From contig JAPLNI010000058.1 in assembly GCA_026692865.1 (NCBI GenBank), positions 434,938 through 498,937 of the forward strand: a DNA stretch of 64,000 bases. Direction: 5' to 3'. The DNA comes from Planctomycetota bacterium. GTDB taxonomy: Bacteria > Planctomycetota > Planctomycetia > Pirellulales > Pirellulaceae. The position numbers and the translations under genes are program-made. The notes beneath the pieces were generated by a model. The model was not told the DNA's origin. It made no database searches and was given only the letters and a program-made list of their open reading frames with translations. Shown here in pieces: positions 1-64,000 of this stretch (position 1 is its first letter; every line of letters starts with the position of its first letter).

Positions 1-15
1 CACAGCACTCCAAAA

Positions 16-45
16 CTTTGGACTGCGGCGACTCGTCGCCGCTTT
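16..45. repeat. GC-rich palindromic repeat, copy 1
   Basis: A 30-bp unit containing the 18-bp stem-loop GCGGCGA-CTCG-TCGCCGC. An identical copy lies in opposite orientation at 2765-2794. The short motif CACAGCACTCCAAA sits beside it at 1-14, recurs at 174-187, and recurs inverted at 2659-2675. I infer a REP-like dispersed intergenic element; a terminator role for the stem is possible. Confidence 0.8.
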
Positions 46-219
46 TCGACAGATCTAGCAGCTTTCAATCATCAACATCAGCGTTAAAGAGGGGACGTTC
101 GATCAACTTGAATTGTTTTGCTAAGACGTAAAACTCGATTAGCAAGATCGTCCGCCCCAAAGCTGTGCCGAGTCACAGCACTCCAAATAGCTGTCTCGTC
201 CGACAACTAAAATCAAACG

Positions 220-254
220 AAAAAACCCTCGCGCGATGTTTCCACCGGCGAGGG
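220..254 (-). terminator. Intrinsic terminator of the HTH/receiver gene
   Basis: Read on the minus strand, the 7-bp stem CCCTCGC/GCGAGGG encloses a 15-nt loop and is followed at once by six T. It lies 33 bp past the stop codon of the minus-strand gene that ends at 287, which fits a rho-independent terminator for that gene. Confidence 0.8.
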
Positions 255-286
255 CTATGGATGTGTCAGAGTTGGAGTGATCGAAA

Positions 287-859
287 TTAGACCAATTCCT
301 TCTTTGCACCGATCAGTGTTCGTAGTCGTTCTGCAAGCAGTCTTGCGTCGAACGGCTTCTTGAATGTTTCGTTGATGCTCGAACGATCGAAGCTCATGGT
401 GTTACCATCATCTGGTAGCAACGCAATGAGAGTGATCTCAGCAAAGTCAGGATTCTTACGCAGATTTTGGCAAATCTGCAAAGCTTCCAACTTACCGATC
501 GAGAAGTCAACGATCATGCAATCAGGATGGAAGCTTTCGGCTTGGATGCCGGCTTCGAAACCGCTTGCTGCCACTGAAACCTTGAAGCTCCTCTCAACCG
601 GTAATTCCCGCTTGAGGTTTTCGATGAGGACCTGATCTTGAGCAACGATCAGAACCTTGGCCATGGCCTCATCTTCCAAATCTCCCAAAGGCATACCATG
701 CTCTTTGAGAAATTTGATTAGATACTCTCGGGGGATGCGTCGGTCTTGTGAACCGGGGATGCGGTACCCTTTGAGTCGGCCGGAGTCGAACCATTTGCTT
801 ACGGTTCGCGGGGCCACCTTACAGATCTTTGCGACCTGTCCCGTGGTGAACACCTTCAT
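287..859 (-). CDS. HTH (excisionase/MerR-like) protein with C-terminal receiver domain
   Basis: 190 aa. Residues 1-56 form a small winged-helix DNA-binding domain of the excisionase/MerR kind (GQVAKICKVAPRTVSKW, then a wing ending in RRIPREYL). Residues 67-187 form a CheY-like receiver fold with the probable phospho-acceptor D118 (MIVDF) and the conserved lysine in FKKPF. The usual paired acidic residues after strand 1 are replaced by A-Q-D (73-75), and the Thr/Ser switch position reads LIALLPD, so phosphorylation may be weak or absent. The order is reversed from classical response regulators, with DNA binding first. No histidine kinase is nearby. Single gene with its own terminator. The role is probably transcriptional regulation; the target is unknown. 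Confidence 0.8.
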   Translation of the reverse strand: MKVFTTGQVAKICKVAPRTVSKWFDSGRLKGYRIPGSQDRRIPREYLIKFLKEHGMPLGDLEDEAMAKVLIVAQDQVLIENLKRELPVERSFKVSVAASGFEAGIQAESFHPDCMIVDFSIGKLEALQICQNLRKNPDFAEITLIALLPDDGNTMSFDRSSINETFKKPFDARLLAERLRTLIGAKKELV

Positions 860-1602
860 ATTCGATTTCTCCGTTACCTTCGATTGCTAGGGATACTAAC
901 CCAAAGAACCAGGCATGTTTCTTAGGATTGGCACGGTAGACCTTCAACAACCCGCTTGTGTAGAGAACGATTTACATCGTCAACTAGGGCTTCTCCGCTA
1001 CGAAGTTTAACAACATCCATGTCGTCTCCCTTCAAGCATCGATGCCACTCACAAGCGACAAATTGCTCAAGGTATTCAATTCCAGACACCAAGCACCTTT
1101 CCTGTCAGATCCTTCCGACATTGTTGTGCTTGCGATGATCGATTTCGACGTATCGTAATCCTTATTACAGACTCTTCGAACCGCACCCCTTATACGGACT
1201 TCGAATCGACCTGTATGGATACAAATAGCGAGCAGTTCAATCATGCATGGTTGCCAGATGCAGGCGGAACAAACCCTCGAAGTTTCACCCAAACAAGCAC
1301 GAAATAGCTCGCAGGATGTACCTTTGAATACGACCGATACCGAGAAAGTATCAGCCGTGAATGAATTGTCCCCCCAACATTTAGCAGCAATGATCGGCTA
1401 CTCGTGCGTACTTGGCCCGAAGGTTCGTACACGTCAAAAGCATACCAAGCTGTCTAAGACCTAGTTTCGATTCAAATGGGGGGATTACTTTAGAAAGAAT
1501 CTTCGGATGTTAAGTTACAAGCGTTGCAAGCCAAACCGGCTTGCCGACCGACACAAAAAATCCCTGTTTATTCAAAATCTTCACACAAAAGTAAAAATTC
1601 GC
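860..1602. other. 743-bp gap without a convincing gene
   Basis: Short open frames here (for example 1243-1464 plus) lack a ribosome site and any recognisable domain. A perfect 7-bp stem GCAAGCC/GGCTTGC with a 5-nt loop occurs at 1526-1544, but no T-tract follows it on either strand. The segment also holds the upstream region of the HTH/receiver gene, with GGAG about 10 nt before its ATG. Nothing else is seen. Confidence 0.5.
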
Positions 1603-2628
1603 TCAAGCGATAATCAGCTCCACGACGTCACAATCGACCGGTTCATAGTCAGGTTTTACCGATTGGTATTGCAACTGGCCTCGCTTCCAAACCTTGGCAC
1701 CTTTGAACCTCTCTACTAATGACTCGTGAATCTGAGCGGCCACCTCCCGCAGAGTATCTCCACGGCGAATGAATAGTGGTTTCTCCATATCTGGAGCAGC
1801 CTCTTTTGGGTGCTTGCAGTAGACCCGCACGATATTCATCGCTTTCACCGACAATTCTATCGCCGATTCCAGAGTCGCCTTGTCAACTGCTGAGACCGCG
1901 ACCTTTGGTAAAGATAGGCTGAGGAATTCCTCGAATGATTCCAAGCGATCCGCAACCTCGGCGGCGTTGTATGAATATTCCGTTAGGTTGCCAACGATAA
2001 TAGTCGCAACAGTTTTGACTCCGATTTCGTTAGGATCTAACGCGGTCGCAACTGCGAGTCGTGTCTTCTCGCTGCGGAAGCGATCGATTGCTTGCTGAGT
2101 TTGTTCGATAAAGTCATCGCTACCTAAATCAACAACCAACCAGACCAAATCTGCACTGCGTACCCACTGCGCGAGATCATCCTCCGCAGGCGGATATCCG
2201 ATCGATGGCAAATCGATCAACTGCAACGGACAGTCTTGCCAGCGCATCATTCCAAATTGAGGGGCTCGCGTGGTGAATGCTTCGGCCTTCAATGTTTCCG
2301 AGCGTGGCGGAAGATTTACACGAGTCAAAGATTGCAGAAGCCGAGTTTTTCCGCCACGTGTTGGACCAATCATTACCACGCGTCCAACCCCCTGCTTGGC
2401 GATACTACTCGCCGCGTTCCCCCTAGATGGTGTTGCTTCGCTTCGTTCAACAACCAGCCGCAGCTTTGCAATCTTTGTTTTGAGATCCGCTTGCATGCGA
2501 TCGGTCCCTTTGTGTTTAGGGATCTCGCGCAGCATCCTTCGCAGTGCTTCCAACTGGTCTGATGGAGTCACCGCTTTTCGATAGTCGGCTTCCGCACTGA
2601 AATATTGAGGCGTGAGATTAGCTGGCAT
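1603..2628 (-). CDS. DRG/Obg-like GTPase with C-terminal TGS domain
   Basis: 341 aa. The N-terminus (about 1-58, with REIPKHKGTDRMQADLK) matches the helical leader of DRG-type GTPases. The P-loop is GPTRGGKT at 88-95 and the Walker B/G3 segment is DLPSIG at 139-144. A TGS domain occupies about 266-341 (RRGDTLREVAAQIH, then WKRGQLQYQSVKP). Where the guanine-specificity motif NKxD is expected (about 211-217), the sequence reads IVGNLTE, so base specificity is doubtful. DRG proteins are ribosome-associated GTPases; a translation-related role is inferred, not shown. The gene lies downstream of carA on the same strand with a 181-bp gap containing a palindromic repeat, so it is probably a separate unit. 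Confidence 0.8.
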   Translation of the reverse strand: MPANLTPQYFSAEADYRKAVTPSDQLEALRRMLREIPKHKGTDRMQADLKTKIAKLRLVVERSEATPSRGNAASSIAKQGVGRVVMIGPTRGGKTRLLQSLTRVNLPPRSETLKAEAFTTRAPQFGMMRWQDCPLQLIDLPSIGYPPAEDDLAQWVRSADLVWLVVDLGSDDFIEQTQQAIDRFRSEKTRLAVATALDPNEIGVKTVATIIVGNLTEYSYNAAEVADRLESFEEFLSLSLPKVAVSAVDKATLESAIELSVKAMNIVRVYCKHPKEAAPDMEKPLFIRRGDTLREVAAQIHESLVERFKGAKVWKRGQLQYQSVKPDYEPVDCDVVELIIA

Positions 2629-2764
2629 AACAGAGAAGCATACACGAAGCGCAACTTCTTTGGAGTGCTGTGACTTGTCCCAGCTTTCGGGCGGTTGGTT
2701 AGACGCTAAGAAAGATGTTCTCTTTGCATGAACGGTCTCGATTGAGAGCCGTTAGATAAGTCTT

Positions 2765-2794
2765 AAAGCGGCGACGAGTCGCCGCAGTCCAAAG
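2765..2794. repeat. GC-rich palindromic repeat, copy 2 (inverted)
   Basis: An exact reverse-complement copy of the 30-bp unit at 16-45, placed 15 bp downstream of the carA stop codon. The inner 18-bp stem could act as a transcription terminator for carA, although no strong T-tract follows on the minus strand. Confidence 0.8.
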
Positions 2795-2809
2795 AGAACT
2801 AAACCAACA

Positions 2810-3973
2810 TTAAAGTTCCTTCTGAAACTCATTAAACAAGTAACTACTGTCATGTGGTCCGGCAGAGGCTTCTGGGTGGTATTGGACGCTGAAGGCGTTG
2901 AACTGCGTGTGTCTAACTCCAGCGATCGTGTTGTCGTTCAGATTGCGATGAGTTATCTTCAATGACGCGGGTAGGCTGTCTTCCTCGACTGCGAAGCCGT
3001 GATTCTGCGAAGTGATTTCAACCTTGCCCGTTTCCACATTCAAGACTGGTTGATTACCACCGCGATGCCCAAACTTCAACTTGAAGGTCTTGGCACCGCT
3101 GGCAAGTGCGAGAAGCTGGTGACCAAGGCAAATACCAAAGATCGGCTTCTTGCCCAGCAGGTCGCGGATGGTATTGATTGCATATTCAAGCGGCTCCGGA
3201 TCGCCGGGGCCGTTGCTCAAGAAGATCCCATCTGGATTCTCAGCCAAGACCTGTTCGGCTGTTGCAGTGCCGGGCAGCACAACAACCTCGTTGCCGCGCT
3301 GCGAGAGATGACGAGCAATATTCCATTTCATGCCAAAGTCCAGACACACGATTCTCGGTGGCTTGCCGGCAGCGGTTTCACTCGATCCAGTGGCTGCAGC
3401 GGCAGGGGCGTGGCTTTGATGATCACATAAATCCATCAGGTAATGAAGTTTTTGATCCCAAGACGACGACGCCTCCGGAACGACTTCGCGTACTAAATCA
3501 CGGCCGACCAAGCCAAGACTTGACTTTGCTTTCGATACTAGTGACGCATTGTCCAGGTCGATTGTAGAAATGACACCCTTAAGGGCCCCGACGGAACGAA
3601 TCCGACGAACGATGGCCCGCGTGTCGACTCCAGCGATCGCAATAACTTTGTGCTTTTTCAAGTAATCTTGAAGCGAAAGATTCGATCGGAAGTTGCTTCG
3701 GACGCGGCTGTCTTCTCGGACTACAAAACCAGATAGCTGAGGCTTTCTGCTTTCCAGATCGTCATCGTTAACGCCATAATTTCCGATCAGAGGGTAAGTC
3801 ATCGTGACGATTTGACCACGATAGCTCGGGTCGGTCATGATTTCTTGATAGCCGGTCATCGAAGTGTTAAAAACGACTTCTCCGTCCACTTCACCGTCGG
3901 CCCCAATAGCGACCCCTTCATAAACGGTGCCGTCCTCGAGTGCCAGCTTTGCTACATTACCCTTTCGAATCAC
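2810..3973 (-). CDS. carA: Carbamoyl-phosphate synthase small (glutaminase) subunit
   Basis: 387 aa, the usual length for CarA. It hydrolyses glutamine and passes ammonia to the large subunit CarB for carbamoyl phosphate synthesis, feeding pyrimidine and arginine biosynthesis in the cytoplasm. The N-terminal CPSase domain (1-140) begins with LEDGTVYEG and holds FNTSMTGYQEI. The class I amidotransferase domain (about 206-387) has the nucleophile C282 in GICLGHQ and the partners H366 and E368 in YHPEAS. An alanine-rich linker at about 190-202 is a local oddity. carB is not in the window; pyrE, of the same pathway, is about 60 kb away. Confidence 0.97.
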   Translation of the reverse strand: MIRKGNVAKLALEDGTVYEGVAIGADGEVDGEVVFNTSMTGYQEIMTDPSYRGQIVTMTYPLIGNYGVNDDDLESRKPQLSGFVVREDSRVRSNFRSNLSLQDYLKKHKVIAIAGVDTRAIVRRIRSVGALKGVISTIDLDNASLVSKAKSSLGLVGRDLVREVVPEASSSWDQKLHYLMDLCDHQSHAPAAAATGSSETAAGKPPRIVCLDFGMKWNIARHLSQRGNEVVVLPGTATAEQVLAENPDGIFLSNGPGDPEPLEYAINTIRDLLGKKPIFGICLGHQLLALASGAKTFKLKFGHRGGNQPVLNVETGKVEITSQNHGFAVEEDSLPASLKITHRNLNDNTIAGVRHTQFNAFSVQYHPEASAGPHDSSYLFNEFQKEL

Positions 3974-4142
3974 AGAAAATTCCTCACTGCGTTGGCTTCT
4001 TTAGTTCAGCGGTATGATACTAGGACCCAATCAAATCGAATAGGCCGCACTGTAATTCAGTACACGTCAAATAGTGCATTGGGTCTAGGTCCGATGTTTC
4101 CATAACGTATAGAGTGAAAAGACTGCGTAATAAGCGTGTTTT

Positions 4143-5492
4143 ATGAATCCATTGCTTCAAATTCCCGAGCTCCAGTCGCTGCAATCACCTTCCTCTTTGG
4201 TTCGAATTCCGCAAGAAATCGATGTGCCGGTGACCAATCGCGTGATGCGGCTAGTCGATTCGGCTGCCTTTCGCAGGTTGGCTCGCGTCAGCCAACTGGG
4301 GCTTGTCGCGACCGTTTATCCTGGAGCTAACCACACGCGATTCGAGCATTCCTTGGGCGTTTATCGGAATGCTCTTCTCTATCTGCAACGCTTGGCCACC
4401 ATTCCAGAGTTTCAACAACAAGTCTCCGTCGATCATGCTCATCTATTCTTGGTCTCGGCGTTGCTTCATGACGTCGGACACTTTCCGTTTTGTCATTTGA
4501 TCGAGGATATGCAGATTCCAGGGATGCAGCGACATGAAGCAATGGCTTCCCTTTTTTTAGAATCAGATTCGATTGCCAAATTGCTTTTGCAAGACTGGGG
4601 CGTTCAAGCAAAGGATGTCTGCGAGCTCTTGTCACCGATCAACAAGAAGCAGCCTCGCTATCCGCTGCTGTCGAGTCTGCTAAGCGGTCCGATCGATGTC
4701 GACAAGCTCGACTATCTCGATCGTGATTCTCTTCACGCAGGCGTGCCGTATGGTCGCAACTTTGATCGAAGTCGCTTGATCAGCCAACTCTGTTTGACTC
4801 CGGATGGACAGTCGCTTGCGATAACTGAAAAAGGTCGAACGGCTGCGGAGATGATGGTCTTTGCACGCTATGTCATGTTCAGTGAAGTTTACTGGCATCA
4901 TACCGTGCGAGCGGCCACGGCCATGTTACAGCGAGCGATTTGGGGTTTGCTTTCGGAAGAAGAATCGACTGTCGAATCACCGATGGGGCACTTCGTTAAC
5001 GAGTGGGGCAAACTTTCAGAACAAGCTTTTATCGGTAGGCTTCGAACCATAGCAAGGAACACTCCCCATGCTGATTTGGTCGAAGGACTTTTTGGTGATC
5101 ACCGATCTATCTACAAGTGTGTTGGAGAATATCATTGCCAAGAGGCTCCCGCGCTACACACGGCAATCGCGCGAAGACCCTATTCGGATCTCCAAGACCT
5201 AGCGTACCGACTATCTGAAAAAATTGCTCGCGAGACATGTATCGAAATCCAGCCGCACGAACTGATTATTGACGCTCCACCACCAAAACTAGAAGTGCAA
5301 TTTAAAATTGAGGTCAGGCAATCCTCAGGAAAGTTCGTGCAGTTGGGTGAGTTGTCACCGGTGATCCAGACACTCACTACCCAGCAGTTCGACAACCTTG
5401 TAAAACGAGTCCGAGTATTCGTAAAGCCCGAACTCCGTGAGCAATTAAAAAATCGACCTATCCAAGAATACTTGAGTGCCGTTTTGAACTAA
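4143..5492 (+). CDS. HD-domain phosphohydrolase (dGTPase/SAMHD1-like)
   Basis: 449 aa. The HD metal-binding set is visible: H69 in HTRFEHS, H109-D110 in LLHDVGH, and D185 in GPIDVDKLDYLDRD. This arrangement, with a helical domain following, is that of the COG1078 HD superfamily related to dNTP triphosphohydrolases. The substrate cannot be told from sequence; hydrolysis of a nucleotide phosphate is the family-based guess. The gene is divergent from carA with a 169-bp gap and is convergent with the minus-strand gene ending at 5516. Confidence 0.85.
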   Translation: MNPLLQIPELQSLQSPSSLVRIPQEIDVPVTNRVMRLVDSAAFRRLARVSQLGLVATVYPGANHTRFEHSLGVYRNALLYLQRLATIPEFQQQVSVDHAHLFLVSALLHDVGHFPFCHLIEDMQIPGMQRHEAMASLFLESDSIAKLLLQDWGVQAKDVCELLSPINKKQPRYPLLSSLLSGPIDVDKLDYLDRDSLHAGVPYGRNFDRSRLISQLCLTPDGQSLAITEKGRTAAEMMVFARYVMFSEVYWHHTVRAATAMLQRAIWGLLSEEESTVESPMGHFVNEWGKLSEQAFIGRLRTIARNTPHADLVEGLFGDHRSIYKCVGEYHCQEAPALHTAIARRPYSDLQDLAYRLSEKIARETCIEIQPHELIIDAPPPKLEVQFKIEVRQSSGKFVQLGELSPVIQTLTTQQFDNLVKRVRVFVKPELREQLKNRPIQEYLSAVLN

Positions 5493-5515
5493 TTGAAGCT
5501 TTGGGTACGAAGTAA

Positions 5516-6055
5516 CTACGCAAGCGACTTTACGATGTATCGGTAAGCCTTGGCGTAGATTTTTGAATCCGAGGAGGCTCGCGGTCCTGCGATGTTTAAG
5601 ATGCTGATATGATTCGATTCAATCCAAGAGATTAGCTGTTCGCAGGAGACTCGACCAGAGAGTCGGATCTTCAGGCATGGTTTGTTGAGCTGCGTCGCAT
5701 AGCGCGCGGTGAGCAACGTTCCGCCTTGGAGTCGCCCGCCGTAGAGGATTAGCGTCCCATCCGAATCGAGGACATTTTGTCGTGTGCGATCCGAGTAATT
5801 CGGCGAGTCCAATTCGACAAGCTGATACTGATCCGGTATCGGTCCGTCCTCAGAGCGTCGGCCAAGCGGGCACCATCCGCCATGTTCGATTCCAAGGTGA
5901 ATCGCCGCATCCAAGCCAGCTCGATCTACTCCAGTTTGACCGCCGGAGATGATTCGCTGAATACGAAAGTTCGGCGGTAAGAGACTAGCAGGCGGGACGC
6001 TAGCGGATTCAGGATCCGCTGGCGAGTCGTTATGATACTTGCTGCTTTTCTTCAT
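5516..6055 (-). CDS. Putative molybdenum-carrier / SLOG-fold protein
   Basis: 179 aa. The motif IISGGQTGVDRAGLDAA, followed by GGWCPLGRRSEDGPIP and LILYGG.LQGGT, is characteristic of the 'putative molybdenum carrier' family, which has a Rossmann-like nucleotide-binding fold. The biochemical role in bacteria is unsettled. The first about 30 residues are low-complexity and may not be part of the fold. The gene is last in a minus-strand operon: its ATG overlaps the TGA of the pseudouridine synthase gene (ATGA), implying translational coupling. Confidence 0.8.
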   Translation of the reverse strand: MKKSSKYHNDSPADPESASVPPASLLPPNFRIQRIISGGQTGVDRAGLDAAIHLGIEHGGWCPLGRRSEDGPIPDQYQLVELDSPNYSDRTRQNVLDSDGTLILYGGRLQGGTLLTARYATQLNKPCLKIRLSGRVSCEQLISWIESNHISILNIAGPRASSDSKIYAKAYRYIVKSLA

Positions 6056-6729
6056 GTTCTATCGGTGTAACGTTGCCAGCACGCGGGTAATGGAGCCCTA
6101 AACTCTTGACGAACCTTCGTGGTTGGATGATCGATCGATACGCTAGAGCAGTGCAATGCGATGCCACTTGGAAAAGTGATTTCCGAGCCATACTTGCGAT
6201 CACCGAGTATGGAGCAGTGAATGGCTTCCATTTGAGCTCGGATTTGGTGCTTTCTACCGGTTTCTAAAGCGATCTCCAGTTGGCTCCACTGATCGCAGGA
6301 GCCAATCACGCGATAGCTGAGTATACCCAACTGTGCGCCTGGGATTTCGTGGTCGAGCCAACGAGTTTTAGTCATCGACTCATCTCGAAGCAACCAGTGC
6401 TTGAGCTGCAATTCATTCGCGCGAGGGCGTCCTTGGACTAAGGCGACGTATGTTTTTGCAACTTCACGATCACGAAATTGTTCGCTAAGTCGTGCGGCCG
6501 ATTTCGAAGTCCTCGCAAGCGGTACAACGCCAGTGACGCAGCGGTCTAACCGGCTTACCACGCCTAAATAAACCGCGCCTGGTTTATTGTACTTGATGCG
6601 AATGTACTCTTTGGCCTCGTCCAACAAGCTCGGTTGATCAGGCTGCGCTCCTTGAACAATACAGTTGGCTGGTTTGTTAAGGACGAGTAGATGATTGTCT
6701 TCGTACAGTACGTTTATTGCAATCGACAC
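6052..6729 (-). CDS. RluA-family RNA pseudouridine synthase
   Basis: About 225 aa. The catalytic aspartate is in SRLDRCVTGV, and the N-terminal signature is LYEDNHLLVLNKPA. RluA-family enzymes isomerise uridines in rRNA or tRNA; the exact site is not predictable here. I chose a GTG start at 6729 because it follows AAGGA with about 10-nt spacing and lies just past the tsaE stop. A longer ATG frame from 6780 would overlap tsaE by 44 bp and add a non-conserved leader. The gene is third in the rsmE-tsaE-rluA-carrier operon and overlaps the next gene by 4 bp. Confidence 0.85.
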   Translation of the reverse strand: MSIAINVLYEDNHLLVLNKPANCIVQGAQPDQPSLLDEAKEYIRIKYNKPGAVYLGVVSRLDRCVTGVVPLARTSKSAARLSEQFRDREVAKTYVALVQGRPRANELQLKHWLLRDESMTKTRWLDHEIPGAQLGILSYRVIGSCDQWSQLEIALETGRKHQIRAQMEAIHCSILGDRKYGSEITFPSGIALHCSSVSIDHPTTKVRQEFRAPLPACWQRYTDRT

Positions 6730-6736
6730 AATCGCG

Positions 6737-7258
6737 TTATCCTTGAAGTTGCAAAAGTATGAGATCTGATTGAGGTCCATAACTTTTGATAGTCACCAGC
6801 CGATCGTTTTCGTTGATGACATCGATCTCCAAACCAAGATGGTCTTTCGGGAACAAAGATACGAATTTTGCACCCCACTCCACCACCATGATAGCAGGCT
6901 GCTCGAACATTTCTTCGATTCCAAGCTCTAGAAACTCGTCGTCATCGTTAACGCGATAGAGATCTAGGTGGTTAATCGGTGGCGTCGTCGGATAACTTTG
7001 AATGATCACAAAAGTTGGGCTTGTAACATCTCCGTCTGCGGCCCCAAATGCTTGTGCAAGCTGTTGCGCGAAGAAAGTTTTCCCAGCTCCAAGCGTCCCA
7101 TCCAATCGTATGATTACAGACATCGGCTCGGAGTTTTTTTGTACGGCACATATTGCAGCAGCGAAGTCACTTGCAAAGCGAACGCAACCATCTGGTCCAA
7201 TCCAGCGGACTGTGTGCTCGCGATTCGGATACTCACGACCTGTTTGCTCGCCGCTCAT
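6737..7258 (-). CDS. tsaE: tRNA threonylcarbamoyladenosine biosynthesis ATPase TsaE
   Basis: 173 aa. The Walker A motif GTLGAGKT is followed by SPTF and HLDLYRV, all hallmarks of TsaE. It is the ATPase that supports the TsaB-TsaD complex in making t6A37 on ANN-decoding tRNAs. About 30 extra N-terminal residues precede the usual fold. The start ATG overlaps the rsmE stop as ATGA, so the two RNA-modification genes are translationally coupled. Confidence 0.93.
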   Translation of the reverse strand: MSGEQTGREYPNREHTVRWIGPDGCVRFASDFAAAICAVQKNSEPMSVIIRLDGTLGAGKTFFAQQLAQAFGAADGDVTSPTFVIIQSYPTTPPINHLDLYRVNDDDEFLELGIEEMFEQPAIMVVEWGAKFVSLFPKDHLGLEIDVINENDRLVTIKSYGPQSDLILLQLQG

Positions 7259-8067
7259 TGCGGTTTTCCTGCGATGATTATTGGGGGGAATGTATTCTGC
7301 TTATCATCAAACAAAACTGCAGCGATCGTGGCCAGCGATGCGACTGCCGTTTCAACGCGCAGGATTCGGCTACCCAAGTCGATCACCTTCCACTTACTAT
7401 TGACCGCCTTCAATACCTCGTCATCTGTGAAGCCTCCCTCGGGACCAATTGCAGCGAAGCCATGGTGAGGTTGGATTGCTGCGTTAGATACTAAAAACTG
7501 TTTCATCGTTGTGCGGTGTTCAGCAAGGTCTGGATGAGCGATAATTCGAAAGCTTGGTTCTGTCAACGCATTTTTCTCTGCGGCATTCTCTGCGGCGCGA
7601 CCTAACCAAGTATCAAAATCAATTGGAGGCTTGATTTCCATCAGTCGGTTTCGCTCACATTGCTTACATGCTTCGATAACGAATCTCTGAAGCTTTTCAA
7701 TTGAATTGTCGGTTGGGATTTTAACCGAACGCTCTGTAAGCAGCGGTACCAGCTCATGAACCCCCAGCTCGACTGCTTTTTCGACTACGGCTCGCAATCG
7801 GTCCCCCTTTGGTAGAGAAACTCCGAGCGTAAAGCTGCCCGGGAGATCGCGCGGTGCGAATCGGATGCTTTCGATCTCAATCTCGCAGTCGCGTTTCGTC
7901 GTCGATACGATGATCGCCGGTGCTTCGTTGCCAAGACCATCAAACAAGACACATCGATCTCCGACCGATTCTCGACGAACTCGTAGGGCATGATGGGCTT
8001 CCTCGGGCGGAAGAAAAATTTTCCCCGGCGATAAGGCCTGAGGAACGTAGTAGCGATGAAGCCCCAT
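7255..8067 (-). CDS. rsmE: 16S rRNA (uracil1498-N3)-methyltransferase RsmE
   Basis: 270 aa, slightly longer than typical. The N-terminal PUA-like part contains HHALRVRR and the GDRCVLFDG turn. The SPOUT methyltransferase core has KGDRLRAVVEKAVELGVHE, the ERS loop and the SAM-binding knot IGPEGGFTDDE. RsmE methylates U1498 of 16S rRNA using SAM. The gene heads the four-gene minus-strand operon, with the promoter presumably in the 125-bp divergent gap before the aldo/keto reductase gene. Confidence 0.95.
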   Translation of the reverse strand: MGLHRYYVPQALSPGKIFLPPEEAHHALRVRRESVGDRCVLFDGLGNEAPAIIVSTTKRDCEIEIESIRFAPRDLPGSFTLGVSLPKGDRLRAVVEKAVELGVHELVPLLTERSVKIPTDNSIEKLQRFVIEACKQCERNRLMEIKPPIDFDTWLGRAAENAAEKNALTEPSFRIIAHPDLAEHRTTMKQFLVSNAAIQPHHGFAAIGPEGGFTDDEVLKAVNSKWKVIDLGSRILRVETAVASLATIAAVLFDDKQNTFPPIIIAGKPQ

Positions 8068-8192
8068 AGATGGTTTCTAGGAATGATGCGTAGGCGAGTT
8101 GAGAAAGGTAGTAACGAATTTCCTTCGAGGATATATTTTCAAGTCCGTATAGATGATAACTCAACGCTACTTTTGCACAGGACCTCTTTATT

Positions 8193-9158
8193 TTGTCGAA
8201 TACGTTAACTCAGCCACCATCTGTTGGGCTTGGACTTTGGAAAATCGCGAATGATCAAGCTGCTGATGCCGTTCAAGCGGCCATTGAGATTGGTTACAGA
8301 CATCTCGATTCTGCTAGCGATTACGGTAACGAAGCTTTTTCCGGCGAGGGGATCAAATCATCGCTAGAGAAAAAAATGGTAAGTCGAGATGAGCTTTGGG
8401 TTACAAGTAAACTTTGGAATACCAACCATCGATCGGAGCATGTAAGGGCTGCGTGCGAGAAGTCATTGAAAGATTTGAAAGTCGATTACTTGGACCTTTA
8501 CTTAATCCACTTTCCGATTTCGCTGAAATATGTCGATCCTCAGTGCAGGTATCCCGCGGGTTGGTTTTACGATCCAGATGCACCAACCCCAAAGATGGAA
8601 ATTGACTCGGTTCCCATTCGCGAAACCTGGGAAGCCATGCAAGAACTAGTCACATCGGGTCTTGTTCGACAGATTGGAGTCAGCAATTTCAATGTCTCGC
8701 TTATCCGCGACGTCTTGTCCTATGCGACAATTCGGCCATCAGTACTGCAGGTCGAATCGCATCCTTACTTAGTGCAACCGAAACTTTTGCGATACTGTCA
8801 GCAGGAATCAATCCACATGACGGCGTTTTCACCTCTGGGAGCTCCATCGTACGTATCGATCGGTATGGCAACGGAAGCTGATTCCGTTCTAACGGAGCCA
8901 ACCGTGCTTGCGGTTGCGGATAAGATAGGGTGCACGCCTGCTCAAGCGGTGCTCGCATGGGGGATTCAACGAGGAACGTCAGTCATCCCAAAGACCACGC
9001 GAGTAGCCCGACTCAGAGAAAATCTTGAGTCAAAGGATATTTTGCTGTCGATTGAACAGATGCAAGAAATGCAATCGCTTGACCAAAATCGCCGATTCAA
9101 TGATCCGGGAGTCTTTTGTGAACAAGCTTTCGGAAGTTTTTATCCGATCTACGAGTAA
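8193..9158 (+). CDS. Aldo/keto reductase
   Basis: 321 aa. The catalytic tetrad of the AKR superfamily is visible: D39 and Y44 in HLDSASDYGNE, K73 in TSKLWN, and H106 in YLIHFPI. The NADP-binding IPKTT and the C-terminal MQSLDQNRRFNDPG are present. The middle loop is like that of aldose/xylose reductases, so it probably reduces sugars or other aldehydes with NAD(P)H in the cytoplasm; the substrate is not known. The start is TTG at 8193, after AGGACC. The gene is monocistronic and is followed by an independent small RNA unit. Confidence 0.88.
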   Translation: MSNTLTQPPSVGLGLWKIANDQAADAVQAAIEIGYRHLDSASDYGNEAFSGEGIKSSLEKKMVSRDELWVTSKLWNTNHRSEHVRAACEKSLKDLKVDYLDLYLIHFPISLKYVDPQCRYPAGWFYDPDAPTPKMEIDSVPIRETWEAMQELVTSGLVRQIGVSNFNVSLIRDVLSYATIRPSVLQVESHPYLVQPKLLRYCQQESIHMTAFSPLGAPSYVSIGMATEADSVLTEPTVLAVADKIGCTPAQAVLAWGIQRGTSVIPKTTRVARLRENLESKDILLSIEQMQEMQSLDQNRRFNDPGVFCEQAFGSFYPIYE

Positions 9159-9218
9159 GAGATTCCAAGGCAAAAGAGACAATCAATATCTTTTTTACGA
9201 AAACTATCTATCTCGAAG

Positions 9219-9246
9219 TTGACGACGCCTCATAACCCAGTATAGT
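9219..9246 (+). promoter_or_regulatory. Sigma-70-like promoter of the small RNA
   Basis: The -35 box TTGACG (9219-9224) and the -10 box TATAGT (9241-9246) are separated by 16 bp. Both are within one or two bases of consensus. The predicted transcription start, about seven bases past the -10 box, is at 9253, right at the base of the first hairpin of the RNA. Confidence 0.7.
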
Positions 9247-9252
9247 TTGAAC

Positions 9253-9361
9253 AAACCAGTCGAGCTTGCTCGATTGGGCCTTCTCATCGATCACCTGCCC
9301 CGGTTGAGAGAAGGTTACTCCCATGCTAATCACCTGCCCCGGTTAGCGTGGGTTTTTTTTT
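9253..9361 (+). ncRNA. Candidate ~109-nt small RNA with twin identical loops
   Basis: An intergenic transcript unit with three hairpins and no open frame. Hairpin 1 (9256-9277) is a 9-bp stem capped by a CUUG tetraloop. Hairpin 2 (9279-9314) is a 13-bp stem with one bulged A and the loop ACCUGCCCC. Hairpin 3 (9320-9352) is a 12-bp stem with the same loop ACCUGCCCC, followed by nine T. The repeated segment ATCACCTGCCCCGGTT is identical at 9290-9305 and 9329-9344, while the stems around it differ in sequence but both pair, partly through G-U pairs. Variable stems with conserved loops point to selection on the loops. C-rich loops that pair with purine-rich ribosome sites are known from other bacterial sRNAs (for example the Rhodobacter CcsR group). 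I know no named family matching this one. Confidence 0.75.
9320..9361 (+). terminator. Intrinsic terminator of the small RNA
   Basis: A 12-bp stem (9320-9331 with 9341-9352, two G-U pairs) with a 9-nt loop is followed directly by nine T (9353-9361). It ends the small RNA and is 400 bp before the next coding start, so it is not an attenuator of that gene. Confidence 0.88.
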
Positions 9362-9754
9362 GCCGTTCAAGATTTTTTACACTTTGCAAATATTGCCTGC
9401 CGGCATGGCAACCGCTTGTTTTTAGCGTGTGAAATGGATGACTTAATTTAAGATCCGATACATCCTCAAGATAAGAAAACCTAACGGTTACACGGAGTGA
9501 ACGGAGCGGTTCTTGTTGTCACATAAAGGAATGTTTTTGCCGGTTTTTTCTATTCAAATGCGTTATCTAGTTCGGATGGATTGATACAGGACGACCCGTT
9601 GGGAAGGTACTTCTGCGACAAATTTTTAGTGGCTGACGCACGCGGTTTTATTTACGTTATCGATAGGTCTGGAACACTAACAAGTGGGGGAATCTATGGT
9701 AGGTTGATAAATCTGTTGCACGAATTGTTCAGGACTGCTTAGGAGAGTTAGGAA
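9362..9754. other. 393-bp gap after the small RNA
   Basis: No coding frame is convincing. A small GC palindrome (TTGCC...TGCCGGCA...GGCAA) lies around 9393-9411. The last 20 bases hold the ribosome site AGGAGA of the gene starting at 9755. No other signal is recognised. Confidence 0.4.
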
Positions 9755-11077
9755 ATGAGATGTCCACGTCGATGGAATGGATTTGTTTATTTTCATGTAG
9801 TCCTTGTGATTGCTTTTGGGGGCATTGAAAGCGGACACTTTATATTCTCTGGCATCGCGAGGACTTTGGCTGCCGAGTCTTCCCCAGTCCAACAAACAGC
9901 AACGCCTATAAGCGTAAAAATTAAACTGCTTTCTGGTGCAACGGTCGAAGGCGATCTTCAGAGTGTCAATACAAGCACCGTAACCATAAGGACTGGCGTT
10001 GATAACAAGTCGGTCGTAACTGAGTTTCCTGTTGCCGAGACCGCGGTCATCGAGTTGAAGGGGGTGTCACCAAGCGATGCAACATCTTCCGGCGATATTC
10101 TGAAGCTAACGGATGGAACTTCACTCCAATGCCGCAGCATATTAGGTAAAGATAACTCTTGGTCAGTTGAAAGCGAAAGCAATGTTTCGCTCAGCATAAC
10201 TCCGTCGACAATGGCGAGTCTGCAATTTCGAAACTTGAATAAAGCGGTACGTGAGGCTGCTAGCCAAAACGCTGGTGCACCAGTTTTGACTGATGAAATG
10301 CTGATCATCAGGCCGGGTGACCAAATCGATCGGATACCGGGAGTGATTCTCGGGCTCGACGAAAGTTCTGTAAGCTTTTCCTTTGACGGTCAGACAATTC
10401 CGGCCCCGCGAACCAAGCTTGCTGGACTTGTGTGGGCTCAGCCTGAGGAATCTCCATACAAACCAACGATTCGGATTAGAACTCTCGATGGAAGCAAATG
10501 GGAAGCAACCGAGCTTAAGTTCGTAGATTCCGGTGAAAAAGGACCAGTGTTTCAGTGGACCTTACGCAGCGGTATCGAATGTGTATGCGATCCCAAGCAA
10601 GTCGCGAGCATCGATTTTTCTAACGCCATTGTGAGATGGTTTGCTGCGATTGCTGTGATCGAATCCAAAGCGTTCGACAATCCGTTTTTGTCGGTTTCGG
10701 TTCGTGGTAGATCGGTCTTGCTGGCTCCTCATTTCGCGAGTAATTCCAAGGGTCGGGATATCGCAGATGAGCCTTCAACAAAAAATCTCGTGTTTCCGGT
10801 TGATGGCGAAATCGTTGCTCGTGTACCAGATGGTACTACGCGATTTCGTACCCGAATCGTTCGCCCGGAAGATGCGAGAATTCAAGATAAAATCCTATGT
10901 GAGATTTGGTCTAACGAAGACCTTTTATGGTCGAGTGCGGATCCAAAAGTAGATGCGCCATGGGTTGTCGATATTGCAGTGACGCCAGAAAAGCGACTTC
11001 GATTGGTGGTCCGATCCGAATCGAAGATTTCTGCCGGTAGCATGGTGACTTGGCTGCAGCCCAGGTTTTCTCCGTAG
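9755..11077 (+). CDS. Secreted protein with C-terminal NPCBM-like domain
   Basis: 440 aa. The first about 45 residues look like a signal peptide with a hydrophobic stretch and end near LAAES. The middle has repeated beta-rich segments of the kind KLLSGATVEGDLQSV and LRTLDGSKW. The C-terminal about 110 residues read FRTRIVRPEDA..., LLWSS..., WVVDIAV..., LRLVVRSES..., SMVTWLQPRF, which resembles the NPCBM/NEW2 putative carbohydrate-binding module common in planctomycete surface proteins. No catalytic motif is evident. The start ATG follows AGGAGA with 8-nt spacing. Carbohydrate binding is inferred from fold similarity only. Confidence 0.7.
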   Translation: MRCPRRWNGFVYFHVVLVIAFGGIESGHFIFSGIARTLAAESSPVQQTATPISVKIKLLSGATVEGDLQSVNTSTVTIRTGVDNKSVVTEFPVAETAVIELKGVSPSDATSSGDILKLTDGTSLQCRSILGKDNSWSVESESNVSLSITPSTMASLQFRNLNKAVREAASQNAGAPVLTDEMLIIRPGDQIDRIPGVILGLDESSVSFSFDGQTIPAPRTKLAGLVWAQPEESPYKPTIRIRTLDGSKWEATELKFVDSGEKGPVFQWTLRSGIECVCDPKQVASIDFSNAIVRWFAAIAVIESKAFDNPFLSVSVRGRSVLLAPHFASNSKGRDIADEPSTKNLVFPVDGEIVARVPDGTTRFRTRIVRPEDARIQDKILCEIWSNEDLLWSSADPKVDAPWVVDIAVTPEKRLRLVVRSESKISAGSMVTWLQPRFSP

Positions 11078-11507
11078 CAAAACTGGACTGGGGCGCAATT
11101 GAAACAGGTCGAAATGATTAAGAATAACAGTGCAGGGCGTGATTGAGCCGCTGGCGATAGCTGCGTAGTTGGATGTTTCTGTGCAAGCGGGTGGCAATTC
11201 GCTTCAACTCGGCTAGTGCCCGTTTATTCATAACGCCTTGAGCCGCCGACGCTATCCACGGGTTTCGATATCGCTATGACTTGCGCGGTTGAATGCTTGT
11301 TGTCGCGAAAGAGAAATTTCAATCAGGGCAGGGCAGGGGGGCAGGCGAGCCCCGTTTCTCAAGTGATTCTTATGGATTACGATTATGGCATTGTTTAGCG
11401 ACGCGTCATGCGTCCTTTGGTTGGTAGTTTTGGCAAGGCCGATTTATCCACGTGACGGTGACAAACGAGATACCGGCTTTCGCAGGCAAAAGAAAAATAC
11501 ATTCTCT
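11078..11507. other. 430-bp upstream region of the phosphatase gene
   Basis: Contains copy A of a ~90-bp dispersed repeat (11240-11328) and, directly after it, a G-rich run with three overlapping GGGCAGG sites (11326-11345). The last of these forms one arm of a GGGGC/GCCCC hairpin (11338-11353). It is not known whether this lies in the leader of the following mRNA. Confidence 0.5.
11240..11328 (+). repeat. ~95-bp dispersed repeat, copy A
   Basis: Begins with GAGCCGCCGACGCTATCCAC and has the CCACGGGTTT core shared with copies B (17816-17910), C (42909-43011, inverted) and D (61673-61775, inverted). The distal half is the least conserved of the four. Confidence 0.6.
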
Positions 11508-13205
11508 ATGGCTTATCTGGACTCACTCAGCGGAAACTCAATCGGGAAACGCTATGACTTGGACCAAGCAGAGATGGTTATGGGGCGGCATCCAGATTGC
11601 GACATCGTGCTTGATAGCGGTGCTGTGTCGCGTCAACACGCGAAGATGATCCGCAATGGGAATTCATTTCTAATTGAGGACATGAAAAGTCGGAATGGAA
11701 CCTTCGTAAATGGTCGCTTGATCGAACAGCCATCTTCATTGGAAGACGGCGATGTGATTCGCGTCTGCGACTTAGAGCTTTCCTTTCATGCTGATCTTCC
11801 TGTGTCCGAGTTTGATGACGGATCAAGCCTCAATGCTACTCATGGTTCGAAGTTGGGAATGTTCATCGTTGACGATGGCGATGAACCAACGAGCCATTCG
11901 GTGATGGCAAAGATGGAAGTACGCGGCAGTACTTTCGGTGCACAAGTTTCGGCGTCGCCCGAGGTCAAACTAGCGGCCATGCTTGAAATCATGAGTGCCC
12001 TTGGCAAGGCGGTCTCGATCGATGACGTTCTACCGAAAGTGCTTGATAGTTTGTTTCGTATCTTTGTCCAAGCTGATCGTGGCTTCATTGTTTTGAAGGA
12101 CGACTCGGGGACGCTCCAGCCACGATGGGTGAAGACTCGCCGCCCAGAACAAGAGGAGCAGTTTCGGATTTCTAAAACGATCATGAAGCAGGTCATGCAA
12201 GACAAGGAAGCAATTATTTCCTTGGATGCGGGGAGCGACGAAAGGTTTCAAATGAGCCAAAGCGTGGCGGATTTTCGAATCCGATCAATGATTGTCGCGC
12301 CGCTCCTCGATTCCGAAGGAGAACCGCTGGGCGCTATACAGATCGATACAATACAGCATAAAGGGCGATTCGAAGCAAAAGACCTTGAAGTCCTTTCAGC
12401 GGTTGCGAACCAAGCGGGAATTGCCATTGAGAACGCTCAACTGCACGAGCAGATGGTCTTGCAACGGTTGGTCGAGCAGGACTTGGAGCTGGCTAAGCAA
12501 GTTCAGCAAGCCTTTCTTCCGCGCGAAACGCCTGATCTTCCAGAATATGATTTCTACCAGTACTACAATCCCGCAAGCGAGATCGGTGGTGATTACTTCG
12601 ATTACATTCCGCTAGAGCACGATCGAATGGCAATCGTTGTTGCTGATGTGGTAGGCCACGGCGTTGCGGCGGCGATGTTTATGGCAAAGCTATCTGCTGA
12701 AACACGATTCGCATTCGCTTCGGAAGATGAGCCCGCCAAGGCTCTGACGCTCCTTAATGAACGCGTCACCGCTCTCGGCGTCGAAAGATTTGTGACGATG
12801 TGTGTCATTATTCTTCATCCGCAGTCAGGGAATATTTCTATTGTTAACGCTGGTCACATGCCACCAGTTTACCGCGACCAAAACGACGTGATCTCCGAGC
12901 CCGGCTTCGACAACAGCGGCCCACCGCTCGGGATTATGACGGGAATTGATTACGAAGAATTCAAAATGCAGATACACCCTGGTGAACTGCTTGCGATGTA
13001 TACGGACGGAGTTTTTGAGGCTCCGAACAAGCTGGGAGCGCAGTTTTCGATCGCTCGGGTGAAATCCATGGTCGGGGAAACGTCGAATTCGCTATCCGAA
13101 AATGGCAATGCGTTGATCAAGTCCGTCACGGAGCACATTGTAGGTTGTGCCCAGGAAGATGACATGTGCTTGGTTATGTTTAACCGTCTTCAAGGGTCAT
13201 CATAG
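11508..13205 (+). CDS. FHA-GAF-SpoIIE (PP2C-type) phosphatase
   Basis: 565 aa from the ATG at 11508. An in-frame ATG at 11385 would add 41 residues with no domain, so I prefer the later start. The FHA domain occupies about residues 20-80 (MGRHPDCDIVLDSGAVSRQHA, SRNGTFVNG). A GAF domain follows at about 150-310 (LEVLSAVANQAGIAIENAQLHEQM). The C-terminal SpoIIE/RsbU phosphatase has GGDYFDY, VVADVVGHGVAAAMFMA, NAGHMPP and MYTDGVFEA, holding the metal-binding aspartates. Such proteins dephosphorylate partners (often anti-anti-sigma factors) in response to signals read by FHA (phosphothreonine) and GAF. No cognate anti-sigma gene is adjacent. Confidence 0.92.
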   Translation: MAYLDSLSGNSIGKRYDLDQAEMVMGRHPDCDIVLDSGAVSRQHAKMIRNGNSFLIEDMKSRNGTFVNGRLIEQPSSLEDGDVIRVCDLELSFHADLPVSEFDDGSSLNATHGSKLGMFIVDDGDEPTSHSVMAKMEVRGSTFGAQVSASPEVKLAAMLEIMSALGKAVSIDDVLPKVLDSLFRIFVQADRGFIVLKDDSGTLQPRWVKTRRPEQEEQFRISKTIMKQVMQDKEAIISLDAGSDERFQMSQSVADFRIRSMIVAPLLDSEGEPLGAIQIDTIQHKGRFEAKDLEVLSAVANQAGIAIENAQLHEQMVLQRLVEQDLELAKQVQQAFLPRETPDLPEYDFYQYYNPASEIGGDYFDYIPLEHDRMAIVVADVVGHGVAAAMFMAKLSAETRFAFASEDEPAKALTLLNERVTALGVERFVTMCVIILHPQSGNISIVNAGHMPPVYRDQNDVISEPGFDNSGPPLGIMTGIDYEEFKMQIHPGELLAMYTDGVFEAPNKLGAQFSIARVKSMVGETSNSLSENGNALIKSVTEHIVGCAQEDDMCLVMFNRLQGSS

Positions 13206-13311
13206 CCTAGCAGTTGCTGGCTGCGTATAATAAATGACAGTGTAGGGTGGCTACCGAAAATTGGTAGATGGCCACTCGAAAACTAAAAGTCACCACCTAC
13301 TTGAGAGCGAA

Positions 13312-13749
13312 ATGATGAACCAACCAAATGCAATATGTTGTCCTATGGCCAAGAAAGTCTTTTGGGGAATGGCAATCATAAGCGGGATGGTTCTAGCGAG
13401 CTTTTCGCAACACGGATCTGTCATGGCCACATCAGAATCTTCGAAAATGTTACGTCACATTGTGCAATTTCAATTCAAGGCTGATTCTTCAGCCGCTGAC
13501 GTCCAAAAAGTCGTAGATGCGTTCCGGGCACTACCAGGAAAGATTACGGAAGTAGCCGACTTTGAGTACGGAACAGATAATAGTCCTGAAGGCCTAGCGG
13601 ACGGTTTTACGCATTGCTTCCTGATCACATTTAAGTCCGAGGAAGATCGAACAGCCTATATCAAACATCCAGACCATCAGGCCTTCGTGTCCATTCTCAA
13701 GCCACATCTCGAAAAGGTTCAAGTAATCGACTTTTGGTCCGCCAAGTAG
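13312..13749 (+). CDS. Secreted Dabb (stress-responsive alpha/beta barrel) domain protein
   Basis: 145 aa from the tandem ATG at 13312; an upstream in-frame start at 13261 adds nothing conserved. The N-terminal hydrophobic stretch after MAKK (residues about 12-36) is a probable signal peptide. The rest is a Dabb ferredoxin-like domain: RHIVQFQFKADSSAADVQKV, FEYGTDNSPEGLADGFTHC and YIKHPDHQAFV. Dabb proteins dimerise into a small barrel; enzymatic roles vary and none can be assigned here. Confidence 0.85.
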   Translation: MMNQPNAICCPMAKKVFWGMAIISGMVLASFSQHGSVMATSESSKMLRHIVQFQFKADSSAADVQKVVDAFRALPGKITEVADFEYGTDNSPEGLADGFTHCFLITFKSEEDRTAYIKHPDHQAFVSILKPHLEKVQVIDFWSAK

Positions 13750-13932
13750 TGCGATTCAATCGTGTCTTGGAAGATCGTCACTGCTTGAGTTGCCATGTAA
13801 ACAAATTACGGCAAAACAGCCCTGGTTACAATTCTGCTCACAATTCTACTCGTTGAGTGGTTCGAGTCCGATGAACCAATTTCGCTTTAAAAGCATTGGT
13901 ATGTAACTGGGACTCGTTGCAAAGGAACATCT

Positions 13933-14676
13933 ATGAATCGATATGCGTCTCTGTGTGATGACTTTTATTTGAATATGCATCTTCAGACCGAGCTGGAACT
14001 CCCACAACAGCGCGAAACAGTTCTGCACTACTTTGAACAGATGCAACGTCGTTATCCCGCGATGAAGAATTTTTACACACGCGAGCGAAACGAACTCGTA
14101 CTGGAGGAAGATAAAGATTCGGGCGGATATCGATGGGTAGCGATTGAACCAAAACGACTTTGTTCGGGAACAGTCAATCCACCATCGCTTGATGAAGCCA
14201 TGGAGCAGCATCGAGAAGTATTGCGATTGGCTCCGTATGCGCTTACGGTTAGCAAGATAGACTGCGAAGCGCTTACTGTCATGTTTGGCTTCGACTACAC
14301 GTATCGCGGCAATCACAATCAATTGATTGCTGACACAATAGGTATTCCGTCGGCTTTAGACGGGCTTTGTAGTCGAGCGAATTCACCGATCATCGGGTAC
14401 GAACCTTCGATTCAGTTTACGGTTGATGAGGAATGTTTGACTCAGGTTCGGATCAACTTCGAAACACGCACAACGGGGTTCCATGTCCGAACTGGTGAAT
14501 ATGGTGAGGAGCAGTTGAGCGTTTACTTGAGCGTTCGTAGGTTCGACTCTCTTGGACCTAAAGATGACTTCGTTGTCGAGCTTGATCGCTTGGCGAATCT
14601 TGGCTACGAGCTTTTAGACAGCTATGTTGTAGAGAATATTCTTCGACCTCTTCAGTCGGCAATTACGACCAAGTAG
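13933..14676 (+). CDS. Conserved-looking protein of unknown function
   Basis: 247 aa; I do not recognise a family. It has no signal peptide and no membrane segment. The composition is that of a soluble cytoplasmic protein with an acidic C-terminal third (DDFVVELDRLANLGYELLD). Segments such as LTVMFGFDYTYRGNHNQLIAD and VRINFETRTTGFHVRTGEYGEE suggest a paired alpha/beta repeat of two similar halves, but this is only an impression. Codon use resembles the neighbours, so it is probably a native planctomycete gene. It stands alone between the Dabb gene and the TolC-type gene. Confidence 0.75.
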   Translation: MNRYASLCDDFYLNMHLQTELELPQQRETVLHYFEQMQRRYPAMKNFYTRERNELVLEEDKDSGGYRWVAIEPKRLCSGTVNPPSLDEAMEQHREVLRLAPYALTVSKIDCEALTVMFGFDYTYRGNHNQLIADTIGIPSALDGLCSRANSPIIGYEPSIQFTVDEECLTQVRINFETRTTGFHVRTGEYGEEQLSVYLSVRRFDSLGPKDDFVVELDRLANLGYELLDSYVVENILRPLQSAITTK

Positions 14677-14714
14677 CAGCCTGTTAATTTAGGCAGTTTA
14701 CGAGGCCTTATTGA

Positions 14715-14769
14715 CTATACCGCAATGTTGCGGACGGATTATTCCGAATCAAAGGAACAGTCCGTATAG
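14715..14769 (+). other. Multi-stem inverted-repeat structure upstream of the TolC-type gene
   Basis: An outer stem CTATA(14715-14719)/TATAG(14765-14769) continues into CGGA/TCCG (14735-14738 with 14761-14764). A perfect 14-bp palindrome CCGCAATGTTGCGG (14720-14733) is inserted on the left side, and an inner TTCC/GGAA hairpin closes the middle. It lies 38 bp after one stop codon and 111 bp before the next start. It may be a structured leader, a terminator remnant or an operator. Confidence 0.4.
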
Positions 14770-14880
14770 CCGTCGAGTAGTGATTAATCAGCAGATCAGT
14801 CATTCACCAATTTTGCGGTACGGCAACTGTCAATTAACTCCCTGGCAGGGGGCCTACCACGAGCGTCGCAAGGAAGCCTG

Positions 14881-17757
14881 ATGTCTACACTGAAACAGCG
14901 ACAAAACTGGGTTCTATATAGCAGCCCTGAATTCGCTTTGCTCTTGTTCTTAGGAATCATAGCCGTTCTGTTGACCATTGCATCGAGTGGTTGTTCGCGT
15001 TCGTATTATCGACGAACCGCCGATGCGGAAACGAAAGTGTTGATCGATGACAAAGTCAATGTGGCCAGTCTGCCGCCGATGCGAGGAGTACAAGTCGATC
15101 GTGCTTCTCGGATGTTCGACCCCTTCAATCCGGATCGCCCACCGATGCCAGAGGATGATGGAGTTGCACATCGCTATATGCAGCGAGTCGATGGGAAGAA
15201 GCACTATCCGCTTTGGGATGTAAACGGTTGGACTAATACAACGGAAAGCCCTGATTGGTGGACGATGCTTCCACTTGATGAACGCGGAGTCCTCGTGCTT
15301 GATAGCGACCTAGCTGTACGCCTAGCGACGCTACACTCGATTCAATACCAGGCAGAGGTGGAGACGATCTACTTGTCAGCGATCGACGTAAGTAGTGAAA
15401 GATTTTTACTTGACAATCAGTTCTACGCCGGTTGGAACGTGGGGTACACCGCCGATGGACCAGATCGCCGTGGTGGTGGTGGACAAAGCCAGTCGAATCT
15501 ATCAACCGGTCCCTTCGGAAGAACGCAACGTCCATTTCAATACAATCGAACGTTCGCAAACGGTACGAATCTATTAGTTGGTTTTGCAAACTCAATGACC
15601 TGGCAGCTTAGCGGTCCTGATACGCAGACTTCCAATACCTTACTGGATATGACATTGATTCAACCACTTCTGAGGGGTGGCGGACGAGACATCATCTTGG
15701 AGCGTTTAACTTTGGCAGAGCGTACGCTCCTTGCGAACGTGCGATCTTTCGAGAGATATAAAACTGGCTTTTATGTCAACGTGACCGCGGGTCGCGCGGC
15801 AGAGCCCGGTCCGACTCGTCGAGGTGGTCTCTTTGGTGGTGCGGGACTTCAAGGATTTACAGGATTGGGTGGTGGATTCGGTACCGTCGGTGCCGTTCAG
15901 CAAGTCCCGAGAGCCGTCGGATTTGGTGGCGGTGGTGGTGTGCCTGCAGTCGGAGGCATTCTGGGCCTTCTTCAAACACAACTCCAGATTCGTAACTCAG
16001 AAGAGAACATTGCTCGATTGCAAGACAACCTCTTGCGATTCGAAGACACACTTCGTGAACAACTTACTAAGGTTCCACCTACGCAAGACACGATTCCTAG
16101 TCAGCAGCTACAGGTTGCTCAGGCTCGACAAGCATTGCTTTCTGCACAAGCACAGCTTTTTAGTAGTCGTAACGGATATGAAGCTGCGTTAGATCAATTC
16201 AAGATTTTGATCGGACTTCCTCCGTACTTGTGCGTTGAGATTCGCGATCCAATTTTAGACCAGTTCAATCTGATCAGTTCGGAAATGCGAATTCGTCGTA
16301 ATGCAGTTGCAAATCTTCGGGACCGGCTAGGTGAAGTCAATTCGGCAATTCTCGATCGAAGTGTCAGTCGACAGGATGCTATGTCTGGCGAGTCCTTCCG
16401 AACCATTCAATCGTCGGAAGCCGTCGATGAGTTACTCGGACAGATCGAACTCTTTGCAAATCAGATCGCAACTATCCGTAGCGAAATCGTCAGTCGTGAT
16501 ATTCCAGAGATACTTAATGATTTACAACGACTTGAGACATCGATACCGCAACGCAAAGGACAGCTTGATAAGCTCCGCGAGATTCATGATAACGAACGCG
16601 ACTTGATTTGTACGTTGCTTCCAACAAACGGAATTGCTGATGAATTCTTTTCAACTGCCGCATTAGAACAGCTTCCATCCGATCTTAAGCTCGAATTGGA
16701 TAAACTTCGGCAAAGAATAGATGGATACGAAGCGCGAATCGAGAAGCTGAAGTTAGATGTTCAGATCCTCCGAGAAGGTCCGGAGCCGATTGCACCAATC
16801 GCACCAAGCGTTGCTGCGGCAGATCTATTACCAGCACCGGCAATTGAACCAAAGCAAGAAGGTGTTTTGCAGGCAGATCGTGATCGATTCGGAGAAGTTC
16901 GCGACAAAGCGATTCTTCAATCGCAAAACGCTTTAGCCGATCTCGCCGACGACGTGCTTGCTCTGCAAGTTCTTCAAGCGAGAGCTAGAACCGAGAGTGT
17001 CTTGCTACCGGAGGTTGATATCTCCCAACGTGACGCAGTTGAGATTGCTCGTCGAAACCGTTTAGACTGGATGAATGCAAGAAGCTCTCTGGTTGACGCT
17101 TGGCGATCTATCGAAGTCGTCGCGGATGCATTGGAAAGCTATCTGGACCTCGCACTGAGTGGCGATATCCAGAATGGTGCCAGTGGGCCTTTGTCGCTTC
17201 AAGGAAAAACTGGACGACTCCGCGCCGGATTGCAATGGGACTCGCCGTTGACGCGTCTGACCGAGCGTAATAACTACCGACAGTCTTTGATCGAGTTTCA
17301 GCAATCGAGACGAAATTTCTACGCCTTTGAAGATACCGTCTGGCAAACCTTGCGAGCCGAGCTACGCAATATTCGCTTCAACCAATTCAACTTCGAACTG
17401 CAACGTTATGCGGTACGTGTTGCTGCACAGCAAATCATCCTCAATGAAGACCTTCGTCAAGTTCGTGAATCGCTTTCGCAAGGTTCCGGTCCAACTGCCG
17501 CTCGGGACTCGGTCTCAGCATTGAGTGACTTGCTTCAAGCACAAAACACGTTCTTAAATGTGTGGGTGTTCTACGAAAGTCAACGCCGAAACCTTGACCA
17601 AGACCTAGGTACGATTCAGGTCGATTCGGAAGGCCTATGGATTGATCCCGGTAAGATTACCGCCGAACGATTCCTCGGAAACGTCAATGAAACGATTATC
17701 GAAGAAGAAGTGATAGGTAACGAGGTGATCATACCGCGTGAGAACAACGAGCTTTAA
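14881..17757 (+). CDS. TolC-type outer membrane efflux protein (very long lipoprotein)
   Basis: 958 aa, about twice the usual TolC length. A lipoprotein signal ends in the lipobox SSGC at about residues 36-39, so the protein is probably lipid-anchored. TolC-like coiled-coil repeats are seen in QLQVAQARQALLSAQAQLFSSRNGYEAALDQFKILIGLPP (in parts) and again near the C-terminus in QRYAVRVAAQQIILNEDLRQV and ALSDLLQAQNTFLNVW. A glycine-rich insert lies at about 318-362, and a long extra coiled-coil segment at about 470-640. The role is presumably as the exit duct for a multidrug or type I export system. No inner-membrane or adaptor partner is adjacent, so the cargo is unknown. Confidence 0.85.
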   Translation: MSTLKQRQNWVLYSSPEFALLLFLGIIAVLLTIASSGCSRSYYRRTADAETKVLIDDKVNVASLPPMRGVQVDRASRMFDPFNPDRPPMPEDDGVAHRYMQRVDGKKHYPLWDVNGWTNTTESPDWWTMLPLDERGVLVLDSDLAVRLATLHSIQYQAEVETIYLSAIDVSSERFLLDNQFYAGWNVGYTADGPDRRGGGGQSQSNLSTGPFGRTQRPFQYNRTFANGTNLLVGFANSMTWQLSGPDTQTSNTLLDMTLIQPLLRGGGRDIILERLTLAERTLLANVRSFERYKTGFYVNVTAGRAAEPGPTRRGGLFGGAGLQGFTGLGGGFGTVGAVQQVPRAVGFGGGGGVPAVGGILGLLQTQLQIRNSEENIARLQDNLLRFEDTLREQLTKVPPTQDTIPSQQLQVAQARQALLSAQAQLFSSRNGYEAALDQFKILIGLPPYLCVEIRDPILDQFNLISSEMRIRRNAVANLRDRLGEVNSAILDRSVSRQDAMSGESFRTIQSSEAVDELLGQIELFANQIATIRSEIVSRDIPEILNDLQRLETSIPQRKGQLDKLREIHDNERDLICTLLPTNGIADEFFSTAALEQLPSDLKLELDKLRQRIDGYEARIEKLKLDVQILREGPEPIAPIAPSVAAADLLPAPAIEPKQEGVLQADRDRFGEVRDKAILQSQNALADLADDVLALQVLQARARTESVLLPEVDISQRDAVEIARRNRLDWMNARSSLVDAWRSIEVVADALESYLDLALSGDIQNGASGPLSLQGKTGRLRAGLQWDSPLTRLTERNNYRQSLIEFQQSRRNFYAFEDTVWQTLRAELRNIRFNQFNFELQRYAVRVAAQQIILNEDLRQVRESLSQGSGPTAARDSVSALSDLLQAQNTFLNVWVFYESQRRNLDQDLGTIQVDSEGLWIDPGKITAERFLGNVNETIIEEEVIGNEVIIPRENNEL

Positions 17758-17815
17758 TGACAGGTACGATCCGAATTTGAATCGAAAATCCGAATACGAT
17801 TGCCTGTTGACACCG

Positions 17816-17910
17816 GAGCCGATCGCGCTAGCCACGGGTTTAGATTTTGCTACAACTTGCCAGACAGTAAACGCGTCTACGGCTCAAGAAAAATGCCTTT
17901 TTCATCAGCC
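17816..17910 (+). repeat. ~95-bp dispersed repeat, copy B
   Basis: Starts GAGCCGATCGCGCTAGCCAC and ends near AAGAAAAATGCC...CATCAGCC. It aligns over its full length with inverted copy C at 42909-43011 and inverted copy D at 61673-61775. It lies between convergent genes (TolC-type and sialidase). Confidence 0.7.
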
Positions 17911-17915
17911 CAGTC

Positions 17916-19079
17916 TTACGGTGTCGTAAGCCAATCAAGTGTGAAGCGTGCGCAGGTGATGCTTGTATTCGCTTCGTAAAGGCACAGCACCGTTCCGTCT
18001 GGAAGCACAGCGAGATCGGAGTATGCGCTGAGACCGGCTTCGAGGGTCTTATTGATAGACCATGTCTTTCCGTCATCTCTACTAAGTTTAATCGCTAGGT
18101 TTTTTCGCTTGCCTCTACCTGCGGGCTTCTCTTTTCCGTTCTTGTCTATGTCAAGACTGTGCGGGTTCGAGAAAATCAAAGTCCCCGGTTGTGACGGATA
18201 CGAAACAATACTTGCCATGCATATCGGTTCCCAAAGCTGATCGTGAAACTCCGGTCGAGTCCACTGAGTCGCTCCATCAGCGCTGCGGGAAATCAACTTG
18301 CGGTTAGGTTTGGATTCGCTTCGGGCTACAAGCATCACGCGACCGTCTGAAAGCTCGGTAATCATGGTTTCGTTTGGATTACCAAAGTCACCTTCGTTGG
18401 GAAAAGCGATATCACCAGCTAACCAACTCTTGCCATGATCGTCGCTATAAATCGTGCCGGCAGCCGATGGTTTGTGATCACCAGTCTTTCCGTATGCGAG
18501 CCAAATCGGAACAACGAGTCTTCCACTTTTGATTTGAATTCCGTGGCCAGGACCGGTCGCAATCACCTTCCAGTCGTACTGCTTTCGAAAAGGTTCAAAC
18601 GTTGATGTTATCTCGACCGGTAGACTCCAGGTGAGCCCGTCATCCAGGCTCCGCATTGAGAAGCAACGAGCATAGTTAATACAGTAGAGGAACTCGATGG
18701 TATTGGTAGTTCGATCGACGATTACAACTGGATTATTAACCGTCTGCTCACGCTCGCCACCGTTCTTTTTGTGTGGGTTCCCCTCGATGCGATCCCCGTG
18801 ATGAGCAACTATCTGCGAGGGCATCCAAGTCTTTCCACCATCTATCGACCTCCGAAGGTGAATCTCAATTTCGCCCCAGTCACCGCCACTGTCTTTTCGT
18901 GCTTCACAATACGCTAACACAGTCCCCTTTTGAGTGACCACAATTCCCGGGATTCTGTACCGCGTGATTCCATTCATTCCGGGAGGAAACACTTCGCTTG
19001 ATTCCGGTTTTAGTTCGGCTGCAAATGCTGAAGCAGAAATCAGAGCGAGTGAAAGTATAGAAAACAGTTTTGATTTCAT
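17916..19079 (-). CDS. Exo-alpha-sialidase (GH33-like)
   Basis: 387 aa from the ATG at 19079, which opens a clean signal peptide (MKSKLFSILSLALISASAFA); a longer frame from 19217 has no conserved residues upstream. The RIP motif is in YRIPGIV. At least four Asp-box motifs (S-x-D-x-G-x-T/S-W) are seen: SIDGGKTW, SLDDGLTW, SDDHGKSW and SRDDGKTW. Sialidases release terminal sialic acid from glycoconjugates; this one is presumably periplasmic or exported. It is third in the operon lyase-mutarotase-sialidase, 25 bp after the kelch gene, so liberated sialic acid can be processed by the co-expressed enzymes. Confidence 0.93.
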   Translation of the reverse strand: MKSKLFSILSLALISASAFAAELKPESSEVFPPGMNGITRYRIPGIVVTQKGTVLAYCEARKDSGGDWGEIEIHLRRSIDGGKTWMPSQIVAHHGDRIEGNPHKKNGGEREQTVNNPVVIVDRTTNTIEFLYCINYARCFSMRSLDDGLTWSLPVEITSTFEPFRKQYDWKVIATGPGHGIQIKSGRLVVPIWLAYGKTGDHKPSAAGTIYSDDHGKSWLAGDIAFPNEGDFGNPNETMITELSDGRVMLVARSESKPNRKLISRSADGATQWTRPEFHDQLWEPICMASIVSYPSQPGTLIFSNPHSLDIDKNGKEKPAGRGKRKNLAIKLSRDDGKTWSINKTLEAGLSAYSDLAVLPDGTVLCLYEANTSITCARFTLDWLTTP

Positions 19080-19104
19080 TGGGTTTGCTTTCAGCTGCAT
19101 CGCT

Positions 19105-20235
19105 TTATTTTTGGATGCTTCGTAGAGACCACACATTTGGAGACCTTTTACCTGGGCGAATCTCACCGCTTGGGATGATAAAGTGATTATGCCATTGCAC
19201 TGAAGATGTTGTGACATGCCCGAAGGGAAATGATTCTTTGAATTCCCAAGAATTGTTGATAGTGTTATAAGTTAGACCAGACTTCGGAAAGCCGGGATGT
19301 TTTTCGATAGGTTGAAAATCAACATCTTCACCGTCGTCACCACTGATAATAAGCAACGTTGATTCGCCTATCTTTGCCGCGGGAGATGGGGCGGCAACTG
19401 TTGGTCTTGGCATATCGGCGATTCTTCTCCAACCGTAATTTGGTTGATAGCTATAAGCATCTCGAAGGTACTCACGCGAAGTTGAGCCATCGGAAAGAGT
19501 CTTAAGATCAGCTCCGCTAAAAAGGTAAAACGACTCGTCCAGCGCGGCAGCTACACTGAGCATGCGACCCGATCCCGGCCATGTTTCGTGCTCTTTCCAA
19601 ACAGCATTGGAATCAGCCAAATCGAGCGACCAAAATGTTTTTAAGGTGCTAGTCGCTGTTGGTGATTCGAGCCCCCCGGCCACGTAGACAACATTCTTTA
19701 TCATCGTCCCGCATGAATTCGCACATGGCTTTGGGAGCGATGGAAGAAGCGTTGTGACCAGCCTTCCGTCTCGATATTGAATTCGGAAGCAATCCGCATA
19801 GTGCCGATGCGAATCGCTACCTCCGATGCAAATGATGCTGTCATCTATCGAGATTGATACGCCATACCCAAGAGACCTTGGAAGCTTACCGATATCTTTC
19901 CACTTTCCGTCGATGGATTCAAGCGCATAAACGCGGTCATACCAAACTTTTTTACCTCCCTCCCAAGGCATTTTATCAGGAAAACTTGCACCTCCTGCAA
20001 CAATCAGAACATCATTTTGTGTCCCAGCAAACAGACCCGCGAAGCCTTCGATACTTGGCAACGAAGGAAGTTGATTCCAGATGAGCAAATCCGAAGCAGA
20101 CGACGCGGACAGACTTGAAAAAATAGCGATCAACATCAAAAGCATTCGGATTCGACTTTCTTGAATCAGACGAATTGTATTGTGGCAGGGTAGCCTTAAA
20201 TGGTCTATTAGCATCTTCCAAGCCTTCCAAATCAC
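19105..20235 (-). CDS. Kelch-repeat N-acetylneuraminate epimerase/mutarotase-like protein
   Basis: 376 aa. Kelch blades are visible: LIVAGGASFPDKMPWEGGKKVWYDRVY (in parts), YGVSISIDDSIICIGGSDS, NVVYVAGG and ESFYLFSGAD. This matches the cyclically permuted mutarotase family that includes NanM, which converts alpha- to beta-N-acetylneuraminate. A signal peptide (LLMLIAIFSSLSASSAS) starts at about residue 31, so the true start may be the ATG near 20145. The GTG at 20235 overlaps the TGA of the lyase gene (GTGA), which supports coupling. The gene sits between lyase and sialidase, which strengthens the assignment. Confidence 0.87.
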   Translation of the reverse strand: MIWKAWKMLIDHLRLPCHNTIRLIQESRIRMLLMLIAIFSSLSASSASDLLIWNQLPSLPSIEGFAGLFAGTQNDVLIVAGGASFPDKMPWEGGKKVWYDRVYALESIDGKWKDIGKLPRSLGYGVSISIDDSIICIGGSDSHRHYADCFRIQYRDGRLVTTLLPSLPKPCANSCGTMIKNVVYVAGGLESPTATSTLKTFWSLDLADSNAVWKEHETWPGSGRMLSVAAALDESFYLFSGADLKTLSDGSTSREYLRDAYSYQPNYGWRRIADMPRPTVAAPSPAAKIGESTLLIISGDDGEDVDFQPIEKHPGFPKSGLTYNTINNSWEFKESFPFGHVTTSSVQWHNHFIIPSGEIRPGKRSPNVWSLRSIQK

Positions 20236-21176
20236 TTACCGCTGTTGTTGCTTTCGCGGAACTCGATTGCCTCATAGATTCCAATCGCTTTTAGTTTGCT
20301 TTCAAGCATGTCGATCTGCTCTGTTGTAAGGTTTTGTAGGGGTATTCGGGCGGGACCACAATCAATACCGACTCGTTTCATGAACCATTTGAAAGTCGCT
20401 ATGGGGCTTGAACCACCAGCGACTAACGTGTTGATCATCTCTACCGCGAGAGTTTGATGTTTCGTTGCACTTTGTTGATCACCGGTGAGGAAAGAATCGA
20501 TGAGCGATCGATAGAGAGGAGCGGCGAAATTGTAAGTGCTTCCAACTGCGCCGCGGGCTCCAGCATCAAAGGCTGCTAGAAGCCGTTCATCGCGACCAAA
20601 CAGGACATCAAATCGTTGATTATCAAACTTCAAGCATCGCCCGAAGTCTTCGAGATCTTCATAGGTAAACTTTACGCCGACCAGGTTAGGGATTCGATCG
20701 GCTGCGACGGTTAAAAAGTCGTGGACCGGAATCGTTACTCCCGTCATCGATGGAATATGATAATAGTAGAACGGAAGATTCGGCGCGGCGGCAGCAACTT
20801 GCTCGCACCATTGGACAAGACTTTCTACGGAATTTGGTTTAAAAAAGAAGGGTGCCATGCACGCAATACTATTGGCACCTATCAATTGAGCGTGCGCTGC
20901 GAGCCGCTTGCAATCTGCAATCGCATTGTGCCCAACATGTACAATCACACGTAGATTTTTGGGGGCCTTTAGCATCCACCTTTCCGCAACCTGAATCCTT
21001 TCTTCAAGCGTCAGGGACATTGCTTCACCGGTTGTTCCGCAGATGAACGCCCCAACAACCCCGTCGCTGAGTAATCGATTCGCGTACTGTTCGATGGCAT
21101 CGAGATTGACGGTGCAATTCGAATGCATAGGCGTGAAGGGAGCGGCAATCAGCCCGTTTGTTTTTACGATTTTCAT
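20232..21176 (-). CDS. nanA: N-acetylneuraminate lyase
   Basis: 314 aa, DHDPS/NAL superfamily. The carboxylate-binding GTTGE is at 47-51, the catalytic tyrosine in YYYHIPSMTGV at about 137-139, and the Schiff-base lysine K169 in LVGVKFTYED. The YYYHIP...TGV signature is that of sialic acid lyases and is closer to the vertebrate and Bacteroides type than to E. coli NanA, from memory. It cleaves N-acetylneuraminate to pyruvate and N-acetylmannosamine in the cytoplasm. It is first in the nan operon. No NanK or NanE was found in the window. Confidence 0.92.
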   Translation of the reverse strand: MKIVKTNGLIAAPFTPMHSNCTVNLDAIEQYANRLLSDGVVGAFICGTTGEAMSLTLEERIQVAERWMLKAPKNLRVIVHVGHNAIADCKRLAAHAQLIGANSIACMAPFFFKPNSVESLVQWCEQVAAAAPNLPFYYYHIPSMTGVTIPVHDFLTVAADRIPNLVGVKFTYEDLEDFGRCLKFDNQRFDVLFGRDERLLAAFDAGARGAVGSTYNFAAPLYRSLIDSFLTGDQQSATKHQTLAVEMINTLVAGGSSPIATFKWFMKRVGIDCGPARIPLQNLTTEQIDMLESKLKAIGIYEAIEFRESNNSGK

Positions 21177-21687
21177 GATTGTTATCTATGGGCTCAGTAC
21201 GAGAGAAAACGAACAAATCCAACTCGGTTCACCGCAATAATACATTCTGCGAAAGGCGATAGTGTCGCGATAAGGAAGTTTCGAAAATTCTTTGGAGGTT
21301 GAAGTCGCTTGAGTTATATATCGAAGTAACGCTTCCATTAAGCGTTTCCATTATAAAGTCTCCACGAACGAGCGTTTGTCATGAGACGCGAATGTCGTGC
21401 TTATGTGCCAGCCGCCCGCGAGCCGTCCTGTTGCCAAAAGTACCCATCTTGCCAGTTTACGAGCCTAGCTTTCGAAATGTTCGGCTCTCAGAAATGTTGA
21501 TCGATCACACTAAACGTGAGGCAGAGCAAGATGTCCGTTACTTTGCTTGACTGCTTCAGTTATGCTACTCTGATTAAATTCGAAGTACGAATCCAAGAAT
21601 TTTGCCATTGGATTCACGTTTGAGAAGATGAATTGGGGCTAGTAGTTGACATTTGTCAAGACTTTGGTTTGTGAAGGTTGTTGCATC
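21177..21687. other. 511-bp divergent intergenic region, nan operon / ThuA gene
   Basis: No gene is convincing. The inverted repeat AACGCTT-CCATT-AAGCGTT at 21328-21346 is 150 bp upstream of nanA and resembles a dimeric repressor site. The region otherwise shows no clear promoter boxes. Confidence 0.4.
21328..21346. promoter_or_regulatory. Candidate operator upstream of the nan operon
   Basis: A perfect 7-bp inverted repeat AACGCTT/AAGCGTT with a 5-bp spacer. The size and symmetry fit a helix-turn-helix dimer such as a LacI- or GntR-type repressor, but no regulator gene is adjacent and there is no second copy in the region. Confidence 0.3.
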
Positions 21688-23115
21688 ATGTACCTGAAAT
21701 GCTTGGTCGGCTATTTTTTTATTTTCTTGATTGCCACGACAACCTATTCTGCCGAAGCAAAGCGTATTTTGATTTTTGTTGGGCCAAGTACTCACCCGCC
21801 GGGAACGCACGAAGTTGCTGCAGGTGGGCGGTTGATGCAATACTGTTTGCAGAATATGGGGAATGTTCCGGATGTCACTGCTGAGGTCGTTTCTGAGTGG
21901 CCACGGGATGCATCGAAACTGAATTCGTACAGTACGATTGTCTTTATTGGGGACACTTTTCCACCGCAACGTCTACCGGAAACGGAGGCCATATTGGCTC
22001 AGATCGACACGATGATGGCTCGTGGTTGCGGCATTGTTTGTGTCCATTATGCGACTGGATTGTGGGGCAAGGATGTAACTGAATCGGGCTCCCATCCTTT
22101 ACTAGGTTGGCTTGGAGGCTATTTTGCAAATAAGACTTGCCCTCATCATCAAGGTGTCGCTGAAGTCTACGCCTCCGCCATTATCACTCCGGCTATCTCT
22201 GATCATCCAATTCTGCGTGGCTGGAATGAGTTCACGGTTAACGACGAGCCTTACATCAATAACTACTTTGGTGGCGAAGGCAATCAGATGGCCAAGAATG
22301 TCACGGCTCTTGCAACATCCATGCTGCCGCCGAAATCACCCAAGCAAGAGACTGTTGCTTGGTGTGTCGAACGTAACGATAGTGGGCGCGGATTTGCTAT
22401 TGTGATGCCACACTTTTATAAAAATTGGGCCGTGGACGATTTGAGGCGATTCATTTTAAACGGAATTGTTTGGTCCGCAAAGTTAGATATCCCAGCCGAT
22501 GGAGTTCAAACGACTCTTCCAGATTTGGATACTTTTTCACCTGTGTCTGTCGAGGTTCCGAACGCGAAAAGCTTGGTTGATCAGATTGTGAAAGCCGCTG
22601 GTGGAAAGGCGAATCTTCTTTCACGATTTACGATTCAGGAGAAGCTAAATGTCAGTGATGACGTCGAAAAACCAGGTAAGCCTCGCGAGTCCATTTTCGA
22701 TGGTCATGACCACTGGTGGTATCGCAGCGGAAAAGGGAAGTGGGAGAAGAAGGTCAACGAGCCTGCTGCCGATCTTGTCTGGGCTTGGACCCTTCAGACG
22801 CTACTTGATTCGAAATCGAATATAGTGCCAATACCGGAGATGAAAGATGGGGATAATATCTTGGTCGGTTTGCGCATTAGTGAAACTGTTAAGCCATCGA
22901 TGGATATCTACTTCGACAAGAAGAACTTGCAGCTCGTCCGAATCGATTGGCGGAAAGATATCAACCGATTCAGTGATTACCGCGAACATGATGGTGCCAC
23001 GTATCCTTCGAAGTGCATCGGCTACCGGAAGGAGACGGGTAAGCCATGGTTTTGCAGCGAGATTATCGAACTTAAGCGACTTGCCGAATTGCCAGAGGGC
23101 TTGAAGCCGAACTAA
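21688..23115 (+). CDS. Secreted ThuA-domain protein with extra C-terminal domain
   Basis: 475 aa from the ATG at 21688, which opens a signal peptide (YLKCLVGYFFIFLIATTTYS). The ThuA class I glutamine-amidotransferase-like fold spans about 25-270: RILIFVGPSTHPPGTHE, CGIVCVHYATG and RGFAIVMPHFYKNW. ThuA proteins are linked to sugar (trehalose and keto-sugar) use, and their activity is poorly known. Residues about 300-475 (DGHDHWWYRSGKGKWEKK, YFDKKNLQLVRIDW, DYREHDGATYPSKC) resemble the beta-barrel-like LolA/lipoprotein-sorting fold found as a tail in other planctomycete proteins. The fusion is noted separately. No close functional partner is adjacent. Confidence 0.82.
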   Translation: MYLKCLVGYFFIFLIATTTYSAEAKRILIFVGPSTHPPGTHEVAAGGRLMQYCLQNMGNVPDVTAEVVSEWPRDASKLNSYSTIVFIGDTFPPQRLPETEAILAQIDTMMARGCGIVCVHYATGLWGKDVTESGSHPLLGWLGGYFANKTCPHHQGVAEVYASAIITPAISDHPILRGWNEFTVNDEPYINNYFGGEGNQMAKNVTALATSMLPPKSPKQETVAWCVERNDSGRGFAIVMPHFYKNWAVDDLRRFILNGIVWSAKLDIPADGVQTTLPDLDTFSPVSVEVPNAKSLVDQIVKAAGGKANLLSRFTIQEKLNVSDDVEKPGKPRESIFDGHDHWWYRSGKGKWEKKVNEPAADLVWAWTLQTLLDSKSNIVPIPEMKDGDNILVGLRISETVKPSMDIYFDKKNLQLVRIDWRKDINRFSDYREHDGATYPSKCIGYRKETGKPWFCSEIIELKRLAELPEGLKPN

Positions 23116-23142
23116 CGCTGTTGCCAGCTTTGATTTTTGGGT

Positions 23143-23166
23143 AGCTGAATTTGTAAGAATTCAGCT
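23143..23166. repeat. GAATTC-type palindromic repeat, copy 1
   Basis: An inverted repeat AGCTGAATT-TGTAAG-AATTCAGCT with a 9-bp stem, followed by TGTCGAT. A second, variant copy (TGAATTCGTAAGAATTCAG) is near 56272-56290. It lies between convergent genes. A further 8-bp stem CTGCGTCT/AGACGCAG at 23201-23221 lacks a T-tract. Confidence 0.6.
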
Positions 23167-23232
23167 GTCGATATCTGAGTCGTTCCCACGCGGGATATGA
23201 CTGCGTCTAGGACAGACGCAGGTAAATTAGCG

Positions 23233-25017
23233 CTAAAGCTTTGGTTTGGGTGGCTTTACTGGTGACTTCCAAGGTAGAGCACCTTCCAGTTGCATCTCAC
23301 GCTTCCATACCTTGTCGACGTTTGCGACGTAGAGCGTTTTACGATCGGGACCTCCGAAGCGAGCGTAGCAAGGGCGTTTGGAACCGATTGGCATAGGCAA
23401 AATCAAATGCGAACGGCCTGGTTGATCGCATATTTGTATCCCCATCGCAGTCGAACAAACCAGCATCCCATCCTTGGTCGTACACATTCCATCCAGTTGT
23501 CCCTGGAGCAAGTTGACTGGGATTTCGAGATGGAAGTACGGTTGCTTGTACTGAAGCGATCCGTCGTCCTTGATAAACGCTGCGTGGACAAATCGATTAG
23601 GGAAATGAGCTACGAAGAGCTGTGCTTGATCTGCGCTGAGTGTGATTCCATTGCATTCTCTAAAATCATCGACCGCCTTTCGCTCGCGGGTAGCTTTGTC
23701 GATCATCCATACCTTTCCTCCCTGCGGATCGGTGAAGTAGATGGTTCCGTCGTGCCTTACAACGATATCGTTGCTTCGAGTCCCTTTTGCAATAACTTCC
23801 ATTGCGAAAGATTTGAGATCCCAAGCGCGGATCTGTTCGGCACCGCTACACGCCCCGTAAAGTTTTCCGTCGGGACCGAGGGCAATTCCGTTGGCTTTTG
23901 CTGTGTCTTCTACGACGACACTTCGAGTACCGTCAGGCGTAATGCGATAGAGCTTGGATGCGGGTACATCGGTGAAGTAGAGTGTGCCGTCATCAGTGAT
24001 CGCGAGTCCTTCAGCCCATTCATGACCTTCGCTGACTAGTTCCCAATCAGAACCGGCGACGAGAAAATCTTTTGCGTCGTTCTTGCACTCTTCAATGTGT
24101 TTTGACACAGGCGTTTTCCCGTGATCTTTCCAAAGCCATCGTAATACATCGGGAAAAATCGATGCTCCATGTTTACCATTGTGAAAACCTTCGCTCCAAG
24201 CGTGATTGACTTCGTAGCCGGCAAACTGAAGCGATCGGAGCATGCTTTGATTAGCCATCCACCAATCGCCGCCGTAGATATTGTTATCATTGCTTCCGTC
24301 TTGAAGAAATACTCGCAGTGGCTTGGGTTCGGTTTTTCTGATAATCGTGGAAAGTTCGTGCGCGCCTCGCAAGCCGACATACGTTCCAACAGTGGTGAAG
24401 ATGCGTCGAAATGAATCTGGGCGATGCCAAGCCGCATTAAGAGCCGCGATGCCACCGGAACTTGAGCCACATATCGCGCGGTCATCGGGGTTGCTGCTTA
24501 TGTGTAACGCATGGTTCTTGACAACATGCGGAATCATTTCTTCAATCAAGAATCTTGCATAGCGATCGTCAACGCTATCGTATTCATACGATCGATTAAA
24601 GCGGTCCTGAGAGTCGGATGTTGGTGCGGGTACGACGCCGGGTTCGATGAAGAGGCCGATTGTGACAGGCATTTCTTGAGAGTGAATGAGGTTGTCAAAC
24701 ACATTTGGAACGTTGAAGCCGCCGTCGCGTTTTGCGTAGTTTCGGCCGTCTTGGAAAACCATCAACGGTGCTGGCTTATCGGACGAGTACTGCTTCGGTA
24801 CATAGATCCAGTAGTTTCGTTTGGTTCCTGGATAGAGTTGCGAATCGTTGAACTGCCCTTCGATAATGTCGCCGGCAGGGATACCTGGTTTCTGTTTGGA
24901 ATCTGGATGAGCAGGATAACTTTCCGTTTCTCGGCTTTTAGGCTGCGCTAGAGCGAGACTGCAAATGCTTTGAAACGCAACTAAGAGAAACACAGTTCGG
25001 AGAGGAAATGTTCGCAT
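23233..25017 (-). CDS. Secreted esterase fused to SMP-30/gluconolactonase-like propeller
   Basis: 594 aa from the ATG at 25017, with a signal peptide ending near LALAQP. Residues about 50-300 are an alpha/beta-hydrolase of the enterochelin-esterase (Fes/D) type: PLMVFQDGRNYAK, the nucleophile in ICGSSSGG and the C-terminal HNGKHG histidine. Residues about 320-590 form an SMP-30-like six-bladed propeller: EWAEGLAITDDGTLYFTDV, KANGIALGPDGKLYGA, SNDIVVRHDGTIYFTDP and ECNGITLSADQ. A lactonase or esterase on sugar esters is inferred. Both halves keep their catalytic-type motifs, so neither seems decayed. The gene is convergent with the ThuA gene. Confidence 0.88.
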   Translation of the reverse strand: MRTFPLRTVFLLVAFQSICSLALAQPKSRETESYPAHPDSKQKPGIPAGDIIEGQFNDSQLYPGTKRNYWIYVPKQYSSDKPAPLMVFQDGRNYAKRDGGFNVPNVFDNLIHSQEMPVTIGLFIEPGVVPAPTSDSQDRFNRSYEYDSVDDRYARFLIEEMIPHVVKNHALHISSNPDDRAICGSSSGGIAALNAAWHRPDSFRRIFTTVGTYVGLRGAHELSTIIRKTEPKPLRVFLQDGSNDNNIYGGDWWMANQSMLRSLQFAGYEVNHAWSEGFHNGKHGASIFPDVLRWLWKDHGKTPVSKHIEECKNDAKDFLVAGSDWELVSEGHEWAEGLAITDDGTLYFTDVPASKLYRITPDGTRSVVVEDTAKANGIALGPDGKLYGACSGAEQIRAWDLKSFAMEVIAKGTRSNDIVVRHDGTIYFTDPQGGKVWMIDKATRERKAVDDFRECNGITLSADQAQLFVAHFPNRFVHAAFIKDDGSLQYKQPYFHLEIPVNLLQGQLDGMCTTKDGMLVCSTAMGIQICDQPGRSHLILPMPIGSKRPCYARFGGPDRKTLYVANVDKVWKREMQLEGALPWKSPVKPPKPKL

Positions 25018-25289
25018 CAAACTATCGTTCCATTGACAAAAACCAAGAGATAAAGCGCGTGCAAAATGTGCAATTTACGCCTGAGATCAATCATGCGGAC
25101 AATCCATTGATCGAACAGTAGCTCAGGTTGCATTATTCGGATTGTACATTAATGAGCGCGGAGAATTTTGGAATTGAGCGTGAAAGCTTTAGAATGTTTA
25201 GGTTTGACTCAGGCGGTTAGGTTGCAATGCAGCGCATGCCTTGTTAAGTTGGAGAAATTCCCTTCCGCTTGTTACTAAAGGACACTGAA

Positions 25290-26672
25290 ATGCCAAAAGC
25301 GATCGCCACTTGTGCTTTTTCTTCGTTGTTGCTCGCACTATGTTTCGCTGGTTCGCCCGGTGTATTAGCCGCTGAACCGAATCGTCCTAACATTCTGGTT
25401 ATCTATGCAGACGATCTTGGTTACGGTGAAACGGGGGTTCAGGGTTGCAGCGATATTCCAACACCAAATATTGATTCGATTGCAAAGAATGGACTTCGAT
25501 GTACTCAGGGTTATGTTGCTGCGACTTATTGCAGTCCCTCGCGGGCTGGTTTGATGACCGGTAAGTATCCGACTCGTTTTGGACATGAGTTCAACGCGAT
25601 TGCTCGAGCGAGCGGACTCTCGCTGAAAGAGACAACACTTGCTGATCGGCTTAAGAAGCTTGGGTACGCAACAGCTGCGGTTGGTAAGTGGCATCTTGGG
25701 GATGGGCCCGAGTACCATCCAACCAAGCGCGGCTTCGACGAATTCTACGGTACTCTAGCCAACACACCTTTCTTCCATCCAACCAAGTTCATTGACACTC
25801 GAGTCTCCGGAGATGTGATGGAAATCACCGATCCGGATTTTTACACGACTGATAAATATGCCGAGCGATCAGTGGATTGGTTGGAACGGAACAAGAACAA
25901 GTCGTGGTTCCTTTACTTGCCATTCAATGCGCAGCATGCACCTCTGGAATCTCCGAAAAAGTATCTGGATCGTTTTTCATCAATTGAAAATGAGAAGCGA
26001 AGGATTTTTGCGGCAATGATGTCCGCAATGGATGACGCGGTTGGCTCGGTGCTAAAGAAAGTAAAGGAACTTGGCCAGGAAGAGAACACACTGATTTTTT
26101 TCATAGCTGATAATGGGGGGCCGACTCAATCTACGACATCTCAGAATGGTGCTCTTCGCGGATTCAAGATGACTACTTTCGAAGGAGGCCCAAGGGTCCC
26201 GTTCTTTGTTCAGTGGAAGGGGCGATATCCAGAAGGCAAGGAGTACAAATTACCGGTCATGAATTTAGACGTTCTTCCAACTTGTCTGGCCGCCGCCGGT
26301 GCACCTATCGCATCCACAGAGGGACTTGACGGTATCGATCTCAGTCCGTATCTCGACGGGCAAAAGGAAGCATCTCCTCACGAAACAATGTACTGGCGTT
26401 TTGGTGAGCAATGGGCCGTTCGGCATGGTGATTGGAAGCTGGTAGTTTCCAAAGGTGGAAGCGGAAAGCCTGAGCTTTACAACCTGGGTAATGACATCGG
26501 CGAGTCGACAGATTTGGCTGCAAGCGAGACTGCGAAGGTTACTCAATTGCGAACGCTTTATGATGCGTGGAGTGCTCAGCAAGCGGAACCTGTCGCGATT
26601 GATCAACCGAATAACCAAAAGAAGGGTCCGAATAAAAGACAACTAAAGAATGCCAAGGCGAAAGCCGCTTAA
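25290..26672 (+). CDS. Secreted sulfatase
   Basis: 460 aa from the ATG at 25290, which follows AAAGGA; a TTG start upstream adds 7 residues. A signal peptide ends near VLAAEP. The sulfatase core has the metal site IYADDLGYG, the formylglycine cysteine C81 in CSPSR (the C-x-P-x-R motif is matured by a formylglycine-generating enzyme), and GKWHLG. The C-terminal tail is lysine-rich (KKGPNKRQLKNAKAK). Type I arylsulfatases of planctomycetes remove sulfate from polysaccharides such as marine glycans; the substrate here is unknown. A second sulfatase is at 47412-49157. Confidence 0.93.
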   Translation: MPKAIATCAFSSLLLALCFAGSPGVLAAEPNRPNILVIYADDLGYGETGVQGCSDIPTPNIDSIAKNGLRCTQGYVAATYCSPSRAGLMTGKYPTRFGHEFNAIARASGLSLKETTLADRLKKLGYATAAVGKWHLGDGPEYHPTKRGFDEFYGTLANTPFFHPTKFIDTRVSGDVMEITDPDFYTTDKYAERSVDWLERNKNKSWFLYLPFNAQHAPLESPKKYLDRFSSIENEKRRIFAAMMSAMDDAVGSVLKKVKELGQEENTLIFFIADNGGPTQSTTSQNGALRGFKMTTFEGGPRVPFFVQWKGRYPEGKEYKLPVMNLDVLPTCLAAAGAPIASTEGLDGIDLSPYLDGQKEASPHETMYWRFGEQWAVRHGDWKLVVSKGGSGKPELYNLGNDIGESTDLAASETAKVTQLRTLYDAWSAQQAEPVAIDQPNNQKKGPNKRQLKNAKAKAA

Positions 26673-27173
26673 GTGCGACTATTGAAACATTGTTCCTATG
26701 TCTGATTCTACGGTGCCAATTGCAGTTGTCTTGAGCTTGAGCTATTCCTAATGTAGGCAAGTCCTGGGTGTTAAAAACTTAGTATTTACATGACATTTCG
26801 ACACGTTGCTTTTGTTCCTTTTCAAATGTGATTCACCTGCACCCGTGACGCGCGGCGTAGCGATTATCGTCGCGTTTATGCGCGAGGAGCGAAACTGGGG
26901 CTCGTGCCCACGTTTCGCAATCGGTTTGGCGGGCTAGAAAATATCGTTTTTTTAGATACTATCGTTTGTTTAGATTCTGTCGAACTTCCCAGAGAATAGG
27001 TGTGAAGTTTGACGCTTCTAACGACTCTGCCGAGGGATCGAACGGCGGGTACTTGTCAGGCTGGGAGAATGCCTGAATGTTGCGTTTCGGCTAGATCGAA
27101 TAACAAGTCCAGGTTCGTGCTTGGCAATATTCACCTATTGTGATTAGAATTGAAGCTGGAGGTTTCCCGCCTT
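26673..27173. other. 501-bp gap with one hairpin
   Basis: No gene is seen. A hairpin GCGAAAC...GTTTCGC (26889-26918, with the inner TGGG/CCCA pair) occurs; its left arm GAAACTGGGGCTCG recalls the GAAACGGGGCTCG of the minus strand at 11346-11360. The ribosome site GGAGG for the next gene is at about 27158-27162. Confidence 0.4.
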
Positions 27174-29642
27174 ATGCAAATTCTCGCAAAGCCTTTTTTT
27201 TTCTGGTGTTTCGTTATTGCAGTGTCTGTGTTGTCGGTGACTTTCAGTCAAGCGGATGACTCTCGAAAATCTGAGATAATTGCACATTTTGAGCATGAGA
27301 TTCGGCCTGTTCTTATTGGCCAGTGCATCAAGTGTCATAGTGACAAAAAGCAGGAGGGAGGGCTTCGCCTGGATACCCTCGAAGGCTTCTTAAAAGGTGG
27401 AGATAGTGGTCCAACGTTAGTCCCGGGGAATCCTGAGGAGAGCGTTCTTATGGATGCGCTTCACTACGATGGCCTTGAGATGCCTCCGACTGGAAAACTT
27501 GCCGAGAAAACGATTCTCCAATTCGAGCGCTGGATAGCTGAGGGTGCAGTTTGGCCCACAACAGATAAGCCGTTACGTCCTGCAGAAAGATCCATCAGCG
27601 ATGCCGATCGCCAGTGGTGGGCGTTTGTTCCGGTGAAGAAAACTGATCCACCAATCGATGGCCGAGATGAGTGGTCCAAGAACACGATTGATCGGTTCGT
27701 TTGGAAGGGTTTGTCTGAGCACGAAATGGAGCCTGCTCCGATCGCTGATAAGACGACTTTAATCCGACGCCTGTATTTCGATTTGATTGGGTTGCCCCCT
27801 TCGCCAGCCGAGATCGATGCGTTTGTGTGTGATGAATCGCCCAACGCGATAGAACAGGTTATCGATCGCTTGCTGGCAGATTCCCGTTACGGGGAGCATT
27901 GGGCCCGCTTCTGGTTAGATTTGGTACGTTACGCTGAATCGGATGGTTGGAACAAGGATGAGTATCGCCCGCATTTGTGGAAGTTCCGGGACTATGTTGT
28001 TGCGGCCTTCAATAAGGATATGCCGTACCCGAAATTTGTCTTGGATCAGCTAGCTGGAGACGAATCTGCCGAACGTGATCCTGATGGTTTGATTGCCGCT
28101 GGCTTTCTTCGATTAGGGATCTATGAATACAACCAGCGAGACGCGCGTGGTCAATGGAACGACATCATGAACGAGATGACGGATGTCGCTGGCGATGTGT
28201 TTTTGGGATTGAGCATGTCATGCGCGCGTTGCCACTTTCATAAATTCGATCCGATTCCGCAAACAGATTACTTTAAGCTGAGAGCGTTCTTTGAGCCGGT
28301 TTGTTGGCGAGATGATCTCGACGCGGCGACAGATTTAGAGCGTAAACAATATGAGGAAAAGATATCCGAGTGGGAGAAAGCTACGCAGTCGATTCGCGAA
28401 CAACTCGCCGCTATCCTGGAGCCTTATGAAAAGCGAAAGTGGGCATCGACTGCAGCAAAATTTCCGATCGAGATTCAAGCTTGCTTTAACATGCCGACGC
28501 ATGAACGCACATCGTGGCAAGAACAAATGGCTTACCTTGTTTCCCGGCAGTATTTAGAAGAAGACGGTGGCCCTTATAAGAAGCTGGACAAAGAAGACGC
28601 AGAAAAGCGTGAAGCCCTGCAAAAGGAACTCGCTGCGTTTGACCATCTCAAGCCATCACCGCTTCGAGAAGTGATGACTGTGACTGACTTCCCTGGGCTC
28701 ATTGCACCAACCACTATTCCTGATGATCCCCGTCGACAATCGATTCCGCCCGGTTTTCTTGATGTCTTGTCGACTAATACTGATTTACCAGCGGCCACTT
28801 CGGTGCAGGTTAAGGAAGGCTCATCTGGTCGGCGAACAGCCCTAGCCAAGTGGATTGGCGACGCGCGTAATCCATTGACAACGCGAGTGATCGTAAATCG
28901 AATTTGGCAGCAGCATTTCGGTCAGGGGCTTGTGTCTACATCGAGCGACTTCGGTAGCCTGGGTGATAAGCCAACGCATCCGGAGTTGCTGGATTGGCTT
29001 ACTGCTAACTTTGTGGAAGAGCAGTGGAGCTTCAAAAAGCTACACAAGCAGATCCTGCTGTCGGCAACTTGGCAGCAATCTTCACGGCACCCTCAATCGG
29101 AGCGTTATCAATCGATTGATTCCGCTGAACGATTGCTGTGGAGGACTCGCGTGCGTCGACTTCAAGCGGAACAAATTCGCGATGCAATATTGACTTCCAG
29201 CGGACAATTATCCAACGAGGCGGGTGGTCCAAGCGTGGCCGAGGACAAGCCACGTCGTTCGCTGTATGTCAAAAGCATTCGCAACCAGAATGATACGTTT
29301 CTACACGGCTTTGACATTGCCAACGGGCTTCAAAGCGTTGCTGTAAGAGATACGACAACGACTCCGACGCAATCGCTGATGCTGTTGAATGGCAATTACG
29401 CCTTGGCGCAGGCGAAGAAGCTTGCGGAACGGCTTTTAGCGGAACAACAGGAGCCGGAGCAAGTGCTTAGGAACGCCTTTCGTTGGACATGGGGAACAGA
29501 ACCTACGAACGCAGATATGAACTGCGCTCATCAGTTTTTTAGTCTTGGTTCGGGAGAAGATTCCGAAGTTATCGATCCGCAACAACTGACAGATTTCTGT
29601 CATATCCTGTTCAATTCGAATCAATTTTTATATCTGGAGTGA
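27174..29642 (+). CDS. DUF1549/DUF1553 protein with N-terminal PSCyt1 cytochrome domain
   Basis: 822 aa from the ATG at 27174, 11 nt after GGAGG; a TTG start at 27150 is possible. It has a signal peptide and then a planctomycete cytochrome (PSCyt1) motif QCIKCHSDKKQEGG (C-x-x-C-H). The DUF1549 domain has the second motif SCARCHFHKFDPI, and the C-terminal DUF1553 domain spans about 570-790. This protein class is almost confined to Planctomycetota and is thought to be a surface or periplasmic carbohydrate-related c-type haem protein of unknown reaction. It ends with TGA one base before the ATG of the DUF1501 gene, a pairing seen repeatedly in planctomycetes. Confidence 0.92.
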   Translation: MQILAKPFFFWCFVIAVSVLSVTFSQADDSRKSEIIAHFEHEIRPVLIGQCIKCHSDKKQEGGLRLDTLEGFLKGGDSGPTLVPGNPEESVLMDALHYDGLEMPPTGKLAEKTILQFERWIAEGAVWPTTDKPLRPAERSISDADRQWWAFVPVKKTDPPIDGRDEWSKNTIDRFVWKGLSEHEMEPAPIADKTTLIRRLYFDLIGLPPSPAEIDAFVCDESPNAIEQVIDRLLADSRYGEHWARFWLDLVRYAESDGWNKDEYRPHLWKFRDYVVAAFNKDMPYPKFVLDQLAGDESAERDPDGLIAAGFLRLGIYEYNQRDARGQWNDIMNEMTDVAGDVFLGLSMSCARCHFHKFDPIPQTDYFKLRAFFEPVCWRDDLDAATDLERKQYEEKISEWEKATQSIREQLAAILEPYEKRKWASTAAKFPIEIQACFNMPTHERTSWQEQMAYLVSRQYLEEDGGPYKKLDKEDAEKREALQKELAAFDHLKPSPLREVMTVTDFPGLIAPTTIPDDPRRQSIPPGFLDVLSTNTDLPAATSVQVKEGSSGRRTALAKWIGDARNPLTTRVIVNRIWQQHFGQGLVSTSSDFGSLGDKPTHPELLDWLTANFVEEQWSFKKLHKQILLSATWQQSSRHPQSERYQSIDSAERLLWRTRVRRLQAEQIRDAILTSSGQLSNEAGGPSVAEDKPRRSLYVKSIRNQNDTFLHGFDIANGLQSVAVRDTTTTPTQSLMLLNGNYALAQAKKLAERLLAEQQEPEQVLRNAFRWTWGTEPTNADMNCAHQFFSLGSGEDSEVIDPQQLTDFCHILFNSNQFLYLE

Positions 29643-29643
29643 C

Positions 29644-31044
29644 ATGTCGCCTGCAATCGATCTATCGACAAGCATTTCACGTCGTGCTTTACTACAAAGC
29701 AGTGGGATGGGGCTTGGGTCAGTCGCTTTTAACTGGATGCTGACTCGGGATGCTGCTGCCCAAGCTCATCATCGCCCTTTGGCAAAAAGCGTGATCTGGC
29801 TGTTCATGGAAGGCGGTCCGAGTCACTTAGATCTACTGGACCCAAAACCGATGCTCAACAAGTTAGCTGGTAAGCCGTTGCCAAGCAGTTTTCGAGAGCC
29901 GATCACTGCCATGGGTGAGAAAAACGCGCCGCTCTTGGCGTCCCCGCGTACTTGGACGAAGTACGGAGAAAGTGGGATGCCTGCATCCGACTGGATCCCA
30001 AATATCGGCGAGTGCATGGATGACATTGCGGTGATTCGATCCTGTTGGACCAATGGAATCAATCATGCTGGTGGAGTTTGCCAGATGAACACGTGCATCA
30101 ACTTTGCTGGTCGCCCCTCGCTTGGTTCTTGGGTAAATTACGGGCTCGGGTCGGCCAACGAAAACCTGCCATCCTTCGTTGTCATGTGCGATAGTGCTGC
30201 GAGACCAGTCAACGGACCTCGAAACTGGGGTAGCGGATTTATGCCTGCTACACATCAAGGAGTGCGTATAAATGGTACCGATGCCGAGCCAATTTCGAAT
30301 CTCAACTTTCCGGCAGGGTACTCCGGAGAGCGAATGGAATCGAAGCTTGGATTGTTAAAACAATTCAACCAATCTTATGCAGCGGCTCACCCTCAGCAGA
30401 CAGAGTTGGAGGCCAGAATTCGCAGCTACGAACTAGCATTCCGCATGCAAGCGCAAGCCCCCGAAGCACTGGATCTTTCGCAAGAAACAGCTGAAACGGA
30501 AGCAATGTACGGACTTGATCAGAAGGAGACGGAAACATTTGGCAGGAACTGTCTTCGAGCACGTCGAATGGTCGAGCGCGGTGTGCGTTTTGTACAGCTT
30601 TACAGCGGTACCGGTAGCAAATGGGATTCCCACGCGGGGATTGAAAAGAACCACTCGAAGCTATGTCGTTCAATGGATAAACCGGTCGCGGGGCTTTTGA
30701 AAGACCTCAAGCAACGTGGCTTGCTCGATGAAACTCTAGTCATTTGGGGCGGCGAGTTCGGACGAACTCCGATGAGCGAAAAGGGCGATGGTCGCGATCA
30801 CAATCCTACTGGCTTCTCAATTTGGATGGCAGGTGGCGGAGTCAAAGGCGGTCAGGCAATCGGCGCGACCGACGAGCTCGGCTTGTACGCTATCGAAGAC
30901 AAGATGCACGTGCACGACATCCATGCTTCAATTCTTTGGTTAATGGGGCTCGATAATATGAAGCTTACCTACGACCACAAAGGGCGAATCGAACGCCCTA
31001 CGATCAACGAAGGTCACTTTCAAAAGAAACTGATCGCTGGCTAG
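29644..31044 (+). CDS. DUF1501 Tat-exported protein
   Basis: 466 aa. The N-terminal twin-arginine signal SRRALLQSSGMG points to Tat export. The DUF1501 fold (alkaline-phosphatase/sulfatase-like) is recognised by VIWLFMEGGPSHLDLLDPKP, VIRSCWTNGINHAGG, RFVQLYSGTGSKWDSHA and WGGEFGRTPMSEKGDGRDHNP. It forms an operon with the preceding DUF1549/DUF1553 gene, with a one-base gap. The joint role is not established. Confidence 0.92.
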   Translation: MSPAIDLSTSISRRALLQSSGMGLGSVAFNWMLTRDAAAQAHHRPLAKSVIWLFMEGGPSHLDLLDPKPMLNKLAGKPLPSSFREPITAMGEKNAPLLASPRTWTKYGESGMPASDWIPNIGECMDDIAVIRSCWTNGINHAGGVCQMNTCINFAGRPSLGSWVNYGLGSANENLPSFVVMCDSAARPVNGPRNWGSGFMPATHQGVRINGTDAEPISNLNFPAGYSGERMESKLGLLKQFNQSYAAAHPQQTELEARIRSYELAFRMQAQAPEALDLSQETAETEAMYGLDQKETETFGRNCLRARRMVERGVRFVQLYSGTGSKWDSHAGIEKNHSKLCRSMDKPVAGLLKDLKQRGLLDETLVIWGGEFGRTPMSEKGDGRDHNPTGFSIWMAGGGVKGGQAIGATDELGLYAIEDKMHVHDIHASILWLMGLDNMKLTYDHKGRIERPTINEGHFQKKLIAG

Positions 31045-31252
31045 TCCAACCCCACCTCGGAGCGTAGCTGAAGTCGTAAGACTTATGCTTATAAAAGCAC
31101 TCAACCACTGCTACCTATCAGCACTTGTTTCACGTCCGCGATTTTCACGTCACGTTCCTTGGCTTCTTGGGCTAAACGATAAAACACTAGCCTTCTATCA
31201 CGTGGGAAGCTTTAAGCAACTGAGTCAATTCGGTAGAACGGTTATCCAGGAT

Positions 31253-31280
31253 TTGATTGCGTAACGAACGTCCCTAATAT
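31253..31280 (+). promoter_or_regulatory. Possible promoter of the esterase gene
   Basis: TTGATT (31253-31258) and TAATAT (31275-31280) are 16 bp apart. They place a start about 35 nt before the ATG at 31323. Weaker than the small RNA promoter. Confidence 0.35.
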
Positions 31281-31322
31281 ACTAGACCTAATTAAGAAGC
31301 TAAATACTCGCGAGTAAAACTT

Positions 31323-32273
31323 ATGACGCTACTTCACAAGCCTCGAATTATACTCGGTCTCATAACTGCTTTTGTTTTCTCAATCGCTGATTTTTCGTCT
31401 ATTCGAGCCCAAGCTCCTGGTGCGAAAAAACCCCAAGGGGGTCTTGGTGTTTCGGCACCTGCAGGGAAGCTTTATACGTACAAGGAGAGTGCCGGTAAGC
31501 CTCGCAATATGGAGATTTACTTTCCACCAAACCATAATCCTGCGACGTCGAAGGTGCCAGGACTGATTTTGTTTCACGGAGGTAGTTGGAGTGGAGGTTC
31601 GCTGGGACAGTTTCGTATTGCGTGTGAGTACTTCGCGAGTCGTGGAATGGTCTGTGCTACCGCCGAGTATCAGATGTTGAATAAATCACAAGCAAGTGAT
31701 TTACCTGTTGGGGAGACGCGAAAGCGAGTTTGTGTGTCGGACGCCAAGAGTGCGATTCGGTGGTTTAAACAGCATGCAGATGAACTCGGTATCGATCCTG
31801 ATAAAGTCATTACCGGTGGGGGATCTGCTGGTGGCCATATCAGTGCTTTAGCGACCCTGAATCCAGGACTAAACGATCCGACGGACCCAACCGGAATTGA
31901 TACCAGCGTTGTCGCTTACCTTTGGTTTAATCCAGCCTTTGCCACCGACGACGACCAAGACGCTGAAATTGATGTTTTAAGATTCATCCACCCAGATTTA
32001 GCTCCTGCAATCATATTCTTTGGCGACAAGGACCCATGGAAGAAGGGGTGGGATGTAGCGTATTCCAAATGGAAATCCGTTGGTAACAAGCAAATTGATT
32101 TACAGATCGCGCCGGGGCAATCGCACAGTTTTTTCAATAAAGATCCATGGCAAACCGTAACGCTGGTCGCAGCCGATAAATTCTTGGTCGAGCTTGGACT
32201 AATTGCAGGCGATCCGACAAAGAAGATGCCCACGAGTGGCGAGAAGCTTGTTCAAGATGACGCTGCGGAGTGA
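31323..32273 (+). CDS. Secreted alpha/beta hydrolase (carboxylesterase/acetylxylan-esterase-like)
   Basis: 316 aa with a signal peptide ending near SIRAQA. The oxyanion segment is HGGSWSGG, the nucleophile is in GGGSAGG, the aspartate in GDKDPW and the histidine in GQSHSF. This is the BD-FAE/HSL-like esterase fold. A polysaccharide de-esterification role is probable given the many sulfatase and sugar genes around, but the substrate is not shown. Single gene. Confidence 0.88.
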   Translation: MTLLHKPRIILGLITAFVFSIADFSSIRAQAPGAKKPQGGLGVSAPAGKLYTYKESAGKPRNMEIYFPPNHNPATSKVPGLILFHGGSWSGGSLGQFRIACEYFASRGMVCATAEYQMLNKSQASDLPVGETRKRVCVSDAKSAIRWFKQHADELGIDPDKVITGGGSAGGHISALATLNPGLNDPTDPTGIDTSVVAYLWFNPAFATDDDQDAEIDVLRFIHPDLAPAIIFFGDKDPWKKGWDVAYSKWKSVGNKQIDLQIAPGQSHSFFNKDPWQTVTLVAADKFLVELGLIAGDPTKKMPTSGEKLVQDDAAE

Positions 32274-32351
32274 ATGATGGAATCGAACTAATGGCCAGTT
32301 GGTCGTTGTCTCGCAATGCTCCTCCGACGCACGAAACTCGCCTGAAAACCA

Positions 32352-34805
32352 CTATGACTCTGGATCGGAAGATAGAAACGCAAGCAAGTCGCGAACTTCA
32401 TCCATCGTCAACTTCTGAAGCAACCCGCCAGGCATGATTGAGTTTTCGGATGGCTCCTGTTCTTCAATGTCTTGCATCGGTATATCCACAGTTGTCGAAT
32501 CGGCTAAAAGATATCTAGCCGATTGTCCGACTCCACCACCGTTGAGTTTCAAGCCAACGATCACACGATCATCCTTCGTAAGCACCTTCCATGTCGTGTA
32601 CATGGGACCAATCTCGCGACTCGGGTGTAAGATCGACTCGAGCAACCGCTTCCGATCATTGGCCATGGTGCGGATACTTGTTAGATCCGGTCCTACGTTA
32701 GCTCCGCGTCCGTCTCGCATGTGGCAAGATGCACATTGACCTTTACTATTGCTAAAAAACACGCGCCAACCATTTTCGGCATCTCCTCCTTCACCGACCT
32801 GAGTAAGCCAAGCATCAAGATCATCGATCGTGGGCTGATTGGTCGGTTGTAGACCTGGCTTGTTAGCTTCCGGATTCAAGGATGCAAGATCCAATTGAAT
32901 GGCTTGATCGATGGACTGACTTTTGAGTAGCTGTTGTATTGCAGAGCGACTAGAATCGTTGGCATGAGCCGTCGCAAGATGTCTCGCGGCCGCTCTTGCG
33001 AGCTTTACATCTGCTGATTGTGCAATGGTAAGTAACTTAGGAGTACTCCACTGCGCTGCACTAGGAGGAACTAGCAAGACCGCTTGCGAACGCAATCGAC
33101 TGGGTCGGGAATCATCTTCAGCGATAGCGACAAGGGTTTTGCGTGTCAGAGCATCGAAGCCACCCTTCTCAACCTTTCCAGTCTCCAGAAAGCTAATTGT
33201 TGCTGCGACCATGGCTAAACAGCGTGTAGAAATAGATTCCCTATTTAGCTGTTGGGTGACTAGAGGCAAAAGAGACTTGTCGCCGGTTTCTGCTGCCCAA
33301 CGGAGTGCGCCCATTCGAACCGATTCGTCTTCATCCGCTAATGCACTTTCAATCATCGTTCGCACTTTCAATGCGTTTACTGAGTTGTTTTTTCCTGCGA
33401 TTGTGTCCCATCGTGCATTCAGAAGTTGGGCTTTTCTCAATATCGGACTACTATTCTCACTGAAACCTGAAGCCTTAATCCATTTCGAGCTATCAGCCGA
33501 AGTCGTGAGCACATGAACCAGAAAGGGATCCGAATTCTCCCCTGCAAGTGCCTGGCGTACGACTTCTGGGTTCTTCCTTACGAAAGTCGGTAGATCTTGC
33601 TCCGCGGGGCTGAGTTTCATCGCTTCAGAAACATTCTTCGAATTGAATATCGTAGCGGCTGCAAACTTGATTCGCCAAATTCGTCCTTTTCGATGGACGT
33701 TATAGCTTCTATCTACCCAATCGGTGACGTACATGGAACCATCAGGCCCAATTGCCATGTCGACGGGACGAAACATCGCGTTACCAACAACAGCATCTTG
33801 ACGAGTCGCAGTGACTGTAGCGGCACCAGTTCTTTGGGGTGTATATCGCTCGATCCGATTGTCTCCCCATGATGTCACCCAATACTGACCTTGATGGCAA
33901 AGGATTGCGCAAGGTGCTTCTCCTGTCCCCGCAAGCATTGGCAGCGTTCCAGGTAGTTCACCATTCCATGCTTGTAGCGGGTGAGTCCCCGCGCGTCCGA
34001 AGCGGAACTGAAAACCGTAATCCGCCTTGGGAACCACATGAACGATCCGACATGGTGGCATTGCATCTGCATCATTGTCGACCATCAGCAAGCGGCCAGC
34101 ATCGTCACGACAAATTCCGAATGGATTCCAAAACCCGGTTGCAACGCGTTGGATCTGAGTACCCTCGGGTGTGCATTGAAATATATTTCCCCCCTCTCCT
34201 TGTCCAACTTGTACGGTCCCATCGCTTCCTCGGAGAGTGTACTTTTCTCCGAAGTTTTCACCTAAACCGAATGTCAATGTGGGCGGCTTGCCAGTCGTAT
34301 CCTCCAACAATAAACCGCTTAAACCATTATGTGGATAATCTGCTACGGTATCTAAAGAAACAATAGTCTTTACATCGTCGGCGATATCGTCATTGTTAGT
34401 GTCTCGCAAGCGAAGAATCGCTGCCCTTGTCGCAAGATACACGGAGTTATCAAGTCCGATCGCCATACTCATGGTCTTGACGGTACCTTCGTAGAAAACT
34501 CGAACGCGATCAAGCTTTCCGTCTCCGTCTGGATCGTCAAAGAGCTTGATTCGATCATGCTTGGGGCCATCGTAATCTTCTGGTGGAAAGTGCGTGTGCG
34601 ATTCAACTACAAAGAGCCTCCCCTTTGAATCAAACCGACAACTGACAGGCGTCACAATCGACGGCTCTGCTGCAACTAGCTCGATTGATAACGAAGGATC
34701 AACGCATCGGGGTAACTCTTGTGCTAACAGCGAATCGGAAGACGACGCTACTAAAAAGGAGGTCGAACACAAAAGAAGAAACGACACTTTAATTGCAGTC
34801 GACAT
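32352..34805 (-). CDS. PVC-type haem-binding CxxCH protein with N-terminal propeller and HEAT-like repeats
   Basis: 817 aa with a signal peptide ending near LLAQE. Residues about 35-370 form a glucose/sorbosone-dehydrogenase-like beta-propeller (RFDSKGRLFVVESHTHFPP, ATGFWNPFGICRDDAGRLLMVDND, GPDGSMYVTDWVDRSY). Residues about 400-640 look like HEAT-type helices (SVRMGALRWAAETGDKSLLP). The C-terminal cytochrome c domain has one CASCHMRDGRGANVGPDL motif. This is the family called 'PVC-type heme-binding CxxCH protein'. It presumably oxidises a substrate with electrons passing through the haem; the substrate is unknown. Confidence 0.9.
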   Translation of the reverse strand: MSTAIKVSFLLLCSTSFLVASSSDSLLAQELPRCVDPSLSIELVAAEPSIVTPVSCRFDSKGRLFVVESHTHFPPEDYDGPKHDRIKLFDDPDGDGKLDRVRVFYEGTVKTMSMAIGLDNSVYLATRAAILRLRDTNNDDIADDVKTIVSLDTVADYPHNGLSGLLLEDTTGKPPTLTFGLGENFGEKYTLRGSDGTVQVGQGEGGNIFQCTPEGTQIQRVATGFWNPFGICRDDAGRLLMVDNDADAMPPCRIVHVVPKADYGFQFRFGRAGTHPLQAWNGELPGTLPMLAGTGEAPCAILCHQGQYWVTSWGDNRIERYTPQRTGAATVTATRQDAVVGNAMFRPVDMAIGPDGSMYVTDWVDRSYNVHRKGRIWRIKFAAATIFNSKNVSEAMKLSPAEQDLPTFVRKNPEVVRQALAGENSDPFLVHVLTTSADSSKWIKASGFSENSSPILRKAQLLNARWDTIAGKNNSVNALKVRTMIESALADEDESVRMGALRWAAETGDKSLLPLVTQQLNRESISTRCLAMVAATISFLETGKVEKGGFDALTRKTLVAIAEDDSRPSRLRSQAVLLVPPSAAQWSTPKLLTIAQSADVKLARAAARHLATAHANDSSRSAIQQLLKSQSIDQAIQLDLASLNPEANKPGLQPTNQPTIDDLDAWLTQVGEGGDAENGWRVFFSNSKGQCASCHMRDGRGANVGPDLTSIRTMANDRKRLLESILHPSREIGPMYTTWKVLTKDDRVIVGLKLNGGGVGQSARYLLADSTTVDIPMQDIEEQEPSENSIMPGGLLQKLTMDEVRDLLAFLSSDPES

Positions 34806-34985
34806 AAATATCTCACCTTTCGGAATGCCCCCAAAATTGATGCTCGGCTCATTGTATCTTGAATCTACAAGTACGTCCGCAACCGTGGACCAAAACTACG
34901 ATAGTAGAGTACAAATGGACGAGCAAACGACACTCGCAGATCGAACTAGCTTTCTGCGGACCGACCCTGCACGTCTTCCAGTTAC

Positions 34986-35536
34986 TTTGCCCGCGGATAG
35001 CGCGAATGAACGCGGATAAATGCGGGGGCAACAGAGTTGGGGAACTAGTCCGCCATGGACAGTATTATTCGCGTAAATCCGCGTTATCTGCGGGCAAGAA
35101 TTGGAAAAACAGAGTAGCTACACAAACGACGTTTCTGCTTTCTCCGTGTCGTCCGCGTCGTCCGTGTTCTATAACAATCACGTACGAACATAACGAAGCG
35201 AAGTGCAAAGGCCAGTAATGGGACACGGAAGGCACGGACTACACGGAGTATCATCGATATGGAATTCCATTTCGCTTTGCCCGCGAATAACGCAAATGAA
35301 CGCGGATAATTGCGGGGCAGACCTCGTAGAGGAACTAATCCACGTGATCAATCTTATTCGCGAAAATCCGCGTTATCCGCGGGCAAGAGTTGGCGAAACA
35401 GGATAGCTACACGAAACCCGCTTCTGCTTTCTCCGTGTCGTCCGCGTCGTCCGTGTCCAATACCAATCACACAGGAACATGACGAAGCAATGAGCAAAAG
35501 TCAGTAGAAGGACACGGAAGACACGGACTACACGGA
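34986..35536. repeat. Tandem 290-bp composite repeat, two copies
   Basis: Two copies start at 34986 and 35276 (period 290 bp). Each holds two different imperfect inverted repeats. The first is TTTGCCCGCGG...ATTCGCG paired with CGCGTAAATCCGCGTTATC (copy 1 arms 34986-35025 and 35064-35098). The second is a 9-bp-periodic arm CCGTGTCGTCCGCGTCGTCC (35139-35168) paired with its inverse ACACGGAAGGCACGG (35220-35248). Divergence between the copies is scattered. It fills the space between two minus-strand genes and contains no convincing frame. Confidence 0.85.
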
Positions 35537-35607
35537 TAGTAATCCATATGGGGGCTACTTTGCTTCTTGAGAAAAGTGGCTAAGCTTCCGACCGCAAGCA
35601 TTTTATC

Positions 35608-36798
35608 CTATTGTATCCACGGGTTGGTTCGAACTTGTAATGGCAATGCGATTCGAGCTCCGTTTTCCAAGTGTGAAACGGAGACCGCTGTGAGCATCTC
35701 GATGGTGGTTGCTGCTTCTTTTGCGTTGCACAGTGGCTCACGATTCTCTTCGATGGCGTTTAGCAAGTCGTTTCCACCTAGGATGTGTTTCGAGATTTGC
35801 TCTTCAAGTTTCGGTATCGGTTCCGGTCTGCCGATTCCCGCGGTCGATATTGGAATCCATGATTTGGTTTTGTTTACTGGATGAAAAGGGCTGCCATGAA
35901 GCACATGGGCCAACGGTTCGCGATCGATGCGAAGGTCAATGATTCCCTCGGTACCGATGATCTGGACACCGAAACCAGCGGCTGCGTTGCCTGCGTTTGC
36001 AATCGAGTCGAAATAAGCGGTAATTCCATCTTCCATCTCAAATCGGGCGTGAACTTCGTTGCCTGCGATAAGCCCGACTCCTTCCGCACCCTGAATTGGG
36101 TCTAATCGAGTCGCTGGACGACCAGAGATCAAGACGATTGCCGAACATGACTTGGGCGACCCAGCAAAATAGTTGACCAAGTTTACTAAGTGCCCGCCCA
36201 AGACCCAAAGATCTAACATCCCGCCACGCGTGTCCTCCTTTCCCCGCATCCGATATTCAAGCACGCGACCGATCACCCCATCTACGATCAATTGCTTTAC
36301 CACAGGCAACACTGGATGATACCTGTTCCGATGGGCAACCGCGATTTTCACATTCCTTGCGCTAGCTGCTGACAAAATATCATCGGCTTCTTGGGAACTT
36401 CGGCAGAATGGCTTTTCGATATAAATTCCTCGAACACCCGCTTCAATCGCCTTCAATGCAACCTCATGATGTTGATCAACGTGTCGCATTCCAATCGATA
36501 AAACGTCAGGCTTAGTCGCTGTCAGCAGTTCTCGGAAATCTGTAAATCCTCGAGCGTGTTTGAATATTTTTTGTGTCTTATTCAATCCATTGGGATCTGC
36601 ATCTGCGACGGAGACTACTTTAGCATTGTCGACGCCGGTCCACATCGTATGGAGCCCGTGACCATAGTCGCCGCGTCCTGTGTGGCCGATGATACCAACA
36701 CGATAACGCTCCTCTACCGGTGCCCCCGATACCTCCAACAACATCGTTCCGATCATGGTTGAACTCAATATAAAATCACGACGATTGGATTTCCACAT
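35608..36798 (-). CDS. Gfo/Idh/MocA-family oxidoreductase, Tat-exported
   Basis: 396 aa from the ATG at 36798; upstream in-frame residues to 36900 are not conserved. A twin-arginine signal NRRDFILSS suggests Tat export with folded cofactor. The Rossmann start is YRVGIIGHTGRGDYGHG, followed by IEKPFCRSSQEADDIL, the usual EKP motif. The second domain is an alpha/beta sheet with QIIGTEGIIDLR. Such enzymes oxidise or reduce sugars with NAD(P). It is the last gene of a minus-strand group of four that begins at 42830. Confidence 0.88.
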   Translation of the reverse strand: MWKSNRRDFILSSTMIGTMLLEVSGAPVEERYRVGIIGHTGRGDYGHGLHTMWTGVDNAKVVSVADADPNGLNKTQKIFKHARGFTDFRELLTATKPDVLSIGMRHVDQHHEVALKAIEAGVRGIYIEKPFCRSSQEADDILSAASARNVKIAVAHRNRYHPVLPVVKQLIVDGVIGRVLEYRMRGKEDTRGGMLDLWVLGGHLVNLVNYFAGSPKSCSAIVLISGRPATRLDPIQGAEGVGLIAGNEVHARFEMEDGITAYFDSIANAGNAAAGFGVQIIGTEGIIDLRIDREPLAHVLHGSPFHPVNKTKSWIPISTAGIGRPEPIPKLEEQISKHILGGNDLLNAIEENREPLCNAKEAATTIEMLTAVSVSHLENGARIALPLQVRTNPWIQ

Positions 36799-36889
36799 GA
36801 ACGGTCGACCTAGTTTAGGAACATGAACGGGGGAGGTGCGGACGGGACAATTGTCCCAGCATATGGTCTGCTTGATTTTGCCGCTTGCC

Positions 36890-38557
36890 TTAACGATCAC
36901 TGGCGGGGATTTTGTTTAGCGTGTAGTAGGCGTCGGAGTGAAGTAGTGGTTCATCGTCTGCACTTCGAACACCTTTTGCATCGAGCGAATGTACAAAAAG
37001 TTCTCGCAACGATTCGATACGAAGTCGAACTCGCAAGCCATCCTCTGAGACTTCCGCACTCTTGATCGTGTGCGGTTGCTCTTGAAGTTCCTCGCTTCCG
37101 TATTGTGAGTGATAGCGGTAAGTATGGCTTGTGAGGTAATACGAACCGATCTTGCTTGCCGAATCATGTTGCACGGGCTTAGTAAAGACCAACTCAAATC
37201 CGTCCGGTTGGGCTCGCATCTCTTTAATTTCGAAAGGAATTTTTTGAGTCCATACAAGCCGCTGCAGGCCATAAGATGCTGGCCCCAAACTGCTCCAGCC
37301 GCGATTGGACAGTCCGACAAAGACGCTTCCCTCTTTCCCTTGCTCTAGTCGCAACACCGCAGATGCGAAGCCTTCCCGAAATGGGAAGCATACCCCTTGG
37401 TACCCGCCATCGATTTTCTCCAAGAAGACTCGGTTAATCGACGACTGAGTAAACTCGCCGACAAACAGTTGACCTGAAAAAGGTCCGAACTTGCCATCAC
37501 TTCCATCAACCATGATATCCGTCGCAGATTGACCAACTTTTTTGTACGGCAACCAGACAGCGGGCGGCTTGAGAATCGAAAGTTTCTTGATCGCTTCGGG
37601 AAATGACACGCCATCCGGAATCTCATCGATTGGATTAATTGTCGAACCTGATTTTTCCACAGAAGCCAGCGAATCTGGATGATGATAAAAGGCACCAGAG
37701 CGGAGTTGATGCAGGCTGTTCGTTGCGACCCAGTTACCCTGTTGATCGGTGTAAAACATATCTCCCTCTAGGTTCGCACCAAGTCCCGAAGGGGAACGCA
37801 TTCCTGCGCACATGGGTTTCAATTCTCCATCAGGAGTTACTAACAAACCCCAGCCGCGCCAAAGCCCTTGGGTGACATTAAGTTTTGAGTTCGTGATCGC
37901 CAGACTTTTCTGCTCGTTCTTCAGCCCCAAACCCAGATTCAAAGTCATCCATAAGTTTCCGGCGCGATCCGCCTCGGGACCAAATGCATACTCGTGATAG
38001 TTGCCCGTAACACCCCACCCGGTTGCGACCGTTTCGTATTCGTCGCAAGTGTTATCGCGATCATGATCGACCAGTCGCGTCATCTCGGTTCGTTGCATGG
38101 TTAATAACGATCCGTTGTGAAGCAAAAGTCCCAGCGGTTCGTGTAGCCCAGAAGCGAAACGATGATAAGTAACCTTTGCAGGTGGATCATCGTAGACATT
38201 CGATAAGATCCAAACCTCTCCCTTACGTATCGCCACTGCCAAACGGGAGTCGTCGATCGCAGCTAGTCCGCTTGCTTCCAATGCTAATGAATCAGGAGCC
38301 GGCTTCCAGTTCTTGGCCCGTGAGTCGCTCGCCTGCGAGGTCGCTATCGTAATGATGCGATAATAGTCAGATTCCTGAGGCTTGGCGGGCTCTGCCAGTG
38401 CGCAATGACTCGCACAGCAAAGTATGGCGGCGATGAGCATCACTACGAAACTAGAAAGCGGTAAAACGCTCGTAACCCTAAAACTGCATATTCCAAGGCT
38501 CGTCGGAAGTCTTTCTAAAGCTACCGAAACCAAATCAAACTCTTTCAATTTTACCAT
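36890..38557 (-). CDS. Sorbosone-dehydrogenase-like propeller protein
   Basis: 555 aa with a hydrophobic signal segment (SSFVVMLIAAILCCASHCALA at about 34-55). The propeller carries ASGLAAIDDSRLAVAIRKGEVW, GLHEPLGLLLHNGSLLT, PDRAGNLWMTLN-like blades (FGPEADRAGNLWMTLN) and YTDQQGNWVATNSLHQL. The C-terminal about 100 residues form a beta-rich add-on. Its ATG overlaps the stop of the pentahaem gene (ATGGTAA), so the two are translationally coupled. I infer a periplasmic dehydrogenase or sugar-binding partner of the pentahaem protein; no PQQ-specific motif was verified. Confidence 0.82.
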   Translation of the reverse strand: MVKLKEFDLVSVALERLPTSLGICSFRVTSVLPLSSFVVMLIAAILCCASHCALAEPAKPQESDYYRIITIATSQASDSRAKNWKPAPDSLALEASGLAAIDDSRLAVAIRKGEVWILSNVYDDPPAKVTYHRFASGLHEPLGLLLHNGSLLTMQRTEMTRLVDHDRDNTCDEYETVATGWGVTGNYHEYAFGPEADRAGNLWMTLNLGLGLKNEQKSLAITNSKLNVTQGLWRGWGLLVTPDGELKPMCAGMRSPSGLGANLEGDMFYTDQQGNWVATNSLHQLRSGAFYHHPDSLASVEKSGSTINPIDEIPDGVSFPEAIKKLSILKPPAVWLPYKKVGQSATDIMVDGSDGKFGPFSGQLFVGEFTQSSINRVFLEKIDGGYQGVCFPFREGFASAVLRLEQGKEGSVFVGLSNRGWSSLGPASYGLQRLVWTQKIPFEIKEMRAQPDGFELVFTKPVQHDSASKIGSYYLTSHTYRYHSQYGSEELQEQPHTIKSAEVSEDGLRVRLRIESLRELFVHSLDAKGVRSADDEPLLHSDAYYTLNKIPASDR

Positions 38558-41064
38558 TGATAAACTACCTCGATCCCGTTGACTCGATCATCCAGGGCGA
38601 CCATCCAATAGTTTACTGGTTGTTGTTGAACAACTCGGGTTTCAACGCCATCGCCAGCTCGTAGGCTAAGCTTTGATCGAGTGCTAATCGTCTCCGATTG
38701 GTCTACTTCGATAGCATCATCGGCGATGACCAACCAAAGTTTCTCTTGCTCCTTCAATTCACCATCTCCCGAAGTCAGAATCTTGAGACGACGTTCTAGT
38801 CCACGATCGTCGTGAGCTTGAATGCAATCCTCGATTAAGAATCTCCCAATCGAATAGCGAAAGATAGGCGATCCGTTTACGTCTATTCGATAGCCCAAGA
38901 ACGTTTGCTTTAGATTGTTCTCGAGTTGCATCTCTGAAGCTTTCCCTAATGATTTTTCTGAAGCGATATCCACCAATCGGAAATGCCCATCCTGATCGAA
39001 CAAAGCAAAGCTTGCTTGCGGTAAAGTGATTCGATTCGTACCCAGAGGCGTCGCGGAAGGTGCAAATCGATCGAACCATGTTCCCTGCGCGTTCAGGAAA
39101 CGACCTTTCCAGATTTCTGCTAAACGCAGTCGCTTGGTATCAAACGCAAAGTGGATTTGTTGTGGTAACCCAACAGCAATCGCGTGTGTGCCTGCCGATG
39201 GCGAGTCCATGAAAGTGCGAAGCAGAATTGGTCTGTCTGTTGGGAAGAGTTCAAACGATTGTGCACTGCTCTGTTCTAGCTTGAGAGGAAGCGGTTGATC
39301 TTTTGCGTTGAGGTAAGCCCAAAGCGATTCAATTTGACGAGTTGCGTTACCGTCCAAGATTTGTGGAACGGCACTCTTTCCATCGGGAAAAAATGTTGGC
39401 ATCCGTGTGTTTTTCTTTAATCCTGCGGGGTTGCGAAGGAACGCTTCAAACCATTCCCGATGAATCCGTGTACCAACGTCAGCCAATTCGATTCCAATGG
39501 TTCCCGGAAGCGATTCGCCTCGGAATGCATGGCACTGAACGCACCCCGAATCAAAGAGTTCGCGACCAGCATTCAGAATGGCTTGGGACGCTTGATTGTT
39601 CGGTTTTGCTGCCGATGTAGTCAGGCTTTCAATACGATCGGCACTCACGAAGGCGGTTGCGAGCGCCTTGGAATGATCGGCGTAGATTGGCATTCTTGCT
39701 AGAAAATGAGGTCGCACTTCCCCCTTGCCTTCAATAACTTTTTGAATCCAATCTCGGGTCAGCTTTCTACCTACGTGGTCCAGCGGAGGAGGCATTCGTC
39801 CTTCATCACCGATGTCCACTTGTTGAACGTTTTCGAAATAGGCCCATTGGTCGGGCCCCACACCGCCTTTACCATCTCGTTCATGACACGCGAAGCAATT
39901 CAATTGCAACATCGTCAGCGTCACTTGATTCGATGCGGTCTTCTTCGAATCGAACGTGGGTTGCTTCCGTTTGAGACTCTCAATCATTTTCGTGATATCA
40001 GCGATTTGCTCGCTACTCAATCCGAATCGAGGAGTTTTTATCGAAGAATCGTTCAAGCATCCACCGCTATCTGGCGAAGGTGTTAGGTCTTTCATCGCTT
40101 TCGACATCTTTGGCTTGATGCCCGCTATTGGATGGCAATTAGCACAGGAGAGCTTTTCAAAGTATTGCCTTCCTGCATCGATCAGGGATTGGTCGACGGA
40201 AGCAATTTCAACTGATTTATTTAGACGTGATTTTTCTTCGACGTTGCGAGGCTTCGAATGAGTTTGACTTGCAAACAAGTAAGCTGCGATATCTGCCGCT
40301 TCGTGGGGTTGTAGCTTTAAGCTTGGCATTCGCCCCGCAGGCCTGATCACATGAGGGGCAATCAAAAACATGGACAACGATCGTAAGCTGTACTTGTCGG
40401 AAATCCTGCTCATCGGAACCGGTTTAACTTTCTTCGGTGCAGCCAATCCCATCTCTTCTAGTTCGTCGATCTCAAGACCGAGTGCGGCGATTTTTCGTTC
40501 GAGATCCGATTCGGTCTTCTTCGCCGGTTGAAATGCATCATCAATTGCATGGCAGGCAACGCAACCAACTTGGTGATACATCGATTGCCCTCGGTCCACT
40601 TGCCCTTTCAACCAGAACTCGTGCGCGACAGGATTTGCACCCGTAGCAACAATCGGCGGTTCGACTGCTGGATCATTTGAAAGAAACGCGACGAGTGCAT
40701 CGAGAACCGCATCGTGCTCGGATTCGGGTAGCTGATGCATCAGGTGCGGCATTGTGCTGCCGGACTTGGATTGGCGCGGTGAGCTCAAGTAGCTTCGTAT
40801 CCATTCGCGATGAAAGCGATTCCCGCTTCCTGTAATCACTGGGCCCCCTTTTGATGGAAGACCTGCTTCCATTGGATGGCACGCGGTGCAATTGAGCTCT
40901 GAAATTAGCACGTGGCCAGCGAGCTCATCCGGCTCGTCTTTTGTCGCATAAAATCGTTCGTAGCTTGCGACGAAAGGATGTTCGGCAAAGAGTTGGCAGT
41001 CAAAAAACGAAAGCCCCAACGCGAAGACGCTCAAACCAAGAATCGAAGTAAAATGGAATCGCAT
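38551..41064 (-). CDS. Pentahaem c-type cytochrome protein
   Basis: 837 aa with a signal peptide. Five C-x-x-C-H motifs are seen at about 59-63 (CTACH), 168-172 (CVACH), 307-311 (CANCH), 390-394 (CFACH) and 508-512 (CVQCH). Met-Pro pairs (TMPHL, RMPSL, RMPPP, RMPI, RMPTF) are spread among them and could supply axial methionines. The C-terminal about 280 residues carry no haem motif and look beta-rich. It is an electron-transfer protein, probably accepting electrons from the coupled propeller protein. It lies 8 bp after the two-domain hydrolase gene. Confidence 0.9.
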   Translation of the reverse strand: MRFHFTSILGLSVFALGLSFFDCQLFAEHPFVASYERFYATKDEPDELAGHVLISELNCTACHPMEAGLPSKGGPVITGSGNRFHREWIRSYLSSPRQSKSGSTMPHLMHQLPESEHDAVLDALVAFLSNDPAVEPPIVATGANPVAHEFWLKGQVDRGQSMYHQVGCVACHAIDDAFQPAKKTESDLERKIAALGLEIDELEEMGLAAPKKVKPVPMSRISDKYSLRSLSMFLIAPHVIRPAGRMPSLKLQPHEAADIAAYLFASQTHSKPRNVEEKSRLNKSVEIASVDQSLIDAGRQYFEKLSCANCHPIAGIKPKMSKAMKDLTPSPDSGGCLNDSSIKTPRFGLSSEQIADITKMIESLKRKQPTFDSKKTASNQVTLTMLQLNCFACHERDGKGGVGPDQWAYFENVQQVDIGDEGRMPPPLDHVGRKLTRDWIQKVIEGKGEVRPHFLARMPIYADHSKALATAFVSADRIESLTTSAAKPNNQASQAILNAGRELFDSGCVQCHAFRGESLPGTIGIELADVGTRIHREWFEAFLRNPAGLKKNTRMPTFFPDGKSAVPQILDGNATRQIESLWAYLNAKDQPLPLKLEQSSAQSFELFPTDRPILLRTFMDSPSAGTHAIAVGLPQQIHFAFDTKRLRLAEIWKGRFLNAQGTWFDRFAPSATPLGTNRITLPQASFALFDQDGHFRLVDIASEKSLGKASEMQLENNLKQTFLGYRIDVNGSPIFRYSIGRFLIEDCIQAHDDRGLERRLKILTSGDGELKEQEKLWLVIADDAIEVDQSETISTRSKLSLRAGDGVETRVVQQQPVNYWMVALDDRVNGIEVVYQW

Positions 41065-41072
41065 AGCGGAGA

Positions 41073-42830
41073 TTATTTTTGAAGCGGTTGATTGGCATTT
41101 TTGAGAATAAAGTCAACGATCGGTTGCGAGTCTTCCAGTCCATGAGGATGGTGACCGACGCCAGCTTTGCGAATCAAGGTGATGTCGCCACCCAGCTCGT
41201 TGTACTTCGTTGCGATGATGCCTGTGTTTTCCTCCCATGGAACGACATCGTCCGCGTCACCAAATACATGTAAAAGTGGTACATGATGGTTTGCCAGAGG
41301 GCTGAGGTTGTCGATAGGGTTTGCTTTGGAGGCAACTCCGGATGATTCATCGCTAAAGTTCCAGAGCTTCAAAACGAGGGCCCAATTCTTGGGATCGCCT
41401 TTCCCTTTGCCCTTGCCACCGGGCCAGCTTTTGAAATCGCAAACGGGTGCATCGGCATAGATGCACGAAACCTTGTCCGGATTAGCAATTGCCCAGTTGT
41501 AGCAGTACAAACCTCCGCGACTCAGTCCAACCAGTGCGGGCTTCTTGTTGAGAGCATATTGACTTGTCATTTCTGCGTAACATTGGTTCCATAAATCGAC
41601 AGCAGGCGGACTCCCAAGCATATCGTTAATCTTCATGTAGACGATATGAAAACCGTGGCCGAGCAGTGCGATGTCGGGGGCTGGCTTATGCCCAAAGAAC
41701 TCGCCATGCCAAACCCATGGTCGGCCCGGTGCAGCATGTGCTGGCGCGATAATAGTGACTGGCTTTCCAGCGATCTTTACTTCATGTTTGTCATAGCCAT
41801 TCCATTGACCAGTTTTACTAGGAAGGGCATTTGGCTTCGGCTGATTCGCATCTTGTTTCACGAATTCTAGAACCTGCACGTCAAGCTCGTCTGCTTTCTC
41901 GTTAGCTTCCTCCAGTGGCAATCCCGTTGCGACTCCCGGCCGCTTGTGACCAACATGGCTTAGCCAAGCGGGTCGCAGTATTGATTGCTTCTTTCGAACT
42001 AGGTCCAAGATCTCGCGACCACGAGGATGCTCTGGAGCTCCATCTTGATCAAGCGACAATCCCCACGCTTTTAATATAGTGGTTGCGATAATCAGGTGAC
42101 CTTCGGGAGTTGGATGGATGCCGTCTTTTGAATAAGTAAACGATGCGTCAGTTTTACGTTGATCATTAAGTGCTTTCTTCATCGGGCCGTGAAGATCGAT
42201 CACCTCCCAGCCTTCTTTGGCTTGCATCTCGATTAACCAATTCGAGTACTCTTCAAGAACCTCGTCGTATCCTGAATAAGGTCTTTCATAAGTCGCTAGC
42301 CCAGCCGGTAGCACTTTGCTCTGGATCGGAAGCGAGTCAAAAACAGGCGGCGTGACATGAATGATTCGAGCCCCCGTTGCGATCACCTTGTCATGAAGTT
42401 TTTTCATGCCGGATTGGAAGGCCTGCTTACGTTGCGCATCGAGAGGATGGTAGATGCCGTCGTTCATTCCATAGCAGGCGATGACAAAATCAGGCTTGGC
42501 TTTTTCAAGGACTCTATCGAGCCGTTCATGCAAGTCAGGCCGTGGGAACTTTCCACCCGCATGACCTGGCTCACTTAATCCGCTTACCGTTTCACTACTC
42601 AGACCCAGCGGTATGATCTTTTGCTGTGAATCAGGATTGGCAACGACGAGGGCAGCTTCAATGTGCTCGATGTAGCGGCCCGCTTGCGTGATGCTATCAC
42701 CTAAGAAGACGATCCGTTGCTCTGTAGGTTGTTGGTGCGGTTGCGTCAGCTTTGGGGACGGATCGGCGATTAATGGTGAGACGGTTGTCGTTGCTAAGAA
42801 TAGCACGAGGAAGTGGAGGGCATTCTTCAT
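41073..42830 (-). CDS. SGNH/GDSL hydrolase fused to alpha/beta hydrolase
   Basis: 585 aa with a signal peptide (MKNALHFLVLFLATTTVSPL). The N-terminal half is a GDSL/SGNH lipase-esterase: FLGDSITQAG (S46), YGMNDGIYH, and DGIHPTPEGHLI with the aspartate and histidine. The C-terminal half, from about 330, is an alpha/beta hydrolase with the nucleophile in LVGLSRGGLYCYN and the histidine in AGVGHHPHGL. Both appear intact. Two linked esterases suggest de-acylation or de-acetylation of a decorated polysaccharide. It is the first gene of the four-gene unit. Confidence 0.9.
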   Translation of the reverse strand: MKNALHFLVLFLATTTVSPLIADPSPKLTQPHQQPTEQRIVFLGDSITQAGRYIEHIEAALVVANPDSQQKIIPLGLSSETVSGLSEPGHAGGKFPRPDLHERLDRVLEKAKPDFVIACYGMNDGIYHPLDAQRKQAFQSGMKKLHDKVIATGARIIHVTPPVFDSLPIQSKVLPAGLATYERPYSGYDEVLEEYSNWLIEMQAKEGWEVIDLHGPMKKALNDQRKTDASFTYSKDGIHPTPEGHLIIATTILKAWGLSLDQDGAPEHPRGREILDLVRKKQSILRPAWLSHVGHKRPGVATGLPLEEANEKADELDVQVLEFVKQDANQPKPNALPSKTGQWNGYDKHEVKIAGKPVTIIAPAHAAPGRPWVWHGEFFGHKPAPDIALLGHGFHIVYMKINDMLGSPPAVDLWNQCYAEMTSQYALNKKPALVGLSRGGLYCYNWAIANPDKVSCIYADAPVCDFKSWPGGKGKGKGDPKNWALVLKLWNFSDESSGVASKANPIDNLSPLANHHVPLLHVFGDADDVVPWEENTGIIATKYNELGGDITLIRKAGVGHHPHGLEDSQPIVDFILKNANQPLQK

Positions 42831-42908
42831 TTGCTGAAATTATGTAGGAGAGGTGGGAATCAAATATTCTTTGACTCTTCTATGATAACATCCCAGCACG
42901 CCAAGCGG

Positions 42909-43011
42909 GGCCTGATCAAAAGGGCATTTTTCCTGAGCCCGTAGTTGTTTAACTCGGGTGTTGCGGGGTACTTTGTAAGAAAACCGAAACCCGTGGATAG
43001 CGTCCAATGCC
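42909..43011 (-). repeat. ~95-bp dispersed repeat, copy C (inverted)
   Basis: On the minus strand it reads GGCATTGGACGCTATCCACG...GGGCTCAGGAAAAATGCCC...GATCAGGCC and aligns with copy B. Its distal end is itself a loose palindrome (GGGC..TCAAAA against TTTTCCTGAGCCC). Confidence 0.7.
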
Positions 43012-43046
43012 ATTATCTTTCGCCACATCAGCCGCCTGGCGTCAGA

Positions 43047-43179
43047 GAGCGTCCCGCTTAGGAATTCCGTTAACTCGTACGCAATGAAATGGTACTCCTA
43101 CTCCTACTCGAATCTACCGCTATCCGATCGAGTACGAGTATGAGTACCGGCTTAACGCCTGAGTACGAGTACGAAAATG
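43047..43179. repeat. GAGTACGAG palindromic element, copy 1
   Basis: About 130 bp. The left half has GCGTCCCGCTTAGGAATTC, then CTCGTACGCAATGAAATGGT; the right half has GAGTACGAGTATGAGTACCG and GCCTGAGTACGAGTACG. The arms form a long imperfect palindrome. A related copy, with the outer GTCCCGC end on the other side, is at 50710-50870. It holds no gene. Confidence 0.75.
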
Positions 43180-43234
43180 CAGGAATACTGATTTTCTAAG
43201 CTGGAAAGTTGCAAGCAGAAGTCACTTCGAAAAG

Positions 43235-44566
43235 TCAGTCGCTAATCGCCGTTTTCGTGCGGTTGCTAAAACGAACGCGATAGTGGATAGCTGACCATGC
43301 GATTGACAGTAACGAGATGGCCCCTGCAATCGAGCAAGCGACTATAAAGAATTGCAGGATGTTCCCTTCGAATTTGACGAACTTCCGGGCAAGAAGAACC
43401 ATCACATAGCCGAAATAACCGGTCGAATCCACCAGCGCCATCAGGTAGCCAAGATTCCCTTTCTCCCCTGTGAGTGCAATGAATCGTTCTAAAACCGTTG
43501 TATGAATTGCGACATAGGGCATATAGAGCCCCAGACCAACCAGCACCATAAACGTCAATGGATCCAACATCCGGTAAGACTGCAGGAAGCACGCAGAGAG
43601 CATCAACAACACACCAGCCGCACAAATGGATAACGAACTTAGATAGGCTTTTCCATTGTGACGAAATAAAACACAACTTCCATTGATAGCCAAAACTAAT
43701 ATCCCGACCCAAATTTCGGATTGCGTAAAACGTGTCGCGAATTCCGCTTGATCAACTCCGAGATCAGTCCAAAGCTCTCTCGCAAAATCGCCTCGGATAC
43801 TTCTGATAATATTGGCAAGCAAGTAAACAACCATAATAGGTGACAGCCCCCATGCGTACCTGTGAAGATAAGCCCAACGATCAGATCGATTCATTACGGT
43901 CCGAACCTGCCGTTGCGATTCGTCAGCATGACTTGGACGAGGAATTTGGGCGAGCATCCAAACAAAAAACAGCAGCGGAAAAATAAAGACAGATCCGGCT
44001 ACTGCAGGCATCCATGATTCTCCGAAGGGCGCGATCAATGTTTGCCCGACCGACTTCATAACTCCATCAGCTAGGATGAAACTAGTACACAGCCCTGCCG
44101 CTAAAAGTTCGGTTGTTTGGCGCCCTTCCAAAAAGCCTAAGACGAGACCAAAGACCATGCCAAGTGGTAAACCATTCAAAAAGATCAACAGGATGTTCCA
44201 AGGCCGGCTTGCAGCACCAAAGCCAATCAACGCAATATGAGAGAATCCGATCAACGCAAGAATGGCGACAGCACGTCGGTTAGGGGGTAACTCAGAAACA
44301 AATTTGATACCCAAGAATTTGCTGATGGTATATCCGACAACTTGTGCAATTACAAAGATGCTCTTCTCGTCCAATTGCAGATTGCCAGTGAATGTATACG
44401 TATACTCATACGCTCCTGCTTTGAACGGGACGCGAAATCCGTACATGCAAAAATACGTGCCGAAAGCGGCGACAATAGACCATAGAGTCCATGCAGAAGT
44501 AGACCAATTCCATTTGCTTTGCACGTCACGCAATTCAACATCTGTCTGTGCAACGTCCAAATTCAC
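43235..44566 (-). CDS. DUF5690-like multi-spanning membrane protein (possible phosphonate transporter)
   Basis: 443 aa with about 11-12 hydrophobic helices, MFS-like in length and pattern. It begins after a short soluble leader with WTLWSIVAAFGTYFCMYGFRVPFKAGAY and has GLPLGMVFGLVLGFLEGR and LMALVDSTGYFGYVMVLLARKF, which I recognise as the DUF5690 family. It is divergent from three phosphonate genes, so a role in importing 2-aminoethylphosphonate or a related compound is my inference. The start is GTG at 44566 with no clear ribosome site; a 22-bp tandem repeat directly precedes it. Confidence 0.75.
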   Translation of the reverse strand: MNLDVAQTDVELRDVQSKWNWSTSAWTLWSIVAAFGTYFCMYGFRVPFKAGAYEYTYTFTGNLQLDEKSIFVIAQVVGYTISKFLGIKFVSELPPNRRAVAILALIGFSHIALIGFGAASRPWNILLIFLNGLPLGMVFGLVLGFLEGRQTTELLAAGLCTSFILADGVMKSVGQTLIAPFGESWMPAVAGSVFIFPLLFFVWMLAQIPRPSHADESQRQVRTVMNRSDRWAYLHRYAWGLSPIMVVYLLANIIRSIRGDFARELWTDLGVDQAEFATRFTQSEIWVGILVLAINGSCVLFRHNGKAYLSSLSICAAGVLLMLSACFLQSYRMLDPLTFMVLVGLGLYMPYVAIHTTVLERFIALTGEKGNLGYLMALVDSTGYFGYVMVLLARKFVKFEGNILQFFIVACSIAGAISLLSIAWSAIHYRVRFSNRTKTAISD

Positions 44567-44569
44567 GAT

Positions 44570-44613
44570 GATTGTCTAAGATGAGGATTTTGATTGTCTA
44601 AGATGAGGATTTG
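44570..44613. repeat. Tandem 22-bp duplication at the DUF5690 start
   Basis: Units 44570-44591 and 44592-44613 (GATTGTCTAAGATGAGGATT...) are identical except in the last position. They begin 3 bases before the GTG start codon on the minus strand, where the ribosome site would be expected. Confidence 0.85.
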
Positions 44614-44667
44614 ATGAAGGCAATTTGCGTAACGCGGGCGGAAGTATATGCTATGGACCGTCTCTGA

Positions 44668-44685
44668 AACCATTAATATTTGGTT
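44668..44685. promoter_or_regulatory. Candidate operator between DUF5690 and phosphonate genes
   Basis: The inverted repeat AACCA-TTAATATT-TGGTT, with a further related half-site TGAACCAATA at 44707-44716 that overlaps the ribosome site AGAGG of the next gene. No regulator gene is adjacent. Confidence 0.35.
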
Positions 44686-44727
44686 CAGAATCTAAAATAT
44701 GTTGTGTGAACCAATAGAGGTGATTCG

Positions 44728-45306
44728 GTGACTATCGAAGTTGAAACCAGCGACCCAGTAGCACATGTGTTAGAGTGCTTTCGATTGCGTGGCAACTCTG
44801 AATATGGAAAAGAGGCCGTTTCGCAACTCGAACATGCTTTGCAAGCGGCGTATTCTGCCGAGCAAGCAAACGCTTCCCCGCAGTTGATCGCAGCATGCCT
44901 CCTTCACGACGTGGGGCACCTCCTTCATGATCTTCCAGAAGACGCTCCAGATCACGACATAGATGACCAGCATGAGCAACTAGGAGCCGCTTGGTTGATC
45001 GAACACTTTGTTCCAGAAGTCGTTGAGCCTATCCGTTTACACGTCGCTGCAAAACGCTATCTGTGTGCTGTCGATAGCGAGTACTTTGCTGTCCTAAGCC
45101 CTCCGTCAGTTCAAAGTTTGCATCTGCAAGGCGGACCGATGACTGAAAGCCAAGCTGCCCACTTCGAGCAGCACCCCCACTTCGCCGAAGCGATTCAACT
45201 ACGACGTTACGATGATCAGGCTAAGATTCCAAATCTGAAAACACCTTCGCTTGAGCACTATGTCGACCATTTGTCTCAATCACTGCTGACGCGAACTACC
45301 AACTAA
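44728..45306 (+). CDS. PhnZ-like HD-domain oxygenase (phosphonate-associated)
   Basis: 192 aa from a GTG start 7 nt after AGAGG. HD-type residues are in [11 protein letters not shown] (with the preceding [14 protein letters not shown]), [17 protein letters not shown] and RRYDDQAK. These match the mixed-valent diiron oxygenases PhnZ/TmpB and the phosphonate-operon-associated HD family. PhnZ cleaves the C-P bond of (R)-2-amino-1-hydroxyethylphosphonate; no PhnY dioxygenase is present here, so the exact substrate is uncertain. It is coupled to the FAD oxidoreductase gene by a TAATG overlap. Confidence 0.85.
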
Positions 45307-46427
45307 TGACCGATTCGACAATCATTATCGGCGGCGGCATTGTCGGACTTTCTCAGGCATGGCTAGCAGCGGAGTCCGGTCAACGCGTCACAGTCTTCGA
45401 TCGTAGTGGCCTAGCCTGTGGAGCCTCTGTACGTAACTTCGGAATGGTCTGGCCGATCGGTCAACCCTCCGGCGAGTCCTACGAGACGGCTCTAAGGAGC
45501 CGTGCTCGTTGGCTTCATTTAGCGAACGAATCTGGATTGTGGATTAACGATTGTGGATCGATCCACTTGGCGCACAGAGTTGACGAATGGGATGTGCTTC
45601 AAGAATTTCATGCTGAGAGTAAATCCAACAACGTTCAGTGCGAATTACTAAGTCGTGAGCAGGTTTTGGCGACGACTCCTGCCGCAAATCCAACTAATCT
45701 AATTGGTGGTTTGTACAGCCCGACTGAGGCCTGCGTTAACCCTCGGAAAGCAAGTCAAGTTTTGGCGGCCTGGCTTTCTGATAAACACGATGTCCAATTC
45801 GAATGGAACACATCGGTAAGCCAAGTCGAGACGGGTAAGGTTACAACTGCCTTTGGAAAATCTTACTCATGTGCCCAAATCGTTGTCTGCTCTGGCTCTG
45901 ACTTTGAAACTTTGTTTCCGGTCGAGTATGCGAACTCCAGGCTGAAGAAGTGCAAATTGCAAATGCTGCGGACGGGAACGCAACCAGACGGCTGGCGTAT
46001 TGGTCCTCACATTGCAAGCGGCCTAACACTAAGGCACTACGGTAACTTTGCTAGTTGCCCGAGCTTACCGAAGCTTCGCGCCAGGATCGCAAGTGAGAAC
46101 CCAGAACTTGATCGTTACGGCATCCATGTGATGGCTTCCCAGAACGAGTTAGGCCAAATCATACTCGGAGATTCGCATGAATACGGCGACGAGATTACTC
46201 CGTTTGACCGTCAAGATATTGACGAGATGATCCTATCGGAACTGCGTAAGATTCTTAATCTGCCCGACTGGACGATCACCGAGCGATGGCACGGTATCTA
46301 CGCAAAGAATCCTCACCATTCTCATTGGACCATCGAGCCTCTGCCCGGTGTTCGAATCGTCAACGGCCTTGGTGGTGCGGGAATGACCATGTCCTTTGGT
46401 GTTGCTGAGCATCATTGGCAAAAGTAG
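45306..46427 (+). CDS. FAD-dependent oxidoreductase of the phosphonate-associated TIGR03364 type
   Basis: 373 aa. The FAD-binding [17 protein letters not shown] is at the N-terminus, followed by [22 protein letters not shown]; the C-terminus has [14 protein letters not shown] and [13 protein letters not shown]. It has the DAO/glycine-oxidase-like fold. Relatives encoded with phosphonate genes oxidise aminoethylphosphonates (including N-methylated forms) to phosphonoacetaldehyde. The position between the PhnZ-like and phnX genes, and the lack of a PhnW transaminase, make this the likely amine-removing step here; this is inference. Confidence 0.87.
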
Positions 46428-46493
46428 CACGCCCAGAGGTTAGCTACGCGACCCCAATTTTTGATTTTAACTTCGATTTCAGGTTGTCATTTT

Positions 46494-47306
46494 ATGAAGA
46501 TTAAAGCAGTACTGTTTGATTGGGCTGGGACAACCGTCGACTATGGTAGTCGCTCGCCAGTAAAAGTTTTTATCGAAGTTTTTCATCGGCTAGGAATCGA
46601 GATTACCGAAGCCGAAGCACGTGGTCCCATGGGACAAGCAAAACGCGAACACATCGCAAGCGTGATGTCGTTGCCTCGCGTCAATAGGTTATGGCAAGAC
46701 AAGTTTGGTAAGGCACCTACATCGACCGATGTTGATCAGCTCTATGCAGATTTTTTGCCTTTACAACTATCGGTCCTGTCGGAAGGCTCAGATGTCATCC
46801 CGGGCGTTGTGAACATGGTAAATGAGCTCAGACGGCGAGGTTTAAAAATCGGTTCATCGACTGGTTATACACGAGCCTTAATGGAGGCGGTCATACCACC
46901 CGCTCGCAAGCAGGGTTATGAGCCGGACGTCATCATGTGTTCCGACGATGTTTCAGCCGGACGCCCAATGCCGTGGCTCAATTTTCGAGCCTGCGAAGCC
47001 CTAGGAATCTATCCGCCATCGGGGGTACTCGTCGTCGATGATACGCCAATCGGAATCCAAGCAGCACGAAACGCCGGAATGTGGGCAGTGGGTGTGAGTA
47101 TGACTGGTAATGGACTGGGACTTAGCCAGAACGAAGCAGAATCGCTTTCCGAAGAGGAACTAAGTAAAAGGCTGGGCACGATCGAACAAGAATTTTTTGC
47201 TTCAGGAGCACATTTCGTCATTCGATCTGCAGCTGATTTAATCCCTGTGCTGGAACAACTGAATGATCAATTGAGCCGAGAAGCAGCCGAATTTACAATT
47301 CGGTAG
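46494..47306 (+). CDS. phnX: Phosphonoacetaldehyde hydrolase (phosphonatase)
   Basis: 270 aa from the ATG at 46494; an upstream start at 46461 adds a non-conserved leader. HAD fold with the nucleophile D9 in FDWAGTTVDYG (D-W-A-G-T is the phosphonatase signature), the Schiff-base lysine K50 in MGQAKREHI, and the acidic VDDTPIGIQAARNAG. It hydrolyses phosphonoacetaldehyde to acetaldehyde and phosphate. Third gene of the plus-strand phosphonate operon, 66 bp after the FAD oxidoreductase gene. Confidence 0.95.
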   Translation: MKIKAVLFDWAGTTVDYGSRSPVKVFIEVFHRLGIEITEAEARGPMGQAKREHIASVMSLPRVNRLWQDKFGKAPTSTDVDQLYADFLPLQLSVLSEGSDVIPGVVNMVNELRRRGLKIGSSTGYTRALMEAVIPPARKQGYEPDVIMCSDDVSAGRPMPWLNFRACEALGIYPPSGVLVVDDTPIGIQAARNAGMWAVGVSMTGNGLGLSQNEAESLSEEELSKRLGTIEQEFFASGAHFVIRSAADLIPVLEQLNDQLSREAAEFTIR

Positions 47307-47411
47307 CAAGATCCGCTCAGACGCATTTTGGTTCGAAGCAGTCATGTATACTTTATCAGTGTATTCATTTTGGCTGATTGACGTTTTGAAACGTTTCGTA
47401 GGTGGTGGGGT

Positions 47412-49157
47412 ATGGGGTTTACGAAATTGACTTCGTGTAATTTGTTTTTTGTACTTGTTGGTTTTTCACAAGTTCTCTACGCAAGCAACGCGAGTAAACC
47501 CAATGTGCTGATCGTTTTAATTGACGATGCTGGCTACGGTGATTTTGGCTGCACTGGGCATCCTTTCTTGAAGACACCGAATATTGACAAGCTGCATGAT
47601 GAAAGTGTTCGATTGACTGACTTTCACGTTGCTCCGATGTGTACCCCGACTCGTGGACAACTTCTTACTGGGCAAGACGCACTTCGTAATGCAGCGGCGT
47701 CGGTGACGGCAGGACGAGCGGTACTAAGACCTGGAATTCCTACGCTACCTGAACTACTGGCTAAGGAAGGTTGGGCAACTGGGATCTTTGGAAAATGGCA
47801 TTTAGGAGATAGCTATCCGCATCGACCGATGGACAAAGGATTTAAGACTTCGGTTTGGATGAAGGGTTGGGGTTTTACAAGTGCCCCCGAGTTCAGTAAT
47901 ACACTGTTCGACGGACATTGTTTAAGAGGCAGCCAACAGACTCGTTTCCCCGGCTACATCACCGATTTTTGCTTTGATGAAGCGATGAAATGGATGGGTG
48001 AACAATCCCGGAATGAAGCACCTTTCTTTTGCTATTTGCCATTGCACGCCGCGCACTCGCCATATGTTGTCCCGGACAAATTTAGCGCACCTTTCGCTGG
48101 GGAGAAAGCTCCGAAGTTTTTTGGGATGCTTAGTAACATTGATGAGAATATGGGACGGCTGAATGACTTCTTGGTAACGAGTAATTTGCATGAAAATACA
48201 ATCGTTGTTTTCATGACCGACAACGGTGGAACAGCTGGCGTGCCTGTATTCAACGCTGGTCTTCGTGGACACAAGACTGAATACTACGATGGGGGTCATC
48301 GAGTTCCCTGCCTTATTAAGTGGCCTGCCGGAAATCTTCGACCTCGGGGTGTTTCGATTCCTACACATGTGCAAGATTTGATGCCAACGCTGCTAGAGAT
48401 TTGCGGCAACTCAAAAGAATTGTTAATTGCGAAAGAGAAAATGGATGGGGTGAGTTTATTAAAGCTGCTTCGAGACGATTCCCCAATCGAAGATCGGATG
48501 TTGGTCGTTCAATACGGTGCATCTCCACCACATCCCGATGACCCGAAAAAGTGGCGTAGTTGTGTGGTTTGGGACCAATGGCGATTGGTTCATGGTGAAG
48601 AACTGTACGAAACAAAATCGGATCGATCGCAGCAGGTAAACGTTGCTGGAAAGTATCCGGAGATCGTTTCGAAGATGAGGACCCATTATGAAGAGTGGTG
48701 GGCTGGGATTGAACCACATCTGGGAGACTTTGTGCCAATGACGATTGGCGCGGACCAAGAGAATCCGGTTGGGTTAACGAGTTCTGATTGGCAAGATGTT
48801 TACGCAGATAACTCTGGGCATATTCGAAACGGAGCAGGAGGGCCGCGTGGTGGACCTTGGAACGTTGATGTTGAACGCGAAGGAGAATATGAGATTCGAC
48901 TTCGACGGTGGCCTTTTGATTTAAATACACCCCTAGACGGTAACGTGACACCGCTTGGCAAAGTGTTGCCTATCGCAGCGGCAAGTCTCAAGATTGGCTC
49001 CATTGAGAAGCAAGTGAAAACCGCATTGGGGAGTCAAGAAGCCGTCTTTGTTTTGAATCTTCCCGCAGGACGCACGCAATTGCAAGCTTGGTTTCAAGAC
49101 GCAAAAGGCGATGATTTATGCGGAGCGTACTTCGCATCGGTTTATCGCAAACCATAA
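47412..49157 (+). CDS. Secreted sulfatase with long C-terminal extension
   Basis: 581 aa with a signal peptide ending near YASNAS. The metal site is LIDDAGYGDFGC, the formylglycine cysteine C77 is in CTPTRGQLLTG, and GKWHLGD is present. The core ends at about 430, and an extra domain of about 140 residues follows (GAGGPRGGPWNVDVEREGEYEIRLRRWPFD in parts), seemingly a beta-rich accessory module. It differs clearly from the sulfatase at 25290, so it probably acts on another sulfated sugar. It follows the phosphonate genes but is not obviously linked to them. Confidence 0.92.
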   Translation: MGFTKLTSCNLFFVLVGFSQVLYASNASKPNVLIVLIDDAGYGDFGCTGHPFLKTPNIDKLHDESVRLTDFHVAPMCTPTRGQLLTGQDALRNAAASVTAGRAVLRPGIPTLPELLAKEGWATGIFGKWHLGDSYPHRPMDKGFKTSVWMKGWGFTSAPEFSNTLFDGHCLRGSQQTRFPGYITDFCFDEAMKWMGEQSRNEAPFFCYLPLHAAHSPYVVPDKFSAPFAGEKAPKFFGMLSNIDENMGRLNDFLVTSNLHENTIVVFMTDNGGTAGVPVFNAGLRGHKTEYYDGGHRVPCLIKWPAGNLRPRGVSIPTHVQDLMPTLLEICGNSKELLIAKEKMDGVSLLKLLRDDSPIEDRMLVVQYGASPPHPDDPKKWRSCVVWDQWRLVHGEELYETKSDRSQQVNVAGKYPEIVSKMRTHYEEWWAGIEPHLGDFVPMTIGADQENPVGLTSSDWQDVYADNSGHIRNGAGGPRGGPWNVDVEREGEYEIRLRRWPFDLNTPLDGNVTPLGKVLPIAAASLKIGSIEKQVKTALGSQEAVFVLNLPAGRTQLQAWFQDAKGDDLCGAYFASVYRKP

Positions 49158-49270
49158 TGAAGACGCTCGAAATGTGCAACGATGAAATTAATCCGGAAGC
49201 GCAAACTAAGATTCAACAATTCCGTTGGCGTTGAGAATTTGTAGTTAGAGTCTCGATTACGATTCAATGT

Positions 49271-50545
49271 CTACTCGATGCAATAAAGTGTACTTTCGGA
49301 TCGAACGAACAGTTGTTTGTCGACAGGTGCAGGAGACGCGTCAACGCCTTCGTTTAATTTGTTCGTGGAAATTACTTCCAGTTTGTCACTGTCTTTTATG
49401 ACTGTGATAGTGCCGCTGCGATCGGTGAGATACACGTATCCGCCAGCTGCGATGGGCGATGCGTAGATGCTGTTGAGGCCAGGCACTCGAGCTGCCGAAT
49501 AGAAAGGCTTACCCGTTTTCGCATCGACACACGTAAGCAATCCCGACTTGCCTTTGTAGAAGTAAAGACGGCCATTTGAAAGCAGCGGTGACGCAATATC
49601 CGGAGTGTCACGGTCTAAGCTCCAAGCTACATTATGCGTCCCCTGGAGGTTACCACGACCTGTAAGTCGGAACGCTCCCAGGTACGCACCGCGAAAACCA
49701 CTCGTGACAAACGCAGTATCGCCCAGAGCCACTGCTGAGGCGGCTGGACGTTCGGTTTGGCCTGCACATCGCCAAAGTTCTTTCCCTGTTTTAAGGTCAT
49801 ATCCACGAGCGTAATTCTGACCATTCATAATGACTTGTTTTGAGTCGCCAAGATCGACCACCAATGGCGTAGCCCAACACGTCGGTTCATCGCGCGCGAC
49901 TTTCCATACCGTTTCGCCAGTAGCTTTGTTCAATGCATAAAGGAACGATGGGCCTTCGTGGTCCCAAGGAACAATGATGAGGTCATCGACAAGCGTTGGT
50001 GAACTACCTTCGCCAAAACTGTTTCTGGTATTCATCTGCCCAAAGTCATTACGCTGCCAAACGAGGTCTCCATTCATGGTGTAGCAGTAGAGACCACGCG
50101 ATCCAAAATGGCTGAAGACGTGAATTCCATCGGTGCAAGGTGATGCGGATGCGAAGCCATTGGTCGAGTGGGTTTCTTGATGAGGAACCGCTTCGATTGC
50201 CGTTTTTTCCCAGACAAGTTTCCCGCTTGATCTATCAAAGCATAGTGTTTTGAACTTGAGCTTTCCATTCTCGCTCGTACCGGCAGGCACAGCTGTCACA
50301 ACAAAAACACGATCTTCCCAAACCACAGGCGACCCAGATCCGCGGCCAGGAATGGCAACTTGCCATCGAATGTTTTTCGTAGGGGACCATTCCGTCGGCG
50401 GATTCGCAGTGGAAGAAATCCCGCTGCCGGATTCGCCTCGCCAATGCCCCCAATTGTCTGCGAGCAGTGTCGCGTCAAAGCCTGCGAAGCTTCCTAGAGA
50501 AAATACGAAACAAACTAAAGATCGCTTCAACATAGTCATGCTCAT
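49271..50545 (-). CDS. PQQ-binding-like beta-propeller protein, secreted (paralog 1)
   Basis: 424 aa with a signal peptide ending near LADN. The opening NWGHWRGESGSGIS, PGRGSGSPVVWEDRVFVV and blade motifs such as GKLVWEKTAIEA and TGKELWRCAGQT are those of the planctomycete PQQ-like/BamB-like propeller family. The function is unknown; some relatives bind PQQ or assemble outer membrane proteins. A paralog is 387 bp further on the same strand at 50932-52251, with the same layout but low identity. Confidence 0.85.
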   Translation of the reverse strand: MSMTMLKRSLVCFVFSLGSFAGFDATLLADNWGHWRGESGSGISSTANPPTEWSPTKNIRWQVAIPGRGSGSPVVWEDRVFVVTAVPAGTSENGKLKFKTLCFDRSSGKLVWEKTAIEAVPHQETHSTNGFASASPCTDGIHVFSHFGSRGLYCYTMNGDLVWQRNDFGQMNTRNSFGEGSSPTLVDDLIIVPWDHEGPSFLYALNKATGETVWKVARDEPTCWATPLVVDLGDSKQVIMNGQNYARGYDLKTGKELWRCAGQTERPAASAVALGDTAFVTSGFRGAYLGAFRLTGRGNLQGTHNVAWSLDRDTPDIASPLLSNGRLYFYKGKSGLLTCVDAKTGKPFYSAARVPGLNSIYASPIAAGGYVYLTDRSGTITVIKDSDKLEVISTNKLNEGVDASPAPVDKQLFVRSESTLYCIE

Positions 50546-50709
50546 TTGTTCTTCTGGGCAAGTGGAAATAAAGCGGAGTGCGAACGGGGTTACTTCTGCA
50601 GTCTAAGTTTTATCGTCTTCGACTTTATCGGGAATAAATCGATTCGAAGTTTTAAGTGCCAGGGCAATTCAGTTTAAAGGTAAGGTTGATTAACCGTCGT
50701 GTTTTAGTG

Positions 50710-50870
50710 AGAGTCTTGCTTAGCTCTGACGATAGTTCGTACTCGTACTCAATGAAATGGTACTGGAACTCGTATTCGATTCGACTGTCAATCGATCGAG
50801 TGCGATTACGAGTACCGGCTTACGCCTGAGTACGAGTACGAAAATGGGGAAGTTCTAAGCGGGACGCCCG
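50710..50870. repeat. GAGTACGAG palindromic element, copy 2
   Basis: TTCGTACTCGTACTCAATGA on the left and GCCTGAGTACGAGTACG on the right, joined by AATCGATCGAGTGCGATTACG, ending with TTCTAAGCGGGACGCCC. It corresponds to copy 1 at 43047-43179; the outer GTCCCGC segment is here on the right. Confidence 0.75.
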
Positions 50871-50919
50871 ATAATGCGTTTTGGTTTTTTGTGCAACTGG
50901 AATAAATTATCAGCCCTGT

Positions 50920-50943
50920 TTACTTACCGACTTACTTACCGAC
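50920..50943. repeat. Tandem 12-bp duplication over the stop codon of the propeller gene
   Basis: TTACTTACCGAC occurs twice in a row. On the minus strand this is the last four codons V-G-K-stop of the 50932-52251 gene, then an exact repeat of the same 12 bases past the stop. Confidence 0.9.
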
Positions 50944-52251
50944 GCAATAAAGTTTTTTGTCGGACCTTATATATATACAACCATCGCTGATCGCAGGAGT
51001 TCCGTTGAAAGGGCCTTCATCGTCCGAAAAAGCGCTATCTGCTATCGGGGTGTATTTTTCCTCAGCCTTCCACAGCTGTGATTGCCCCGAGCGAGAAACG
51101 ATCAAAACATTGTTATCGATGGCGATTGCCGAGGCGTAGTCGCCCGTGGGGCCGCGACCGCCAGATTCTGCTGCGTCGCCAGAGGGTCGTTTGATTCGTT
51201 CTTTAAAAATTTCCTTACCTGTGTCGCAGTCAGCACACACAGCGAGCCCGGAAGAGGTCCAGTACAGTTTTCGATCAACGATCACCGGAGTTCCCGTACC
51301 GGAGCGAAGTGATTTATCCCAAACCGTATTTGTCGCTGACACATCGCCAGAGCCACCGCAGCGAATGGCGATCGCTGAGCCTTGTCGTCCACCCATTAGA
51401 TAGACAACACCATCCAGTTGATTCAAGCTGCCCGAAACAGCTTCTTTCACCGGTGAAGCAGCTCTCCAGTGTTCCTTCCCGGACTTTGGATCGAGAGCAA
51501 AAATCCTTCCTGGACTGGCAAAGACCAATTCGGTGCGTTCTTTAAGATCGACCAAGATCGGAGTAGCCCAGCAGTTCGTAAAGGACTCGTCAAAAACCCG
51601 CCAAGCTTCCTCACCTGTCGACTTGTTCAACGCAATCATAGCGTGATCGGTGATGCCAGCGTTTACGATAAGGAGATCTTCGTAAAGCATAGGACTTGCT
51701 CCGCTTCCCCATTCATGAGGATCCGAAAGTTGTCCAAGCTTGCGACGCCAGACTTCTTGTCCAGACAAATCAAAAGCCAAAACCCCAGACTTTCCGAAGA
51801 CCACATAGACATACTTACCATCTGACACAGGAGTGCTGCTTGCGTATCCATGCTGGTTGATGAAGCCCTTGTAAGGATCTTCTGTTTCATTGGAATCGAT
51901 AGTGGCAGTCCACTGCAATTCACCATTGATTCGATTGAACGAGAGCAAGTGTCGCTTCAAATCCTTCGGCTCACCCGGAGAAGTTTGATCGACTCCGTAA
52001 CCTGTGTAGCAAGTCAGAAAAAGCTGGTCTCCGACGATGATCGGGCTAGACGCTCCAGGCCCAGGAAGCTTGACACTCCATTTGAGATTCTCGGTATTGC
52101 TCCAAGTCATCGGAGGAGCTTTACTCGTGCTTATCCCCGCTCCATTATAACCGCGAAATCGAAGCCAATTCTCCGCAAACGATATCGACGGTGAAAGTGC
52201 GACAGCGGCGATGACCGCCATAAGAAGTCCTTGGAATACGTTTCGACTCAT
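50932..52251 (-). CDS. PQQ-binding-like beta-propeller protein, secreted (paralog 2)
   Basis: 439 aa with a signal peptide ending near ISFAEN. It shares the opening NWLRFRGYNGAGIS, PGPGASSPIIVGDQLFLTCYTG and the terminal LYCVGK with paralog 1. Blade motifs include FDLSGQEVWRRKLG and ALDPKSGKEHWRAASP. The pair on one strand suggests a local duplication that has diverged. The function is unknown. Confidence 0.85.
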   Translation of the reverse strand: MSRNVFQGLLMAVIAAVALSPSISFAENWLRFRGYNGAGISTSKAPPMTWSNTENLKWSVKLPGPGASSPIIVGDQLFLTCYTGYGVDQTSPGEPKDLKRHLLSFNRINGELQWTATIDSNETEDPYKGFINQHGYASSTPVSDGKYVYVVFGKSGVLAFDLSGQEVWRRKLGQLSDPHEWGSGASPMLYEDLLIVNAGITDHAMIALNKSTGEEAWRVFDESFTNCWATPILVDLKERTELVFASPGRIFALDPKSGKEHWRAASPVKEAVSGSLNQLDGVVYLMGGRQGSAIAIRCGGSGDVSATNTVWDKSLRSGTGTPVIVDRKLYWTSSGLAVCADCDTGKEIFKERIKRPSGDAAESGGRGPTGDYASAIAIDNNVLIVSRSGQSQLWKAEEKYTPIADSAFSDDEGPFNGTPAISDGCIYIRSDKKLYCVGK

Positions 52252-52418
52252 TTCAAACTTCTCCTGAAAAACGGAACAAGAACAATGCGGTTATCTGTAC
52301 TAATAAAGGAATCTATGCAACGAGAGGCAAACGCATCGCATTCTATCAGCTTGCCACCTCAAGGGCGAATATTCCAAAGCGAAATCAATTCATCAATTAA
52401 TTCCGAACGTTGACCAAC

Positions 52419-53858
52419 TCAACTCGATGATTCGACTGTGTTGCCAACTTGGTTTCTGTGGATTGAATCGCCGCTTGACGAGCTTTTGGGTTGCCGAATA
52501 ATTCGAAAGGCGACGAACATTGCGAAAATCAAAAGTCCTGATGCAAGCAAGAAGGGTAGGCCGGGTAGACCACTTGCTGATTCACCTTTGAGGCCTAACT
52601 CGAAAGCACCAGTAAACAGCTTCGGCCCGATCATTCCGGAGATGCCCATCAAGCACGCATTAGCCCCTTGCAGTTGCCCTTGCACTGAGGGGCCAAGTCG
52701 CTGACTCATCAGTCCTTGAATGGCTGGTGTGAAAAAACCCATGAATGAAAAAATGGGGGTCACTAACCAAAACTTCCACGATTCATCGGCGAGCCCGTAA
52801 AGCGCATAACCAACTGCACCAAAGCTTAATCCGATGAACAGCAGGTTCTTCTCTCCAAACATCTTTAGTGCCGGACGAACCAACCCACCTTGCACGATGA
52901 TGTTCATGATGCCAACGAGCATCAACGCCAAGCCAACTGTTCCTGGTGTCCATTCGTATCGAAGGGTCGTGTAAAGCACGAACACGTTGTTGAGCACTTG
53001 ATGAGATAGCTGGTACAAAAAGTAGATAAACGCTAGGCCCAAAAGACCTGGGTAGGATCGTAGCAAATGTAGCGAACCAACAGGGTTCGCTCGTCGCCAA
53101 TTAAATTGTCGCCGATTCTCTTTCGCTAACGACTCAGGCAACACAAAAAATCCGTAACACGCATTCAAGAGCGTCAGCCCAGCAGCAACCCAAAACGGTA
53201 ACGTGAGACTGATGCTTCCAAGATAGCCACCAAGCCCTGGTCCGATGGTAAATCCGATTCCGAAAGCGGCTCCGAACATACCGTAAGCCGCACTGCGTTT
53301 CTCCGGTGGTGTTACGTCAGCAATGTAGGCTCCAGCGGTCGCAAAACCGGATGCGGTCACGCCCGAGATCATTCGGCCTATCATCAACCATGTCAAACTG
53401 TAAGGCCCCGGTTCGGCAGATGCACATACACCCATTAAAATAAAATCCAGCCCTAGGCCGAAACAAGAAATCAAGATGATCGGTCGTCGCCCAAATCGGT
53501 CCGATAATGCCCCTAGCAGTGGAGCACAGAAAAATTGCATCAACGCCCAAAGAGTGCCAAACCATCCAACATAACTGGATGCCTCTGCGATGTTCCCGTT
53601 TGTGAAGCTGACAATCAGTTTCGGCACAATCGGAATCAAGACTCCGAATGACAATACGTCCAGCAAGACCGACAAAAGAATGAATACGACTGCCGCTTTA
53701 CTTTTCGCGCCGCCAACGGAGTCGCTTGGTTTCGACGTTGGTTTCTCGGCTGGCTTGCCGGTTGGGTTATCTTGAGATTCGTAAGGATTCAATGGATCGC
53801 GGTACCGATTGAGGAGGGAAACTGATGCAAAGGTCCTATCATATCTCCTACGCGGCAT
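52419..53858 (-). CDS. TCR/Tet-family MFS exporter
   Basis: 479 aa, 12 predicted membrane helices after a cytoplasmic leader of about 50 residues containing LNPYESQDN. The NPYES motif at the head is typical of planctomycete proteins. The TetA-like signature is GALSDRFGRRPIILIS between helices 2 and 3, with GRMISGVTASGFATAGAYIADVTPPEKR and FIGPGLGG-like (GFTIGPGLGGYLG) motifs. It is a proton antiporter for drugs or metabolites; the substrate cannot be predicted. 56 bp separate it from recG upstream on the same strand. Confidence 0.9.
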   Translation of the reverse strand: MPRRRYDRTFASVSLLNRYRDPLNPYESQDNPTGKPAEKPTSKPSDSVGGAKSKAAVVFILLSVLLDVLSFGVLIPIVPKLIVSFTNGNIAEASSYVGWFGTLWALMQFFCAPLLGALSDRFGRRPIILISCFGLGLDFILMGVCASAEPGPYSLTWLMIGRMISGVTASGFATAGAYIADVTPPEKRSAAYGMFGAAFGIGFTIGPGLGGYLGSISLTLPFWVAAGLTLLNACYGFFVLPESLAKENRRQFNWRRANPVGSLHLLRSYPGLLGLAFIYFLYQLSHQVLNNVFVLYTTLRYEWTPGTVGLALMLVGIMNIIVQGGLVRPALKMFGEKNLLFIGLSFGAVGYALYGLADESWKFWLVTPIFSFMGFFTPAIQGLMSQRLGPSVQGQLQGANACLMGISGMIGPKLFTGAFELGLKGESASGLPGLPFLLASGLLIFAMFVAFRIIRQPKSSSSGDSIHRNQVGNTVESSS

Positions 53859-53914
53859 CCTGTCCCAGGGGCTTTGAAGAGACTCATAAAATCACTGAAA
53901 AGTCAAATTCAACG

Positions 53915-56035
53915 TTATCCCACCGAGCCTAGTTCTAACTTCATCCCATATTTTCCGAATACCTGTTGGCGGATCAGGCTCCATCCTTCTGCTTCGAGAA
54001 GTGGGTCACCTGCGATGATGTCCCTGGCAATCTTATGAGTGATCGACACAAGATCCGAATCGCGTTGGAGGTCAGCGATTCGAAACGGTGGTAGCCCGCT
54101 CTGTGACGTTCCCAGCAAGTTGCCAGGTCCCCTCAATCGCCAATCTTGTTCAGCAAGCTCGAATCCATCGTTAGTCGAAGCGAGCGCGGCGAGTCGCGTA
54201 TTCTCTTCGGCTGACAACCCTTGCGAAGCAAAAACACACAAGTAACCGGGATGGCTGCTGCGAGAGATTCGACCACGTAGCTGATGTAGCTGGGCAAGTC
54301 CAAGCCGATCGGCATCTAAGATTGTCATCACCGTTGCGTTGGCGACATCGATTCCGACTTCGACAACAGTCGTCGTCACAAGCACGTCGATTTCGCCACC
54401 GGAAAACGCTGTCAGCTTTTGCTTCTTCTCTTCCGGCGTCATGCGACCGTGAAGCAGTTCCAGACGAAGACCTTTCAACGGACCCTCTTTAAGATTATTC
54501 CAAGTTTGAGTTGCTCCAGCCGCCTCGCTCTCGTCTTCGTCTACAGAAACTCGCGGCGTGACCACGTAAGCTTGACGACCCTGAGCAATCGACTTGGCGA
54601 CAAAGGACCACCAACTCGCTTGCTGCTCGGGCTTCCCAAGATATGTATGCACCGGAGCTCGTCCAGGTGGCTTATCTCGAAGAATAGTCACATCCAAATC
54701 GCCCATGGCTGTCATCGTTAACGTTCTTGGAATCGGAGTCGCCGAGAGCACTAGGTAGTGCGGTTGAACTCGGCTCGAGCAAAGTGCCGCGCGCTGCTCG
54801 ACACCGAACTTATGTTGCTCGTCGATGACTGCGATTCCCAACTTAGAAAACGAAACGTGTTCGCTCAGAAGTGCTTGAGTCCCAACAACAATATCGACAG
54901 TTCCAAGTGCGATTCGCTCCAGTAGATCGGATTTCTCGCGGCTGCTCATACCGCCGGTGAGAAGTTCTACTGCACAAGAAGACCCTTCCAAGCTTGACTG
55001 AAGGCGTTGCGCATGCTGCTGTGCAAGGATTTCTGTGGGAGCCATGAATGTTGCTTGGAAACCATGAGCGACTGCAAGCAACATCGCGTAGAGCGCCACC
55101 ACGGTTTTGCCACTTCCGACATCGCCCTGTACCAAACGGTTCATCGGAATCACCGATCCCATGTCGCTTGCAATTTGATCGACAGCCTTCTTTTGGTCAT
55201 TGGTCAACTCGAGATTCAATCGCTTTAAAATACGTGCGTGAATTTGCCCATTGATGGGAAGAGACGGTGCTGGGCGGTCGGTTTGAAGACGATAACGACG
55301 AGTCGCCAAAGCGAGTTGGTAGACGAAAAGCTCTTGAAAGATAAATCGATATCTCGCTTGTTCGGATTGCTCTATCGTCTCCGGTGCATGGATTTGTTCT
55401 AATGCGTTGGCTATCGACAGCAATTGATGGTCTTGGCGAAATGATTCAGGGAACACATCGATAACCTGCGAGCGTAACTTATCGAGAACAACTTCTACTG
55501 CCGTGTAAATGTGTCGTTGTTGCAGCCCCTCGGTCAGCGGATAGATCGGTAACGGTTTTCCCTTCGGTGCCGGGGCTCCAGCAAGCAAAATTTGCGTCTC
55601 GGGATGACGCATTTCCCAAGAAACCCCCGTGGGATTAGCAACGCCGGTCGCGATGACTCGCATGCCCCGCGCGAAGGTAGTTCTGCGATAGGGTTGGTTG
55701 TACCATACCAATCGAGTGAATCCGCCTCCCTCGACGGCCAGTAACACACCAACACTACTTCGGCCATCTTCGGAGGTTCTCGCATCGATCGCGTCCACAA
55801 CGCCAATTACCGAGCAGCGTGTGTCCTTATTCAAGTCTGCGACCTTGCAGAATGGTGCGATGTCTTGATAGGTTCTTGGGAAAAAGAATAGCAAATCTTG
55901 TCCGCGATGAAGCCCAAGTTTGCTAAGCAAGCTCGCTTTTTGAACTCCCACTTTAGGAAAAAATCGTAACGGAGTTTTTAAGAGTAGCTCAGCAGTTGGC
56001 TTTGTTTGGTCTGCACTACTCTTACCAGAATCCAT
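53915..56035 (-). CDS. recG: ATP-dependent DNA helicase RecG
   Basis: 706 aa, typical RecG length. The N-terminal wedge/OB domain (about 50-150) is followed by the helicase core: VQGDVGSGKTVVALYA (Walker A), MAPTEILAQQHA, IDEQHKFGVEQR (DEQH box), SATPIPRTL, VVEVGIDVANATVM and the motif LRGRISRSSHPGYLC. RecG remodels stalled replication forks and branched DNA. Single gene; a perfect palindrome lies 64 bp upstream of its start codon. Confidence 0.96.
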   Translation of the reverse strand: MDSGKSSADQTKPTAELLLKTPLRFFPKVGVQKASLLSKLGLHRGQDLLFFFPRTYQDIAPFCKVADLNKDTRCSVIGVVDAIDARTSEDGRSSVGVLLAVEGGGFTRLVWYNQPYRRTTFARGMRVIATGVANPTGVSWEMRHPETQILLAGAPAPKGKPLPIYPLTEGLQQRHIYTAVEVVLDKLRSQVIDVFPESFRQDHQLLSIANALEQIHAPETIEQSEQARYRFIFQELFVYQLALATRRYRLQTDRPAPSLPINGQIHARILKRLNLELTNDQKKAVDQIASDMGSVIPMNRLVQGDVGSGKTVVALYAMLLAVAHGFQATFMAPTEILAQQHAQRLQSSLEGSSCAVELLTGGMSSREKSDLLERIALGTVDIVVGTQALLSEHVSFSKLGIAVIDEQHKFGVEQRAALCSSRVQPHYLVLSATPIPRTLTMTAMGDLDVTILRDKPPGRAPVHTYLGKPEQQASWWSFVAKSIAQGRQAYVVTPRVSVDEDESEAAGATQTWNNLKEGPLKGLRLELLHGRMTPEEKKQKLTAFSGGEIDVLVTTTVVEVGIDVANATVMTILDADRLGLAQLHQLRGRISRSSHPGYLCVFASQGLSAEENTRLAALASTNDGFELAEQDWRLRGPGNLLGTSQSGLPPFRIADLQRDSDLVSITHKIARDIIAGDPLLEAEGWSLIRQQVFGKYGMKLELGSVG

Positions 56036-56098
56036 TACGTTTGCTTCTCTTCAGCCGGGGGTTTCTAAGTACGAACAGCAGTTCGAAGTTTACCACCT

Positions 56099-56128
56099 GT
56101 AGTTTGGGACCATGGTCCCAAACTACAA
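56099..56128. repeat. 30-bp perfect palindrome
   Basis: The half-site TGTAGTTTGGGACCA is followed directly by its reverse complement, centred on CCATGG. It is 64 bp upstream of recG on the divergent side. It may be an operator or, more likely, one of the short palindromic repeats that populate this genome. Confidence 0.9.
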
Positions 56129-56271
56129 GTCTTTACGATATGTTACGCTTCAAAATCCTTGATGATACTTGTTATCAAGATAACGAGCCCTCAATACTTC
56201 AGGCAATAGTCCAGCCAAACAGAAACAGAAAGGCTCGTGCTCTGTCCATCTTAAAAAATGGGTAAGTGAAT

Positions 56272-56290
56272 TCGTAAGAATTCAGATGTC
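56272..56290. repeat. GAATTC-type palindromic repeat, copy 2
   Basis: TGAATTCGTAAGAATTCAG followed by ATGTC, a variant of the copy at 23143-23166. A further hairpin (TGAAAA..ATAGC-AAAA-GCTAT..TTTTCA) follows at about 56292-56322. The rest of the 56036-56616 gap has no gene. Confidence 0.6.
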
Positions 56291-56616
56291 AATGAAAATC
56301 ATAGCAAAAGCTATTGTTTTCATATGTCTTACGACATCTACACGAGTACCAACCCAAGCTTTGAGCCGCACCGAAGTTGGAATCGATCGCTCCGTCGACA
56401 CATGAGATCAAGCAAGATCAGACGATCTTGTTAAGCTCCATGAGATTACTCTGCATTCTTACCACTTAAAATTGAAAGTTGCGCAAGATCTTAATTTTCC
56501 TGAAGAACACAGGCTTCGAAGCATTTGTTACAATTTTACAACGATTTAAGCCATTTTTTCCCTCGAAGCCACGGTGGCGTCGTTCACCAATTTAAAATGA
56601 GTCGGAGTTGATTTTG

Positions 56617-58626
56617 ATGTGCATGCAATCCAAACTTGTTGTAATTCTGAATCTTGTTCTAGTTGTAATCGTAAGTGCCTCCAGCGCCGTAAGTGCAGAT
56701 ACCGTTGGAGTAGTTTTAACTCGAGGCCCTTATCTTCAACTCGGATCACCCGATTCGATATCAATCGTTTGGAGAACCATTGGGAAGTCGCAACCCGTGG
56801 TCCATTTTGGTTCGGACTTGTCTACGCTCGATCGAACCGTTCCAAGTGCAGCGATTGTTGTTCGAGTCACTCCTGAAAATGGCGAACCAACCGGTCCGCT
56901 CTCGTTACATTCTGCTCCAGAGGGCACCTTCCAGTACGAAGCGACCATCGAGGGATTAGAGCCTGATACGCGATACTACTATTCCATATCAGACGGCACG
57001 CACAAGCTAGCAGGTGGAGACGCGGGTCATTACTTTCATACCCACCCAACACCCGGCCCCGCGCGTCCCACGCGAATTTGGGTTGTCGGAGATTCTGGCA
57101 CAGGTGATGCAAGGCAAGCCGCAGTTCACAACGCGATGCGCGACTATGTCAAGAAACATAACCAACCGTTGGACCTGTACCTTCACGTCGGTGATATGGC
57201 TTACTCCAAGGGGACAGATGCCGAATTTCAAACGAATTTTTTCGATGTCTATCAGCCAACGATATGCAACACTGTTTGCTGGGCTTCCATGGGGAACCAT
57301 GAGGGGCAAACTTCCAAAGGGTTACTCGGAATCGGTCCTTACTACGATGCATACATATGTCCTAAGCGAGCTGAAGCAGGTGGCTTGCCATCTACTACCG
57401 AAGCGTTCTACTCGTTTGATTTCGCAAACATCCATTTTGTTTGCTTGGACTCCCACGACTTGGATCGAAAGCCGGCAGGTATCATGGCGCAGTGGCTTCG
57501 AGCGGATCTTGAGAACGCGAATACCGACTGGATCGTTGCCTATTGGCACCACCCGCCCTACACCAAAGGCTCACACGACAGCGACAAAGAAGAAGCGTTA
57601 ATCGAAATGCGAGAGCTGATTATGCCAATCATCGAGGCAGGTGGAGTCGATCTGGTTCTAACCGGACATTCGCACATCTACGAACGCTCGATGCTGATCG
57701 ACGGCGCTTATCAGACGCCAACCACGGCAGATGGAGTTGTCTTAGACGACGGTGATGGCGACCCCAATGGCGATGGACCGTATCGAAAGAGCAAAGGCCT
57801 TCACGCCCATCAAGGTACAGTTCAAGTCGTTACTGGAAATGGCGGCGCAAAGGTGACTCGACTGGGAACATCGCCCGTTATGAAACGGGTCATAGTCGAA
57901 TATGGATCCGTTCTGCTAGACATTGATGGCGACACTCTTGTCGGATCGATGGTCAATCGGGCAGGTGACAGAAGTGATTTCTTCAGCATTGTCAAACAAG
58001 GAACCGTGACACCCAAAGTGATCGCCTCTCCGAAAACACTTCCACCCTACACGATCGCTGCGAACAGAACTAAAACCCAACCCTCAGAGATGACTCCGTT
58101 CCCGAAAAATGCGATTACCATCGTAAAACCCAACGCGGATTGGGATTATCTCACCACCACAGCTCCCGTTGCAAACTGGACGAGCATTTCGTTTATTCCT
58201 GATGACGAATCGGGATGGAAATCGGGCACGGCTGGCATCGGCTACGGTGATAGCGATGACATCACGGATCTGAATGATATGAAAGGTTCCTACACTGCAG
58301 TCTATGCAAGAACCGATTTCGAACTTGCTCCAGGAGCCAAGGAAAAGCTCTTGGAAGTAGGCTTAGCCATCGCTTATGACGACGGATTTGTCGCTTACCT
58401 GAATGGTCACGAAGTCCTTCGCGTGGGTGTGAAGGTTCGGCCAGGTGGCAAAGTCGAAGACGTAAAAAGTCATGAAGCAGACGGCTACGAATACTTTCCA
58501 CTTCCGGATGCGATTAAGTATCTCAACAACGATGAAAACATCCTCTCAGTCGAAGGCCATAACGATAGTGTAGATAGCAGCGACTTTACTTTGGATCCCT
58601 ACCTGTTGGCAATTCCCAAGGAGTAG
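56617..58626 (+). CDS. Purple-acid-phosphatase-like metallophosphoesterase
   Basis: 669 aa from the ATG at 56617, 9 nt after GGAG; a TTG at 56608 is less likely. A signal peptide ends near AVSADT. An N-terminal fibronectin-III-like domain (about 25-130) precedes the calcineurin-like core. The metal motifs are GDSGTGD, GDMAYSKG, GNHEG, HHPPY and GHSHIYER, the order expected for purple acid phosphatases. A beta-rich C-terminal region (about 500-669) has AIAYDDGFVAYLNGHEV. It hydrolyses phosphomonoesters outside the cytoplasm. The TPR gene starts 6 bp after its stop. Confidence 0.93.
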   Translation: MCMQSKLVVILNLVLVVIVSASSAVSADTVGVVLTRGPYLQLGSPDSISIVWRTIGKSQPVVHFGSDLSTLDRTVPSAAIVVRVTPENGEPTGPLSLHSAPEGTFQYEATIEGLEPDTRYYYSISDGTHKLAGGDAGHYFHTHPTPGPARPTRIWVVGDSGTGDARQAAVHNAMRDYVKKHNQPLDLYLHVGDMAYSKGTDAEFQTNFFDVYQPTICNTVCWASMGNHEGQTSKGLLGIGPYYDAYICPKRAEAGGLPSTTEAFYSFDFANIHFVCLDSHDLDRKPAGIMAQWLRADLENANTDWIVAYWHHPPYTKGSHDSDKEEALIEMRELIMPIIEAGGVDLVLTGHSHIYERSMLIDGAYQTPTTADGVVLDDGDGDPNGDGPYRKSKGLHAHQGTVQVVTGNGGAKVTRLGTSPVMKRVIVEYGSVLLDIDGDTLVGSMVNRAGDRSDFFSIVKQGTVTPKVIASPKTLPPYTIAANRTKTQPSEMTPFPKNAITIVKPNADWDYLTTTAPVANWTSISFIPDDESGWKSGTAGIGYGDSDDITDLNDMKGSYTAVYARTDFELAPGAKEKLLEVGLAIAYDDGFVAYLNGHEVLRVGVKVRPGGKVEDVKSHEADGYEYFPLPDAIKYLNNDENILSVEGHNDSVDSSDFTLDPYLLAIPKE

Positions 58627-58631
58627 CCATC

Positions 58632-59576
58632 GTGTCAACGAACGCGAAACCCCGACATGTTCGAAATACGGTTGAATTAGTTTTCACGCTGTATTTGCTC
58701 ATGGTGCCTTATTGGTCGCTCGCGCACGATAGCCCTGCTACGGTGATTTCGCAACTGACAGCAACCATGGCAGACGAGGGAGTATCCGCCGAGCTTTTCT
58801 TTCGAAGGGCTTCTGAGTTTAGGGCAATTCGATATTACCAAAGAGCCGCTTATGACCTCACTCAAGCACTCGCGCTTGATAACACTATGGTGGCCGCTCG
58901 ATTGGAACTTGCCCGGCTGCAACTGCAAAACCAAGGGAACGGGAATCGATCGAAATCAGATAGTCCTCTCTCAAAAGACCCACTAGCCACAATCGCGTCG
59001 CTTACTACGCACGATGATCATGCAATTCGAGCAGCAGCCGTAGCTTTGCGAGGCGAGATCTACTTGGCGAAGCAACAGTGGAAAGAAGCGGCCGCCGACT
59101 TTACAGAATCGCTATCCGTTGAACCTAACTTAGCATGGTTTCTCTGGCGTGCGGAAGCACATATGCAACTTGGACTCGACGATGAAGCCATCGAAGGTCT
59201 TAAAATTGCCTACGCTGTAACTCAAAGTCCCGTAGTTCGCAAAACGCTTTGTGATTCCTATTTAGCAGTTGTAAAGAAAAAGCGTTCTGATGATTCACCT
59301 ATCGATAGTTTATCCGCTGGAAATTCGTATCTCGAGCAAGCATCGATGATCATAGAAGAAGAGCTTGTCGAAAATCGTTTGAAAAGCAGTTGGCGAATTC
59401 GTTCTGGTAAGGTTCTCATGCTACGCGGCGATTCTCATAAAGCACATGAAGAACTGCGCAAAGCCCTTGAAGAACTCGATGCACGTCTTGAAACATCCCA
59501 CCCCGACCCCGCTTTAGTCCAAGATCGAATAACCGCTCAATCATTACTCGCCGAATGCACGCAACTTCATCAGTAA
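58632..59576 (+). CDS. TPR-repeat protein
   Basis: 314 aa from a GTG start 6 bp after the phosphatase gene, so probably co-transcribed. A signal-like hydrophobic segment (LVFTLYLLMVPYWSLA) is near residue 15-30. At least three TPR-like units are seen: YYQRAAYDLTQALALDNTMVAARLELARLQ, YLAKQQWKEAAADFTESLSVEPNLAWFLWRAEA and AHEELRKALEELDARLE (each given in part). The role is likely a scaffold for the neighbouring phosphatase; this is inference. Confidence 0.85.
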   Translation: MSTNAKPRHVRNTVELVFTLYLLMVPYWSLAHDSPATVISQLTATMADEGVSAELFFRRASEFRAIRYYQRAAYDLTQALALDNTMVAARLELARLQLQNQGNGNRSKSDSPLSKDPLATIASLTTHDDHAIRAAAVALRGEIYLAKQQWKEAAADFTESLSVEPNLAWFLWRAEAHMQLGLDDEAIEGLKIAYAVTQSPVVRKTLCDSYLAVVKKKRSDDSPIDSLSAGNSYLEQASMIIEEELVENRLKSSWRIRSGKVLMLRGDSHKAHEELRKALEELDARLETSHPDPALVQDRITAQSLLAECTQLHQ

Positions 59577-60171
59577 TGATTGGTAGATTCTAGTTCTTTG
59601 TCCAGATTGAAAGCGGGGGGCGGACGCGGAAGAGACTGATTAAAGATCCGCACAGATAATGCTCCGTCTCTTCGTTGGAATCTGTGTCCCACCAAATCAA
59701 CGATCATTCAAGAGGCCGTGCTCGCTCACTGACAAGATCATCAGTCAACGATCTTCAGTAACAATTAAGTATCGAACGCCGAACATTCGCCTACGCAGTC
59801 GAACCAACCGGTTCCCAGCCGCTTTCCATCATTATTGCCACGAGCAATCGGTCGCAGCGACCGACAAATCCTCCGCCAACTGCATACTTGCCCTTCCATC
59901 AGTCTCTCCGAGCCACGCCACAGTTATCCACTTCGGAAATCAGGCTTAAGTTCGATGAAAATCAATCACAGCGCGTAATCATGCGCCGGCGTATTGGGTT
60001 CCAGCTATTTTTTGCGTTTTCACTTTTAAGAGACTCGGCCCCTATTTCGCTCCAGTGGATTTCTGGATGTATTTTCTAGATTTGAGGATACAATTATGTA
60101 TTGGGACTGCCGATTTTGTTGGATAAATGCTCCTGAATACTAATACTCTGGCAAGTTATCAAGATGTCGTT
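59577..60171. other. 595-bp gap without a convincing gene
   Basis: The sequence is A/C-rich on the plus strand. A 7-bp stem TCGGTCG-CAG-CGACCGA with a triloop lies at 59848-59864. A TTATCCACT 9-mer (one mismatch to a DnaA box) near 59926 is single and not meaningful. No clear promoter is seen for the following gene. Confidence 0.4.
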
Positions 60172-61188
60172 ATGCGAACTAATTCAAGTTCTAGGAATGC
60201 TTTTACACTCGTCGAGCTTTTGGTTGCAGTCTCGATCATTGGCGTGCTCGCTGGTCTGATCCTTCCGGCGATTCAGCAAGCGCGTGAGGCTTCGCGTCGA
60301 ATGCATTGTGCCAATAATCTTCGGCAACTTGGATTGGCGACGCTGCTTTTCCATGACACCTATGGTGTTTTTCCTCCTGGACGAATTGCACCCAAACCTG
60401 GTGACGATGCGGATGTTTCTTGCGGTGGCGAGGAACCTACTTGGCCAGTTCATATTTTGCCATTCATTGAGCAGTTTTCGCTTCGTTCTGAATGGGAACC
60501 GTTCGATCCGTGGTATCACCAGTCAGACAAAGCGCGTACGACTCCTATTTCGCTATTTGGTTGTCCTTCACGGAGGAGCTCGTCGCAGACGCTTGGATTG
60601 CGACCAATGTCAACCGCAGGTGGCGGCGGTCGATTGCCATGCGGATGCCCATTGCCTGGTGGGACGATTACGGTGAACGTGACCGGACTTGTCAGTGACT
60701 ACGCTGGTAACCACGGTGATTTGTCTCCCGGTTCCAATGGACTTGAAACGGACTTTTATTTCGGTGGGAATGGGACCGGCGTGCTGATTACGTCGCGTGC
60801 GGCATGTCGCGATGGCAAGCCATTTGATTGGAGCGATAAGCTGCGAATGATTAATGCTGTCGACGGAACAAGCAACACGATACTCATTGGTGAGAAGCAT
60901 GTCCCCGCAGCGCAATTACTCAAATTCCCAGAAGACAGCCCGATGTACGACGGCGATCATTTGCCTGCTAGCATGCGATTGGCTGGTCCCGGATTGCCGA
61001 TTGCACAGGGCCCATTTGACAACGCTTCGACATTCTATGCCTTCGGGTCATGGCATGTAGGAAGTTCTCAGTTTGTCTTACTTGATGGAAGCGTAAAATC
61101 ATTCTCCACATCAATGGACACCGTTTCGCTAGGTCAGCTGACGAATCGAGCCAATTCGCAAGTCGAATCGGTTTTCTTCGATGACTGA
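60172..61188 (+). CDS. DUF1559 pseudopilin-like protein
   Basis: 338 aa from the ATG at 60172; an in-frame ATG at 60127 would add 15 residues and has a weak GGA upstream, so the start is uncertain. The N-terminal prepilin signature is AFTLVELLVAVSIIGVLAGL followed by IQQAREASRRMHCANNLRQLGLA. The DUF1559 (SBP_bac_10-like) domain has the C-terminal GSWHVGSSQFVLLDGSVKSFS. It is a pseudopilin-like secreted or surface protein, very abundant in planctomycetes, of unknown function. The convergent small lipoprotein gene at 61221 is a common companion. Confidence 0.93.
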   Translation: MRTNSSSRNAFTLVELLVAVSIIGVLAGLILPAIQQAREASRRMHCANNLRQLGLATLLFHDTYGVFPPGRIAPKPGDDADVSCGGEEPTWPVHILPFIEQFSLRSEWEPFDPWYHQSDKARTTPISLFGCPSRRSSSQTLGLRPMSTAGGGGRLPCGCPLPGGTITVNVTGLVSDYAGNHGDLSPGSNGLETDFYFGGNGTGVLITSRAACRDGKPFDWSDKLRMINAVDGTSNTILIGEKHVPAAQLLKFPEDSPMYDGDHLPASMRLAGPGLPIAQGPFDNASTFYAFGSWHVGSSQFVLLDGSVKSFSTSMDTVSLGQLTNRANSQVESVFFDD

Positions 61189-61220
61189 AATTCTGGATGT
61201 GGGTAATTCTTAAGTTGTCA

Positions 61221-61640
61221 TCAAGGTGAATTACGAATCATTAAAGTGAAAAAGTTTTCATCACTTTTTTTAACGTCGGCTGTAAGTCCTGAGCTGCCAT
61301 AATCCGAGTAAGAAGCAGGGACTCTTGGGCCATGCTCGTGTGATTTACCAAACCCTTCCGCAATGATCATTTGCTGGACAATCACATCATGCCGACCAGC
61401 AATGGCTCCGTCGTCGATAGAAAATGTGCTAAGCGAAAATGAACCGTCTGTTTTAATTTTTCCTCGAGCGATTACCCGCGAGTCATTACCTTCCGAGCGA
61501 AACTCAACGCTACCCATTTCGACAGGTTTTCCAGACTCGGTAACAACGCGTCCTTGAACTTGGTAAGTCTTAGGCCCGCTAGGACTGCAGCCTACCGAAA
61601 AAAATGCAGCTGCGGCCATCAGACAAGTCATTATTTTCAC
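61221..61640 (-). CDS. Small lipoprotein with carboxypeptidase-regulatory-like fold
   Basis: About 139 aa. I place the start at a GTG (61640) giving MKIMTCLMAAAAFFSVGC, a good lipoprotein signal with lipobox SVGC. The frame stays open to 61820, but its upstream part (61673-61775) is a copy of the ~95-bp intergenic repeat, so earlier starts are unlikely. The mature part (YQVQGRVVTESGKPVEMGSV, FSLSTFSIDDGAIAGRHDVIV) resembles the Ig-like carboxypeptidase-regulatory fold of planctomycete lipoproteins seen next to DUF1559 genes. The function is unknown. Confidence 0.78.
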   Translation of the reverse strand: MKIMTCLMAAAAFFSVGCSPSGPKTYQVQGRVVTESGKPVEMGSVEFRSEGNDSRVIARGKIKTDGSFSLSTFSIDDGAIAGRHDVIVQQMIIAEGFGKSHEHGPRVPASYSDYGSSGLTADVKKSDENFFTLMIRNSP

Positions 61641-61672
61641 GATAGATTTCGCACAAATCAGCCGTTTAATCT

Positions 61673-61775
61673 GGCTTGATGAAGTTGCTGTTTTTCTTGA
61701 GTTGTAGCGGGTGGCCATGAGATCTAGCTTGCAAATTTTGGCGACGTCGGAACCCGTGGCTAGCGCCATCGGCTC
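61673..61775 (-). repeat. ~95-bp dispersed repeat, copy D (inverted)
   Basis: On the minus strand it begins GAGCCGATGGCGCTAGCCAC and ends ACTCAAGAAAAACAGC...CATCAAGCC, aligning with copies B and C. It overlaps the upstream extension of the lipoprotein frame. Confidence 0.7.
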
Positions 61776-61835
61776 AGTGCTTTTCACGAGATCAAGCTGA
61801 ATTGTTGCGGTCGATTGCATAGGAATCCAGTCAGC

Positions 61836-62606
61836 TTAAGCTGCTGCTCCCTCGGGATGACCATCGAAATTGCAAAGTCGCTTATCCAATTGATACAGTT
61901 TAGAGTTGCCCAATTTTCCAACCTCGGACGTAACACCACAACGATCAAGAACATACGCGACTTGCTGAGCGAACCATCTTGGCCGATCCAGCCACTGTGC
62001 GAGAATTGCTGTATCAAAAACAATTGGCGTTTCTCGTTTGCGTTTCGTTCGTTTAACAGTCGGTTGCTGAATCGAAATCTTAGGATCAAACGTCGGTTGC
62101 ATCGATACCATGCGCCAAAGATCGTCGATGCCTTGAAAGACAAGCTCATCATGGATCGAGAGAACTATTTGATCAAGTACGCGGTATTGCTTGGCTCGTA
62201 CGCGGCGCTTTTTATGGGGAACGCGTGTTTCAATAATGTCCAGAAGTGGTACTTCCAAGGTCATCCGCGGATGGGGGAAGACTTGCGTGAAATGAAGAAG
62301 ACTCGCGAAGATATCTAGATGAGAACTGCTTTTAGGGCTGCGGCGTTTCCGAGCAACCTTCAGTGACTTGTCGTCCAGCGTATGAATCCACTTGTTGGCG
62401 ACAATCGGTTTCACGACTCGGACCGAGTGATCCTCTAGAAGCTTTGCGACCTTGTTTCGAATTGCCCCCAGCCCAGCATGTTGGACTTCGACTAGTCTTC
62501 CGCAATCATCAATGGCATCGATGCGAAAGGTACCTACACGAACTTCGATCTGGGATTCGTCGGCCGCATAATGAGCCTTCAGTGTTCGATGTAAGCTTGT
62601 TTCCAT
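61836..62606 (-). CDS. Unknown protein, possible PD-(D/E)XK-type nuclease fold
   Basis: 256 aa, no signal peptide. The N-terminal part has RVGTFRIDAIDDCGRLVEVQHAGLG, with the order Asp...Glu-x-Gln and a following helix (IRNKVAKLLEDHSVRVV), which is like a PD-(D/E)XK nuclease core in which Gln replaces the usual Lys. The middle (KVARKRRSPKSSSHLD) is very basic. The C-terminus (WFAQQVAYVLDRCGVTSEVGKLGNSKLY in parts) could be a small winged helix. No catalytic claim is safe. It ends a minus-strand run 7 bp after pyrE. Confidence 0.7.
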   Translation of the reverse strand: METSLHRTLKAHYAADESQIEVRVGTFRIDAIDDCGRLVEVQHAGLGAIRNKVAKLLEDHSVRVVKPIVANKWIHTLDDKSLKVARKRRSPKSSSHLDIFASLLHFTQVFPHPRMTLEVPLLDIIETRVPHKKRRVRAKQYRVLDQIVLSIHDELVFQGIDDLWRMVSMQPTFDPKISIQQPTVKRTKRKRETPIVFDTAILAQWLDRPRWFAQQVAYVLDRCGVTSEVGKLGNSKLYQLDKRLCNFDGHPEGAAA

Positions 62607-62613
62607 TTTCTAC

Positions 62614-63180
62614 CTAAGATGGCCTTGGAATGCCGAAGTCTTCTATCGTCAGCAACGTCGTAAGTTTTAGTCCGGCGGCGTCGAACGCTGCTCGTCCACC
62701 TTCCAAGCGATCAATCACGGCGACGACCCCCAACACTTCAAGTCCGAAATCTTTTGCTGCCTTGACGGCTTGGAGTGCGCTGCCTCCGCTGGTGACGACA
62801 TCTTCTATGATGATGGCTTTCATTCCCGCTTGGACTGGTCCTTCTACCAAGCGACCCATGCCATGTTGTTTGGCTTCTTTGCGAACCATGAATCCAAGGG
62901 TATTCAAGCCTCTTTGGCCAGCGATGGTGACGACTCCGGCTGTAATGGGATCGGCACCGATAGCCATTCCTCCAACGCAATCTGGGAAGGAATCGGCGTA
63001 CTCGATGCTGATTGAATCGAGCATTCCACAAGCAATTTGATTGATGCCTTGCGGATGTAGAGTCACGTGCCGGCAGTCAAGGTAGTACGAGGCCTTTTTA
63101 CCGCTTGCGAGAGTGAAGTCCCCGAATCGAAGTGCATGTTGCCGAACAATTTCAATCAATATCTGCTTTGAGTAATTCAT
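62614..63180 (-). CDS. pyrE: Orotate phosphoribosyltransferase
   Basis: 188 aa. The PRPP-binding motif IIEDVVTSGGSA is at about 127-138 and the dimer loop RKEAKQHG at about 100-107, with GGMAIGADPITAGV before it. It forms orotidine 5'-phosphate from orotate and PRPP in pyrimidine synthesis. It lies between the L,D-transpeptidase gene (52-bp gap) and the unknown gene (7-bp gap) on the same strand. Confidence 0.96.
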   Translation of the reverse strand: MNYSKQILIEIVRQHALRFGDFTLASGKKASYYLDCRHVTLHPQGINQIACGMLDSISIEYADSFPDCVGGMAIGADPITAGVVTIAGQRGLNTLGFMVRKEAKQHGMGRLVEGPVQAGMKAIIIEDVVTSGGSALQAVKAAKDFGLEVLGVVAVIDRLEGGRAAFDAAGLKLTTLLTIEDFGIPRPS

Positions 63181-63232
63181 AGTTGCGGTATTATCCCAAA
63201 GACTTTGCTCTCGGATAGTCCACTATGAAGTC

Positions 63233-64000
63233 CTATCGTTTGATTGTTACTTGCGAACCACGGCTAAGCATTGAGAACACATCGCCAGCATCGAGTGGTG
63301 AGAGGCTGATACAACCAAGCTTCGCGTTCTCTGCACCACCACTTGTGGCTGTACCGTGAATGCTGACGTCCTGACCGAGATCGATCCACCAGCCACCGTA
63401 GGGGTTGCGAGGATCTTGACCATCAATTTGAGTTCCGCCCAAACCGTAATAGTTGCGATTACGTTGTTTATCAAGAACTTGGAAGACTCCTTCTTTAGGT
63501 ACTGGGTCGGCACCTGCAGATATCGGGAATCGACCTGCATAGAGCTCGCCAAGGAAAACTGTCATTTCGTTCTTCTTTATGTCAACTTCAGCACGGAATG
63601 GACCTTGGAATACTTTAAGTTTCGTGCCGGGGGTAATGCTGCTGGTGACTTCTATCGCGTTGATCCTTGCGAGGAGTTCGGTCGGAATTTCGAAGCGTTT
63701 TGCAACCATCTCAATGGTTTCACCAGGTCCAAGGACGTAGGGCGTGTCAAGCAGGTGGCGACGAGAATAGATTGTCTCACCGGCAAGCGAATCAAGAAGA
63801 TCAATTAAGTCGCGGGTTTGTGCTTCGCTCAATTCAGGCGAGCCGTAAAAGACACTCAAAGTTGCGAGAGCTTCTTTAATTTCGCTACGGTTGATCTGCT
63901 CCAAGGCAGTTTGCTTTGCTGTCTCATAGGACCGACCGGTGAGTGTTGATTTGCTTGGCTGTGCAATTTCAGATGGAGTTGTATTCGCGGGAGTATCGCT
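63233..64000 (-). CDS. LysM-L,D-transpeptidase, 5'-truncated by the window edge
   Basis: At least 255 codons; the frame is open to base 64000 with no stop or obvious start, so the N-terminus lies outside. A LysM-like repeat is at HLLDTPYVLGPGETIEMVAKRFEIPTELLARIN (in parts). The YkuD catalytic domain has the motif SIHGTATSGGAENAKLGCISL with the catalytic Cys and the upstream His. It cross-links or anchors peptidoglycan outside the membrane. It fits recent evidence that planctomycetes possess peptidoglycan. Domains upstream are not visible. Confidence 0.92.
   Translation of the reverse strand, partial: SDTPANTTPSEIAQPSKSTLTGRSYETAKQTALEQINRSEIKEALATLSVFYGSPELSEAQTRDLIDLLDSLAGETIYSRRHLLDTPYVLGPGETIEMVAKRFEIPTELLARINAIEVTSSITPGTKLKVFQGPFRAEVDIKKNEMTVFLGELYAGRFPISAGADPVPKEGVFQVLDKQRNRNYYGLGGTQIDGQDPRNPYGGWWIDLGQDVSIHGTATSGGAENAKLGCISLSPLDAGDVFSMLSRGSQVTIKR

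Follow-up and report, generated by a model that had tools for sequence, protein, structure and literature searches.

What is encoded in the short space at positions 9253–9361 of the window (i.e. the whole stretch of 64,000 nt of planctomycete DNA analysed here)? A sequence-only reading had proposed a small RNA (sRNA) gene with its own promoter, a CUUG-capped hairpin, two hairpins with the same loop and a U9 tract. All of these elements are present where they had been placed, so the locus raises the questions of whether they form a gene, how far the gene is distributed and how its product might act.

The probable gene at 9253–9361 and its closest relatives

On the plus strand, a −35 element TTGACG (9219–9224) and a −10 element TATAGT (9241–9246, within CCAGTATAGTT) are separated by a 16-nt spacer and precede a putative sRNA of about 109 nt (9253–9361), whose start is placed by the promoter spacing and the onset of perfect conservation. 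The predicted structure consists of three hairpins, two of which carry the loop ACCUGCCCC: a 5′ hairpin of 9 bp with a CUUG loop (9256–9277), a second hairpin with a bulged stem and the loop at 9293–9301 (9278–9315), and a third with a 12-bp terminator stem and the loop at 9332–9340 (9320–9352). The last two are supported by both fold and covariation, and the U9 tract (9353–9361) would complete an intrinsic terminator. The 16-nt identity proposed between 9290–9305 and 9329–9344 is exact. The fold energy is −49 kcal/mol versus −27.9 ± 3.1 kcal/mol for 200 shuffles (z = −6.7), none of which equalled it. Allowing at most one mismatch, CACCTGCCCCGG occurs twice in the window, both times inside the sRNA gene (0.11 expected), a count reached in one of 100 shuffles.

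The promoter-like match alone is not above chance (1 found and 1.3 expected in the 901 bases scanned), so that conservation must carry the case for a gene. A simple terminator scan did not list the sRNA terminator, presumably because its loop has 9 nt and the scan is limited to 8. We therefore rely on comparison with a same-genus genome (G001), in which both promoter hexamers are the same while the spacer between them has changed. The sRNA is identical there over 109/109 nt, whereas the neighbouring aldo/keto reductase gene is identical at 793 of 974 aligned columns (81%) and the flanks at 54–72% (69/96 columns upstream and 182/334 columns over the 300 nt downstream). Because of this contrast, 9253–9361 looks like a real gene, and the proposal that it is free-standing gains support. 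Its transcription would start from a housekeeping-type promoter of its own and stop at its own terminator.

The window's own genome (G000; 5.55 Mb, 72 contigs) contains three copies of the sRNA in unrelated places, the other two being at C28:120213–120297 (minus strand) and at C60:1726–1794 (locus L010, 1714–1797). Each has two ACCUGCCCC loops 39–41 nt apart, the C28 copy has a third CUGCCCC loop in its 5′ hairpin, and the three differ in stem sequences. Orthologs of the window and C28 copies lie beside the same genes in G001, where the C28 copy is identical at 113 of 114 positions (flanks 77/103 and 132/230). The C60 copy has no match in G001, a genome that is 87% complete; it lies near a possible integrase fragment (L010, 2097–2516; PF00589, 22.1 bits versus a Pfam cut-off of 27.1). 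A blastn search of 60 genomes gave no match in the 58 besides G000 and G001, and three loci taken around weak blastn matches (L011–L013) all lack CCTGCCCC.

Conservation and distribution of the family

An alignment of the four distinct copies of the genus (A2) has 94.7% of its cells paired and two-sided changes at 8 of 24 pairs, and its covariation score (0.465) was reached in none of 500 shuffles. A covariance model built from it (R1) matched 36 of the 241 genomes examined in the window's taxonomic family (E up to 0.1). On inspection, matches that keep the loop were retained and plain terminators were dropped. The rejected matches (L029, L033, L039–L043, L045–L047 and L050) have no terminator hairpin with UGCCCC in its loop; L047 contains CACCTGCCCC and has no terminator. 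Three others (L044, L048 and L049) were left out of the family set. An exact-pattern scan of the genome contigs returned 24 stretches: two are from the same-genus genome, one (L063) was rejected as it sits in a tandem repeat, and the remaining 21 gave no R1 match at E up to 0.05.

A second model (R2), built from an alignment of 16 loci (A4), matched 68 of the 241 genomes of the taxonomic family (E up to 0.01), i.e. its coverage there is partial, and 121 of 396 genomes of the order (E up to 0.001); both counts are mostly by model score alone. It also yielded 38 further loci of the order, all 38 with CUGCCCC in the terminator loop (L085, L094, L100 and L107 were judged from the alignment only). 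Together with the 16 training loci and L038 they form an alignment of 55 loci with 54 distinct rows (A7). Its terminator helix is 98.3% paired even though it has been rewritten, and its 5′ helix is 92.0% paired. The covariation score is 0.865 versus 0.233 for shuffles and at most 0.137 for slid partners. Two-sided changes occur at all 24 pairs; since 29 of 500 shuffles give the same count, the score and the paired cells are better measures. Stems that differ yet pair had been proposed from the window alone, and the compensatory changes in A2 and A7 bear this out.

The nearly constant part of the RNA is the apical 8–9-nt loop of the terminator hairpin, which holds CUGCCCC. In A7, this loop has U and CCCC in 55/55 loci, CUGCCCC in 51/55 and CCUGCCCC in 38/55. 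UGCCCC is found again upstream of the terminator in 27 of the 55 loci (as CUGCCCC in 25), mostly as a hairpin loop and in L211 within a stem; in loci without it, the 5′ hairpin is an ordinary one. Members of the family have one to three such loops per RNA. Loop conservation in G001 and across the order agrees with the idea that the loops are under selection. It should be noted that A7 is fitted to the structure and that its rows depend partly on the loop itself: the first 17 were picked because they have it, and the other 38 were found with a model that includes it in the score. A sample of the phylum serves as a control for this.

This sample comprises 392 genomes, i.e. 12 members of the order (9 of them from the window's own family) and 380 from outside it. 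A terminator-with-loop pattern based on the most frequent closing pairs (GGTNCCTGCCCCRCC, followed 6–16 bases later by TTTT) occurs in 3 of the 392 genomes, all of them order members from outside the window's family, and in none of the 380 outside the order; it is also absent from the 9 own-family genomes, whose own copies use other closing pairs. Backward controls of the pattern gave no match in the 392 genomes. R2 matched 8 of the 12 order members, counting G000 itself, and, outside the order, 4 of the 380 genomes. Eight new loci of the order, from seven genomes, were inspected and have the loop in the terminator in every case. The four matches outside the order lack it and were rejected; one of them (L219) has CCTGCCCC in a neighbouring stem. 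By pattern and R2 together, 9 of the 12 order members (own genome included) and none of the 380 genomes outside carry the sRNA. Judged from this sequence comparison, the window gene is a member of an order-wide family of sRNA-like genes in the Planctomycetota, and genome kinship suggests that the order is Pirellulales. Two model matches lie 0.2 to 2 kb apart on one contig in each of three genomes (G521:C539, G298:C58 and G056:C188; model score only), which suggests that further families of the order have tandem duplicates of the sRNA.

Known C-rich-loop RNAs and the search for targets

Neither the window nor 40 loci that contain family members or paralogs gave a match above the cut-off of any Rfam 15 family, in line with the sequence-only reading, which recognised no named family. 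The best weak matches of the window are at E 1.1 and 2.8, and its best sRNA likeness is anti-hemB (RF02837; 13.5 bits, E 1.1, cut-off 49.5), i.e. Burkholderia RNA 7, whose model also ends in a hairpin and a U tract but which belongs to a different phylum. L097, the only other member scanned at a relaxed threshold, resembles sX13 (25 bits, cut-off 50), anti-hemB (24.5 bits) and, weakly, Atu_C7, all below threshold. These likenesses of L097 suggest convergence on the same design or, conceivably, a very remote kinship. The sX13 model (RF02232) has no match in 9150–9450 of the window at E up to 10 and none at gathering level in the 40 loci. The 6C RNA, which we take to be Rfam RF01066, is absent from the Rfam matches of the window, the 40 loci and L097, and LhrC has no match in the Rfam scans.

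Three known systems share the general design. The sX13 RNA is described as 115 nt long and Hfq-independent, with three stable hairpins and apical C-rich loops that act on mRNAs with G-rich motifs near their starts (PMC3771888). Its loops contain 4C or 5C instead of CUGCCCC, and G-rich motifs near starts, which sX13-repressed mRNAs carry, were not found to be enriched in the small planctomycete samples examined. The 6C family consists of C-rich-loop RNAs. Its actinobacterial member B11 is reported to repress an mRNA with a G tract in the 5′ UTR through two C-rich loops, either of which is enough and at least one of which is needed (PMC10470900); the planctomycete RNA likewise can have two C-rich loops, but with CUGCCCC in place of a plain C run. 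In Listeria, LhrC1–5 are five nearly identical copies with a known target and a UCCC core at three sites, one in a hairpin loop, one in a single-stranded part and one in the loop of the terminator (PMC4132741), whereas here the loop is CUGCCCC and the three copies have different stems. Like C-rich-loop sRNAs that act in trans, the planctomycete RNA has what appears to be a free-standing gene with a promoter and an intrinsic terminator, conserved C-rich apical loops and variable stems. A search of open-licence literature gave no planctomycete sRNA of this kind among the matches listed. We rate it as a new sRNA family of known design.

The loop had been proposed to mask purine-rich ribosome sites. 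To us, the loop and closing stem of the window copy (GAUCACCU) resemble the 3′ tail of 16S rRNA, of which no gene was found in the G000 assembly. Mimicry of the anti-Shine–Dalgarno sequence was nevertheless rejected, as the loop reads, for example, GGUUCCUGCCCC or GGUCCCUGCCCC in other members and only CUGCCCC is nearly constant. Upstream of ATG, raw counts of GGGGCAGG are higher forward than in the backward control in all eight genomes counted (G195, G000, G001, G196, G007, G199, G029 and G022; e.g. 86 versus 15 in G195). Almost all inspected sites near ATG lie inside open frames, so we put this excess down to coding composition. A GGGGCAGG-N2-17-ATG site was taken to look like a true start if its ORF had 100 aa or more and the open frame extended for fewer than 20 codons ahead of the ATG; this holds for 0 of the 54 sites inspected in G195 (of 86) and for 1 of 14 non-self sites in G000. 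The start-site candidate L201 was rejected, as the same-genus genome has GGAGCAGG and does not keep the complement; its protein has a signal-like N-terminus and proline-rich repeats, with no Pfam match. At L208/L209 (G000:C43 and G001:C25), a proline-rich and probably secreted protein has a leader with strong conservation upstream of the start, but the loop complement within it is not kept.

Words before starts were also counted in two 400-kb samples (G000:C58:1–400000 and G195:C1:3800001–4200000), with starts predicted by a simple longest-ORF rule. Within 40 nt before predicted starts, GGGGCA occurs at 0 of 269 and 1 of 268. Of the remaining sub-words, GGCAGG alone is somewhat raised, with 5 occurrences versus a mean of 1.9 in one of four counting windows. 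GGGG is somewhat rarer than dinucleotide expectation (8 versus 13.5 and 16 versus 23.3). Avoidance of an abundant RNA with C-rich loops would be compatible with this shortage, which is weak and has other explanations. In G195, GGAG and GGAGG are above words of the same composition before starts but only slightly commoner than on the other strand. Since complementary sites are not enriched at starts and the lone candidate is not kept in the same-genus genome, these data do not support masking of ribosome sites. These tests could miss sites of four G, which suffice for sX13.

Counts of the 9-mer complement GGGGCAGGT do not clearly exceed those of the backward control, with 20 sites in G000 (6 self and 14 non-self; control 15) and 29 in G001 (4 self and 25 non-self; control 20). 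Only one of the 39 non-self sites inspected is common to both genomes (L234/L229; blastn E below 1e-8). It falls in a leader (L234, 1458–1566, on G000:C31; L229 on G001:C155) that is identical at 108 of 109 nt and presumably lies, going by names given from translations, between a PQQ-like beta-propeller gene and an acidic ORF before ileS. The leader holds GGGGCAGGUG, a 10-nt loop complement with 10 Watson–Crick pairs to CACCUGCCCC. The complement is predicted to be internally paired, an equally good duplex is found in 49 of 2451 DNA pieces (the sRNA loci themselves included), and the leader has no Rfam match at gathering level. We treat it as a lead only, since by a rough estimate one shared site of 14 is no more than chance. 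A repeat of the GGCAGGAAAATGGGGGCAGGAA type, with variants, is dispersed in G195 (L148, L159, L166 and L179) and contains a stretch exactly complementary to CCUGCCCC; it could serve as a sponge if it is transcribed.

Mode of action, alternatives and genomic context

Most likely, 9253–9361 encodes a small regulatory RNA of a non-Rfam family found across one planctomycete order. The C-rich loop, which hardly changes while the stems are rewritten, is probably the part that grips its partners. On balance, we consider it probable that this order-wide sRNA, with its own promoter and terminator, acts in trans through pairing of the CUGCCCC loop with mRNAs; we favour this by analogy because a near-invariant loop, interchangeable stems and loop repeats make up the layout of C-rich-loop antisense RNAs. 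The sRNA would be transcribed from a housekeeping-type promoter and end at its own terminator, and its CUGCCCC loop would start pairing, in a loop-first (kissing) manner, with GGGGCAG-like G-rich stretches. The targets would be a limited set of mRNAs bound in trans, and the repeated loops may give avidity or redundancy, as in sX13, B11/6C and LhrC.

A fairly unlikely alternative, and the best of the others, is an RNA that binds and titrates a protein in the manner of CsrB/RsmZ, with copy and loop number setting the degree of sequestration. A nearly invariant loop on free stems, one to three loops per RNA and the three copies in G000 would suit such a role, as would the lack of enrichment of loop complements in the sampled mRNAs. 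CsrA recognises a GGA motif, and the loops have none, so the protein would not be CsrA; to our knowledge, no bacterial protein has specificity for a CUGCCCC loop, which we count against titration. Moreover, C-rich loops are established antisense devices (PMC3771888 and PMC4132741). Likewise unlikely is a reading in which CUGCCCC does not serve to pair with ribosome sites but is what an RNA-binding protein specific to the order, or another fixed RNA partner, recognises. The family, with its one to three loops per RNA and one to several genes in a genome, would then set dose by titration, a system confined to this order.

The remaining alternatives concern the genomic context. The window sRNA is co-directional with the aldo/keto reductase gene and begins about 95 nt downstream of its stop codon, as would be expected if the hairpins were simply the 3′ UTR or terminator of the reductase mRNA and there were no separate RNA. 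We regard this as improbable, because the promoter hexamers are kept in the ortholog while their spacer drifts and because other members are divergent to, or beside, unrelated genes. The neighbouring genes vary among the 49 loci compared, so the sRNA is not tied to one operon. In 11 of them (L023, L026–L028, L078, L080, L081, L083–L085 and L087), it shares a divergent upstream gene, a sigma-54-type response regulator by Pfam (run on L023 only), and there it is not the 3′ UTR of a preceding gene. Five of the 11 (L080, L083–L085 and L087) also share a downstream gene, the carbamoyl-phosphate synthase large chain gene carB (Pfam, L080 only). Between the response-regulator gene and the sRNA, a sigma-54 promoter pattern matches in one of the 11 loci and in none of the other ten; the readable promoters are of the housekeeping kind (TTGACA-N16-TAGAAT in L026–L028).

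Transcription of the window sRNA points towards a 440-aa ORF at 9755, of which it could be the 5′ leader or attenuator. This is very improbable, given that the U9 terminator would end the RNA almost 400 nt before the ORF, conservation is low over the first 300 nt of this gap (182/334 columns) and the downstream genes vary between members. A dispersed repeat or mobile element is the least probable explanation of all: there are three copies, and that on C60 lies near the integrase fragment (22.1 bits, below the cut-off of 27.1) and lacks a match in the same-genus genome (87% complete), but the stems of the copies differ by compensatory changes and two of the three have same-genus orthologs beside the same genes.

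Very few planctomycete sRNAs have been catalogued; a 2022 review tabulates eight distinct annotated sRNAs in all for the PVC group (PMC9029176). The family described here allows one to ask how an sRNA finds its targets where obvious targets at ribosome sites did not appear, and an order-wide family with a nearly unchanging loop provides a ready model, with 55 aligned loci, for Rfam and for cultured members of the order.
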